A DNA stretch of 36,498 nucleotides, taken from IMG/VR virus record IMGVR_UViG_3300036791_001073, positions 1 to 36,498 of that record, one strand, 5' to 3'. This DNA is from a virus. The notes under the pieces are model-generated. The model saw only the letters and a list, made by a program, of their open reading frames with translations. It did no database searches and was not told where the DNA came from. This document shows, in pieces, positions 1 to 36,498 of this stretch. The position numbers and the translations under genes were made by a program. Each line of letters begins with the position of its first letter. Positions within the stretch are counted from its first letter, which is position 1.

Positions 1-136
1 CCTCGGCTCGCCGCTCGACCTTGCGGATGGCGTCGTAAGTCCTGGCTGAATCCAGCTGCTCGCCCAGCTTCACCAGCTCCGCCTTGGCGCGGCGAATGGC
101 GGGAACGTTCCTGTCGATAATGGTCGCAAGGTTCAT
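1..136 (-). CDS. Hypothetical small phage protein, 3' end cut by window edge
   Basis: An ATG at 136 opens a frame that runs to the window edge (MNLATIIDRNVPAIRRAKAE...). A GGAG lies 5 bases upstream of this ATG. An in-frame ATG seven codons earlier has no such site. The peptide is charged and helical with no domain I recognise. The start overlaps the stop of the upstream gene (ATGA), so it is the last visible member of the early minus-strand operon. If the window is circular, the frame continues at 36498 and stops at a TAG at 36488-36490, giving a 48-residue protein. Function unknown. Confidence 0.7.
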   Translation of the reverse strand, partial: MNLATIIDRNVPAIRRAKAELVKLGEQLDSARTYDAIRKVERRAE

Positions 137-276
137 ATCGGCTCCACAATTTTGCATCCGCACGGCCAGCCCATCAGCGCCGACCACTCGCCGAGCGGCG
201 CCAGCACCATCCAGCCGAGGCGCAGGTAGTCCTCGACGCGCTTGTGGGCGACGTACCGGACGACGGGACAAACCAT
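133..276 (-). CDS. Small conserved-looking phage protein, 47 aa
   Basis: The frame starts at an ATG (276-274) sharing a base with the TAA of the upstream gene (TAATG) and ends in a TGA overlapping the ATG of the next gene (ATGA). It encodes MVCPVVRYVAHKRVEDYLRL followed by GWMVLAPLGEWSALMGWPCG and a short tail. The Trp/Gly-rich core and perfect stop/start coupling on both sides argue for a real gene despite its size. The pattern RVEDYLRLGWM...GEWSxLMxWPCxC resembles small proteins in rhizobial prophages (from memory, unverified). No catalytic motif is visible; function unknown. Confidence 0.75.
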   Translation of the reverse strand: MVCPVVRYVAHKRVEDYLRLGWMVLAPLGEWSALMGWPCGCKIVEPI

Positions 277-530
277 TACCGGACCATCCGCCAAGTCTGA
301 TGCATTCCAGGAAACATGGCGTCAGGCTCGCCCCGCACATCCGGCCGCTCGCGGATTTTTTCCGCAGTGGCCGCGCTAACTTCGCCGGCAAGCGTCACGT
401 ACCAGCGCGGCTCCCCGCTGCGTGGATTGAATTCCTGCAGCAACACCGCATTCCTGCGCGCCATCGTATCCAGGGCCTTCTGCAGCGGCACCATCCTGCG
501 GTCGCGCTGCGCCCTCACCAATGCGTTCAT
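276..530 (-). CDS. Hypothetical phage protein, 84 aa
   Basis: The start ATG (530-528) overlaps the TGA of the preceding gene (ATGA). The frame also extends upstream without a stop, but that part is the antisense-like alternative frame of the neighbour, so the coupled ATG is chosen. The protein has a basic helical N-terminus (MNALVRAQRDRRMVPLQKAL), a short beta segment around EPRWYVTLAGEVS, and a tail ending FPGMHQTWRMVR. It resembles small early-region proteins in alphaproteobacterial prophages but carries no recognised domain. It is co-translated with the genes on both sides. Confidence 0.75.
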   Translation of the reverse strand: MNALVRAQRDRRMVPLQKALDTMARRNAVLLQEFNPRSGEPRWYVTLAGEVSAATAEKIRERPDVRGEPDAMFPGMHQTWRMVR

Positions 531-1063
531 TCCGCGGCCTCCCTCCTGCCGTCTTCCGGCAACCTGACCTCGACGTCGGGCTCGCCGGTCCACCAAAGCA
601 GCGAGACCTTGATGCCGTCGGCATGCCATTGGAACTCGGCGGGGTCGACTCCAGGCGCGCGGGCGCGTTCGCACATTTCCTCGTAGCGTGGGCGGCCCTT
701 GCGTATGAGCAGGCTGGCTCGGCGGCCGGGCGATGGGGGCGTTGTCGTTGCGATGCGTGGCCGCGAAAAATCGGGCGGCGGCATTTCCGCGTATTGCCGC
801 ATCCTCGCCCGGCGAACGGCCGCCTCTTCGCAATAATGCTTCAGCTCTCCGGATTGTGGCAAAAAGGCGCGGAATTTCTCGGACGTGGAGATTCCCGTAT
901 GCACGTCCGTGACTTCGCGAATGAGATCCGGATCGTATCTCGAAAGAACGGCCGCAATGGCGCGGACGTACACATCCGGGTCATTGGCGTCGCCCCTACG
1001 GTAGCAACCGAAGAGCAGGCGGGCCCGTTCGATTGCCAGCTTTTGCAGCTCGTTCCCGGTCAT
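527..1063 (-). CDS. Hypothetical replication-associated protein, 178 aa
   Basis: The frame is open further upstream, but the start at 1063 (MTGNELQKLAIERARLLFGC) has a GGAAG 7 bases before it and gives the usual phage-protein beginning. It overlaps the 3' end of the replication initiator gene by 68 bases. The N-terminal half is helical and includes DPDVYVRAIAAVLSRYDPDL. The C-terminal half holds a Pro/Arg-rich linker and a short acidic tail. Proteins of this type commonly follow DnaT/O-like initiators in alphaproteobacterial prophages, so a replication-accessory role (for example helicase loading) is possible, but nothing in the sequence proves it. Confidence 0.7.
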   Translation of the reverse strand: MTGNELQKLAIERARLLFGCYRRGDANDPDVYVRAIAAVLSRYDPDLIREVTDVHTGISTSEKFRAFLPQSGELKHYCEEAAVRRARMRQYAEMPPPDFSRPRIATTTPPSPGRRASLLIRKGRPRYEEMCERARAPGVDPAEFQWHADGIKVSLLWWTGEPDVEVRLPEDGRREAAE

Positions 1064-1712
1064 CGATTTCTTCCAGCAAGTCGTTGCATACGTCGACCAA
1101 GCTTTTCTTGGCGGGAGCGTGATGCCCGCCATTGCCGCCGCCATTGAGCTGATAGGGGCTCCTCACCCAGCTTTGCCAGGCCGCGTCCCAGTTGACGTAC
1201 CGGCAACCCTTCTTCTGGGCATGCAGGACGAACTTCTCGAATTCATCCTGGACGCGGGCGGGGGTCCATTTGCGATCGAGGGCGTAATTGATCATTCGCT
1301 CGCTCAGGTTGTACCCTTCCGGCAACAGAGTTGCATTCGCCGCGCGCGCCTTCTTTGTGTCGGGTGGTGGGGAGAATGGAGGGGTAGTAATAGAAGGGGG
1401 TGTGGGGGAAGGAAGAGAAGGGGAGGAAGGAGGGGAGGAGGATGTAACGCTATGTAACGCGTTACACGCAGGATTTTCCTTATCAATCAACGGTGATGTC
1501 AGCGTGTCAGCGCTGACATGCTGACATGAACGTTGATTTTGCTTGTTAATTTCAATGTCAGCATAAAAATGCTGACGCGAACGTTGATTTTGCTTGTTAA
1601 TTCTATTTTGCTCGCGGCGAACCGCCTTGCGCTCATTCTGATCCAGCTCGAGCACTTTGAGGATTTGTTCGTCCGACAAGCCGGCGGCGCGCAATATGGC
1701 GATGTCGATCAT
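996..1712 (-). CDS. Phage replication initiator-like protein (O/DnaT type), 238 aa
   Basis: Start ATG 1712-1710 overlaps the TGA of gcrA (ATGA). The protein has three parts. Residues 1-40 are a helical segment beginning MIDIAILRAAGLSDEQILKV. Residues ~40-120 are low complexity, with a duplicated INKQNQRS motif and a long Pro/Ser tract. Residues ~130-190 are a conserved-looking block (LSERMINYALDRKWTPARVQ, then FEKFVLHAQKKG...WDAAWQSWVRSP), the pattern seen at the C-terminus of phage replisome organisers and DnaT-like proteins. The gene carries its own iteron-like DNA (1372-1612), as lambda O does. I infer that it binds the origin and recruits host replication proteins. The exact family is not certain. 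Confidence 0.7.
   Translation of the reverse strand: MIDIAILRAAGLSDEQILKVLELDQNERKAVRREQNRINKQNQRSRQHFYADIEINKQNQRSCQHVSADTLTSPLIDKENPACNALHSVTSSSPPSSPSLPSPTPPSITTPPFSPPPDTKKARAANATLLPEGYNLSERMINYALDRKWTPARVQDEFEKFVLHAQKKGCRYVNWDAAWQSWVRSPYQLNGGGNGGHHAPAKKSLVDVCNDLLEEIDDRERAAKAGNRTGPPALRLLP
1372..1612. other. Candidate phage replication origin inside the initiator gene
   Basis: A ~70-base near-homopurine tract (1372-1442) leads into two palindromes, TGTAACGCGTTACA (1453-1466) and TGTCAGCGCTGACA (1505-1518). These are followed by repeated TGTCAGC half-sites at 1497, 1505, 1512 (reverse), 1520 (reverse), 1556 and 1571 (reverse, last base altered). Two copies of a ~32-base AT-rich unit containing AACGTTGATTTTGCTTG follow at ~1520-1553 and ~1571-1606. 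Iterons next to AT-rich DNA within the initiator gene is the known arrangement in lambda O. The origin role here is inferred from structure only. Confidence 0.5.
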
Positions 1713-2146
1713 GGGCCGGCGCTCCGGTAGGCTTGCCGGCAATGGTCGCGACAGTACGGCAGCCCCCCCGCGCTTTGCCTACCGCAATACCGGCGGTCGA
1801 GGACCGGGCCGTCGTGGCGCCATAGAGGCCACCTGCATGCGATTTCGGTCAGGTCCGCTATCAGGCAGCCCCCCACCGGCAAAAACGCACCAGCGGCCTT
1901 CGCACGGGCTTGGCGGGGCATCGTGGGGGGTGGGGCCAGCCTTGGCCTGATGTCCCGCTTGGGCGGGTTGGGCTTGGGCGGGTTGGGCGGGTTCTTGGTC
2001 AATGGTACGCCGATACGGCTAAGCTTCGAGATCACCGAATTGCGGGTGCACCCGAGGTCGGCGGCGATGTCGCGGGCCGACTTGGTCGCCGCCAATTCCC
2101 GCGCCCGGTCGGTGCGCTCGGCCGTCCAGAAATCCGAGTGGCTCAT
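1709..2146 (-). CDS. gcrA: GcrA family cell-cycle regulator homologue, 145 aa
   Basis: GcrA is an alphaproteobacterial sigma-70 co-regulator that recognises methylated GANTC sites at promoters. Residues 1-50 form a helix-turn-helix region (FWTAERTDRARELAATKSAR, then DIAADLGCTRNSVISKLSRI). Residues ~52-90 are a Pro-rich linker. The C-terminal part has the Cys/His signature of the family: CRWPL, then RRYCGRQ, then YCRDHCRQAY at about residues 105-142. The gene overlaps dcm upstream and rep downstream by ATGA junctions. A phage copy could redirect host RNA polymerase or respond to host CcrM methylation; that role is inference, while family membership is well supported by both ends of the protein. 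Confidence 0.88.
   Translation of the reverse strand: MSHSDFWTAERTDRARELAATKSARDIAADLGCTRNSVISKLSRIGVPLTKNPPNPPKPNPPKRDIRPRLAPPPTMPRQARAKAAGAFLPVGGCLIADLTEIACRWPLWRHDGPVLDRRYCGRQSAGGLPYCRDHCRQAYRSAGP
1961..1993 (+). repeat. GGGCGGGTT G-rich mini-repeat within gcrA
   Basis: Three near-copies of GGGCGGGTTGGG occur in 33 bases, encoding the Pro/Asn/Lys linker of GcrA on the minus strand. The plus strand has at least four runs of three G, so a G-quadruplex could form. It is probably a by-product of slippage in a Pro-rich linker. Confidence 0.5.
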
Positions 2147-3078
2147 GCCGGCGCCTTCATTGCCCTGATGAACTCCGCCGCGACCTGCGGGACGATCGCA
2201 TTGCCGGCGGCGCGCAGCTTTCCCACTCGGGCGGGTACCCCATGAGCCAAAGGCTGAATGCCGGGTTTAGTTGGCCGCGCTTTTCCATCGGTGCAGGGGA
2301 GCCACCGGACATCGGACCAGAAGTGAACTGATGCGCCTGCTCGCTGAGCGGCTTGCCGCGTGTCTGTTCCGCCCGCGACTGATGGAAGGCTTCCGTTCCC
2401 TCGCTCTTGAAGTCGCGGGCCCGTGGCGTCGCCCAGCCGGCCGCATCGGTCAGCGTCGGCCAGATCGCCATCCACACCGCCGTCGCAAGATTCGGATTGC
2501 ATCCCCCGCCACGCTCCGCTCGAGATGTCTTCATCTTCGCAGCGTAGCCATCGCCCTTCGCGATCTCCAACGCCACCGGAGTCGGCCACGAACCACAGTC
2601 TGTTCCTGACGTGCGGCGCGCCGACGCTGCAAGCTGGAAGCACGGCCGCCCCCGCGGCGTAGCCTTCCGCCTCCAGGTCAGCGAAAACAGCGTCGAGCCA
2701 GCCCCATCCAATTGCTGCCTCAACCTGCTCTCCAAGGATCGTTGCAGGGCGGCACTCGCGGATGAGACGGAACCAATGCGGCCATAGGTGGCGTTCGTCG
2801 GTGCCACCAGCTCCTTTGCCCGCGGTCGAGAACGGCTGGCAGGGACAGCTGCCTGTCCAAACAGGTCGATCATCGGGCCACCCGGCGAGGCGCAGAGCGA
2901 GCGACCATCCGGCGATGCCGGCGAACCAATGACATTGGTCGTATCCACGCACGTCATCGGGCTGCACATCGACGATGCTGCGCTCGTCGACATCGCCGGG
3001 GGCGATGTGTCCGGCGGCGACGAGGTTGCGGAGCCATTGAGCGGCATAGGGGTCGACCTCATTGTAGTAACCGGTCAT
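2143..3078 (-). CDS. Cytosine-C5 DNA methyltransferase, 311 aa
   Basis: The enzyme transfers a methyl group from S-adenosylmethionine to C5 of cytosine in a specific DNA site. Motif I is FAGIAGWSLAL (about residues 52-62, SAM binding). Motif IV is GSCPCQPFS with the catalytic Cys at about residue 80. Motif VI is present as GEQVE rather than the usual ENV. Motif VIII is PHVRNRLWFVA (~155-165), and motif X is GNAIVPQVAAEFI near the end. The start at 3078 (MTGYYNEVD) overlaps the stop of rusA by ATGA; a longer frame exists but lacks conserved sequence. No cognate restriction enzyme lies nearby, so this looks like an orphan phage methylase, probably protecting phage DNA or altering promoter binding. 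The target site cannot be read from sequence. Confidence 0.9.
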   Translation of the reverse strand: MTGYYNEVDPYAAQWLRNLVAAGHIAPGDVDERSIVDVQPDDVRGYDQCHWFAGIAGWSLALRLAGWPDDRPVWTGSCPCQPFSTAGKGAGGTDERHLWPHWFRLIRECRPATILGEQVEAAIGWGWLDAVFADLEAEGYAAGAAVLPACSVGAPHVRNRLWFVADSGGVGDREGRWLRCEDEDISSGAWRGMQSESCDGGVDGDLADADRCGRLGDATGPRLQERGNGSLPSVAGGTDTRQAAQRAGASVHFWSDVRWLPCTDGKARPTKPGIQPLAHGVPARVGKLRAAGNAIVPQVAAEFIRAMKAPA

Positions 3079-3488
3079 GCCGCCACCCATGGGCGCAGCC
3101 GCACCAGGACGCCGCTGTCCGGCGGCCCCCACCTCACTTCGAGGCGCTCGCAATGGCGGTCGTTGTCGATCAGCTGGACGCGCTGCAGCCAGTCCAGCAG
3201 CGGCTTGACCCTGTTGTCGATGTCGGAAGGCCGTGTTCCGCGCTCGAATTCGAATTCGCACTCAAACTCGCAGAGAAGCTTCGCCTGCGGGAACCGGCGC
3301 TCGGCCCGCGCTAGCACTAGCGCCATGTCGGCTTGGCGCACCCACCGCTTGACGATGGGTGATTTATTTCCCAATTTTGCCGTGAACCGGTTGACGGACG
3401 GCGGCCGCGGCAGGCGCAATTCCAGCCAGTCGATACCCCCCTGCATTAGGGGGTTGACATTTTGTAATAACTCCGGCGATTCCGTCAT
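3075..3488 (-). CDS. rusA: RusA-family Holliday junction resolvase, 137 aa
   Basis: RusA dimers cut four-way DNA junctions formed during recombination-dependent phage replication. The signature is present: RLPRPPSVNRF (residues ~25-35), then PSDIDNRVKPLLDWL with acidic residues at about 89 and 91, and LIDNDRH with Asp at about 108 and 110, matching the metal-binding set. An acidic/aromatic repeat (CEFECEFEFE) precedes the motif. Length is typical. The start ATG 3488 lies just downstream of a perfect TATAAT on the minus strand (3498-3493), so its mRNA could begin almost at the start codon. It is the first gene of the ATGA-linked rusA-dcm-gcrA-rep chain. Confidence 0.88.
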   Translation of the reverse strand: MTESPELLQNVNPLMQGGIDWLELRLPRPPSVNRFTAKLGNKSPIVKRWVRQADMALVLARAERRFPQAKLLCEFECEFEFERGTRPSDIDNRVKPLLDWLQRVQLIDNDRHCERLEVRWGPPDSGVLVRLRPWVAA

Positions 3489-3800
3489 ATTTATTATACC
3501 TTATTATTTTTCAGACGGTTGCAGCCGGTGGAACATTGGGAAAAGCAATAGGAACAGGTATCGCAAGCCCGTAGACAAACTGTCGCACTCTCTTCATACT
3601 CGTAAAAATCGCACTATCGACGCGGGCCGAGAATGGCCCGGGCAGCCCGTCGCAAGACCTGGGAATGGATATGCCTCGCCCGGGCATCCTTTTCGCTGCA
3701 GCATCGACAGAAAAGCAACCGGACGGGGAAGGCTTATGCCACGCCAACAGCGGGTGCTGTTTACTATTACACGCGATGAGATGCGTTTTTATTGGTCCAG
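3489..3800 (-). promoter_or_regulatory. 312-base intergenic region with -10 TATAAT upstream of rusA
   Basis: No convincing gene lies between the Cro-like gene and rusA. A 28-codon frame (3597-3511) and a short frame ending in an ATGA overlap with it exist but have no recognisable sequence or Shine-Dalgarno. A perfect TATAAT on the minus strand (3498-3493) sits 5 bases before the rusA start. The -35 region 17 bases further up is poor, so the promoter is uncertain or needs an activator. Confidence 0.4.
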
Positions 3801-3998
3801 TCACGGCGATCTCTCGCGGTTGAAGGCCTCCAGATCCTCCACCGAGATGCGCCCGCCGCTGGCCCGTGAGATCCTCAGCCACCACTTGGTGGGGACGCCG
3901 CAACGGTCGGGCGCCCGCCATTTGTGGATGGCCGCAGGCGACGCGCCTACTTTGACGGCGGTCTCCCGGATCAGCTCCCAGTCCAGCTTTTTGGCCAT
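3801..3998 (-). CDS. Cro/YdaS-like HTH regulator, 65 aa
   Basis: A small DNA-binding protein with one helix-turn-helix: AVKVGASPAAIHKWRAPDRC, then GVPTKWWLRISRASGGRISV. The 'sp.aIhkWr...gvP.kw' pattern is typical of the YdaS/Cro-like family that opposes prophage repressors. It is divergent from the repressor gene and has its own operators upstream, the lambda cro arrangement. The start at 3998 (MAKKLDWELI) is chosen because the protein begins normally there. An ATG at 4019 in frame would add 7 residues and would give a near-leaderless transcript. I infer that it represses the repressor promoter and starts lytic growth. Confidence 0.75.
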   Translation of the reverse strand: MAKKLDWELIRETAVKVGASPAAIHKWRAPDRCGVPTKWWLRISRASGGRISVEDLEAFNRERSP

Positions 3999-4033
3999 GG
4001 CGCCCCGCGATCCTGCCATGCTGTCCAGCTATA

Positions 4034-4048
4034 TAGACAATCCGTCCA
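4034..4048. promoter_or_regulatory. Degenerate repressor operator TAGACA-N3-CGTCCA
   Basis: TAGACAATCCGTCCA has the half-site order of the operator at 4119-4133 with two mismatches. It overlaps the minus-strand TATATA (4035-4030) just before the Cro-like gene, a position where binding would block its promoter. A further TGTCCA half-site lies at 4022-4027. Confidence 0.5.
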
Positions 4049-4062
4049 TAGCGCAAGACAGC

Positions 4063-4075
4063 GGGGGGGGGGGGG
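4063..4075 (+). repeat. Homopolymer tract of 13 G in the divergent control region
   Basis: Thirteen consecutive G are followed by a purine-rich AGAGGGGAGGG segment, between the operators of the Cro-like gene and those of the repressor. Such tracts can change length by slippage or be an assembly weak point. Confidence 0.8.
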
Positions 4076-4094
4076 AGAGGGGAGGGTCTTGCTA

Positions 4095-4109
4095 TGTCCA
4101 TTCTGGACA
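4095..4109. promoter_or_regulatory. Operator palindrome TGTCCA-TTC-TGGACA
   Basis: A perfect 15-base inverted repeat, TGTCCATTCTGGACA, lies just upstream of the repressor -35. It uses the same hexamer as the next operator but with the half-sites in the opposite order. Confidence 0.65.
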
Positions 4110-4118
4110 ATGTGAACA

Positions 4119-4147
4119 TGGACAAAATGTCCAGACTCGACTATATT
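4119..4147 (+). promoter_or_regulatory. Repressor promoter with operator over the -35
   Basis: The -35 TGGACA (4119-4124) and -10 TATATT (4142-4147) are separated by 17 bases. The operator TGGACAAAATGTCCA (4119-4133) covers the -35. The spacer contains GACTC (4134-4138), a GANTC site. Transcription should start near 4154, only about two bases before the ATG at 4156, and there is no Shine-Dalgarno, so the transcript is probably leaderless, as for lambda cI from PRM. Confidence 0.65.
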
Positions 4148-4155
4148 CCGCCACT

Positions 4156-4485
4156 ATGGCAAAGCCGCCCTCATCCAGAGATACCGCCCCGCCTCGCGAC
4201 CTGGAGGAGGGCCGTTCGCCGTTCTACGACAGAGCCAAGACCCTGATTTTAGCGGGCCGGCTGCTCAAAGGCTGGAGCCAGGCCAAGGCCGCGCAACACA
4301 TCGGAATCCCGCCGCAGGACTATATCAAGTACGAAGCGGACCCGACCCGCAGAATTCCGGCCGAACTGTTGCCCGACATATGCGACGTGCTCGGTATCGA
4401 CTTGCTGTTGCTGATGCGCGGCCCCGAGGCCATCGAGCGAATAGAGCAAGCCAAGAACTCGCCAAAGATTTCCGAGGCATCGTAG
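4156..4485 (+). CDS. HTH prophage repressor candidate, 109 aa
   Basis: A small XRE-type DNA-binding protein. The helix-turn-helix lies at about residues 34-60 (LLKGWSQAKAAQHIGIPPQD, then YIKYE), followed by a second helical segment (PAELLPDICDVLGIDLLLLM) typical of repressor N-terminal domains. There is no C-terminal serine-protease (LexA/CI) domain, so SOS-driven self-cleavage is not expected. The gene is divergent from the Cro-like gene and flanked on both sides by TGGACA/TGTCCA operators, which suggests autoregulation and control of the downstream recombination operon. The start is the ATG next to the predicted transcription start. The Pro/Ser/Arg-rich first 25 residues look disordered. 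Confidence 0.78.
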   Translation: MAKPPSSRDTAPPRDLEEGRSPFYDRAKTLILAGRLLKGWSQAKAAQHIGIPPQDYIKYEADPTRRIPAELLPDICDVLGIDLLLLMRGPEAIERIEQAKNSPKISEAS

Positions 4486-4498
4486 TAGTCCATAGCTC

Positions 4499-4536
4499 TA
4501 GACAAATTGTCCTTGCCTCTGGACAGCCCGTTTGAT
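4499..4536 (+). promoter_or_regulatory. Operator and promoter of the recombination operon
   Basis: TAGACAAATTGTCCT (4499-4513) is a near-copy of the repressor operator. It overlaps a candidate -35 TTGTCC (4508-4513), which is 17 bases from a candidate -10 TTTGAT (4531-4536). A TGGACA half-site follows at 4520-4525. The arrangement suggests repression of the downstream exo/ERF genes by the repressor or the Cro-like protein. The promoter match is moderate (4 of 6 in each box). Confidence 0.5.
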
Positions 4537-4538
4537 AC

Positions 4539-4561
4539 GGTCTCCCCGACGATGGGAGACC
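4539..4561 (+). promoter_or_regulatory. 8-bp inverted repeat covering the exo ribosome binding site
   Basis: GGTCTCCC (4539-4546) and GGGAGACC (4554-4561) are perfect inverted copies with a 7-base loop. The right arm contains the GGGAG Shine-Dalgarno of the GTG start at 4565. In RNA this would hide the ribosome binding site; in DNA it could be a protein-binding palindrome. If transcription starts near 4543, only part of the left arm would be in the transcript. Confidence 0.55.
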
Positions 4562-4564
4562 AGG

Positions 4565-5347
4565 GTGCTAACCTCACATCAGATCGAGCAGCGCCGCGGT
4601 AAGTTGACCGCAAGTCGTGTCGCATGCCTGATGACCGGCGATGCCGTCGCCATCATGCGGCTTTACCGCGAGATGACCGGCGAAGAACAGCCCGAGGATC
4701 TCTCGCGCGTCTGGCCGGTGCGTCTTGGCGAGGCTACAGAGCAGCTCAATCTCGATTGGCTCGAACAGTCCGGCGTGGCGCTCGTGCGGCGCGGCCATGT
4801 CATCACTCATCCCCGGCACGACTGGGCAGCCTGCACGATAGATGCCTGGTGTGTGGAATTGGATTGCCCGTGCGAGGCCAAGCACGTCGGTGGGCGGGAG
4901 CCTCTGGAGATCGTCGTCGAACGCTATCAGCCGCAAATGCAGTGGCAGATGGAATGCACCGGGGCAACGCAATGCGTGCTGTCGGTCATCATGGGCGCCA
5001 ATCCCCCGGTGGTGGAATATATCCGGCGCGATGAGGAATATGCCGCCGAGATGGTCAGGCGCGGCCGGCAATTCATGACCTGCGTCTCCAATCTGCAGGA
5101 GCCTGTGGCGCTGCCCGCCGTTCCTGCGCCGGTGGACGCGACCAAGGTCATCGACATGACCGGGAACAACATGTGGGCCGACAATGCCGCCGTCTGGCTC
5201 GCAGTGAAAGATGCTGCGGCAGAGTGTGAAACCGCATCAAAGATACTCAAGGCCACCGTTCCAGCCGATGCGAAGAAAGCATGGGGACACGGCGTGCGTA
5301 TTACACGTGATCGCGCCGGACGGCTGTCGCTTCGGGAGGACACATGA
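4565..5347 (+). CDS. YqaJ-family phage exonuclease, 260 aa
   Basis: This belongs to the lambda Exo-like YqaJ nucleases, which resect double-stranded ends to give 3' single strands for the annealing protein. Visible motifs are RRGKLTASRVACLM (residues ~10-23), LGEATEQ with Glu (~54-60), the active-site Asp in CTIDAW (~93), E-x-K in CEAKH (104/106), and QMQWQME (~124-130). The GTG start has GGGAG 6 bases upstream; an in-frame ATG at 4532 lacks such a site and lies within the promoter region. The stop overlaps the ERF gene start by ATGA. Exo next to an annealing protein is the standard two-gene phage recombination module. Confidence 0.9.
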   Translation: MLTSHQIEQRRGKLTASRVACLMTGDAVAIMRLYREMTGEEQPEDLSRVWPVRLGEATEQLNLDWLEQSGVALVRRGHVITHPRHDWAACTIDAWCVELDCPCEAKHVGGREPLEIVVERYQPQMQWQMECTGATQCVLSVIMGANPPVVEYIRRDEEYAAEMVRRGRQFMTCVSNLQEPVALPAVPAPVDATKVIDMTGNNMWADNAAVWLAVKDAAAECETASKILKATVPADAKKAWGHGVRITRDRAGRLSLREDT

Positions 5348-6258
5348 CCACCGACCTCATGCAAATCCCGGAAGATCCGGCGCCGCTCATGCACATGATC
5401 GAGCGCGCGGCGCGTGACCCCAGCTTTCCGATCGATCGGCTGCAACAGCTGATGGCCCTGTACGACGCGCGAGGGGCGAAGGAGGCCGAGAAGGCCTGGA
5501 ACATCGCGATGGCCGCAGCGCAGGCGGAAATGATCCCGGTAGCCAAGGACAGCGACAACCTGCAGACGCGATCGAGATACGCGAGCTATGCCGCGCTGGA
5601 TGCCGCGGTGAGGCCGATTTATTCGAAGCACGGGTTCGCGCTGTCGTTCAACACCGTACCGGACGCGAATGTGAACAGCATCCGGATTGTGTGCGACGTG
5701 GTCAACGGCGGATTTTGTCGGCGATACTCCATCAACATGCCGGCCGACGGCGTCGGCGCCAAGGGCAGCGCCGTGATGACGCGCACCCATGCCGCCGGTT
5801 CCGCGGTCACCTACGGCATGCGGTATCTGCTGAAGATGATCTTCAACATCGCGGTCGGCGAGGGCGATGACGACGGCAATGCCGCCGGCAGGCGCATGCC
5901 GCCACCGCGCTACGGCGCCAATCCAATGAGATCACCCCCGGCGTATCGCGACGACGACGACGACTCCCAGCCGCCGGGGGATGATGCCCCGCCCTCCACG
6001 AGCCACTCGACAGAGGGCGGGGCAGCCTCTCCCGCAGAGGACAGCATGCGGATTGCGCGGCTCGACGCCGAGCTGGGCGAGGCCGCCAAGCGTGGCATGG
6101 TCGAGCTGCAGGCCGCGTGGAGGAAGATACCTGCGTCCGACCAGAGGATACTCGAGGCCGCGAAGAACAAGCGCCACAAGCCAACCGCCATCAAGGCCGA
6201 CAATCAGGAGGGCAATGGAGATGGGTCGCCGAAAACTAGCAGCAAAGGAAGTGATTGA
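5344..6258 (+). CDS. erf: ERF-superfamily single-strand annealing protein, 304 aa
   Basis: ERF proteins coat and anneal complementary single strands in phage recombination and genome circularisation. The core spans about residues 35-180 and carries the family signature GSAVTYGMRYLL (~152-163) followed by DDDGN (~175-179). The C-terminal third is a disordered linker with an acidic run of five Asp and then a charged helical tail (RIARLDAELGEAAKRGMVEL), resembling the usual partner-binding tail of these proteins. It starts at the ATG overlapping the exo stop and ends inside the next gene, which begins 38 bases before its stop. Confidence 0.92.
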   Translation: MTTDLMQIPEDPAPLMHMIERAARDPSFPIDRLQQLMALYDARGAKEAEKAWNIAMAAAQAEMIPVAKDSDNLQTRSRYASYAALDAAVRPIYSKHGFALSFNTVPDANVNSIRIVCDVVNGGFCRRYSINMPADGVGAKGSAVMTRTHAAGSAVTYGMRYLLKMIFNIAVGEGDDDGNAAGRRMPPPRYGANPMRSPPAYRDDDDDSQPPGDDAPPSTSHSTEGGAASPAEDSMRIARLDAELGEAAKRGMVELQAAWRKIPASDQRILEAAKNKRHKPTAIKADNQEGNGDGSPKTSSKGSD

Positions 6259-7081
6259 AATCCAGGAAGTCCACCAGGACGAGATAAAATTCTATCTGGT
6301 CGGGACATCCCCTCTCATCATGCATCGTTTCCCTTTCAAGGCTTGGCAGGAGATGCTTCTCCCATCCCGCAGGATGAATCAGGCGAGTCTGGAACAGACA
6401 CTCAAGCATAATCCGATGGGGGAGTATCGAGAGTCGTTCTATCGCAACAGGGAAGAGGCGACCCCGACCCTGTTTCACCTTCCCAACGGCATGCTTCACG
6501 GGGCGCTGGCTGCTGCAGCGCTCGACATTCCAGGCTCGGCAAAGGCGCAGATATTGCGGCTGACGCGCATTGTCGACATCAACATCAATTTATATGGTAT
6601 TCCGCAAATGTTTTGCGCGATGGTGCGCAACAGCGGCATAAACCGCGCACCAGACGTACGCACGCGGCCGATTTTTCCCCAATGGGCATGCAGCGTTACT
6701 GTTAGATACGCCAGCTCGATTGTAACCCGAGGAGCCGTCGGAAACCTGATGGGCGGCTCGGGGGTAATCGTTGGTATTGGCGACTGGCGAATTCAAAAGG
6801 GTGGCCCCTTTGGCGGGTACCGCCTGACGGATCCCAAGGATAAGGAATGGTTATCGATCTTCAGCAAGCAGGGCAGGCGAGTGCAGCAGGCCGCGTTTGA
6901 TGCGCCCGGATATTACGACCAGGACACGGAAGACCTGATGACTTGGTACGAGAACGAAATCAAGCTTCGTGAGCAGCCTTCTAAGGCCAATGGCAGGCAC
7001 AAGCAGCCGCGGTTGCGCCGCCCGACGGTAATCGTTACCGGATCAGAAAACGAGGAAGCCGTGGTTGGAGGATTGTCGTGA
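6221..7081 (+). CDS. Conserved phage protein of the recombination operon, 286 aa, possible RAMP-like fold
   Basis: The second of two close ATGs (6221) is chosen because AGGAGG at 6206-6211 is 9 bases away; the first (6215) is only 3 away. The N-terminal half contains IKFYLVGTSPLIMHRF and FHLPNGMLHGALAAAALDI. The C-terminal half contains PQWACSVTVRYASSIV and a Gly-rich loop, GGSGVIVGIGDWRIQKGG. Proteins of this kind sit beside exo/annealing genes in other temperate phages (from memory). The two-part layout with a 'P-x-x-x-x-GAL' helix and a late Gly-rich loop recalls RAMP/Cas7-type ferredoxin folds, but this is only a resemblance. Its start overlaps ERF and its stop overlaps the next gene (GTGA). 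Confidence 0.7.
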   Translation: MGRRKLAAKEVIEIQEVHQDEIKFYLVGTSPLIMHRFPFKAWQEMLLPSRRMNQASLEQTLKHNPMGEYRESFYRNREEATPTLFHLPNGMLHGALAAAALDIPGSAKAQILRLTRIVDININLYGIPQMFCAMVRNSGINRAPDVRTRPIFPQWACSVTVRYASSIVTRGAVGNLMGGSGVIVGIGDWRIQKGGPFGGYRLTDPKDKEWLSIFSKQGRRVQQAAFDAPGYYDQDTEDLMTWYENEIKLREQPSKANGRHKQPRLRRPTVIVTGSENEEAVVGGLS

Positions 7082-7548
7082 GCAGCAAGGCAGACGCAAT
7101 TCGCGCCGAGCTTGAACAATGCAAGGACGTCCGCGGCAGGATCCTGCCGCGGCTGATCGTCAAGAGGGCGAGAAACAAGAAGAGCGCTCTGCATTCGAAG
7201 TTCGAATGGAGCGACGCCAAGGCGGCCGACCAGCAGCGCCTCGAACGCGCCCGGGAGCTGATCGGCTTGTACCTCACCGTCGTGGTCGTCCACCGAAATC
7301 GGCGCATCGTCTCGCCAATGTATGTGAGCGATACCCGGGCTCAGCCAGGGCATGTCCTCATCGGCGATCTTACCAAAGACAATGCGGTCGCAACGGTGCA
7401 GGCAGAGATCGCCAGGTGCGATGGGTCCCTCACTCGCGCGCGCGGAGTCGCCACGCAACTCGATCAAAAATACCCGGGATTGCTGAAGTATCTCGACACG
7501 GCGCTGCGTGCCCTTGGCGGCGCGGAGAAACTCGTCGCGGCAGCGTAA
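7078..7548 (+). CDS. Hypothetical protein of the recombination operon, 156 aa
   Basis: A GTG start (7078) with a GGAGG upstream overlaps the stop of the previous gene. The protein is basic and helical: SKADAIRAELEQCKDVRGRI, then HSKFEWSDAKAADQQRLERA, then an aliphatic beta strand (LYLTVVVVHR) and YVSDTRAQPG, ending in a second helical region. The 'FEWsD...A..qRLe.AReLI' stretch resembles a family of small phage proteins that also occur near recombination genes (from memory). No catalytic motif is evident. It is the last gene before the pentamer array, so array DNA would be transcribed from the same operon. Confidence 0.68.
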   Translation: MSSKADAIRAELEQCKDVRGRILPRLIVKRARNKKSALHSKFEWSDAKAADQQRLERARELIGLYLTVVVVHRNRRIVSPMYVSDTRAQPGHVLIGDLTKDNAVATVQAEIARCDGSLTRARGVATQLDQKYPGLLKYLDTALRALGGAEKLVAAA

Positions 7549-7550
7549 TC

Positions 7551-8022
7551 AGGCATGGCAGGCGAGGCAGGCAAGGCGAGGGAAGGCGGGGCTAGGTCTG
7601 GTCTGGCCCGGCGGGGCGCGGCAGGCGTGGTCTGGTGAGCGGGGGCACGGTGCGGTCTGGCGTGGCAGGCACGGCCAGGTCAGGTTTGTTAGGGCAAGGT
7701 TTGGCGAGGCAAGGCAGGCATGGCGAGGCCAAGCGAGGGCCAGGCTCGGTTGGGCTGGGTCGGCATGGTAGGCATGGTTGGTGTGGCGAGGCACGGCGTG
7801 GATGGTGCGGCAAGGCAGGCCGGGTCGGGTGCGGCAAGGCGGGGCGAGGTCTGGTATGGCGGGGCGGGGCAGGCAAGGCCGGGCAGGCGCGGCGGGGTCC
7901 GGTTAGGTTAGGCAGGGCAGGGCAGGCACGGCAGGGCGAGGTCTGGTCTGGCGAGGCAGGCGTGGCGAGGCGTGGCAGGCGAGGTCCGGTTAGGCAAGGT
8001 CCGGCGAGGCAAGGCTCGGCAG
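7551..8022 (+). repeat. Degenerate (YNNGG)n pentamer array, about 470 bp
   Basis: From the end of the upstream gene to the Shine-Dalgarno of the next, the plus strand is almost entirely pentamers ending in GG (caagg, cgagg, tctgg, cgtgg, ttagg, tccgg and so on), about 90 units, with occasional 4-mers such as cagg shifting the phase. The first base of a unit is nearly always C or T and positions 2-3 vary freely. Because the unit is not a multiple of three and lacks stop triplets, long open frames appear in several frames on both strands. These are not supported as genes. The strand bias (GG on the coding-side strand) favours G-quadruplex or R-loop formation when transcribed. Function unknown. 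Confidence 0.9.
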
Positions 8023-8032
8023 GAGTGAGAGC

Positions 8033-8188
8033 ATGATCATTTCAGTATTCGTCGGTGGCGTGCTCTTGCTCGCCGCAATCCTCATGCGGCGGATGGAGCG
8101 CGCCGAGCTGCAGCGCGAGCAGGATATCCGGCGCCTTCGTCAGCGCGTAATCCGCAGAATATACACAAGTGGAGAACAAAATGTCTGA
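8033..8188 (+). CDS. Small single-pass membrane protein, 51 aa
   Basis: The ATG at 8033 is preceded by GGAG with 7 bases spacing. Residues 2-18 form one hydrophobic segment (MIISVFVGGVLLLAAILMRR). The rest is a charged helix (MERAELQREQDIRRLRQRVI) that probably lies in the cytoplasm. The stop TGA falls inside the start of the next gene (ATGTCTGA), so the two are coupled. It is too short for family assignment. A lysogeny-associated membrane peptide is possible; holin function is unlikely this far from the lysis genes. Confidence 0.7.
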   Translation: MIISVFVGGVLLLAAILMRRMERAELQREQDIRRLRQRVIRRIYTSGEQNV

Positions 8189-8432
8189 CACTGTGAAAAT
8201 TTCCGACGACGACATCTTCGCCATGCTGGCCACCGTCAGCATGGCTTTCCTTCCCGTAGTGAACCCGTCAGAGCGCCACCGTATCCACAACGCGGTGAGG
8301 CATTACCTGAATCTTCAACTCACGATGCCGGAACCCTTGCCGCATACTCGACTGGCGGCCACGGGCAAGCGCCGAGGCCGGCCGCGCAAGACCAAGAACG
8401 GCGTGGCCGCGCCGTCCATTGCAGCGGAGTGA
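8181..8432 (+). CDS. Small protein with a C-terminal AT-hook, 83 aa
   Basis: The start ATG at 8181 has GGAG 6 bases upstream (8171-8174); an in-frame ATG at 8169 lacks one. The N-terminal 50 residues are helical (MSDTVKISDDDIFAMLATVS, then NPSERHRIHNAVRHYLNLQL). The C-terminus has KRRGRPRKTK, a good AT-hook that binds the minor groove of AT-rich DNA. A DNA-binding accessory role in the integration/lysogeny region is a reasonable inference, for example as a host-factor-like helper at attP. No enzymatic motif is visible. Confidence 0.72.
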   Translation: MSDTVKISDDDIFAMLATVSMAFLPVVNPSERHRIHNAVRHYLNLQLTMPEPLPHTRLAATGKRRGRPRKTKNGVAAPSIAAE

Positions 8433-8435
8433 GCC

Positions 8436-8528
8436 ATGGCCAACCGGCTGCACACACTGGCCGAGGCCGCCGATGATCTGCTTCGCATTTATCCACACCT
8501 TTTGTTAGGGTTAGCAAGCTATGTCTGA
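8436..8528 (+). CDS. Possible small gene, 30 aa
   Basis: The frame (MANRLHTLAEAADDLLRIYP and ten more residues) starts at an ATG with GGAG 5 bases upstream, 4 bases after the previous stop. It ends in a TGA inside the ATG of the Xis-like gene (ATGTCTGA), the same junction as at 8181-8188. It may be a true peptide or only a leader that couples translation into the Xis-like gene, which has a weak ribosome site of its own. It contains a perfect DnaA box. Confidence 0.5.
   Translation: MANRLHTLAEAADDLLRIYPHLLLGLASYV
8489..8497 (+). promoter_or_regulatory. DnaA-box sequence TTATCCACA
   Basis: An exact match to the consensus DnaA box within the small 30-codon frame upstream of the Xis-like gene. 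A single box is weak evidence of an origin. It may allow DnaA-dependent regulation or be chance. Confidence 0.4.
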
Positions 8529-8862
8529 CCAGCGCGAACGTGAGCGTGGCACTGTGCCCGACGCCGTCCAGATCCTCGGGATCGGGATGCGGACCGTGGA
8601 GGCAATGGCAGCTCGCGGGGCGATCCCTAGTGCAGCCAAGATCGGCGGCCGCTGGACATTCAATCTGCGTGCTCTGCGGGCATACGTCAAAGAGCGGGAG
8701 CGAGAGACATGGCAAAACGCAGAGCGCCGCCTGGATGCTTTTGGCGGGGAGATATCCTTTTCGGCCGCAAGCGCATCAATGGCCGCCTCGTCCGGTGGTC
8801 GCTCGAAACAAGCGATCCAGCAGTTGCTCGTCAGCGCCAAAAAGCAGGCGCGAGCAAGCTGA
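8521..8862 (+). CDS. Excisionase-like winged-helix protein, 113 aa
   Basis: Residues ~10-60 (VPDAVQILGIGMRTVEAMAA, then RGAIPSAAKIGGRWTFNLRA, then LRAYV) follow the excisionase/MerR-type pattern: a helix, a turn, a wing with IGGRW and a final helix. Such proteins bend attP DNA and steer integrase toward excision. The charged C-terminus (YVKERERETWQ and onward) overlaps the first 51 codons of the integrase gene in another frame, so the two are overprinted. Translation is probably coupled to the preceding small frame. The HTH assignment is good; the Xis role rests on its position beside int. Confidence 0.75.
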   Translation: MSDQRERERGTVPDAVQILGIGMRTVEAMAARGAIPSAAKIGGRWTFNLRALRAYVKERERETWQNAERRLDAFGGEISFSAASASMAASSGGRSKQAIQQLLVSAKKQARAS

Positions 8863-9767
8863 CTGCTGTCAAGCATGGCGACATCACGCGGACATATGCT
8901 GACACGATCGAGTTATGGTCCAAGTGGATCGGACGACAAGTAAGCCCCGGCACCGTCAAGCGCTACGCCGTTTCGCTCGGCCAGCTTGATGGGCTTATCG
9001 GCGATGCACGCCAGATCTTGGATATCGACGGTAAGTTGATCGCGGAGATTGTTCGTGCTCGCACCGCCGCCGGGGCAACCAACGCGACCATCAAGCGCGA
9101 CCTCGGCGCTCTTTCTAGCGTAATGAACTTCGCCATGGACCAGGGATGGATCGAGACCAACCCAGTCCTGCCCCGGCTGAGGCGGATCAAGGAGCGGCGC
9201 AATCCCATCGTGCTTCCGATCAGGCGCGACATCGACCTCGTAATCGAGCGGGCGCCCGGCATGCTTAAGGATCTGGTTGAAGCGGCAATCGCTACCGGCG
9301 CGCGGCAAACCGAACTGCTTAGTGCCAAGCGCGAGCATGTCGACCACGCCCGCCGGCAGATCACACTCTACAAGACCAAGCGGAACAAGCCGCGGACGAT
9401 CGACCTGGAACCGCTCGGCGGCTATCTGCTCATCCAAAGCCTCCCGACCTATGTTGGATCGCCGCTGCTGTTCTGGCATTCAAACGGCCAGCCATATCGG
9501 AACTTCTCCAGCCAGTTTGCCGGTGTGGTCGCTCGTGCGCGCGAGTGGGCGGTGGCGAACGGCGCCGAGTTCCGCCGATTTCGCTTCCATGACCTGCGCC
9601 ATCTGCACGCCGTCGAGTTCCTGAAAGCGGGGGGCGACATTTACGACCTTTGCAAGCGCATGGGACACTCGTCGGTCAAGGTGACTGAAGGATACCTGGC
9701 CTATCTGACCGCAGACGAAGAGCGCGCCGCAAAGAGCCAAAAAATCAGCGTTGGGGGTCGGCAATGA
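8709..9767 (+). CDS. int: Tyrosine recombinase integrase, 352 aa
   Basis: This site-specific recombinase would join attP to the bacterial attB and, with Xis, reverse the reaction. The catalytic set is visible: Arg ~199 in TGARQTELLSA, Lys ~222-224 in LYKTKRNKPR, FHDLRH with His 294 and Arg 297, MGHSS with His 320, and the nucleophile Tyr 329 in TEGYL. The N-terminal ~60 residues are a basic arm-type DNA-binding domain, followed by a core-binding SAM-like domain (~64-155). The start ATG has a GGAG 8 bases upstream and lies inside the Xis-like gene. The stop overlaps the second Xis-like gene by ATGA. The adjacent attP fits this enzyme. Confidence 0.95.
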   Translation: MAKRRAPPGCFWRGDILFGRKRINGRLVRWSLETSDPAVARQRQKAGASKLTAVKHGDITRTYADTIELWSKWIGRQVSPGTVKRYAVSLGQLDGLIGDARQILDIDGKLIAEIVRARTAAGATNATIKRDLGALSSVMNFAMDQGWIETNPVLPRLRRIKERRNPIVLPIRRDIDLVIERAPGMLKDLVEAAIATGARQTELLSAKREHVDHARRQITLYKTKRNKPRTIDLEPLGGYLLIQSLPTYVGSPLLFWHSNGQPYRNFSSQFAGVVARAREWAVANGAEFRRFRFHDLRHLHAVEFLKAGGDIYDLCKRMGHSSVKVTEGYLAYLTADEERAAKSQKISVGGRQ

Positions 9768-10087
9768 AACTTCTTACCATCGCTGCCGCAGCAGATCGCC
9801 TCAGTGTGTCCATAGACACGCTTCGGGGTCTGGTGAGAGACGGCGAGATGCGATTTGTTAATGTGGGCCGTGGCAAGGTCAAGCCGCGCATCATGTTTAC
9901 CGATCGCGACATTGATGACTTCGTCACCAGACGCAGTAGCAGGGTCACGTTGTCTAAATCGCGAAAGGCGAACGGCGCCGCCGCTTTGGGTTCAGGCGAG
10001 GGGTTCGCCGCACTACGGAAAAAAGTGGAGGGAATGACCTCTTCCGAGAGAGCCGAGTACTTCAAGCGCAATCGTGCGGGTTCCTAG
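9764..10087 (+). CDS. Second excisionase/HTH-family DNA-binding protein, 107 aa
   Basis: Starts at the ATG overlapping the integrase stop. Residues 1-60 (KLLTIAAAADRLSVSIDTLR, then GLVRDGEMRFVNVGRG, then IMFTDRDIDDFV) are a standard helix-turn-helix excisionase domain: 'aAa.LsvS.dTLR.LvrdGe...v..GrGk...r.rf...DiddFv'. The C-terminal half is basic and Ser-rich. It ends 6 bases before the first attP arm site. With the Xis-like gene at 8521 this gives two candidate directionality factors flanking int. Which one acts as excisionase, and which as a regulator of int, cannot be decided from sequence. Confidence 0.82.
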   Translation: MKLLTIAAAADRLSVSIDTLRGLVRDGEMRFVNVGRGKVKPRIMFTDRDIDDFVTRRSSRVTLSKSRKANGAAALGSGEGFAALRKKVEGMTSSERAEYFKRNRAGS

Positions 10088-10197
10088 GATGCAGTATCCC
10101 AAATCGTATCCCATATGGGATACCGTATCCCGCCACCAAGGTCGAGAAGTTCGCAATTCTCAAAGGTTTCTGAAGGATCGCGGAAATTTTGAAGCTT

Positions 10198-10239
10198 GGT
10201 TTAGCAAACCGCCGCCTTCAGCCACTCGGCCACATCTCC
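10198..10239 (-). other. attP core: 5' half of tRNA-Ser(GCT)
   Basis: 42 bases match the first half of a bacterial tRNA-Ser with anticodon GCT and then diverge. The 3' half is absent, so this is an attachment core and not a functional tRNA gene. On integration it would replace the 5' half of the host tRNA. Confidence 0.8.
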
Positions 10240-10251
10240 GTAGGCGAAAAA

Positions 10252-10280
10252 GCCTTACGATATCATAGGTTAGGTGTCAA
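10252..10280 (-). promoter_or_regulatory. Candidate promoter upstream of the tRNA-Ser half
   Basis: A perfect TTGACA (10280-10275, minus strand) is 17 bases from TAAGGC (10257-10252), with the expected start a few bases before the mature tRNA 5' end at 10239. The -10 match is weak. If active it would drive the hybrid tRNA-Ser after integration. Confidence 0.35.
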
Positions 10281-10415
10281 CCGTGACGGCATCGCCTGAA
10301 CGCAAAAAACGCACAAAACGAGACCAAAACGGTGCAGGAGTATCCCAAAAAGTATCCCACGAATGGGATACTGCGGAAAACGAGTTCGCGATCCGTTCTT
10401 TCGAATTCTCGCGAT

Positions 10416-10456
10416 AAAAAATCGGGAGGGCTTTCCGCACGGTTTGGACTCCCGAT
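10416..10456 (-). terminator. Rho-independent terminator of the late operon
   Basis: On the minus strand ATCGGGAG (10456-10449) pairs with CTCCCGAT (10428-10421) and is followed by six T (10421-10416). A short inner TCC/GGA pairing could tighten the 20-base loop. It lies downstream of the last lysis gene and just before attP, the expected end of the long late transcript. Confidence 0.65.
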
Positions 10457-10662
10457 GCCGGCGCCGCGAACCCGGCGTCGAAATGGGCCGGGCCTCTCAA
10501 CCCACATGGGAGAGCCCGGTCCGCGCCACGAGGGCGGCTATTCACGGGCCAGCCATGCCCGCGTAGCTTTTGTCGGCAGCCCACGGAACACCCACCGCCA
10601 AGTCGCCCACCGCCATTGCCCGCTGCCGGATGATCGGGAACGCCAGACCAGGCAGCGCCGCC
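10457..10662. other. Intergenic region with a strong hairpin, no gene seen
   Basis: Between the terminator and the last lysis gene only open frames without recognisable sequence are present. CCGGGCCTCTC (10488-10498) and GAGAGCCCGG (10510-10519) form a ten-pair stem with one bulged C. It has no T-run on either side, so it may be an RNA-stabilising hairpin rather than a terminator. Confidence 0.5.
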
Positions 10663-10947
10663 TCACTTCGGCAGCTCCACCGGCTTGCTCTCGTCGCTCT
10701 GCAGGCGGAAATTCGTCGGCGCTGGCGCTAACCGTGGGATGCATAGGTCCAGGAACATCTTCCTCTCGTCGGCAAACAGCTTACGCTCCTCAGCCATGTC
10801 TCGCTGACGCGCATTGTTATTCCAGCCAATGAGGCCGATGGTGAGACCCTGGAGCAGCACCAGCGCTATGAGCACCGGCGCCGTCTTCATCGCCTCGATT
10901 GCACTGGTGGCAACCTGCCCCGCGCTATCAAGAATGCCCGGGTTCAT
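10663..10947 (-). CDS. Small membrane protein of the lysis cassette, 94 aa
   Basis: The ATG at 10947 overlaps the amidase stop (ATGA). Residues ~22-43 are one transmembrane segment (TAPVLIALVLLQGLTIGLIG). The flanking N-terminus is short (MNPGILDSAGQVATSAIEAM) and the C-terminal half is charged and helical, then Pro-rich. A single-span protein next to an endolysin is most likely a holin or an inner spanin-like protein. The long charged helix after the membrane segment resembles an i-spanin as much as a holin, so the exact role is open. It is the last gene of the late operon before the terminator. Confidence 0.72.
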   Translation of the reverse strand: MNPGILDSAGQVATSAIEAMKTAPVLIALVLLQGLTIGLIGWNNNARQRDMAEERKLFADERKMFLDLCIPRLAPAPTNFRLQSDESKPVELPK

Positions 10948-11921
10948 GGCTCGCCGTCCCCCCAGGGATAGACGACCTCGACGGCATCATCAGTCTCCAG
11001 CCCCAGGATTTCCATCACGGCGCGGCTCACATCGGCGACCCGCCCGGTGTTCTCGTTCGGCCCCCAATCGGCAGGGAAGCACGGCGTGCCATGGCCAGTC
11101 CGCGGATTGCGCACATAGGCAAGGTGCTGCAACAAGGTCGGCTTGGGCGTGACCGTATAGTCCCAACGGCACGCCACGAATGGCACGCAAAAGTTCAGCC
11201 GTCTTGCGAGCCCGGATGTCCCGGACGGCTGGTAGGGCAAGAACAGGTGCTGGGCCTGGTCCACGTTGTAAATGAAGGCAAGGCCCTCGGACGGGCTCAC
11301 GCCGGTATCATTAGGACCGCCGAACCACGACACCTTGCCGGATGCCTGGAATAGCGGTTCGCCGGCCGGCGGCGGATCGGGCGGAACCGGGTTGGACCCG
11401 GCATCATCGCCACCGACGACATCGGCGATGGCGTCGCACACGATTTCGAATTCGCGCTCATATAGGTCGGCATCGGCCTTCGCATCCACGAAACAGGTCT
11501 CGATCAGGATGGCCGGCATCTCGGTGGAGTTCAGGAATTTCAGATCGCTGCGAAATTTTGGTCCCCGGTCGGGGAACCCGCACATGGCAATTTGCGCCGA
11601 AATCTGCCGGGCTAGGCTTTCCTGCGTGACGTACAGGCACTCGACGCCCATCGGCTTCGATGTGGTCTCATAGGCGTTGAAGTGCACGCTGATGTCCAGC
11701 TGTCGCGTCTGTGCATTGTGAAAGTTCACGATCGTATTGAGGTTGGTGCTGACATCATGGCTCGTGTTGTCATGGAAGGTCTTCACCTTGACATTGCGCG
11801 ATCGCAGCATTTCCGCGGTCAGGTCGACCACACGACGGGCCTCGTCGACCTCGTCGAGATAGCCGCTCGCGCCGCGCACGTACTTGCCATGCCCGCTGGA
11901 AATGACGACGGAATTGTACAT
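10944..11921 (-). CDS. Endolysin: N-acetylmuramoyl-L-alanine amidase with extra C-terminal domain, 325 aa
   Basis: Residues 1-165 are an Amidase_3 domain that cleaves the bond between muramic acid and the peptide stem: SSGHG with zinc ligand His 11, an acidic ligand at Glu 24 or 27, SVHFNA with His 80, and ILIETCFVD with Glu 141. A Pro-rich linker (~170-190) joins a second domain (KVSWFGGPNDTGVSPSEGLA, then RVADVSRAVMEILGL near the end). I recall such a domain in rhizobial prophage lysins; it has the look of a compact beta-barrel of the double-psi type, but this is inference. There is no signal peptide, so a holin is needed. A GGGAG precedes the start, 10 bases after the small membrane gene stop. 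Confidence 0.9.
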   Translation of the reverse strand: MYNSVVISSGHGKYVRGASGYLDEVDEARRVVDLTAEMLRSRNVKVKTFHDNTSHDVSTNLNTIVNFHNAQTRQLDISVHFNAYETTSKPMGVECLYVTQESLARQISAQIAMCGFPDRGPKFRSDLKFLNSTEMPAILIETCFVDAKADADLYEREFEIVCDAIADVVGGDDAGSNPVPPDPPPAGEPLFQASGKVSWFGGPNDTGVSPSEGLAFIYNVDQAQHLFLPYQPSGTSGLARRLNFCVPFVACRWDYTVTPKPTLLQHLAYVRNPRTGHGTPCFPADWGPNENTGRVADVSRAVMEILGLETDDAVEVVYPWGDGEP

Positions 11922-11930
11922 GTGTCTCCC

Positions 11931-12053
11931 TCACATCGCGAAATGATTGATGATCACGATGAAGATCGCGGTGACGGCGGCGATCACGACCAGCAGGACG
12001 AGCAGCGCCGGGCCGTTCTCGGACGACCTGGTGTTGTTGCCTCGCCAACTCAT
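11931..12053 (-). CDS. Very small membrane protein, holin candidate, 40 aa
   Basis: The ATG 12053-12051 overlaps the TGA of the ejection-protein gene (ATGA). The TGA at 11931 is followed 9 bases later by the endolysin ATG. The peptide has a polar N-terminus (MSWRGNNTRSSENG) and one strongly hydrophobic span (PALLVLLVVIAAVTAIFIVI) ending in a short tail. Its position directly before the endolysin and its topology suggest a holin, pinholin or antiholin. It is easily missed by gene finders because of its length. Confidence 0.75.
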   Translation of the reverse strand: MSWRGNNTRSSENGPALLVLLVVIAAVTAIFIVIINHFAM

Positions 12054-14182
12054 TGCAGAAGCCCTCGTGCTGACGGGTAGCCGGTCAGCGCAGCTTGACT
12101 CGCTGCGCGCGGGATGTCGGGAACGCCCAGGGCGCGGCTCAAGGGATTGTCGACATCAAGCGATGGCCGCCCGTACTGACCGACGAGCCTGTCGAGTAGC
12201 CCTCGCAGGTCGAAGCCCTCGCCGCGCTGCTCGATATTGCGCGACGGCCTCCCGCCCTCCAAATCGCCGGCTCGTACCCCGAGCCGCGCCAACAAGCTGG
12301 CATAATGGTAGGGCGCCGGTATCCGGGACAGCGGCACGACCGCTTCCGGGCCGTTTTCGCCGAGCAATCCGACCGTGGGCCGGTCAACGATGCCGCCTTC
12401 GGCAAAGGCGGGGATTGCGTTCTGTTGCCCAGCCTGTGCAGCATTCAACAATCCCGGCACGCCGATGCGTGCGCGTCCCGCAAGCAGTTGGTTTCCAAGA
12501 TAGGCTTGGCCAGGGCGGCTCGTGACGGCCGCACGGGCGGCGGATCTCGCGAGAGGATCGGCCAACCGAGCGAGCGCGTCCTGGCCTAGCAGCAGGCCGG
12601 CGACGCCGCCCTCGTTGCCACCGCCGAGACTGTGGCCAGCGGCAAATCCCGCCCCGGCACCCAGCGACCGCGTGAGACCCTGGATGACATCCGACACATG
12701 GAGACGTCCGGCAGTACCGCTGTTCGGCTCGATCTTGAGAACCGCCTTGCCGGCTGGCGCAAAATCGAAGGGATCGCGGCCGCGCTCATGTCCTCGTCGG
12801 GTGTAAATCTTGGCCGCAGCCGCCTCCAGCTTGGCCGGCGTGATGTAGCCCTGCGCGCCGGCAACGTTCGAGGCTTTGGACGCGTCCTCGATGACGAGCG
12901 CATTTTTGTAATCGCGGCGCGCCTCGGCAAACGCACCGGCGTCCGCTGGATTGTGCTGTTGAATACTGCGCTCCATGGCGTTGTCGAGCACGCTTGTGAT
13001 GTCGTGCAGCGCCTCGGCGCGGTCAGGGTTGCTCTGGGCGGCCCCGCGAGCCGCACGGCGCAGATCGGAAACGAGGGTTTGATACTCATCTCCGCTTATG
13101 AGCGGGGTGACGCCGCGCGTATTGGCGGTCCGCATCACGTCCCCCACGCGATGAATGACGCCGCGTACGGTATTGATTGTCTCGTTATTGAAGAGGCCCG
13201 GAATGCGCGTGTAATTGTTGTGCGTGTTGAGCAGGTCGGTCACGAGCTGCGGGTCGACTTCGAGATTATTCCGCGCCTGCAGCGCATCGAACCTGGCCCC
13301 GGTTTCGCCGAGCATCCTGTCGAGGAGACCACCAGCGCCATGTTCGACGACGCCCGCTTCGTAGTTCCCGCCCTGGCCGTTGCCGACCTGCCGCGTTGCC
13401 GCCCGGGTAAACGCCTCGGCCTTGTGCTTGTAATGCTCGGGATTGAGTTCGTCTTCGGCCTGGCGCAGCGCGCGGCTGTCCGTCCGCTCGCCTGCCGATA
13501 CCGGGATGCCCTCCTGCTCTAGCCGCGCCACCTGACGGGCATAGGCCTCGCGGCTAGCTGCCGGCGCCATCGAAGCGTTAGGGGAAATCAGCTTGCTGGC
13601 CGCGAACGGCGTCAGAAGTCCGGCCACGGCGCGGGCCGGCGCCTCGTATTCCGGCCGGATGCTGCCGGCGATGTCACCCGCGGCCTGGGATGCTGCGCCT
13701 GGAAGAACGCCGAACCGTGCGATATCAGCGATCCCTTGCCCGACGGTCCTGGCGCCGCCGAGTGCTGCACCGGGCAGGAACGAGGCGATCGTCTCGGCGT
13801 ATTTGCCGCCGGTCGTTTGCGGCTGGTAATCGAAGCGGGACAGGCCGGTCGCTCGCTTGATGTCCTCGGTGGTCGGCAATTGCGGGGCATGCTGCTCGCG
13901 GCTGGCAACGAACCGGCTGCCGGGCTTGAATTGCGACCGCACTTTTTCAAGCGCTTGCTGGTAGGGCCCGAGGGTGGCCGCTTGAACATCGCCGACCATG
14001 CCGGGGATGCCGGCCGCTCCGGTTGCGAGGCCCGCGCCTGCCGATCTGAGTATGTCTTCTCCCGTGCTCGTCGGATTGAAACTGCGGTCGAGCACAAAGC
14101 CCTCCGGCAGCGCGCCTTCCGGCAACTCAGGCCGGAAGGTCGGGTCGAGCTTGAAGCCTGGCGGTAGGTTGGGCTCAGCCAT
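12050..14182 (-). CDS. Large virion internal/ejection protein with tape-measure-like C-terminal motif, 710 aa
   Basis: The N-terminus has two copies of an 'LPxGFxLDxxF' motif (PPGFKLDPTFRP and PEGFVLDRSFNP), then an Ala/Gly-rich helical region (residues ~45-200), a long charged helical middle, and near residues 593-617 the motif AEGGIVDRPTVGLLGENGPE followed by AVVPL. That motif is common near the C-terminus of phage tape-measure proteins. In a phage with no long-tail genes, it more likely marks a protein ejected into the cell to extend the short tail. GGGGG precedes the ATG at 14182. It is the last structural gene before lysis and follows two other large internal-type proteins, a grouping typical of podoviral ejection proteins. 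Confidence 0.75.
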   Translation of the reverse strand: MAEPNLPPGFKLDPTFRPELPEGALPEGFVLDRSFNPTSTGEDILRSAGAGLATGAAGIPGMVGDVQAATLGPYQQALEKVRSQFKPGSRFVASREQHAPQLPTTEDIKRATGLSRFDYQPQTTGGKYAETIASFLPGAALGGARTVGQGIADIARFGVLPGAASQAAGDIAGSIRPEYEAPARAVAGLLTPFAASKLISPNASMAPAASREAYARQVARLEQEGIPVSAGERTDSRALRQAEDELNPEHYKHKAEAFTRAATRQVGNGQGGNYEAGVVEHGAGGLLDRMLGETGARFDALQARNNLEVDPQLVTDLLNTHNNYTRIPGLFNNETINTVRGVIHRVGDVMRTANTRGVTPLISGDEYQTLVSDLRRAARGAAQSNPDRAEALHDITSVLDNAMERSIQQHNPADAGAFAEARRDYKNALVIEDASKASNVAGAQGYITPAKLEAAAAKIYTRRGHERGRDPFDFAPAGKAVLKIEPNSGTAGRLHVSDVIQGLTRSLGAGAGFAAGHSLGGGNEGGVAGLLLGQDALARLADPLARSAARAAVTSRPGQAYLGNQLLAGRARIGVPGLLNAAQAGQQNAIPAFAEGGIVDRPTVGLLGENGPEAVVPLSRIPAPYHYASLLARLGVRAGDLEGGRPSRNIEQRGEGFDLRGLLDRLVGQYGRPSLDVDNPLSRALGVPDIPRAASQAALTGYPSARGLLQ

Positions 14183-14191
14183 TCATGCCCC

Positions 14192-15637
14192 CTATGGGAA
14201 CGCGCCGCGCATCGCGGGGCCGGCCGGTGCCGTCGGCGCAGGCGCCGTCGTGATTGGCTTGCCTTGGGCGTCGAGGTAAATCACCTCTCCACCAAGGCCG
14301 ACTGCGCGATGCATCGCGCCGGGCGGCGGAGGTGCGGCAGCCGCGGACGCTGCGCCGACATTCCGGGGATCGAACGTATTCTTGAGCCCGAGAATTGCGC
14401 CGGTTTGCGGGTCCATCTGCTTGCCAGCGGCAACCGCGGTCAGGTTTCTCAATTCGCCAGTCGTTAACGCCGGATGCTTCGCCGTCCAGTCCGCCAACTC
14501 CTCGTCAAACCCCTGGTCCAGATGCCCACCATGAGTCTTGGCGTAATCCCTCGCCAGCTTGGCCATACCCTGGATTTGCTCGGATATCTTCAGGGCTTGC
14601 TGCGATAGAAATTGGTTTGTCAGCGCCGTGTTGCTCTCATTCGCTGCCGCTTTGATGGCCAAATTGACCTGCGGCAGCAAAAAGCGGCCGGCGCCTGCAG
14701 GCAGGTCCGACAGTGCGGCCTTGGCCTCGTTCAGGCCGCTACCCACCTGCTCGGCCGTAATCTTGGCAAACGCTTCTTGCGGGAAGGCGGCGTCCTTGTC
14801 CTTACCTAAAACTGCTTGAACCTGCCTGAAGCCTTTTACGACATCGGCAAATGGTCCCGAATAGAAATTCGGATGTTGATATAACGCCAACGCCTCTCTA
14901 TTGAATTCGTCGCTCGCCTGCGAAATGCGGCCCGCATCCTGCAGGGCGCCATAAAGCTTCTGACTATGCTCGATCTGCCCTTTCGCCTGTGTCTTACGCG
15001 CTTCGCTTTCTTCCGTAAGCCGCAGTTCGACGTTTTTGCGCGCTTCGTCACCCAGCGGTCCCTGCATCAACAACATCTCGGGCGGATACCCGAGCTTGGC
15101 CGCCATCCGGGCGCCTTCGGATTGCATGTAGGGATTGCTGGTCGTCGCGGCTGGCGGGCTTGCCGCGCCAGGTTGCGGAACCTGTGGGCCGACGCTCGGC
15201 ACACCGGGCACACCTGCTTGGCCTGGCATTGGCGGGGGTAGGCCACCTCCGGCCATGCGTTGGAATTGGTCATACAGTTGCTGCAGATAGGCTGGGGGCT
15301 TTTGGCCGGTCAGCAGATAGGGCTGCATTTGCTGGATGATCGGCAGCCCCTTGTCGAGCATCTGCGTGCGTACATAGGACTGCGTGATCGCGTCTTTTTG
15401 CGACTGCTGGCGAGCCTGCAACCCCGCCGCCAATCCGCTGCCGATATCGCTGCCTATCCGCATCTTGGCCTTGTACGGACTGGGGCCGCCGGCCTGCAGC
15501 AGCCCCGCGGCGAGGCCCAGCATCGCGTCCGAGTTGACGCCCTTCTGCTGTGCTGGCGTCAGCAACCCCGATGGATCATTCCCACCGAACAGAAAGCCGC
15601 CGACGTCGCCTTGGCCGAGTGCGCTGAAGTCGACCAT
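14192..15637 (-). CDS. Putative internal virion protein, 481 aa
   Basis: The start overlaps the stop of the S74-domain gene by one base (TGATG). The N-terminal 140 residues are Gly/Ala-rich and helical (MVDFSALGQGDVGGFLFGGN, then AMLGLAAGLLQAGGPSPYKA). A Pro/Gly-rich linker (~130-170) follows, then a long charged helical region (EARKNVELRLTEESEARKTQ) and a second helical block, ending in an Ala/Pro-rich tail. No known domain stands out. Location between the S74-domain protein and the tape-measure-like protein suggests a virion ejection or neck component. Confidence 0.68.
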   Translation of the reverse strand: MVDFSALGQGDVGGFLFGGNDPSGLLTPAQQKGVNSDAMLGLAAGLLQAGGPSPYKAKMRIGSDIGSGLAAGLQARQQSQKDAITQSYVRTQMLDKGLPIIQQMQPYLLTGQKPPAYLQQLYDQFQRMAGGGLPPPMPGQAGVPGVPSVGPQVPQPGAASPPAATTSNPYMQSEGARMAAKLGYPPEMLLMQGPLGDEARKNVELRLTEESEARKTQAKGQIEHSQKLYGALQDAGRISQASDEFNREALALYQHPNFYSGPFADVVKGFRQVQAVLGKDKDAAFPQEAFAKITAEQVGSGLNEAKAALSDLPAGAGRFLLPQVNLAIKAAANESNTALTNQFLSQQALKISEQIQGMAKLARDYAKTHGGHLDQGFDEELADWTAKHPALTTGELRNLTAVAAGKQMDPQTGAILGLKNTFDPRNVGAASAAAAPPPPGAMHRAVGLGGEVIYLDAQGKPITTAPAPTAPAGPAMRGAFP

Positions 15638-16854
15638 CAGAATATCCCCCGCAAAGCGTTGAAGGCCTCGACGCGCGCCGCGCGATCGGTCGCCCTGCCG
15701 TAGTCGACCATGTCATAGCCCGACGGGTGCTTGACGACGGCCGCGGGGTCGACCTCGTCCGACATCAGGCCGACGCGCGGTATGGGGTCGCCATGGTAAC
15801 GGAATCGATAGATCGGTGTTTCGTCGGCAAGCTTGCCGATCGGCTGTACGTCTTCCTTGAGACGGCGGTCCGAAAATGGAAGCAATCCAAGCAAATTAGC
15901 CCCAGCTCCCACTGCATTTCCGAAACCAGTCAGGGCGCTGCTTCCTAGACTTCCCAATCCGGAGGCGCCACCGAGCCCCTGAAAAAGGGCGCCTAATCCC
16001 AGCGCTGACGAGAGCGGATTGCTGTAGGCCGTCCCCGTCATGGTTCCCGTCTGCGAGGTCGAGTGCGGCAGCGATCCCAGCACGCCACCGAACGTCGAGG
16101 CGATGTTCTCTGGAATCTGGAACTGGTTCATCCAGTTCTGGTAATTGAACATGCCTTGGTTCGTGCCGGTTTGCTGCTGGGTACCACCGGCCTGCAGCAG
16201 CGCTTGCAGTGTTTGCGCATTGAGGCCGCCGAGGCCCTGCCCGAGGCCGGACAATGCGTTGACGCCGCCGAGGCCGACCTGGGCGCCGCCTAGCGCAGCT
16301 TGCTGGTTGCCCTGAAGCGCGGAAAGGGCCGCCTGCTGCGCACTGCCGTAGCCACCCGACATGAGGTTGGCGGTTGTCGTCGCTTTCTGCTGCTCGGCGA
16401 GGCCTCGCGTGACCGCGTCTGCTATCCCCTGCCGGTCACCGCCGAAGGCGCCCTGGCCGGCCAGGGTCGCGTCCTGGTTCGACACGGCGCCGGTTGTGTT
16501 GCGGTCGATCTGGGCGTTGGTCGCGTTGATCACGCTCTGAATGTACGGGTTCATCAGCGCCTGGGTATCGGCGCCGATCTGCCCCGTCGAAATTTGGGGC
16601 GCCTGAAAGCCGGCATACTGCTGCGCAAACGGGACGGCGCTGCCGGCGACGCTGGCTCCGGTTTGGTTCTGCGCAACGCCCAGCGCCTGCAGCTGGTCCG
16701 GTGTCAGGCCGGCATAGGGATTAGGCCCGCTGTAGGGCGAGTATTGCGGCAGGTTCGCCGCCTGTTGCCCCGCCTGCCGGGAAAACTGCGTCAACCACCC
16801 CGGAATGCTGTTGGTTTGACTCGTGTTTTGCGTGATCGGCTGCGACTTGCTCAT
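15637..16854 (-). CDS. Structural protein with C-terminal peptidase S74 (intramolecular chaperone) domain, 405 aa
   Basis: The second ATG (16854) is chosen because a GGGG sits 6 bases upstream; the first is at 16866. Residues 1-320 are Gln/Gly/Ala/Asn-rich, with a low-complexity centre (GNQQAALGGAQVGLGGVNAL). Residues ~327-405 are an S74 domain: FSDRRLKEDVQPIGKLADET, then YRFRYHG, then VGLMSDEVDP. In this family the conserved Ser-Asp-x-Arg-Leu-Lys stretch at the domain start is the self-cleavage site, which releases the chaperone after trimer folding. It usually ends tail fibres. Here the upstream part does not look like beta-helix fibre, so it may be an internal or neck protein that uses the same folding aid. 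Confidence 0.8.
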   Translation of the reverse strand: MSKSQPITQNTSQTNSIPGWLTQFSRQAGQQAANLPQYSPYSGPNPYAGLTPDQLQALGVAQNQTGASVAGSAVPFAQQYAGFQAPQISTGQIGADTQALMNPYIQSVINATNAQIDRNTTGAVSNQDATLAGQGAFGGDRQGIADAVTRGLAEQQKATTTANLMSGGYGSAQQAALSALQGNQQAALGGAQVGLGGVNALSGLGQGLGGLNAQTLQALLQAGGTQQQTGTNQGMFNYQNWMNQFQIPENIASTFGGVLGSLPHSTSQTGTMTGTAYSNPLSSALGLGALFQGLGGASGLGSLGSSALTGFGNAVGAGANLLGLLPFSDRRLKEDVQPIGKLADETPIYRFRYHGDPIPRVGLMSDEVDPAAVVKHPSGYDMVDYGRATDRAARVEAFNALRGIF

Positions 16855-17236
16855 GGATCGCCCCATTTACTGGAAGGCCCAGACATACCATATCCGCCTG
16901 CCAGCCGTCCGTTTTGAGTGCCCTTTCCCAACCGCGCCGCCCTGTCAACGTGATCCGGCTACACCCCATGAGAAAGGCATAGGGATACAACAGGCGTTTG
17001 ACCATCGTGCGCAGTTCATCCAGTTCCCCGCCCGCATACGGTATGTGAAGGAACCGCTGCCGAGGGTATTGCCACACCTCTGTGATTATCGCCGACCGTA
17101 AGCCGGGCCAGAAGGTATACTGTCCCGCAACGAGGCCGGCCTCGACATCCTCGATGGTGTGGGTGCCGTGGCAATAGTCCAGCGCCGCCTCGATCCACGG
17201 CCGGCAGCGCTGCCATTCCTGCTTGACGACGGTCAT
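16721..17236 (-). CDS. Hypothetical phage protein, GNAT-like size and layout, 171 aa
   Basis: The ATG 17236 overlaps the previous stop. Residues 1-120 look conserved: MTVVKQEWQRCRPWIEAALD, then CHGTHTIEDVEAGLVAGQYT, FWPGLRSAIITEV, PRQRFLHIPYAGGELDEL and LMGCSRITLTGRRGWERALK. This is a common small podoviral protein with an acetyltransferase-like strand order (from memory). The frame then runs 134 bases into the S74-domain gene, and the last ~45 residues look like an out-of-frame reading. In another frame a TAA lies directly before the ATG at 16866 (TAAATG), so a one-base change or a frameshift may have extended this protein. Confidence 0.72.
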   Translation of the reverse strand: MTVVKQEWQRCRPWIEAALDYCHGTHTIEDVEAGLVAGQYTFWPGLRSAIITEVWQYPRQRFLHIPYAGGELDELRTMVKRLLYPYAFLMGCSRITLTGRRGWERALKTDGWQADMVCLGLPVNGAIHEQVAADHAKHESNQQHSGVVDAVFPAGGATGGEPAAILALQRA

Positions 17237-17451
17237 GGCAATGCCGCTGCGGACACCGCGCCCGCGTTCGAAACCTCGACCTGCCAGCGCTGACCGTTCG
17301 GCGAGCGCAGGATGAGCTTGGCGCCGGGTTCCAACTCGATATCCGTCCGTTTCTTGCGGTTTTCCTTATCGTTGATGTCATGGGCCTGGTTCAGCCTGGT
17401 TTGCCATTCCGTCGTCCATGTCCCCGGCGGGCGCGGCAGCGGTACGGTCAT
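17233..17451 (-). CDS. Hypothetical small phage protein, 72 aa
   Basis: Both ends overlap neighbours by ATGA. The N-terminus is Pro-rich and polar (MTVPLPRPPGTWTTEWQTRL), then a charged stretch, and the C-terminal half looks like a small beta sheet (GAKLILRSPNGQRWQVEVSN). It sits between the beta-propeller tail gene and the GNAT-like gene. It may be a minor tail or assembly protein; no family recognised. Confidence 0.72.
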   Translation of the reverse strand: MTVPLPRPPGTWTTEWQTRLNQAHDINDKENRKKRTDIELEPGAKLILRSPNGQRWQVEVSNAGAVSAAALP

Positions 17452-19055
17452 CGGCGCCCCCCTGCCTTGATTTCCAGCCGCGGCTTGCCGAGCGACCAGT
17501 CGCCGTCGGCGATATTGACGAGTTCGAAGGCTATCTGGCGGCCGGTAACACGCAACGGCACGTAACCTTCGGCGTTCGGCGCCAGGCTTATCGTTTGCAT
17601 CGTTACCGGACCGTCCGGGGCAAACGCTGTCGAAACATTGACATTCACGACGCCAGCCGTTCCGTCACCGTCTGGCAGCATCAGATTGGAATAGGCGATG
17701 CGGTCGCCCTGCGCGATCTCGACAAAGCCGGACCTGATACGCACCTGGCCGGCACGGGACGCGCCGTTGGCGGTGTAGTCGACCTCGTGCTCGAAAATAT
17801 TTCCCGACGGGTCGACAGCGCCCGCAACCGGGTAAACGTCGCGATCGACCCATGTCGTGCGCGCAAGCGAGGACGGCGACCCGAAGTACCAGATATTATC
17901 CTTGTAATTGTAGATGACGTAGCTATCGCATTCCTGCGTCATGTCGGCGGAAGGCGGACTGTTGATTGACGGGAAAAACCAGATTACCTCGTTGAAGCGC
18001 GTATTCGTGGCGCCGTAAATCTTGGTGGCCTGCGTCCAGTCGATAATGCGCCACAGATAATCCTGCACGTCGCACGGCATCGGCGTTACAATGCCGTTGT
18101 ACATGAAGAAGCCGCCCACGCCCATCCAGTAGGCTACGTCGGTAACGGCATAAGCCCGCGGACCGACCAGGCCACAATGGCGGCCGATCCGCGTGGTGCC
18201 GTAAATAATGGGGGGCCCCAGGTAATTGACGAGGTGCGCGTCGGTATCCGTCCACACCAGATTTTGCGCACCCACTCGCGCGCCGGCAATCGCCTTGCCA
18301 TCGGTGTTAAGGTTGAGGCCGCCGGCGGTGTTGATGTCAGTGGGAACCCAGTCAGTCGATGTGCCGACACTCGGCCACGCGATGCGCCGAACGTTGCCAG
18401 CCGCGCCGAGCGCAAGCAGAAAGTCTTCATTGGTAACCATGACGGCCTGCGCGGTGGGCGCCGGGCTGGTCGGCGGGGGCCCAGGGGACGAGGGCGTAAG
18501 GGATAAATTCGTCGGCGGCGTGCCGAACGGTGCGGTCGGGTCGAATTGATAGATGTGCTGGTCGGACGAGCACACGCCGACGACGCTGTTCCCGAACGCG
18601 TCGAATGACCACGTCGAAGCAGCGAGGACTATATGGCTGACACCTGTTCTCCGCGTGCCGTAGGTGTTCGTTCCGTCCGGCGGATCATATTGCCCAAACG
18701 GGCCAGCCCCGTAGCCCGGCCCGATAATGCTTCCGGTGTGTCCACTGGCGAACCCGGTGGGCGTAATGTCGTAGAGAATGCCACCGGTGAAGACGTACAG
18801 ATGGCTGTTCGTGCCGAGCAATAGAAATGAATTTCCGACGTTGTCCTCGAAGGCCATTCCACCGCGCGCTACCCCGGACAACGGCGGCGCGAGGCCCCCG
18901 CCGGATATCGACGCCGCAAGCGCCCGCCAGCCGCCGATCGGCTTTAGACGCTGGTTCTCCCACCGCACCAGATTGCCGTCGAACCACCGCCCGGACGCCT
19001 CGTATTGCGTTCCGTTGCGAAACATGCCCGGCGGTGGGGAAACGGGGACCAGCAT
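17448..19055 (-). CDS. Tail hub/nozzle-type beta-propeller structural protein, 535 aa
   Basis: The start shares one base with the collar-fibre stop (TAATG). The protein opens with VPVSPPPGMFRNGTQYEASG and RWFDGNLVRWENQRLKPIGG, and then has repeated blade-like segments rich in Gly, Asp and aromatic residues, including LLGTNSHLYVFTGGILYDIT, VGVCSSDQHIYQFDPT, VTNEDFLLALGAAGNVRRIA and WFFPSINSPP. This pattern matches the beta-propeller nozzle proteins of short-tailed phages (T7 gp12-like, P22 gp10-like), which close the tail channel and hold DNA. The assignment is by architecture and position among tail genes, not by close homology. Confidence 0.75.
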   Translation of the reverse strand: MLVPVSPPPGMFRNGTQYEASGRWFDGNLVRWENQRLKPIGGWRALAASISGGGLAPPLSGVARGGMAFEDNVGNSFLLLGTNSHLYVFTGGILYDITPTGFASGHTGSIIGPGYGAGPFGQYDPPDGTNTYGTRRTGVSHIVLAASTWSFDAFGNSVVGVCSSDQHIYQFDPTAPFGTPPTNLSLTPSSPGPPPTSPAPTAQAVMVTNEDFLLALGAAGNVRRIAWPSVGTSTDWVPTDINTAGGLNLNTDGKAIAGARVGAQNLVWTDTDAHLVNYLGPPIIYGTTRIGRHCGLVGPRAYAVTDVAYWMGVGGFFMYNGIVTPMPCDVQDYLWRIIDWTQATKIYGATNTRFNEVIWFFPSINSPPSADMTQECDSYVIYNYKDNIWYFGSPSSLARTTWVDRDVYPVAGAVDPSGNIFEHEVDYTANGASRAGQVRIRSGFVEIAQGDRIAYSNLMLPDGDGTAGVVNVNVSTAFAPDGPVTMQTISLAPNAEGYVPLRVTGRQIAFELVNIADGDWSLGKPRLEIKAGGRR

Positions 19056-20119
19056 TATTGCACCCGGATAATGTAATTCAGCACGATCGAGGGCTGGACG
19101 AGGTTGTGAGCCCCGCCGCCGCCGATAGCGCCCTCGGTAATGCCGGTCGTGTGCGACGCGGTCGTGGCGGTCTGGCCGCCGGCGCCTATGCCCGTGATCA
19201 TGTTTGACGAGCCGCCCCCGCCGATGGCTTGCTGTGAGTAGGCAAACGTGTGCGTATGGCCCGGATCGGTCAATGGGTGGGAGTGCGACGGCATTTCGCC
19301 AGTACTGAGCAAGTGGCCGCCTTCGCCAAACGCACTGCCGGGCGTCGCGGAATAACCAGGCGTCAGCGCCACAGAAATGCGGCCGGAATCGCCCACCGTC
19401 CCATTGCCGCCGACCGCAACGCGCTGGCGCAGGTCTGGAATGTTGAAGGTGGACGTTCCATCACCGTTCCCGTAGGCTGTCGATATGACGCCAAACAAGG
19501 GCAGGGAACGAGACACGGCGCGCCCATCGCAAATCATCCAGGTGCTGCCGGTGGGGTCGCCGGTTCCGGCCCACATCCTGACTTCGCCAACCATGCTGAA
19601 ACCGCTGATGGCGGACCCGAGCGTCGACTGGGTAACAACGGCGCTCCCCGCCGCCGTCGGAATTTGGGAAAAGGCCGCAACGGAAGAGCTGCGCGTTATC
19701 TGGAATGGGACGTCGAGAAAACTGCCGTCATCCTTGGCTGAGATGACCTGATAGTCCGACCCGGCGTTTGTTGCCCCTCCTTCCGCCGCGCTGTCAGCCC
19801 CCGCTGCCCACCGAAGCTTGTTCGCAGAGAAGTCAGTGGGCCCCGTGAAGTATTGCGACCATCGGGAGGTTACTGCAGGGCCCACGACATTGATTGCAGT
19901 GACGGACATCGACCCGTCAGTATTAAACCGCGCGATCTTTCCGATCGGGCCCGTCAGCCCTGTCGGGAATTGCCGATCGATAACTTGGAAATTGTCGTTC
20001 AGGCTGACGGGATGGAAAGGCGGGCCCGCAAGAGTGGACTGCGCGCCGCCCCAATTGTCGGCGTGCTCGCCGGCCGCCATGAGCACTAGATTGAGGTTAC
20101 TCGTATTGACATCGGGCAT
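19055..20119 (-). CDS. Tail fibre with phage tail-collar domain, 354 aa
   Basis: The start is preceded by GAGGA with 8 bases spacing. Residues 1-160 form a fibre-like N-terminal part. Residues ~175-250 hold the tail-collar domain: GEVRMWAGTGDPTGSTWMIC, DGRAVSRSLPLFGV and STFNIPDLRQRVAVGGNG. The C-terminal part is Gly-rich with metal-binding-type His motifs (MPSHSHPLTDPGHTHTF) and ends HNLVQPSIVLNYIIRVQ, the usual end of collar-domain fibre proteins. Such proteins trimerise with bound metal and contact the cell surface. It lies just downstream of the big spike gene. Confidence 0.88.
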   Translation of the reverse strand: MPDVNTSNLNLVLMAAGEHADNWGGAQSTLAGPPFHPVSLNDNFQVIDRQFPTGLTGPIGKIARFNTDGSMSVTAINVVGPAVTSRWSQYFTGPTDFSANKLRWAAGADSAAEGGATNAGSDYQVISAKDDGSFLDVPFQITRSSSVAAFSQIPTAAGSAVVTQSTLGSAISGFSMVGEVRMWAGTGDPTGSTWMICDGRAVSRSLPLFGVISTAYGNGDGTSTFNIPDLRQRVAVGGNGTVGDSGRISVALTPGYSATPGSAFGEGGHLLSTGEMPSHSHPLTDPGHTHTFAYSQQAIGGGGSSNMITGIGAGGQTATTASHTTGITEGAIGGGGAHNLVQPSIVLNYIIRVQ

Positions 20120-20129
20120 GGCGATATCC

Positions 20130-20372
20130 TCAATGCGTCGCCGGATTGCTCAGCGGGGTCCATATTGTCGCCGGGCCAGCCACAACCAACGGGGCCCATG
20201 CCGAGACCGGCGGGGCAAATTCCAGCAAGATTTCTGTCATGCCGTCCTCCAGCAACAGCAGTGTGCCGTCCTCCAGCAACAGCCACGCATTCGGGTCGCT
20301 GAGCGACGTCCAGTCCGCGATTGGCGTGCTGGGCGATGTCCAGACTGTAAAAGGGGGAAGGATCGTCATCAT
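20130..20372 (-). CDS. Hypothetical small protein with duplicated LLLEDG motif, 80 aa
   Basis: The ATG at 20372 overlaps the spike stop (ATGA). The protein is rich in Trp, Pro and Leu: ILPPFTVWTSPSTPIADWTS, then WLLLEDGTLLLLEDGMTEIL, then WAPLVVAGPATIWTPLSNPA. A 20-base direct repeat (GCCGTCCTCCAGCAACAG near 20241 and 20267) produces the LLLEDG duplication. A chaperone or small fibre-associated role is possible from its place between two receptor-binding genes; no family recognised. Confidence 0.62.
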   Translation of the reverse strand: MMTILPPFTVWTSPSTPIADWTSLSDPNAWLLLEDGTLLLLEDGMTEILLEFAPPVSAWAPLVVAGPATIWTPLSNPATH

Positions 20373-23300
20373 GTTCCCCAATAAGTCGTCCAGCTGCCGT
20401 TAATCACTGATTGATCAGCGCCACTAAGCGCAATATTGAACACAATGGCCTCCGGTATATGTCCGTTAAACGGGAAACCAAATCCAGCCCCAAAAACCAG
20501 GTTTGTAAATGTATTACTGCCAGGATTGCCTGACGCCACTGTCGTGCCACTTACATTCATTGTGCTGGATGCGCCGTTATACGCTCCAATCACGCCGTAT
20601 GCGGTAGTAGAAGCTGGACTGACCGTCGAATTGACGCCGGTACCAGCGTATATTTGCCATTTTGTGGAACTGATCGAGAGAGCCACGCCGGTGGAGTCGG
20701 ATATTATTTCTTCGTCCCCAATCGTGCCGGTCTTGATCGCTGCAGCCAGCGTAAACGCTGATCCCGATGTCAGAGTTACAGACAGCACATTGTTGCTCGC
20801 GCCATCCAAGACAATAGAAGCGTGACCATTCAGAGTATTAATTGTCCCAGCATTAACGATCTTTTCATTCGACGCAGCTAGGGCGCCCATGCTCGCATTA
20901 TGGCCGTGTCCACTCTGATCATACCAGACAGTGACGCATGCCGAACCGCCGCCCTGTGCAGTAATGAACGAGTTCAATGCAGCTGTATCGAGATCATTTC
21001 CAGCAAAACCAATATCCTGCTCCACCAGCGTCGAGATATGGCCGACTCTTATCGGCGAGCCACTATACGCTCCACGCAACTTGCGTGTGCTGTATGCCGC
21101 AGTCACAGCAGCCTGCGCCGGCGAGCTCAAGCTGTCCAGCAACAAGCCGCTCGATGTCGGGGTCAGCACCGTTGGGGTGACGCCGGTCACTTTCCATCCG
21201 GTTGTTCCTCCCACCCAAGTGGCCCGGACCTGTTCATTATTCGTCGAGACTATTATGTTCCCGGCGCCTCCATTGAGCAGCCCTCCATTGGGGGCTATGG
21301 TCAAGTTATTCGCGCCAAACGTTCCGGCATAATCATCTATCGTCCACTGGTCTCCAAATACATATGGCGCGCTGCCGTTGACCAGCCCGGCCGGAGCTTT
21401 GATTGTCTTTGCCGCGGCGCTCGTGTCGACCTGCAAATTGCTTCCAACAGTCGCCACCGTATTTGTCACATTGGTGTAAATAGACGGAGTATTCACCGCG
21501 CGAATGCGGTAGGGCTGGGATGAAATGCTCGTTCCGGTGTACACTGTCGTTTTGACGCCAGAAATCCTGGCCGAATTGGTTGTAAGGTTGAATACTGTTA
21601 TATAGCCGAGCTGAGGATAAATGCCCATCACCATATAAAAGCATTGGGCATCCGTCGTCAGGCCTATGACCAGCCCGTAGAACATCAATTGCATCGTATT
21701 GGCATCGATATAGACGCAATTCGACTGCCCCTTCGCGCTCCAGCTCAAACCAGAAATATTCGATGTCGTGAGCGCTTGATGGTACGAAAACCCACTATGG
21801 TTGGACTCGAATAACAATTGTCCGGCGCTAAAGCCGACGGCCTGTGTCTGATAGATGGTCCCTCCATAGACAAGCGGATATGGACAGGCATTCGGCGCAA
21901 CCGCCGGCAAGCTCCCTGTGTTGGCAAGCGTCGTCACATCGTAATCGAATATGGACGGAATTACATATTGGGCAGGACGCACTCCCGCTTGAGGAAACGC
22001 CCCCCTTCCTATCAACCAATCACTGCCTTTTGCCCCAACGCCCCCGATCGATGGTCTGTCGTAGACGGTCAATTTGGAAGCAGCTCCACCGAATACGCCA
22101 TTATTCAGTGACGGGGCATCCATGGCGAGACCATAAACACCAGTATGAGAACGCAGATTATTCGGGTACATGGGTGCATTGTCGAATATCAATCTCCCGC
22201 CAGAGACACTATCAGATATGAATGAGTCATAAAACTGCGCCGTCCCCGAGATCAGATTCCTGATCTCGACATCGTAGCCAGCACAATGAAATGTAGGAAA
22301 TGCATGCTGGGCGTAATAGTGACTGAGCTGTTGTGGAGTTGGCGAATGCCCAGGTGCAATCGACGATAGGTTCATCTCGTAATCCAGCGTCAGCCCGTTG
22401 ATGCTCGTCGGCCCAATCGAATTTGAAAAAAGGCATACGCTGGCAATGATGGTCTCCACAAACGGGTTGAATCCATTAATGGCCGCCTGGAACGGAAACA
22501 CCATCGTGGCAGCATAAAGAGATGTGCAAGCCTGAATCTCGGCCTGGAAATCAGTGTCAGTCAAATATGTAGAGCCATTCACCGCGAACCCAGACCATGG
22601 AGGATACACCATCAAGGAAATGACGTGCGTGGTAGGATTGTATCCGGTGCACAGCAGGGGCACCAGGCCGAAATGCGCAGTGAGCATCGTAAACACGGTA
22701 TAAATGCCATTGCGACCATCGGTATATTTATGCGTAGTCAAATTTGCCATGTCCGGCGTCGACACCGTGGCGGGATTGATAGTCGCCGTGAACGTCAGCT
22801 TCCGCACGCCGCCGCCGAAATTGATGAACGCCTGCCCGAACGTATAAAGATCAGAGCTTCCATCGGTATTGGTCAAGGCGGACGTGCCGCCAGCCGTCAG
22901 CGGAAACACAGTCGCCTCCGCCGCTTCCCCCTCCGTGCTGTAATTACCCCCGTAGACAGTAAGCGTTTGCTGCGTCCTGCACAGCAACCCGATCCTGCCC
23001 GTGAAATTGCAAGCATAAAAAGAGTTGATGAATGCCTGGGACTCGTTGACGCTGAAGCTTATGAAGCAATTGCCGTCCGTGCAATGATAGAAGTCGTTGC
23101 TGTCACCCAGCCCGCCACCGGGCGTCCCAACCTGAAACGCGGTGTAGGCATTATATGCAGCCACTCTTCTGATTATCGTGCGGCTACTACCAGCACCAGT
23201 GCCGGACACACAGACGCCAGTTGATCCGGGATTGATCCCTCCCTTGATGGCAGTGCCGCTCGATGCATCCAGGCTTACAGGATCGGCATAAAGCCGAATG

Positions 23301-24550
23301 TATACCGTTATGTCCTCCAGGCTGCCGCCATTGTTCGGCCCCATCACAATGCCTTGAGCATTGCTGAAATTCGGATTGATGCAGCTCCCAAAGGAAACAC
23401 TGTTCGTCGAGTTGGGCGTCCCCATAAAGGTGAATTGAACTCCATTCACCTGATTCAATGACGCCCGCTTGTTCGAATTTGCCGGCGTATAATACCAATA
23501 TTCCCAATTCGGATCGGGCGCCACCTCCAGAAATGGAGATGTCAACGGCGCATGCTGAAGATATGGCGCAGCCCCCACAGGAACCGTCCTCAACGCGATG
23601 AACGGCACGCCATTGTAAATAACTAGGTCTGACGCCGTCATGGTCTCGGGGCCGATCGCGCCCTGACTCGGAGTAATCGTATAAGTTCCCACCCCGCCAG
23701 GAGTCCCCGACGCCTGCGACACTATCTTGTTGTTGAACGCCAGGTTTGGGCCGCCAAACCACATATTGGCGTGGAGCACGTTCGAGCTGATGCTTGTGAC
23801 AGTCAGCGTCGTCCCCGACACCGATCCCGTAAAGCTGATGCTGGTGTAATTACTTGCCGTAGATGACCATCGTGGCCAGTCACCCTGCGCACGCAAGCTG
23901 TTCGGGTGGTCGACAAATATAGGCGCCGTCGTGAAATAGCGCCCTTGTGGAAGGAACACTGAGCACAAGTTATTCAAATACGCGTAATCGATCGCCTGCT
24001 GAATGGCGCAGTAATCATACTCCGGCGTCAGATCGTCCACCCACGGAAATACAGCCTGGGCGGCCGCGAGGCCAGCCGGGCCGGACCCGAACACGCTGTC
24101 GAGCAAATGTTGCGTGGAGTTTCCGCCGTCGCCGAACGGTTCCCATGCCGCTACCGTGACCTGCGCCATATCGGTGTAGACGGCAATCCCAGTCCCGGCC
24201 GGGTGGCTGCGGTTCGCAGCCGTATAGATGACCGATTGAGCAGCCACACCGCCAGCCGGAAGGCCGGAACCGGGCGGCCCTGTCGGTCCGGTGGGGCCGG
24301 GCGGCCCACCTGATGGGCCCGTGGGCCCGGTAGGTCCAGCCGGGCCAGCTGCGCCCGAGGGGCCCGAGGGGCCCGAGGGGCCCACTGCACCAGGAGGCCC
24401 TGCCGGGCCCGGCGGCGCAAAGGTGCCCGCCAATAGCGCCAGGTCGTGAGACGTGAACCTGACGTTGGTCGCGCCCTGCACCGCGGGAACCATTTCCGTC
24501 CCGGCCAGCGGCGTTATCCCCGGGGGCAGCTGCGTTATCTTCTTCGACAT
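20369..24550 (-). CDS. Large tail spike: collagen-like stem, beta-helix body, concanavalin-like C-terminal domain, 1393 aa
   Basis: Residues 1-45 form the virion-attachment end (MSKKITQLPPGITPLAGTEM). Residues ~49-97 are Gly-x-y collagen-like repeats (GPAGPTGPTGPSGGPPGPTG). From ~150 a pectate-lyase-type beta-helix begins with PEYDYCAIQQAIDYAYLNNL, then CSVFLPQGRYFTTAPIFV, and continues to ~900. Residues ~1150-1393 match the pattern of a jelly-roll domain seen in phage fibres and arabinofuranosidase-B-like proteins: AAYSTRKLRGAYSGSPIRVG, IGFAGNDLDTAALNSFI and VTVWYDQSGHGHNA. It is the main receptor-binding and probably polysaccharide-degrading protein. The catalytic residues cannot be identified by eye. 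Confidence 0.87.
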   Translation of the reverse strand: MSKKITQLPPGITPLAGTEMVPAVQGATNVRFTSHDLALLAGTFAPPGPAGPPGAVGPSGPSGPSGAAGPAGPTGPTGPSGGPPGPTGPTGPPGSGLPAGGVAAQSVIYTAANRSHPAGTGIAVYTDMAQVTVAAWEPFGDGGNSTQHLLDSVFGSGPAGLAAAQAVFPWVDDLTPEYDYCAIQQAIDYAYLNNLCSVFLPQGRYFTTAPIFVDHPNSLRAQGDWPRWSSTASNYTSISFTGSVSGTTLTVTSISSNVLHANMWFGGPNLAFNNKIVSQASGTPGGVGTYTITPSQGAIGPETMTASDLVIYNGVPFIALRTVPVGAAPYLQHAPLTSPFLEVAPDPNWEYWYYTPANSNKRASLNQVNGVQFTFMGTPNSTNSVSFGSCINPNFSNAQGIVMGPNNGGSLEDITVYIRLYADPVSLDASSGTAIKGGINPGSTGVCVSGTGAGSSRTIIRRVAAYNAYTAFQVGTPGGGLGDSNDFYHCTDGNCFISFSVNESQAFINSFYACNFTGRIGLLCRTQQTLTVYGGNYSTEGEAAEATVFPLTAGGTSALTNTDGSSDLYTFGQAFINFGGGVRKLTFTATINPATVSTPDMANLTTHKYTDGRNGIYTVFTMLTAHFGLVPLLCTGYNPTTHVISLMVYPPWSGFAVNGSTYLTDTDFQAEIQACTSLYAATMVFPFQAAINGFNPFVETIIASVCLFSNSIGPTSINGLTLDYEMNLSSIAPGHSPTPQQLSHYYAQHAFPTFHCAGYDVEIRNLISGTAQFYDSFISDSVSGGRLIFDNAPMYPNNLRSHTGVYGLAMDAPSLNNGVFGGAASKLTVYDRPSIGGVGAKGSDWLIGRGAFPQAGVRPAQYVIPSIFDYDVTTLANTGSLPAVAPNACPYPLVYGGTIYQTQAVGFSAGQLLFESNHSGFSYHQALTTSNISGLSWSAKGQSNCVYIDANTMQLMFYGLVIGLTTDAQCFYMVMGIYPQLGYITVFNLTTNSARISGVKTTVYTGTSISSQPYRIRAVNTPSIYTNVTNTVATVGSNLQVDTSAAAKTIKAPAGLVNGSAPYVFGDQWTIDDYAGTFGANNLTIAPNGGLLNGGAGNIIVSTNNEQVRATWVGGTTGWKVTGVTPTVLTPTSSGLLLDSLSSPAQAAVTAAYSTRKLRGAYSGSPIRVGHISTLVEQDIGFAGNDLDTAALNSFITAQGGGSACVTVWYDQSGHGHNASMGALAASNEKIVNAGTINTLNGHASIVLDGASNNVLSVTLTSGSAFTLAAAIKTGTIGDEEIISDSTGVALSISSTKWQIYAGTGVNSTVSPASTTAYGVIGAYNGASSTMNVSGTTVASGNPGSNTFTNLVFGAGFGFPFNGHIPEAIVFNIALSGADQSVINGSWTTYWGT

Positions 24551-25251
24551 CAGCTGTAGCCCCGCTGGTTGCTCAGCCGGCGCACCAGGGGGCCAGAATT
24601 GTACAACGCCTGGTCATTGAGGGCGTTGAGTCCGTCGATGGCGCCTTTTGCGCCCGCAGCCCATACCTGGAGGCGGTCGTCGTCATAGAGGTACGGCGCC
24701 GCCTGCATCAACGTGCCGTAGAGGTATGCGTCCGGCGCCTTCGCCAGTAGCCAATTGGTGGTAATGGCTGCGCCGGTGCCCGGATCGGTGCCGTTCAGCG
24801 GGGGCAGAAGGGAACGGTATACGATTTCCAGCGTGTAGGCCTGGTCGGGCGTCGGCACCAATTCCATCTCGTTGCCGAACAGGGCAAACCAGATCGGCAC
24901 GCCCACCGGCCTGTTGTTCATCCGCTCGTCGTCGATCTGCGCCTGGGTCGCGAACCGCAGGCGCGGCTTGGCGATGCCGCCGCCCGCCGAGGTTGCCGGC
25001 CCGAAGGGATTGACCACCCGCACACGGCGCAGCGTTTGGAAATCGAACGGCAACAGCAGCCATTCCGGCGTCGAGGACGTGGGCTGACATGTCGTCATCG
25101 CCCGCAGTTCCATCTCGCGGCAGAACAGCGAACGGTTGGCCTGGCCTTCGAAGAGCGCGATGAACTCGGGAATGCGCGCGGCAATGTCGGTGCGGCCAAA
25201 CAGCCAGTTCTGGCAGGCCGAGACGAGGTCGGTGTAGCTGGCGATCGTCAC
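24550..25251 (-). CDS. Head-to-tail adaptor (tail tube A/gatekeeper type), 233 aa
   Basis: The GTG start at 25251 overlaps the previous stop (GTGA), favouring it over an earlier start at 25284. The protein begins TIASYTDLVSACQNWLFGRT and continues DIAARIPEFIALFEGQANRS, with PEWLLLPFDFQTLRRVRVVN, VPIWFALFGNEMELVPTPDQ and APDAYLYGTLMQAAPYLYDD. This order (helical N-terminus, beta strands, long helix) is typical of the adaptor proteins joined under the portal in podoviruses (T7 gp11-like). Position after capsid and two small neck genes agrees. Confidence 0.82.
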   Translation of the reverse strand: MTIASYTDLVSACQNWLFGRTDIAARIPEFIALFEGQANRSLFCREMELRAMTTCQPTSSTPEWLLLPFDFQTLRRVRVVNPFGPATSAGGGIAKPRLRFATQAQIDDERMNNRPVGVPIWFALFGNEMELVPTPDQAYTLEIVYRSLLPPLNGTDPGTGAAITTNWLLAKAPDAYLYGTLMQAAPYLYDDDRLQVWAAGAKGAIDGLNALNDQALYNSGPLVRRLSNQRGYS

Positions 25252-25568
25252 AGCCGCCCCCTGCCAGTGCGCAGGAAGTGCCATTCGCGATCATTGAGAA
25301 GCCGCAGCACGCCATCGCGATGGTCCGGGTTGAGTGCGTCTATCCCGTAATCGTTCAGCCACTTCTCGTAGACAATGGGCGGGATGCTGGCGACGTGGTG
25401 AAAATCGCGCGACTTGTTCCAGTTTGGCGCGTGGTTATGGTCTTCCTTATTGGCGTCGAGTATGGCGCTGCAGTCGTCGCTCGCCTTGATTACGCAACTA
25501 TTGTCGTCGACGCGGGCAAATTCCCGTCTGATGCCAGTCAGGTCATACCAAACGGTGTCGTCAGCCAT
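25248..25568 (-). CDS. Small neck-region phage protein, 106 aa
   Basis: ATG at 25568, one base after the upstream stop. It has a beta-rich N-terminus (MADDTVWYDLTGIRREFARV, then DNSCVIKASDDCSAILD) and a helical C-terminus with FHHVASIPPIVYEKWLNDYG, IDALNPDHRDGVLRLLNDRE and WHFLRTGRGRL. The IPxxVxEKW...NPDHxxxVxRLLND pattern recurs in podovirus proteins encoded between capsid and adaptor genes (from memory). It is probably a minor head-completion protein. Confidence 0.75.
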   Translation of the reverse strand: MADDTVWYDLTGIRREFARVDDNSCVIKASDDCSAILDANKEDHNHAPNWNKSRDFHHVASIPPIVYEKWLNDYGIDALNPDHRDGVLRLLNDREWHFLRTGRGRL

Positions 25569-25569
25569 C

Positions 25570-25773
25570 TCACTTCACGCGCTCCACCAACTTGCGCTCT
25601 TCGAGAACCTTGGCCAGCTCTTCGGGCACGTCGGCTTCCTCGCCGCGGTCGAGCGCCTTGATGTCTGTCCACGGCCTGCTATCGACGATGCACTTGACCC
25701 GCACCTCTTTCGCGGGAGTCAAACCCAATGGGGCATGCTCGCTCTTGTCGTCATGGTGCTGCTTGATGGTCAT
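25570..25773 (-). CDS. Small conserved phage protein after the capsid gene, 67 aa
   Basis: Begins MTIKQHHDDKSEHAPLGLTP and contains VRVKCIVDSRPWTDIKALDR and ADVPEELAKVLEERKLVERV. The 'V.....RPW.d...l..Ge...v.e.la..l.e..lve.v' layout recurs in short proteins beside phage capsid genes. Function unknown; it may bind the capsid or help head assembly. Confidence 0.72.
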   Translation of the reverse strand: MTIKQHHDDKSEHAPLGLTPAKEVRVKCIVDSRPWTDIKALDRGEEADVPEELAKVLEERKLVERVK

Positions 25774-25788
25774 TCGTCACCCTGAAGG

Positions 25789-26817
25789 TCAGGCATTGAG
25801 GTCGGTGATTTGGGCGAGTCCCTTTTCGTTGCCGACGACAGTGCCCCATTCGCACGAGATGAGGCGCGCGTCGGACAAGCCGGTCTTGGCGAGCGGCTCG
25901 TTCTTCATGGATTGCAGCCAGCCTATTTCGAGCAGCTCGCGGTCGATGATGAGGACGCGCATGAACGGGGTGGTCGTGGTGTTGTCCATGAACCGGTCCG
26001 GCACGACCTGCACCTCGCCGAAATCGGATTCGTAAACGTCGATCGCGGCGACCAGTCGCTTGTCCTCGGCCTTTTTGAAGCGCGTCGAGTTGCCGGTGAA
26101 TGCGGAGATGGATACTTTCAGCGGCGGCGGGACCAGCACCAGGTCGGGATTGCCGCCAGCCGTCCACGCCAATTGGATTGCATTTTTGAACGAGGAGCTG
26201 GGAACGGTCAGCGGCTCCGTCAGGGCCCGCGCGGTGCCGACGGTCTCGACGCCCGAAGGATAGCCGCCATTGGCGATGCTCAAGGTGTTGTTGGCGCCGG
26301 TGGCGCCGCGCAGTGCGTTGGTCATGATGAAGGACGAGATCGACGCCGTCGTGCGCGCTGTCGAGGTGCTGCCGGGCGATGCGACCAGGGCTCCGCTTCC
26401 CACCAACCGCGCCTCGATGTCGCGCTTCAGTTCCTGGGTGCCATACAGCACCTGTTTCGCCATGCGCTGCACGTCGCCGGCGCCAATGATCGCCTCGTCG
26501 GTGGACGACACGCGCTTGGTCTTCGTCATGATTTGCGAATAGTTCGACCGCCGCATGGGCGTGGTCGGCGCGTCAGCATCCACGTCGCCGCCTTCGATCT
26601 TCGCGTTGGCGGCGTTGGCGGCCGCCAATTCTACGATCGGCCATTCATGAAGAACGGATCGCCATTTACCCTTGCGGCCGATCGCCTGCAACGCGGGTGT
26701 TTCCAGCGGCGAGATCTTATAGACGTAATCCGACAAATCCTCGCGGATGATGTTGGCTGGCGGCGTCGAGAAAGTGTAATACGTACCGGTATTGGTGGGG
26801 GCATTCGGGGCCGCCAT
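25789..26817 (-). CDS. Major capsid protein, HK97-fold, SU10/Bcep22 type, 342 aa
   Basis: This is the shell subunit. AGGAG sits 8 bases before the ATG at 26817. The sequence follows the SU10/Bcep22-type capsid pattern (DUF5309-like): N-terminal TFSTPPANIIREDLSDYVYK, ISPLETPALQAIGRKGKWRS and VLHEWPIVELAAANAANAKI, the central QIMTKTKRVSSTDEAIIGAG and ELKRDIEARLVGSG, and a C-terminal domain with VVPDRFMDNTTTTPFMRVLI and IDRELLEIGWLQSM. Scaffold lies just upstream and neck genes downstream, as expected. No separate decoration gene is seen. Confidence 0.92.
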   Translation of the reverse strand: MAAPNAPTNTGTYYTFSTPPANIIREDLSDYVYKISPLETPALQAIGRKGKWRSVLHEWPIVELAAANAANAKIEGGDVDADAPTTPMRRSNYSQIMTKTKRVSSTDEAIIGAGDVQRMAKQVLYGTQELKRDIEARLVGSGALVASPGSTSTARTTASISSFIMTNALRGATGANNTLSIANGGYPSGVETVGTARALTEPLTVPSSSFKNAIQLAWTAGGNPDLVLVPPPLKVSISAFTGNSTRFKKAEDKRLVAAIDVYESDFGEVQVVPDRFMDNTTTTPFMRVLIIDRELLEIGWLQSMKNEPLAKTGLSDARLISCEWGTVVGNEKGLAQITDLNA

Positions 26818-26828
26818 TTGCGCATCTC

Positions 26829-27812
26829 CTATTGTATCAGTAGTGACCAGCCGTCTTCGACGCGCCCGGTCTGTTCAAACCGCTTCTGTGCGGCCTCGCG
26901 CGCGTTTTGCTTCGGACCCTTGAGCCCCTGGCGCCCGGCAGGCGCCGGCATTTGAGGCGCGGCGGCGAGTTTTCTCTCGGCCGCGGTGCGCGCGGCCTCC
27001 TGCTGGTCCCACAGCCGCGCCTTGTGCACGGCCACGACCATGCGGTGGTCGTAGGCCTGGGCGATTTCGGCGTCGCTGTAGCCGAGCTTGCGCGCATAGG
27101 CGCGCAGTTCGGCCATCTCGGCGTCGCCCTTGGTGGGGTCCGCCAGGACGGGCAAGGCCGCGAACATCCGGGCCCGCTCGGATTCGAGCGCCTGGTGAAG
27201 ACGGGCGCGTTGCTCGTGTACCTGCTGCTGGGCGACGCGCTGCTGCTCGGCGGCCACGGTTTCGCGGTACTTTTCGCGGCGTTGATTGTCCGCCCATTCG
27301 GTGGCATAGCGGGCAGGGTCGGCCTCGCGCAGCGCGTTCCATTGCTCGGCCGTCGGCTCGCCGCTCGACGCCCCGATCTGCTGCTGCAGGCCGGCAAGCA
27401 GCGCCGCATACTGGGCGCGCTCCGCGCGCATCTGCTCGGCCGCAACAGCCAAGTCACGCTGGTGGGCGGCAATCTCTTCTTGCTGCTGTGGCGCGGCCAG
27501 CTGCCGGCGGTGGCTTTCCAGCGCATCCCGCAGCGTGACATGCACCTCCCTGCCGTCGACCTGCAGGGGGTAGACCGGCTCGGGCTGCTCGTCCGGCTGT
27601 TCCGGTTCGGACCCAGGTTCGGACCCAGGTTCAGCCGACGGCTCTATGGCATTGGTATCAGTGGGTTCTGGCGGCGCGGCCGCAGAGGGCGTTTCACGTG
27701 AAATACCAGGCGCCTGGGATGCCGCGGGGCCAGGCTCTGGGGGAGCCGGGGGACTTGGGGGGTTGGACAATAGCCCCGCAGCAAGCTCGTCCATGGAATG
27801 TTCTTCATCCAT
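26829..27812 (-). CDS. Capsid scaffolding protein, 327 aa
   Basis: The protein guides capsid assembly and is lost from mature heads. Residues 1-85 are Pro/Glu/Ser-rich and disordered, with a repeated EPGSEPGSEPEQP stretch. Residues ~95-300 are almost entirely charged coiled-coil helix (LAAPQQQEEIAAHQRDLAVA, then EYARKLG-type motifs near 245 such as RAYARKLGYSDAEIAQAYDH), with Lys/Arg-rich C-terminal sequence that usually binds capsid protein. It lies 11 bases before the capsid start. The ATG at 27812 is chosen (a TTG at 27818 is also in frame); there is no clear Shine-Dalgarno. Confidence 0.87.
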   Translation of the reverse strand: MDEEHSMDELAAGLLSNPPSPPAPPEPGPAASQAPGISRETPSAAAPPEPTDTNAIEPSAEPGSEPGSEPEQPDEQPEPVYPLQVDGREVHVTLRDALESHRRQLAAPQQQEEIAAHQRDLAVAAEQMRAERAQYAALLAGLQQQIGASSGEPTAEQWNALREADPARYATEWADNQRREKYRETVAAEQQRVAQQQVHEQRARLHQALESERARMFAALPVLADPTKGDAEMAELRAYARKLGYSDAEIAQAYDHRMVVAVHKARLWDQQEAARTAAERKLAAAPQMPAPAGRQGLKGPKQNAREAAQKRFEQTGRVEDGWSLLIQ

Positions 27813-27845
27813 GGACAAAGCGCAATGTCACGCCAATGGGCGAAA

Positions 27846-27873
27846 GTCAACTAAGTTGACCGACTTAGTCAAC
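27846..27873. promoter_or_regulatory. Three alternating GTCAACT/AGTTGAC half-sites between transglycosylase and scaffold genes
   Basis: GTCAACTAAGTTGAC (27846-27860) is a perfect palindrome, and a third half-site GTCAACT follows at 27867-27873. The region can form alternative hairpins and contains TATAGT on the minus strand (27877-27872). It lies in the only sizeable gap of the head operon, directly before scaffold and capsid, the genes needed in the greatest amount. Confidence 0.5.
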
Positions 27874-27886
27874 TATATGCGGTAGG

Positions 27887-28885
27887 TCAGCCCGTCCCGG
27901 TGCCGCTGTTACCCGCAAAGGGTAGATTCTGCGGCAAGGCCGTGTTGAGCTGCTGCAGGTGCAATTGGATGGGGTGCAGGGGGGCCGTATCGGCCGGCGC
28001 AAGCTTGAAGTCGGGGAACGGCAGGCCCTGTTTTTTCTGGGTCAAGTCGGAAATCTGCTTGAGAATGGTGAAGTAATCAGTACCGCCGCTGGTGGGCTTG
28101 GCCTGGCCGCCGAGGGTTGCGCCCGTGGCCGCGGGCATCTGTCCCCATGGCGTGCTTATCGTTTGTGTGGAGCTGGAGTCCGTTTGGCCGCCGAGGCTGG
28201 CGAGCAGCCTTGCCACCGGGTTCTGGCTACCGAACGGCCCGGCCGAGGGCGTCGAGCTGCCCCCTGCGGCAGCAAAGGGGTCGCCGGCTGTCGGGCGGTT
28301 GAAGGCCTGGGCCGCCGTGTGGAGACCCGCTGACCCCGGTGTGGCACTGACAGCGCCAGGCCCGGCCGAGGGCAGCGCGCCGCCGCCCGCGGCCAGCCCG
28401 CGGTTGAAGCGATCCTGCCACATCTGTGCGAAGCCGGCGGAAGAAATGTCGTTGATGCCCAGGTTGCGCAGGGGGTTGTCGGAAGGAATATTGCCGCGAA
28501 TTGCCTTCTGCGCCATCGCGTCCGACCCGTAGAATGGCCGGATGGCCTGCCATGCCGGCATATTCGGGTTCGACAACAGCGACGAGGCGCCTGCGAGGCC
28601 CTGCTGGTGCGCGAGATAATGGTCGGCAAAGGTAGGCTCGCGCCCGAGCGCCTGCGTTAATCGGGCGGCATTGTCCGCACGCTCCCGCGCTACGGCTGCG
28701 GCCTGAACCGCCGGATCAGTGCGGTTGCTGCTATTAATCCCGTATTGGCGCTCTTCCTGTGGCCCGAATTGGGCGAGGCCTCGATTCGAACCGGTCACGG
28801 CATTGGGATTGCCGCCGCTCTCGATGCGGAACAGCTGGCGAATATAGTCCGCCAACCCTGGCTGTGCCTGGTCGTCGTCAGCCAT
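27887..28885 (-). CDS. Virion-associated lytic transglycosylase, 332 aa
   Basis: Residues ~8-100 form a transglycosylase-like domain: ADYIRQLFRIESGGNPNAVT, GSNRGLAQFGPQEERQYGIN and TFADHYLAHQQGLAGASSLL. The conserved Glu of IESGGNP would be the catalytic acid. The rest is Gly/Ser/Pro-rich with no clear domain. The enzyme would cut peptidoglycan so that the phage tail can deliver DNA. The ATG (28885) with GGAG 8 bases upstream is preferred over an in-frame GTG at 28894. It overlaps the upstream small gene by 8 bases. Position between portal and scaffold is unusual for such enzymes. Confidence 0.82.
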   Translation of the reverse strand: MADDDQAQPGLADYIRQLFRIESGGNPNAVTGSNRGLAQFGPQEERQYGINSSNRTDPAVQAAAVARERADNAARLTQALGREPTFADHYLAHQQGLAGASSLLSNPNMPAWQAIRPFYGSDAMAQKAIRGNIPSDNPLRNLGINDISSAGFAQMWQDRFNRGLAAGGGALPSAGPGAVSATPGSAGLHTAAQAFNRPTAGDPFAAAGGSSTPSAGPFGSQNPVARLLASLGGQTDSSSTQTISTPWGQMPAATGATLGGQAKPTSGGTDYFTILKQISDLTQKKQGLPFPDFKLAPADTAPLHPIQLHLQQLNTALPQNLPFAGNSGTGTG

Positions 28886-29195
28886 AGCCTGCACTCCTGC
28901 GCTCGGCGCGGCGAAGGGATATGTGATTGGCGCGCTCGTCGGCGGAGAGTTCGCGGCGCCGCTGCGCTTTCAGCTCTGCGAGATACGCCTCCAGCCGGCT
29001 CACGGCCTGCAGGTCGTGCCAGACCTTCTCGCGCTCCTCGGACTGCAGCCGGCTGGTGTTGGCCCATGCATCGGTGGCGCGGCGTTTCAGGTAGGTGATG
29101 ATCGCGAGGAAATCCTCGTCGGCCAGCAACTGCTCGGCGCGCGCAGCGAGCCGCATCACGCGGGCATATTCCGCCTCGTCAATGGGCGCTTCCAT
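28878..29195 (-). CDS. Hypothetical small helical protein between portal and transglycosylase, 105 aa
   Basis: The second ATG (29195) has GGGA 6 bases upstream; the first (29207) does not. The start lies within the last codons of the portal gene, 17 bases before its stop. The protein is nearly all charged helix: MEAPIDEAEYARVMRLAARA, EQLLADEDFLAIITYLKRRA and EEREKVWHDLQAVSRLEAYL, followed by a basic tail. It resembles small proteins that follow portal genes in podoviruses; function unknown. Confidence 0.72.
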   Translation of the reverse strand: MEAPIDEAEYARVMRLAARAEQLLADEDFLAIITYLKRRATDAWANTSRLQSEEREKVWHDLQAVSRLEAYLAELKAQRRRELSADERANHISLRRAERRSAGYG

Positions 29196-31761
29196 TGGCT
29201 TTCCCATTCATGGGCTGGCGTCTCGCCGCGTCCATCTTGGCCGCATGGTCCATCAGGTTGCCCTGGTGGGTGACGTGCGCGTTCATCAGGTTGCCCATGT
29301 GAGTGACGTGCGCGTCCAGCATGGCATTGAAACGGCCGGCGTGCTGGTCGACTTGCGCCTGGTCGATCGCCTGCGCATGGTCGGCCTGCATCTGCATCAT
29401 CTGCGTCTGGAACTGTGCCTTCATCTTCAGGACTTCGAGTTGAATGGCGTTCTGTTCCTTCATTTGCTCCAGCTGAAGCTTCAGCTGCACCTGGCGTTCC
29501 TGGCTCTGTATCTTCATCTGCTCGATTTGCGGGTCGGGTCCGGTCTTTTGCCCTTGTTTCTGCTGCGCCGCAGCTTGAGACATTTGCTGGAGCATCTGCT
29601 GCTTCTGCTGCGGTGGCAGTTGCGATGGGTCCTGGAAAAACGACAGCGTGTTCCGCCAGCCTGCCAGCTCGACGAGCTTGCGCAGGCTGTAGCTGTACTG
29701 GTCTATAGTCACCAGCGGGTTTTCCGGCCCCAGCGTTTGCAAGATCAACTCTTGTTTCTGCACGATCTGCGTCAGGAATGCGATCTGGTCCTGCTGCGAC
29801 CCGCGCCCGAGCACGAGAGTAGGCGTGACCGACATGTCTGCGTGCCACTGCGCCGGATCGATGTTGACTGGCTTGCCGTTGAGCATCACCATGCGCGGCT
29901 CGTCCTGGTGCCGGATGGTCTCGCGCAGCATGCCGCGGAACAGGCGCACCATGCCGGCCTCGGCGAAGATGCGCGCGACCAGTTCGATGCGCGACTGCGC
30001 CTTGGTCAGCGTCGCCTGGACGGCGGCCTTGGTGCTCGACTGCAGCACGGCCGGGTCGAGGCCGGCGGACGCCTCGGAAACGCCGGTGCGCTGCTCTTTG
30101 ACCTGGTCCATCAATTCGAGAACAGGCAGCGCCTCCTTGCCCACGAACGGCACCACGATCGGCTGCATCATGCCGGGCTGGCGCATGCGCACGATTTTGG
30201 ACGTGTCGGGGTTCAGGGCGTCGTCGAGATTCACCTGCCCCTCGACCACGCCCATTTGCGGCTGCACGGACTGCGCCAGGCTGTCGAGAGTATCGCGGAG
30301 AATGCGGGATTTAATGCGTTGAATGTCCTTGGTGAGGTCGGTGACGGACTCGCCGAAGAACTGAAAGGCCTCGGGATATGGACAGAACGCCGCGAACGGG
30401 ATGTCGTCGCAGGGCTGCTCGTCGAGAATACGATACTGCGTTCCGGCGGTTATGACCCTTATGAGTTCCGGTATGCCGTCCCCGTCCCGGTCCGCCGTGA
30501 TGTAGAGTTCACCGTATTTGATGATCCGCATTGACGGATCAGACGCCGGATTGTCCGCCGGGCCGACCATGGATGACAGATGCGGTCGCCGCGCCTGCGT
30601 TTCCCAGTTGTCGCTATCGTTCGCCATATCCATGTCGCAATCCAGAAGCTCTTCCGGACTGTCGACCCATCCTTCCGCGATGAAGTCACCAACGGTCTTG
30701 TCTTCGGTATAACCAAGCAGTGATGTCCTATCTATCGAGGTGCCGCGGCGGGCGACGATCATCGCCTCGCAGGGTATGCCGCGCAGCCGCAGCCGTCCCT
30801 CGACGACAATGCGCCTGATCTTGAGGTCATAGAAAGCCGACGGAGATGGCCCCCCTGGGGTCTCACTGCCTCCAGGGGGGCCGGCGCCGCCGGGAGATCC
30901 CTCTTGCGGCGGCATGGGCGGCATTGTCGGGGGCGTCGTCGTGCTCATCGAGGGCGGTGCCGGCGATCCCATTGGAGGGGGACTAATTTGCCCTAAAAGC
31001 CCCCCTGGACCACCAGGCGCCTGCGCATCTGGAGGCCCCTGGTCCGGTGTCGGGCCAGCCAATTGCCGAAATGGCGCGGGGATGCCGCCGACGGGGGACG
31101 GGGCCGGATAGGCGTGTTTCGCGACGATCTCGACGCCTGGGTCCGACGCGAGCGCCACCGCCTGGTCGCGCGTCAAGCCCGTATGCGTCGAGTACACCGG
31201 CTTGCGGCTTTTCTCCCATTGCCAGCGGACAAACCCGGTTTTGCGCACCAGCGCATCCTGGAACGCGTCATGAAAGGTCAGGAAACTGTCGGGATTGTCG
31301 ATCTTCATCACGACGTCGCGGAAATACGCGGTGGCCTGCTGTGCCTGCTCGTCGCGACGCTTGAATTCATCGGGGTCGGCGCTGGCAACGGGCTGGAACT
31401 CGACGACGCCATCGCCCGAGAAGAAAATTCTCAGCAATTCCGGCATGATGCCCAGCACGGTGTCGCGGACCTCGGTGAGGACGGCGCGCGAACGGTCCTC
31501 TTGCGCCGCGTCCACGTCCACATCGGGCAGGCGCCCCTTGTAATATTCGGTCGAGTCGTACCGTTCGGTGGCCAGGAACTCGTTGACGTAGTTTCTGGCA
31601 TCGGTTGCCCAGTCGAACACCAGGCCCTGGAATTCCTGGTCCGTCATCGGACGGCCGAGGCGCCCCGGCAGCGGCAGATAATCGACGTTGCGGCGAGGAT
31701 CGTCCGACGACCGCGTTCCCGGCTCGCCAATGATCTCAGACGGCGCTGGTAGCTCGGCCAT
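29179..31761 (-). CDS. Portal protein (head-tail connector) with Pro/Gly insertion, 860 aa
   Basis: The portal forms the dodecameric ring through which DNA enters and leaves the head. GGAGG lies 7 bases before the ATG at 31761. Conserved parts include NVDYLPLPGRLGRPMTDQEF, ARNYVNEFLATERYDSTEYY, VRDTVLGIMPELLRIFF, YRILDEQPCDDIPFAAFCPY, ESVTDLTKDIQRIKSRILRD and EASAGLDPAVLQSSTKAAVQ. An insertion of ~90 residues (about 219-309) is almost only Pro, Gly, Ala and Ser. The C-terminal ~200 residues are Gln-rich coiled coil with a duplicated AHVTHMGNLM/AHVTHQGNLM motif. Length fits long podoviral portals. Confidence 0.9.
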   Translation of the reverse strand: MAELPAPSEIIGEPGTRSSDDPRRNVDYLPLPGRLGRPMTDQEFQGLVFDWATDARNYVNEFLATERYDSTEYYKGRLPDVDVDAAQEDRSRAVLTEVRDTVLGIMPELLRIFFSGDGVVEFQPVASADPDEFKRRDEQAQQATAYFRDVVMKIDNPDSFLTFHDAFQDALVRKTGFVRWQWEKSRKPVYSTHTGLTRDQAVALASDPGVEIVAKHAYPAPSPVGGIPAPFRQLAGPTPDQGPPDAQAPGGPGGLLGQISPPPMGSPAPPSMSTTTPPTMPPMPPQEGSPGGAGPPGGSETPGGPSPSAFYDLKIRRIVVEGRLRLRGIPCEAMIVARRGTSIDRTSLLGYTEDKTVGDFIAEGWVDSPEELLDCDMDMANDSDNWETQARRPHLSSMVGPADNPASDPSMRIIKYGELYITADRDGDGIPELIRVITAGTQYRILDEQPCDDIPFAAFCPYPEAFQFFGESVTDLTKDIQRIKSRILRDTLDSLAQSVQPQMGVVEGQVNLDDALNPDTSKIVRMRQPGMMQPIVVPFVGKEALPVLELMDQVKEQRTGVSEASAGLDPAVLQSSTKAAVQATLTKAQSRIELVARIFAEAGMVRLFRGMLRETIRHQDEPRMVMLNGKPVNIDPAQWHADMSVTPTLVLGRGSQQDQIAFLTQIVQKQELILQTLGPENPLVTIDQYSYSLRKLVELAGWRNTLSFFQDPSQLPPQQKQQMLQQMSQAAAQQKQGQKTGPDPQIEQMKIQSQERQVQLKLQLEQMKEQNAIQLEVLKMKAQFQTQMMQMQADHAQAIDQAQVDQHAGRFNAMLDAHVTHMGNLMNAHVTHQGNLMDHAAKMDAARRQPMNGKANGSAH

Positions 31762-32071
31762 GGTCGCCCTCCAGCTTCAGTAGCAGACCCTTGCAGATGC
31801 GCACATTTAGCGTTCTCAATACCTCGGCGGCCTCAGCCAAGTCGGCCTGTGTCGCAAGAGGTGTGGATTGGTCAGCGGACACACGCCAGGTCTTACCCTC
31901 GTCCCGCCACCAACGATGAAAGCTTGCGCGCGCTGGCATCAGCAGGACGTAGAGTATATCGATGCCGTTCACCAGTAGTTGCCCTCTTAGCCAACTTTTA
32001 CCGAAACGCACATCAATAAACCCCGCGCCCCCGCCAAATAGCCGTCTTCGACGCCCTGGTAGCCCGGCCAT
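31736..32071 (-). CDS. Hypothetical protein between terminase and portal, 111 aa
   Basis: The ATG at 32071 lies 2 bases after the terminase stop with GAGGG 7 bases upstream; a TTG at 32077 is also in frame. The N-terminus is basic (MAGLPGRRRRLFGGGAGFID) and followed by a moderately hydrophobic stretch (LLVNGIDILYVLLMPARASF). The C-terminal half is helical (TQADLAEAAEVLRTLNVRIC). It overlaps the portal start by 26 bases. No family recognised; possibly a packaging or head-assembly accessory. Confidence 0.7.
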   Translation of the reverse strand: MAGLPGRRRRLFGGGAGFIDVRFGKSWLRGQLLVNGIDILYVLLMPARASFHRWWRDEGKTWRVSADQSTPLATQADLAEAAEVLRTLNVRICKGLLLKLEGDHGRATSAV

Positions 32072-32073
32072 GG

Positions 32074-33537
32074 TCAAACCCTCATCATCCGCGGCCGCTT
32101 AAGCGCGCCCTGCGACGATCGACCCTGCATCGCCCCTGCGGTGATTGCCCCAGTCCTGGCGAAAGTCAAACAGAACGCATCGGCCCCGTCCGGTGAGTCG
32201 CCGTCCAGCACGCCGCGGGCCCGCATCTCGTCCTTGCTTTCGACCTTGGCGTTGCCATTACTCTGATAGACCACCGTCGGCGTCGTCAGCTCCTCCGCCG
32301 TCTTCGGATCGTCCGGAAACTTCACCGCCCTCGTCATGAACCAGTCCCGGGCGTTGAGCCACAGCTCGTCGCGCAACCGCGCCGCCTTCGTCAGCACGGA
32401 ACTCGACTCGCCTACATTGATGCCTACGACGGGCAGGTTCAGTTCGCGCAGTCGGTCGACCACACCGCCGCCCACCCCGATCACGTCCACGAAAATCGCT
32501 TCCGGCCGGTCGCGCTCCTTGGTATCTTCCCATTCCCGCAGTATGGTGCCGGTCAGCCGCATGGTGTCGTCGTACTGCCAGCGCTTGACCGGCTCCAGAC
32601 ATACCGGCCCCTTCCTTTTGGCCAGGCTGCTCTTGTCCCTTGTAAGCGATCGCGCCACGTCGACGCCCCAGTACACCGGCTCGGCGCGCGGCGCGATGAT
32701 GTCGCGCGCCTGGGCCCCCTGGACGAGGTCTCGGGGAATGAGGGTATCGTCGTCGCCGGTGGCGAACTCGGCCAGCACGCGAATGCGATACCGGTTCTTT
32801 TCCACGCCGAAGGCGCGCTCTTCCTCGATGTACTCCGTGGCTACCCTGCTGCTATCGAAGCACGTGACCTTCGCGGTGCGCCACACATGCTTGAGTTTTG
32901 TCTGCGTCTGAAAGAAAAACCCCGAGGCCCGCGTCGGGTTGCTGGCCAGTATGGTGATGGCGCCTTTGGTGGACATCGACCCACTGGCCGCTTCAAAAAC
33001 TTGCTCTGCTACCCCACTCGCCTCGTCCGCAATCAGCAACACGTGCTCGGCGTGGATGCCCTGCAACGCTTCCGGCGCCTCTTTTCTGCTGGTGCGGTAG
33101 GTGCAGAAACACGCCTCTGGCGCCGCCGTCATGAATACGCGTTCCGAGGTGACGCTCAGCAGCCCGGCAAACAGCGGCTGATTCTGCTCGATACGCTTCA
33201 ACCAGATCCTCACTTCGGAAGCCAACGCGTCGAACAGCTGCGTCGCGGAGGGGGCCGTGACCGCCACCTTGCAGGGATGGCGGGTCAATAAAAAATGCAA
33301 AACGCAACCCGCCAGGAACATGGTCTTGCCGACGCCGTGCCCGGACCGGATCGAAAGCCGCGCGCACCCGCCGTCGAGCGCCTGCAGTTCGCGCAGCTGC
33401 CACGGTTCGATGTGGGAGACACCCATGACGGCTGAGAAAAAGGCCGGGCGGTCGTGGCGGTAGCGGTCGATGACCCTCAGAAGCCCAGCGCTGGGGATGA
33501 ATTCCTCGGCGTCAATTTGGGGGGCCAGCATCGCCAT
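32074..33537 (-). CDS. terL: Terminase large subunit, 487 aa
   Basis: The packaging motor: an ATPase that pumps DNA into the prohead and a nuclease that cuts concatemers. Walker A is SGHGVGKT (~65-72), Walker B is VLLIADEAS (~166-174), and a coupling motif SNPT lies at ~199-202. The RNase-H-like nuclease has acidic residues in YWGVDVARS (Asp ~293), IFVDVIGVGGGVVDRL (Asp ~351) and SPDGADAF (Asp ~450/453). Length is standard. It overlaps the 73-aa gene upstream by 26 bases. No recognisable small terminase lies next to it; a candidate may be one of the small upstream genes. Confidence 0.95.
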   Translation of the reverse strand: MAMLAPQIDAEEFIPSAGLLRVIDRYRHDRPAFFSAVMGVSHIEPWQLRELQALDGGCARLSIRSGHGVGKTMFLAGCVLHFLLTRHPCKVAVTAPSATQLFDALASEVRIWLKRIEQNQPLFAGLLSVTSERVFMTAAPEACFCTYRTSRKEAPEALQGIHAEHVLLIADEASGVAEQVFEAASGSMSTKGAITILASNPTRASGFFFQTQTKLKHVWRTAKVTCFDSSRVATEYIEEERAFGVEKNRYRIRVLAEFATGDDDTLIPRDLVQGAQARDIIAPRAEPVYWGVDVARSLTRDKSSLAKRKGPVCLEPVKRWQYDDTMRLTGTILREWEDTKERDRPEAIFVDVIGVGGGVVDRLRELNLPVVGINVGESSSVLTKAARLRDELWLNARDWFMTRAVKFPDDPKTAEELTTPTVVYQSNGNAKVESKDEMRARGVLDGDSPDGADAFCLTFARTGAITAGAMQGRSSQGALKRPRMMRV

Positions 33538-33733
33538 CTAATTCCAGCGCCATGTCATAGAGGCTGGCGATGGCCTCGGCCTCATTGTCGAATATTTCGG
33601 AACCCAGGCACCGTCGGCCCCTGAGTTCGAGACCCAGGCGATACTGCCCGTCCCGCTCCAGCACACTGACCGTCGCAAACTCCGGAAAATCGGGGGACGG
33701 CTCGTCGCTATCCCCCAGTCGGGGAGGACTCAT
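33512..33733 (-). CDS. Hypothetical small acidic protein upstream of terminase, 73 aa
   Basis: Begins MSPPRLGDSDEPSPDFPEFA, with a beta-like middle (TVSVLERDGQYRLGLELRGR) and a helical end (EAEAIASLYDMALELDGDAG). Acidic overall. It is too short and lacks a helix-turn-helix, so it does not look like a small terminase. The stop lies within the terminase start region. Confidence 0.65.
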   Translation of the reverse strand: MSPPRLGDSDEPSPDFPEFATVSVLERDGQYRLGLELRGRRCLGSEIFDNEAEAIASLYDMALELDGDAGPPN

Positions 33734-33783
33734 ACAATCACTTTCATATGCCAGTGGTCATCAGAGGTTGCAGCACCCTACGG

Positions 33784-33960
33784 TCATCCATGCACCGGGG
33801 GGCCGAACGCGTGCCACCCCAAAAGCAGGAACAGCACGAACAGCAGGATCGTGTTGCCGATCGGCCCATACGGCGCCGCCGGGCTGTTGGGCCAGTTCCA
33901 CACCAGCCCAAACACCAGCCAGATCAGCATCAATATCCAGAATATCAGGCCGAGCGACAC
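33784..33960 (-). CDS. Small two-span membrane protein, 58 aa
   Basis: A GTG start at 33960 follows the upstream stop by 10 bases, with AGGGG upstream, and gives a protein beginning (M)SLGLIFWILMLIWLVFGLV. An ATG at 34008 is also in frame but would overlap the neighbour. There are two hydrophobic spans (SLGLIFWILMLIWLVFGLVW and GNTILLFVLFLLLGWHAFGP) joined by a short polar loop, ending GPPVHG. Proteins of this exact layout are frequent in rhizobial phages near packaging genes (from memory). Function unknown. Confidence 0.75.
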   Translation of the reverse strand: MSLGLIFWILMLIWLVFGLVWNWPNSPAAPYGPIGNTILLFVLFLLLGWHAFGPPVHG

Positions 33961-33970
33961 CGGCGCGCCC

Positions 33971-34396
33971 CTACCGCTCGCGAACCGACCGATTCCGAGA
34001 CAGCGCATAATTATGCAAGCTCCTGCCGGACATGCCGGGGCCGCCCTTGGCCTCGGCGTTGCGCGGCCGCATGTAGCCCACCTGTGCATTGGTGCGGTCC
34101 GGAATTTCGCCGGTATCCGGCACATCGTATTCCGCCTCGCGGTTGTAGGTCGCGTGACGTTCCTTGCCGCCCTTCGCCATCTCGTTGCCGCGATAGCTGT
34201 TCGCGCCGCGCATCTCACCGCCTCCATTGTCCAGGTTCGGGTTCATGAACCGCGTTGAGGTATAAGGCCTGTCCCGGCGCGGCGAGCGCTCCAGCAGGTC
34301 GTCGTAGCCGGGCGCCTCTTCCCTACCGCCATAGCTGTTGCCACTGGGCGCCTTGCGGCCGGATCTCGGAATACCGCCCATGCTGCCGCGCTTCAT
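33971..34396 (-). CDS. Hypothetical basic, low-complexity protein, 141 aa
   Basis: The ATG at 34396 has AGGAGG 5 bases upstream and overlaps the stop of the 46-aa gene (ATGA). The protein is rich in Gly, Arg, Asn and Ser with no hydrophobic core: MKRGSMGGIPRSGRKAPSGN, SYRGNEMAKGGKERHATYNR and GGPGMSGRSLHNYALSRNRS. It probably is disordered and may bind nucleic acid or capsid. No family recognised. Confidence 0.7.
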   Translation of the reverse strand: MKRGSMGGIPRSGRKAPSGNSYGGREEAPGYDDLLERSPRRDRPYTSTRFMNPNLDNGGGEMRGANSYRGNEMAKGGKERHATYNREAEYDVPDTGEIPDRTNAQVGYMRPRNAEAKGGPGMSGRSLHNYALSRNRSVRER

Positions 34397-34533
34397 TTCG
34401 CCCTCCTTGCCGCTTTCCAGCGCTGATGTATTATCCGCCAGCACACATTATCAGGCAGCAAACAGTAAGACGCCTTGTGCCAATACAGCCAAAGTACCCG
34501 CAACTCGCGATAGGAAAAGTCACCGATATTCAT
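34393..34533 (-). CDS. Small Trp-rich basic protein, 46 aa
   Basis: The frame begins at an ATG overlapping the upstream stop (GCGAAATGA) and ends in a TGA overlapping the next ATG (also GCGAAATGA). It encodes MNIGDFSYRELRVLWLYWHK, then ASYCLLPDNVCWRIIHQRWK and AARRAK. Identical coupling at both ends and a plausible amphipathic peptide support it. Function unknown. Confidence 0.72.
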   Translation of the reverse strand: MNIGDFSYRELRVLWLYWHKASYCLLPDNVCWRIIHQRWKAARRAK

Positions 34534-34685
34534 TTCGCGCCTCGCCGTTTATAGACGCCTCGGCGTGGCGCGCCGGCCTTATGCAACGCGATCGCGACCG
34601 CCTGGCGCTGCGGCTTTCCGGCCGCCATCTCGGTGCGAATGTTCGACGATACCACCTTGCGGGATTTGCCGGACCTGAGGGGCAT
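34530..34685 (-). CDS. Small basic conserved phage protein (DUF6496-like), 51 aa
   Basis: The chosen ATG (34685) shares one base with the previous stop (TGATG). The peptide is MPLRSGKSRKVVSSNIRTEM followed by AAGKPQRQAVAIALHKAGAP and a basic tail. The 'GKS.kvvs.NI..e...GKPq.QAVAIAL.kAg' pattern is a widespread small phage/bacterial family (DUF6496-like, from memory). It probably binds nucleic acid; the role is not known. Confidence 0.8.
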   Translation of the reverse strand: MPLRSGKSRKVVSSNIRTEMAAGKPQRQAVAIALHKAGAPRRGVYKRRGAK

Positions 34686-35134
34686 TACCGGCCCCCAAAA
34701 GGCGGGGTGAACAAGCCCTGCGGCAGGCCCATCTGCTGCTGCATCTGATAGCCCTGCGGCAGTATCGCCATGCTGCCCGACGGGGACGCCTGCGGCTGCG
34801 GGCCAGCCCCCACAGGCATCGCACCGGGATTGACAGGCCCGCCACCACCCGAGAAGCCCGGGGGCGGCCCCGGCAGCCCCCATTGCCCTAAAAGATGCTG
34901 CAGTTGCGGATACGCGGCGAACAGGGCCTGCAACGGGTGCGCCCCGGCACCCCCGGCACCCCCGAACTCCCCGAACTGCCCGAACTGCGGCGGCAAGCCG
35001 GCCATCCCTTGGGGCCCCATTTGCAACTGGCCGCCTGTCCCAGCCGGCAACTGCATGCCCGGCGGCAACGGCGTCATCGGTCCAGCCTGCCGCACCCCCT
35101 GCATTCCCGGCTGCATCGGTGCGCCCTTGCTCAT
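34685..35134 (-). CDS. Low-complexity Gly/Pro/Gln/Met-rich protein, 149 aa
   Basis: Start at 35134 (MSKGAPMQPGMQGVRQAGPM). Composition is dominated by Gly, Pro, Gln, Met and Ala, with one short helical patch (LQALFAAYPQLQHLLGQWGL) in the middle. It is very likely disordered and might be a minor virion or scaffold-like protein. The stop overlaps the next start by one base. No family recognised. Confidence 0.65.
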   Translation of the reverse strand: MSKGAPMQPGMQGVRQAGPMTPLPPGMQLPAGTGGQLQMGPQGMAGLPPQFGQFGEFGGAGGAGAHPLQALFAAYPQLQHLLGQWGLPGPPPGFSGGGGPVNPGAMPVGAGPQPQASPSGSMAILPQGYQMQQQMGLPQGLFTPPFGGR

Positions 35135-35138
35135 GGCG

Positions 35139-35309
35139 TCACTTCTGCCCGGGCGGGTCCGGCGGGTCCGGCGGGAGAGGCGGCGCCGGAAGGGGGCGCC
35201 ATTCACTCTGGCCTATCACCATGAGCCAAAGACTGCCGTCGCTGGCCAGGCAGGCCAGTGCGCCACGTCCATGCTCTTCGACCGAACAGATTTGCGTGAC
35301 CTGCGCCAT
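35139..35309 (-). CDS. Hypothetical small protein, 56 aa
   Basis: ATG at 35309, with GAGGG 7 bases upstream inside the end of the neighbouring gene. The sequence is MAQVTQICSVEEHGRGALAC, then LASDGSLWLMVIGQSEWRPL, then a Pro-rich tail. The 'LasDGslW.m......W..LP..p.PP' layout is common in small proteins of proteobacterial prophages that look like single-blade beta-propeller fragments. Function unknown. Confidence 0.7.
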   Translation of the reverse strand: MAQVTQICSVEEHGRGALACLASDGSLWLMVIGQSEWRPLPAPPLPPDPPDPPGQK

Positions 35310-35311
35310 GG

Positions 35312-35473
35312 CTAAACCCTCTTCAGCCTCGGATTGGCCTTCTTGGCAGCCTTGCCAGCACCGCGCGTCTTCGCCGCCAGGATGGCCCCGGCCGCCTTGG
35401 GGCTATACCCCTCGCGCTCTATCTTGCCCTGCACGGCCGCAAAACCAGGGTGTTTCTTGGAATGCTTCGCCAT
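35312..35473 (-). CDS. Small basic phage protein, 53 aa
   Basis: ATG at 35473; an upstream extension of the frame has no conserved sequence. It encodes MAKHSKKHPGFAAVQGKIER, then EGYSPKAAGAILAAKTRGAG, then a Lys-rich end (KAAKKANPRLKRV). The 'HPGFkaVq.kIa...g.skkaAgAILAaatR.aS..AKkaNPrLkrV' pattern recurs in phages. Basic charge suggests nucleic-acid binding. It lies just downstream of the tRNA-Trp. Confidence 0.78.
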   Translation of the reverse strand: MAKHSKKHPGFAAVQGKIEREGYSPKAAGAILAAKTRGAGKAAKKANPRLKRV

Positions 35474-35593
35474 GCGCGGATAGAATAGCCGGCCGGCCAC
35501 GGTGTCAAGAACAAAGGGGGCACAGGGGGTCCCGGTAGTCGCCGGTATGTTTTTCGACACGATCGCCAACGTTGAACATGAGAGCTATAGGGC

Positions 35594-35669
35594 TGGCAGA
35601 AGTGGAGGGACTCGAACCCCCAACCCCCGGTTTTGGAGACCGGCGCTCTAGCCATTGAGCTACACTCCT
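35594..35669 (-). tRNA. tRNA-Trp (anticodon CCA)
   Basis: A complete 76-base cloverleaf with encoded CCA. The acceptor AGGAGTG pairs with CACTTCT (one G-U). The D stem is GCTC/GAGC, the anticodon stem CCGGT/ACCGG around loop CTCCAAA (anticodon CCA), and the T stem GGGGG/CCCTC with loop TTCGAGT. The discriminator base is G. The first base lies inside the TAG stop of the upstream protein gene, so RNase P processing would cut that mRNA at its stop codon. Phage-encoded tRNAs usually support late translation or replace host tRNAs damaged by defence systems. Confidence 0.96.
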
Positions 35670-36069
35670 ACGGACCGCCGCCCGGCTCGGTGAATGACCG
35701 CCACAACTGTTTAGCTAAATCGGTCATCAGCGCGTAGTTCTTGGATTGGATGCTACAGTCCTGTCGCTCCATTGGGATGAGAACGGGATAGATAGCGTCC
35801 ACGATTTTCGGAATCATGGCCGCCTCGACCTCCTCGTTGGCGCATCGTCGTCTCATCTCTCGCTCATTCGACACCTCGTCCGACACACGTTGGCCGTACC
35901 CTCGCATCAGTGCATTGGCGAACCAGCCTATCATCCATCCTTCATCAATCGGATTACCAGCGTTATCCTTGAACCCAAGCTTATCAGCTATCTTGCAAAA
36001 TGCCTGTGCCCAGTCTTGGGCATCGAACGATGGCAATGGCCAGTCGGGACGTTCATTTACATACTCCAT
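35668..36069 (-). CDS. Hypothetical phage protein, 133 aa
   Basis: ATG at 36069, overlapping the end of the upstream zinc-ribbon-like gene by 13 bases. Contains MEYVNERPDWPLPSFDAQDW, AQAFCKIADKLGFKDNAGNP and EGWMIGWFANALMRGYGQRV, with helical sequence to the end. The 'W...FA.ai..GY' pattern is seen in small early/late phage proteins of unknown role. Its stop codon overlaps the 5' end of tRNA-Trp. Confidence 0.75.
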   Translation of the reverse strand: MEYVNERPDWPLPSFDAQDWAQAFCKIADKLGFKDNAGNPIDEGWMIGWFANALMRGYGQRVSDEVSNEREMRRRCANEEVEAAMIPKIVDAIYPVLIPMERQDCSIQSKNYALMTDLAKQLWRSFTEPGGGP

Positions 36070-36218
36070 GGGCGTTGTTCCACCCGCCGTCGTAATTCAG
36101 CCCTGCTCACATAACCATGCCGCCGGTGGCAGCGAATACATTCACCCCAGATGCCACCAGCGTCATCCATGGTCACACACCGGCGACACCAGCCAAGCCA
36201 ACAAAGAATACGGTCCAT
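36057..36218 (-). CDS. Small Cys-rich, possibly zinc-binding protein, 53 aa
   Basis: The ATG at 36218 (MDRILCWLGWCRRCVTMDDA) has an AGAGG 7 bases upstream; an earlier ATG at 36245 in frame lacks one. It carries a CxxxxCxxC cluster near the N-terminus and CIRCHRRHGY in the middle, a plausible zinc ribbon. It is the first visible gene of the long late minus-strand unit. Function unknown. Confidence 0.65.
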   Translation of the reverse strand: MDRILCWLGWCRRCVTMDDAGGIWGECIRCHRRHGYVSRAELRRRVEQRPWSM

Positions 36219-36498
36219 TTCACACCTCTCACCAAAACCCCCCATAAACCCAGCCCCAGGGTTTCAACCCCAGAATGGGCGCTGTTGGGGTTTCAGTGAC
36301 AGGTTACCGTCCATGGACCTACCGTGCATGGGGGGGGCGCTGTTCCACCGGCCCGGCCCCCCGCATCGAAGGGGGGGGGTACCCCGGGGGGGGTCCGCTG
36401 AGGCCCTGGCGAGGCCCTCGACCGCTTCCCGAGTTATCCACAGGAAAGTTGAACGGACCGGCCTGACCGGCCTCTCGCGGCCGTGACCTATTCCCTTC
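36219..36498. promoter_or_regulatory. Upstream region of the late operon with G runs, inverted repeats and a DnaA box
   Basis: No gene is recognisable. AACCCC (36267-36272 region) and GGGGTT form a stem around AGAATGGGCGCTGTT. Runs of 7-9 G occur near 36330, 36371 and 36386. GAGGCCCT is repeated at ~36399 and ~36411. TTATCCACA (36434-36442) is a perfect DnaA box. No strong -35/-10 pair is visible for the late transcript, which may therefore need a phage activator. If the window is circular, this region also lies just after the end of the early operon. Confidence 0.45.

What the first reader, a model, noticed from the sequence alone, without database searches (positions are those of the whole stretch)
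7551..8022. A ~470-bp array of degenerate YNNGG pentamers beside the recombination genes
About 90 units end in GG with a pyrimidine first and free middle bases, with occasional 4-mers. Pentamer periodicity rules out ordinary coding, and the purposeful strand bias (GG on the transcribed-operon sense strand) points to RNA or G-rich single-strand structures. It directly follows exo/ERF and precedes the integration genes. It could be a recombination hotspot, an R-loop-primed origin, a packaging or circularisation site, or a sink for a host defence. Unit-level divergence with kept GG spacing implies selection on spacing rather than sequence.
Basis: partly seen in the sequence, partly recalled or inferred. 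Interest (0 to 1): 0.78.

Follow-up and report, generated by a model that had tools for sequence, protein, structure and literature searches.

The report
Phage-encoded VIPR guide-RNA array
This phage carries a long string of YNNGG five-letter repeats next to a gene related to CRISPR RNA-binding proteins, which is the signature of the recently described VIPR system that phages appear to use to find and silence the DNA of competing phages.

Summary
Window 7551-8022 is a 472-nt, G-strand-only array of about 96 units: 80 pentamers (78 starting with a pyrimidine) plus tetramers, mostly CAGG. Its lag-5 identity is 0.575 against 0.346±0.019 in shuffles. It is not a recombination hotspot, origin or packaging site. 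The two genes just upstream are a RAMP-like protein (6221-7081) and a small partner (7078-7548). A profile of the RAMP-like family finds the solved SUSP1 Vipr protein at E=2.4e-41, and its model folds like Csm3/Cas7. Of 120 viral loci fetched only by a period-5 GG pattern, 90 encode this family, against 1 of 120 (period 6) and 0 of 120 (period 4). The locus is therefore a VIPR system (PMC13142463, preprint 2026), with the array as concatenated vrRNA guides.

In this clade guides are joined without tails by CAGG, typically every 7-13 pentamers (79% of gaps, 26% expected). In mycobacteriophages with nearly identical vipr genes, whole CAGG-bounded blocks are gained or lost. The window's own spacing is less regular (p=0.08). 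No natural target was identified. The paper's supplement could not be read, so this layout may be its 'staggered arrays'.

The parts
6221..7081 (+). vipr: RAMP (Cas7/Csm3-like) protein, 286 aa, phrog_4652; about 75-aa C-terminal extension beyond the ~205-aa core
   Evidence: Family profile vs PDB: SUSP1 Vipr (36pp_D) E=2.4e-41; AlphaFold2 pLDDT 82.8, Foldseek best hits all CRISPR RAMPs, prob about 1.00; phrog_4652 matched by 55/55 members
7078..7548 (+). vap-like accessory gene, 156 aa, phrog_15946; its GTG start overlaps the vipr stop
   Evidence: Family B profile found in 27 of 120 array loci; no known fold; not detectably homologous to the SUSP1 gene next to vipr
7551..8022 (+). vrRNA (guide) array of YNNGG pentamers with CAGG tetramers, G-rich strand = sense strand
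7572..7621 (+). guide segment of 10 pentamers bounded by CAGG (NN: AA GA AA GG TA CT CT CC GG GC)
7626..7665 (+). guide segment of 8 pentamers bounded by CAGG
7670..7714 (+). guide segment of 9 pentamers bounded by CAGG
7719..7815 (+). irregular stretch with other 4-mers (TCGG, TAGG, TTGG, ATGG) and one 6-mer; probably two guides, boundaries uncertain
7820..7869 (+). guide segment of 10 pentamers bounded by CAGG (NN: CG CG GC AA GG GA CT AT GG GG)
7874..7922 (+). guide segment(s): 2 pentamers, CAGG, 7 pentamers
7927..7975 (+). guide segment(s): 6 pentamers, CAGG, 3 pentamers
7980..8019 (+). last guide segment, 8 pentamers; the final CAGG runs into the ribosome-binding-like AGGAG before the ATG at 8033

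Best explanation
The array is the guide-RNA array of a phage-encoded VIPR system. Shown here: a vipr (RAMP) gene, a small accessory gene and a G-rich-strand YNNGG array lie head to tail on the same strand, and this association recurs across many phages. Inferred from the VIPR paper: the array is transcribed, Vipr protomers assemble along the YNNGG units, the GGY positions do not pair, and the NN dinucleotides pair with double-stranded DNA as NN-x-NN-x (one base skipped, usually the codon wobble base). The complex then represses transcription of competing phages or prophages. Inferred here: CAGG tetramers mark the borders between successive guides, so this array holds roughly nine guides of about 8-11 units that can be gained or lost as blocks.
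For: Profile hit to SUSP1 Vipr, E=2.4e-41, and reverse: the family profile finds phage SUSP1's vipr at 6e-42. RAMP fold by Foldseek. 90/120 period-5 loci carry vipr against 1/120 period-6 and 0/120 period-4 controls (Fisher p<1e-37), with 88/90 on the array's strand. Searching by protein instead, 10 of 14 vipr loci have arrays. Three gene orders keep the trio together: vipr-vap-array (window), array-vipr-vap (Mycobacterium), vipr-array-vap (Gordonia). The NN dinucleotides of 6285 units resemble codon positions 1-2 of phage genes best of six readings (r=0.48; 1000/1000 bootstraps; N1 purine 66%, N2 50%). The published system has the same YNNGG repeat, gene pair and fold (PMC13142463).
Against: No natural target found: 9-unit patterns of two guides gave 0 and 1 hits in viral contigs, and one of them 3 hits in unrelated genomes, which is about chance; the local search against 2.4 Mb shows no clear skip-1 excess over unit-order shuffles. 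No 3' tail like that of SUSP1 vrRNAs was found in the window. 30 of 120 array loci showed no vipr, though several are fragments or simple repeats and one (L070) has vipr elsewhere on its contig. The codon resemblance is only moderate.
Confidence: 0.93

Rival explanations
1. A cis-acting DNA element: recombination hotspot, origin with R-loop or G-quadruplex, packaging or circularisation site.
For: G-rich single-strand bias and position near exo/ERF and integrase.
Against: Position relative to replication, recombination and structural genes is not conserved, whereas linkage to vipr is. Period-4 and period-6 GG repeats show no such linkage. The NN content resembles codon positions.
Confidence: 0.03
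2. A low-complexity protein-coding gene, as annotated in some mycobacteriophages (for example Donkeykong gp48).
For: Open frames of 81-133 aa run across the array; several phage records annotate such frames as hypothetical proteins.
Against: Neither library matches the 133-aa frame. Unit gains, 5-nt indels and CAGG tetramers shift the frame between close relatives.
Confidence: 0.01
3. A drifting satellite repeat with no function (slippage product).
For: 5-nt unit duplications and losses occur between close phages.
Against: NN bases are highly variable while GG and the tetramer marks are kept; the linkage to one protein family across distant phages is far beyond chance.
Confidence: 0.02

Closest known systems
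VIPR (Viral Interference Programmable Repeat) systems, type II of phage SUSP1 and a Pseudomonas fulva prophage (PMC13142463; PDB 36pp)
   Same: Vipr RAMP gene, small accessory gene, YNNGG repeats on the coding strand, phage location.
   Different: SUSP1 has separate ~100-nt vrRNAs, each with leader and 3' tail. The window has one continuous ~96-unit array without repeated tails, joined by CAGG. Its accessory protein is not detectably homologous to the SUSP1 gene next to vipr.
Class 1 CRISPR-Cas (Csm3/Cas7 backbone on crRNA)
   Same: RAMP fold; repeat-containing guide locus.
   Different: No cas operon, no CRISPR repeats and spacers; pentamer code with gapped pairing.
Composite arrays in Mycobacterium cluster F (Cheoctovirus) and Gordonia phages
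   Same: Same vipr and vap families, same YNNGG units with CAGG every 8-11 pentamers.
   Different: Different order of genes and array; mycobacteriophage arrays end in a perfect hairpin TTGGCTGG-GCAA-CCAGCCAA, which the window lacks.

Membership tests
VIPR system | Vipr protein homologous to SUSP1/other Viprs | tested here: met
   Profile E=2.4e-41 to 36pp_D; single-sequence search only E=0.071
VIPR system | RAMP fold with G-rich loop | tested here: met
   Foldseek matches at E<=0.001 are all CRISPR RAMP-containing complexes; invariant G181, G185, R190, G198
VIPR system | vrRNA of tandem YNNGG repeats with conserved GGY and variable NN next to vipr | tested here: met
   78 of 80 pentamers start with Y; array starts 2 nt after the vap-like gene
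VIPR system | Accessory vap gene beside vipr | tested here: met
   phrog_15946 gene overlaps the vipr stop and recurs in 27/120 loci; whether it is one of the named vap1-6 could not be checked
VIPR system | Phage-encoded | tested here: met
   Terminase, integrase and recombination genes in the window
VIPR system | vrRNA expressed and bound by Vipr | not testable with these tools
   Needs small-RNA sequencing or pull-down
VIPR system | Guides match DNA targets with a 1-nt skip | tested here: inconclusive
   No convincing target; NN composition fits codon positions 1-2
VIPR type II (SUSP1/P. fulva) | Each vrRNA of 9-16 repeats ends in a conserved structured 3' tail | tested here: not met
   No repeated tail between guide segments in 7551-8022; SUSP1 guides do carry one
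CRISPR-Cas | CRISPR repeats with unique spacers and cas genes | tested here: not met
   No such repeats; neighbours listed

The most novel reading that the evidence does not exclude
In this VIPR clade the array is a tail-less concatemer of guides in which the tetranucleotide CAGG is a dedicated border: it ends one guide and starts the next, and it is the joint at which whole guide blocks are inserted, lost or exchanged. That would be a CRISPR-like modular guide store in phages without a known integrase.
Probability: 0.45. Interest if true: 0.75.

Novelty: new member of a known kind. Interest (0 to 1): 0.6.

Why it matters
It explains a puzzling repeat seen in many phages, some of it mis-annotated as proteins, as guide RNA. 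It adds well-sampled laboratory phages (Mycobacterium smegmatis cluster F, Gordonia) in which near-identical vipr genes carry different guide sets, so how VIPR guides are gained and what they target becomes directly testable.

Tried and rejected
Rfam gathering scan of the window found only a tRNA. Single-protein tblastn of vap against phages found nothing; vipr found six phages. A full-family alignment was too diverse for the search for related loci, and three close vipr sequences found no relative in genome contigs. The first guide scan had a script error (both bases compared at one position) and was discarded; one search replaces it. Local target searches under skip 0-3 and unit-order shuffles gave no clear targets: 9-unit matches not fished for by pattern were a guide of L057 against L051 and a guide of L138 against L088, the latter in codon register by eye; suggestive only. 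A guide shared by cluster F phages had no match in viral contigs. The one viral hit of window guide 7820-7869 (L131) lies in codon register but its tenth unit mismatches and about one hit is expected by chance by my estimate. RNA folding of the array is only mildly more stable than shuffles (z=-2.8).

Full report
Observation. Window 7551-8022 holds a G-strand-only array of YNNGG units. Lag-5 identity is 0.575 against 0.346±0.019 in shuffles, and GG...GG pairs 84 against 29.7±4.3; nothing else in the window is similar. Parsed, it has 96 units: 80 pentamers, 78 of them starting with a pyrimidine, and 93 units ending in GG. It starts 2 nt after the stop of a 156-aa gene and ends by merging into the ribosome-binding-like AGGAG of an ORF at 8033.

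Neighbourhood. Upstream lie a YqaJ/RecE-like exonuclease (4532-5347), an ERF annealing protein (5344-6258), a phrog_4652 protein (6221-7081) and a phrog_15946 protein (7078-7548); downstream an HTH protein (8521-8862) and a tyrosine integrase (8709-9767).

Lead. A distant DNA search hit only cluster F (Cheoctovirus) mycobacteriophages, at a similar array. There the array lies directly upstream of homologues of the same two genes. In Gordonia phages it lies between them. Three gene orders with the same three parts point to one functional module.

Association test. 90 encode the phrog_4652 family, 88 of these on the array's G-rich strand. The same test with period 6 gave 1 of 120 and with period 4 gave 0 of 120, about 1 Mb each (Fisher p=5e-38 and 7e-40). 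Starting from the protein instead, 10 of 14 relatives have arrays; two of the four without are cut off at the end of the gene.

Identity. The literature search found the VIPR preprint (PMC13142463): phage-encoded RAMP proteins (Vipr) with guide RNAs of 9-16 YNNGG repeats that recognise DNA with one skipped base per dinucleotide, and that repress competing phages. The window's family matches the deposited SUSP1 Vipr at E=2.4e-41, and the family profile finds vipr in the SUSP1 genome at 6e-42. The AlphaFold2 model (pLDDT 82.8) matches Csm3 and other Cas7-like RAMPs with probability about 1.00. TM-scores are modest (up to 0.53), perhaps partly because of a C-terminal extension. The partner protein has a confident model (pLDDT 90.9) but no confident fold match.

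Array grammar. Across arrays, 254 of 387 tetramers are CAGG. In 39 arrays with at least three CAGG, 79% of the 187 gaps are 7-13 pentamers, against 26±3% if CAGG were placed at random. The window alone is less regular: 5 of 10 gaps, p=0.08, not significant. Fifteen cluster F phages could be parsed. All carry vipr-vap 98.8-100% identical to Saal's, yet their arrays differ by whole CAGG-bounded blocks: ByChance lacks one 59-nt block and Donkeykong has two extra. They also differ by single 5-nt units, and the four base-level differences I could see all fall at NN positions. Mycobacteriophage arrays end in a perfect hairpin with a GCAA loop; the window shows no such tail. I infer that CAGG is a guide border and exchange joint. 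That is inference from pattern, not shown function.

Reading rule. The NN dinucleotides of 6285 units resemble codon positions 1-2 of phage genes better than the other five readings (r=0.48, all of 1000 bootstraps; N1 66% purine, N2 50%). This fits, independently of any target, a one-base skip at the wobble position. A structural preference for purine after the pyrimidine is not excluded.

Targets. None convincing. Window guide 7572-7621 (nine units): 0 hits in viral contigs, 3 in unrelated genomes, of which the one in L208 (Christensenellaceae) is clearly in codon register. Guide 7820-7869 (nine units): 1 viral hit in codon register in an actinophage-like gene, tenth unit mismatched, about one expected by chance by my own estimate. 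Local all-against-all gave no clear excess.

Verdict. A VIPR locus, high confidence. It is not a type II layout, and which of the seven published types it belongs to could not be determined because the supplement was not readable. The CAGG border and block turnover may be new detail or may be part of the 'staggered arrays' the paper mentions.

Noticed in passing
L002 3478-3864 (Donkeykong gp48); L210 1499-1663 (Gorge gp53); L212 1479-1643 (BobaPhett gp51); L214 1479-1643 (DRBy19 gp51): VIPR arrays annotated as hypothetical proteins in mycobacteriophage records.
   Followed up: partly
L133 (contig 3300031890_000019) and L134/L126 (3300002504_000038): Close vipr relatives (56-59% identical) with no dense array nearby, or only weak clusters; possibly degraded arrays or a different guide layout.
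   Followed up: partly
G002:C1 56025-56477: A second, weaker Vipr-like match (E=4.7e-10) far from the vipr gene in the same viral contig.
   Followed up: no
window 6850-7078: C-terminal extension of about 75 aa on the window's Vipr, beyond the ~205-aa core; L133 seems to share it.
   Followed up: no
L130 2585-2886 (Pseudomonas phage LESphi2): Three short arrays about 120 nt apart upstream of a vipr homologue, resembling the separate vrRNAs of SUSP1.
   Followed up: no
window 35597-35669: A tRNA gene on the - strand near the end of the window, possibly related to the integration site.
   Followed up: no
L088, - strand, position about 2600: Nine consecutive dinucleotides of an L138 guide match with one-base skips, apparently in codon register (read by eye); suggestive of a real target between two VIPR-linked phages.
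   Followed up: partly

Follow-up and report, generated by a model that had tools for sequence, protein, structure and literature searches.

An integrase gene and a GTATCCC array adjoin half of a tRNA-Ser gene

The window analyzed here is the whole IMG/VR virus record IMGVR_UViG_3300036791_001073, a stretch of 36,498 bases. It encodes a heterobivalent tyrosine integrase of 352 aa (8709..9767, plus strand; PF00589, PF02899, phrog_1), accompanied on either side by genes for Xis-like proteins. Just upstream of int lies the gene of an HTH protein of 113 aa (8521..8862, plus strand; phrog_66 ‘excisionase and transcriptional regulator’, E 7e-6), and a short HTH-like ORF is likewise located directly upstream of int in the relative L004 (L004:3801-4148). 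A second Xis-like protein of 107 aa with an HTH_17 domain (9764..10087, plus strand; PF12728; phrog_66, E 2e-4) is encoded by a gene that overlaps the end of int and whose stop codon is positioned 6 bp before the first arm-type site. The two Xis-like proteins do not align and were thus rejected as duplicates of each other. A second viral contig, IMGVR_UViG_3300036832_001611, matches the window at 100% over 13.3 kb, including the putative attachment site. The phage is probably temperate, with an alphaproteobacterium as its host. Elsewhere, the window harbors a DNA methyltransferase gene (2143-3261, minus strand; phrog_363), a RecE-like exonuclease gene with the gene for an ERF-family annealing protein behind it (4532-6258, plus strand), low-complexity GGCAGGGCAGG/GGCGAGGC-type repeats at 7900-8030 upstream of the xis-int genes, and a complete, phage-borne tRNA-Trp(CCA) gene (35594-35669, minus strand).

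The integrase keeps the invariant R-K-H-R-H-Y set (R199, K224, H294/R297, H320 and Y329). Its AlphaFold model (mean pLDDT 91) displays an N-terminal domain of three strands and a helix at residues 10-56, ahead of the core-binding and catalytic domains; the best fold match in the PDB is full-length lambda Int (1z1b). According to this model, the integrase is predicted to possess a separate N-terminal arm-binding domain of the lambda type.

Downstream of the second HTH gene, the heptamer GTATCCC is strongly enriched. It occurs eight times in the whole window (mean of 3.2 in shuffles), and seven of these copies fall in 10094-10371, where 0.035 copies would be expected in 280 bp (Poisson P for at least seven ~1.4e-14). 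The motif GTATCCC-N5-GTATCCC has just two occurrences, one to either side of a tRNA segment, and is found in none of 100 shuffles. On the left, arm-type sites 1 and 2 (10094..10100 and 10106..10112, plus strand, 12-bp pitch) are followed by an inverted copy (10117..10123, minus strand), which forms with site 2 the 18-bp palindrome GTATCCCATATGGGATAC (10106-10123), and by a fourth copy (10125..10131, plus strand). On the right, arm-type sites 1 and 2 (10340..10346 and 10352..10358, plus strand, again at 12-bp pitch) precede an inverted copy (10365..10371, minus strand). A first-pass annotation had described this layout of two direct copies 12 bp apart and a subsequent inverted copy per side, as well as the additional copy and the palindrome on the left; all coordinates proved exact on recount. 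Its view of the arms as symmetric holds for the presence of a direct pair and an inverted copy on each side, but not for the spacer before the inverted copy (4 bp left, 6 bp right), the distances of the pairs to the presumed crossover (110 versus 136 bp) or the copy number, as the fourth copy is confined to the left side. A search for the same array elsewhere yielded one contig only, itself identical to the window, and merely one stray pair in one genome was found among 12 genomes of relatives. Near DNA matches to the region in phage and plasmid records comprised the tRNA part alone.

Between the arms, tRNA identity is found where the first-pass annotation had placed it. The putative attP core at 10198..10239 (minus strand, GGAGATGTGGCCGAGTGGCTGAAGGCGGCGGTTTGCTAAACC) corresponds to nucleotides 1-42 of tRNA-Ser(GCT) and is exact in the intact tRNA gene of L090, such an intact tRNA-Ser(GCT) gene having been present in one of 397 genomes from the order of a relative’s host. 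The segment represents the 5′ half of the tRNA, a point that the first-pass annotation had missed and that is the less ordinary feature of the site. It ends in the palindrome GGTTTAGCAAACC (10198..10210), the anticodon stem-loop, whose stem presumably provides the core-type Int sites, with the 7-nt anticodon loop TTAGCAA (10201..10207) as the presumed 7-bp overlap region, a placement based on the attL/attR junctions of relatives. An Rfam scan of the region called no tRNA, and its one match, to the sRNA ncS035, is sub-threshold (25 bits, the gathering score being 79) and was taken as chance. RNA folding of the tRNA half gave nothing unusual (z 0.2).

Related attachment sites share the plan but differ in arm letters

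An integrase profile search placed the window integrase in a subfamily found mainly in Alphaproteobacteria and in many viral contigs. Inspected members with a recognizable target are located at tRNA genes (Ser, Thr, Arg and others). The relative L010 shares 61% Int identity with the window, and among 149 genomes of its host family no closer integrase was detected, the best match remaining at 61%.

Regions from viral relatives were scanned, irrespective of the letters, for two direct pairs at 12-bp pitch, with scores out of 42 and a threshold of 35/42, the highest value reached in any shuffle set. At least 35/42 was attained by 23 of the 38 scanned regions (p=0.005 for each, the permutation floor); among these 23 are a few that are duplicates or flank no recognized core. 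About 20 attPs of relatives follow the plan of two 12-bp-pitch repeat pairs around a core, with arm letters as different as GGCACA, GGACACA, GGCCACA, TATCACA and TGTGGT, among others; the GTATCCC of the window is one of this set. L111, a viral relative with 54% Int identity, combines TATCACA-type arms with a tRNA-Ser(GCT) 5′ half, and L010 carries GTATAGC-N5-GTATCGC left of such a half. Pair-to-crossover distances are nearly the same in the window (110/136), L111 (109/136) and L004 (109/135), the Int of L004 being 43% identical to that of the window and 40% identical to that of L111. Among the relatives, arm letters change quickly, with pitch and core distances fixed or moving in helical-sized steps.

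The similarity of arm letters correlates with identity over residues 1-62 of Int (r 0.23, Mantel p 0.005), a modest correlation and one of four domain tests; neither the core-binding domain (r -0.02) nor the catalytic domain (r 0.07) shows such a link. Computationally, this correlation is the strongest indication that the direct pairs may act as Int arm-type sites.

Across L004, L111, L114-L119, L124 and L135-L187, arm-pair separations (197, 223, 233-234, 243-246 and 267) and pair-crossover distances are quantized in steps of ~11 bp (scan p ~2e-4 to 1e-3), with a best period of 11.2-11.6 rather than 10.5. As family sequences are related, these p values come from a rerun of the distance tests on 11-13 representatives that share less than 60% Int identity. 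The quantization suggests a helical-phase constraint on the intasome, and a host bending protein (IHF or similar) between core and arms would fit the distances. Moreover, the subfamily uses either orientation and either tRNA half: in L114 and L116, the tRNA-Ser(GCT) 5′ half and a promoter-like module both lie to the int side of the crossover, and a complete tRNA would therefore form on that side.

Integrated relatives rebuild the tRNA at the far junction

Seven integrated relatives display a common arrangement. At the int-side junction, a 5′ tRNA fragment retains the native host upstream region, and at the far junction a complete tRNA is found whose 5′ half and upstream DNA come from the element. 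In Sphingobium sp. SYK-6, the two tRNA copies lie 49.8 kb apart on one finished chromosome. Blocks shared by attL and attR span 31-43 bp, start at or 1-2 nt before tRNA nucleotide 1, and end in or just past the anticodon loop or, given a point difference in the int-side copy, just short of that loop. As the shared blocks end in or near the loop, the simplest reading is that strands are exchanged there.

Elements in Sphingobium sp. SYK-6, Sphingomonas sp. SRS2, Sphingopyxis sp. H073 and Methylobacterium spp. belong to the same Int subfamily and share this junction layout, with the 5′ fragment on the int side and the complete tRNA on the far side. They differ from the window in their GGCACA-type arms, and several target tRNA-Thr(TGT) instead of tRNA-Ser(GCT). 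The comparison with host genomes proposed in the first-pass annotation was successful in part: an intact tRNA-Ser(GCT) gene sharing the 42-bp core was identified, but no attL/attR pair of the window phage. No lysogen of this phage or of any GTATCCC-armed one was present in the collections and genomes searched, an absence that is no disproof.

Integration model and alternative readings

The first-pass proposal that the locus is the attP of a tRNA-targeting integrase is supported by the integrase fold, the plan of relatives, their junctions, and the correlation of arm letters with the N-terminal domain of Int. We estimate a probability of about 0.9 that 10094-10371 is an intact attP of a temperate phage, served by a heterobivalent tyrosine integrase of the lambda type; this figure applies to the whole explanation, including the rebuilding of the tRNA, as judged from sequence comparison. 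The N-terminal domain of Int would bind the two GTATCCC pairs as arm-type sites, with the catalytic and core-binding domains acting on the anticodon-stem palindrome. Strand exchange would take place in the host tRNA-Ser(GCT) gene, across the 7 bp of its anticodon loop, in line with the junctions of relatives. Integration is expected to leave the 5′ half of the host gene with its own promoter at the int-side junction. Because attP carries tRNA nucleotides 1-42, the host 5′ half would be displaced, and at the far junction the phage 5′ half would join the host 3′ half to give a complete tRNA again. Excision may be driven by one or both of the Xis-like HTH proteins.

The inverted copies need separate consideration. 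In the relatives scanned, exact inverted copies right behind the arm pairs are absent at that position, with a one-mismatch candidate recognized by eye in L010. In the window region two exact copies are observed against a chance expectation of ~0.03, and this excess, the presence of exact copies on both sides, and the second HTH gene (9764-10087) adjoining the array would be consistent with Xis/HTH or competing-regulator sites superimposed on real Int arms, where a dimer at the palindrome would dislodge Int and determine in which direction recombination runs. Such an overlay would add to the attP reading rather than replace it. We regard it as a tentative option with an appreciable minority chance, since the spacers differ (4 versus 6 bp) and a similar arm site of opposite orientation in mycobacteriophage Pixie has been read as an Int site (PMC3203893). 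Unequal spacers speak against a single rigid dimer site and in favor of extra Int contacts, and the inverted copies probably represent such additional arm contacts.

Two further readings compete with the attP model. The GTATCCC array might be the operator of a phage regulator, such as the HTH_17 protein or a repressor, with an incidental tRNA remnant and Int arms located elsewhere. An exact 18-bp palindrome is indeed typical of a dimeric regulator site, and an HTH protein gene stops 6 bp upstream of the array. We nevertheless consider an operator highly improbable: direct pairs at 12-bp pitch and conserved core distances are a family feature, which the inverted copies are not, the inverted arrangements with their unequal spacers (4 and 6 bp) are unlike a fixed dimer site, and arm letters follow the Int N-terminal domain. 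Even less credible is a decayed tRNA remnant or an assembly artefact in place of a working attP, as might be suspected for an uncultivated viral contig without a known lysogen. The exact 42-bp identity to an intact tRNA gene, the intact int and HTH genes, the perfect arm repeats and a second contig identical over 13.3 kb all argue against it.

Comparison with known attachment sites

Elements that target tRNA genes usually carry the 3′ half in attP and hence retain the host promoter. Sublocations of tyrosine-integrase targets within tRNA genes, the anticodon loop among them, were reportedly described by Williams in 2002. In the Islander collection, 3760 islands with a 3′ tDNA fragment compare with 159 with a 5′ fragment (PMC4383910), and in Sinorhizobium meliloti nine of 88 cases are at the 5′ end (PMC11476347). 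Anticodon-loop crossover, paired flanking arms and arm letters that vary among related phages have all been described (PMC3203893; PMC8371274). The window attP resembles the anticodon-loop tRNA attPs of the Islander set in having its presumed crossover in the loop, a symmetric stem as core sites, and an attP fragment that restores the gene (PMC4383910), and within this set it would fall in the 5′-fragment minority.

Arm-site pairs on both sides of the core are shared with the attPs of mycobacteriophage Cluster K, L5 and Giles, whose arm letters likewise differ among related phages, a variation ascribed to Int N-terminal residues (PMC3203893). The single extra arm site of opposite orientation in Pixie (PMC3203893) can be compared with the inverted copies of the window. 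Mycobacteriophage cores are generally stated to restore the 3′ part of the target gene (PMC10865867), unlike the 5′ half carried here, and the repeats of CrimD measure 11 bp, against 7 bp in the window, where they follow at 12-bp pitch and either side has an inverted copy in addition. A parallel for the tRNA half is offered by pTN3-type archaeal integrases, which also carry the 5′ half and where the restored tRNA is expressed from an element promoter (PMC8371274), an arrangement that, according to the same review, is seldom met in bacteria. In pTN3-type elements the integrase promoter drives the restored tRNA, whereas the window holds a separate promoter-like module between core and right arm, outside int. 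The window attP therefore clearly belongs to a known kind, of which it represents the less common 5′ form, and to this unusual extra inverted arm copies are added.

The site offers a clean, readable example of the uncommon 5′-half attP, where the promoter of the rebuilt host tRNA has to come from the phage as well. Moreover, the arm letters of relatives together with their Int N-terminal domains constitute a natural data set from which arm-site specificity might be learned, and this could aid the design of alphaproteobacterial integration vectors.

A promoter-like module upstream of the tRNA half

As both the 5′ half and its upstream DNA would be phage-derived after integration, the phage must supply the promoter of the rebuilt tRNA. 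On the minus strand, a -10-like TAAGGC (10252..10257) lies 12 bp upstream of tRNA nucleotide 1, separated by a 17-bp spacer from a -35-like TTGACA (10275..10280), and similar modules are found in the attPs of relatives. The pattern TTGAnn-N16-18-TAnnnn, set up after the sequences had been viewed, occurs 10-13 bp upstream of tRNA nucleotide 1 in all 12 extracted Ser(GCT) cases, at a shuffle rate of 0-5% per case. These cases comprise ten viral attPs, including that of the window, and two integrated elements; the attPs of L184 and L187 were not extracted. The SYK-6 tRNA-Thr element also contains the module, as do, in similar form, five of nine native host upstream regions. A generic sigma-70 scan, which is stricter, reported no site in the window, because the -10-like hexamer departs from TATAAT. 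TTGACA-17-TAAGGC is a candidate promoter, from which the rebuilt tRNA would most likely be transcribed.

A promoter as the cause of the fixed right-arm distance was rejected, as the distance is the same in L004, whose attP has a 3′ half and requires no promoter at that place. More speculatively, attP could serve as a promoter-replacement cassette: lysogeny would place the host tRNA-Ser(GCT) under a phage promoter flanked by the core and an Int arm pair, right-arm occupancy by Int or Xis could couple tRNA supply to lysogeny or excision, and the inverted copies would be part of the switch. We consider this rather unlikely.

In five Methylobacterium elements with a 5′ half, the TTGAnn-N16-18-TAnnnn pattern detected no module. 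A conserved stretch TGACG..GAAACC..TTTCTCAA.GGTTTC, which differs from the TTGAC-17-TA module, is located upstream of the element-borne tRNA-Thr 5′ half in Methylobacterium L091, L092, L095, L100 and L104, and is perhaps a different promoter or binding site.
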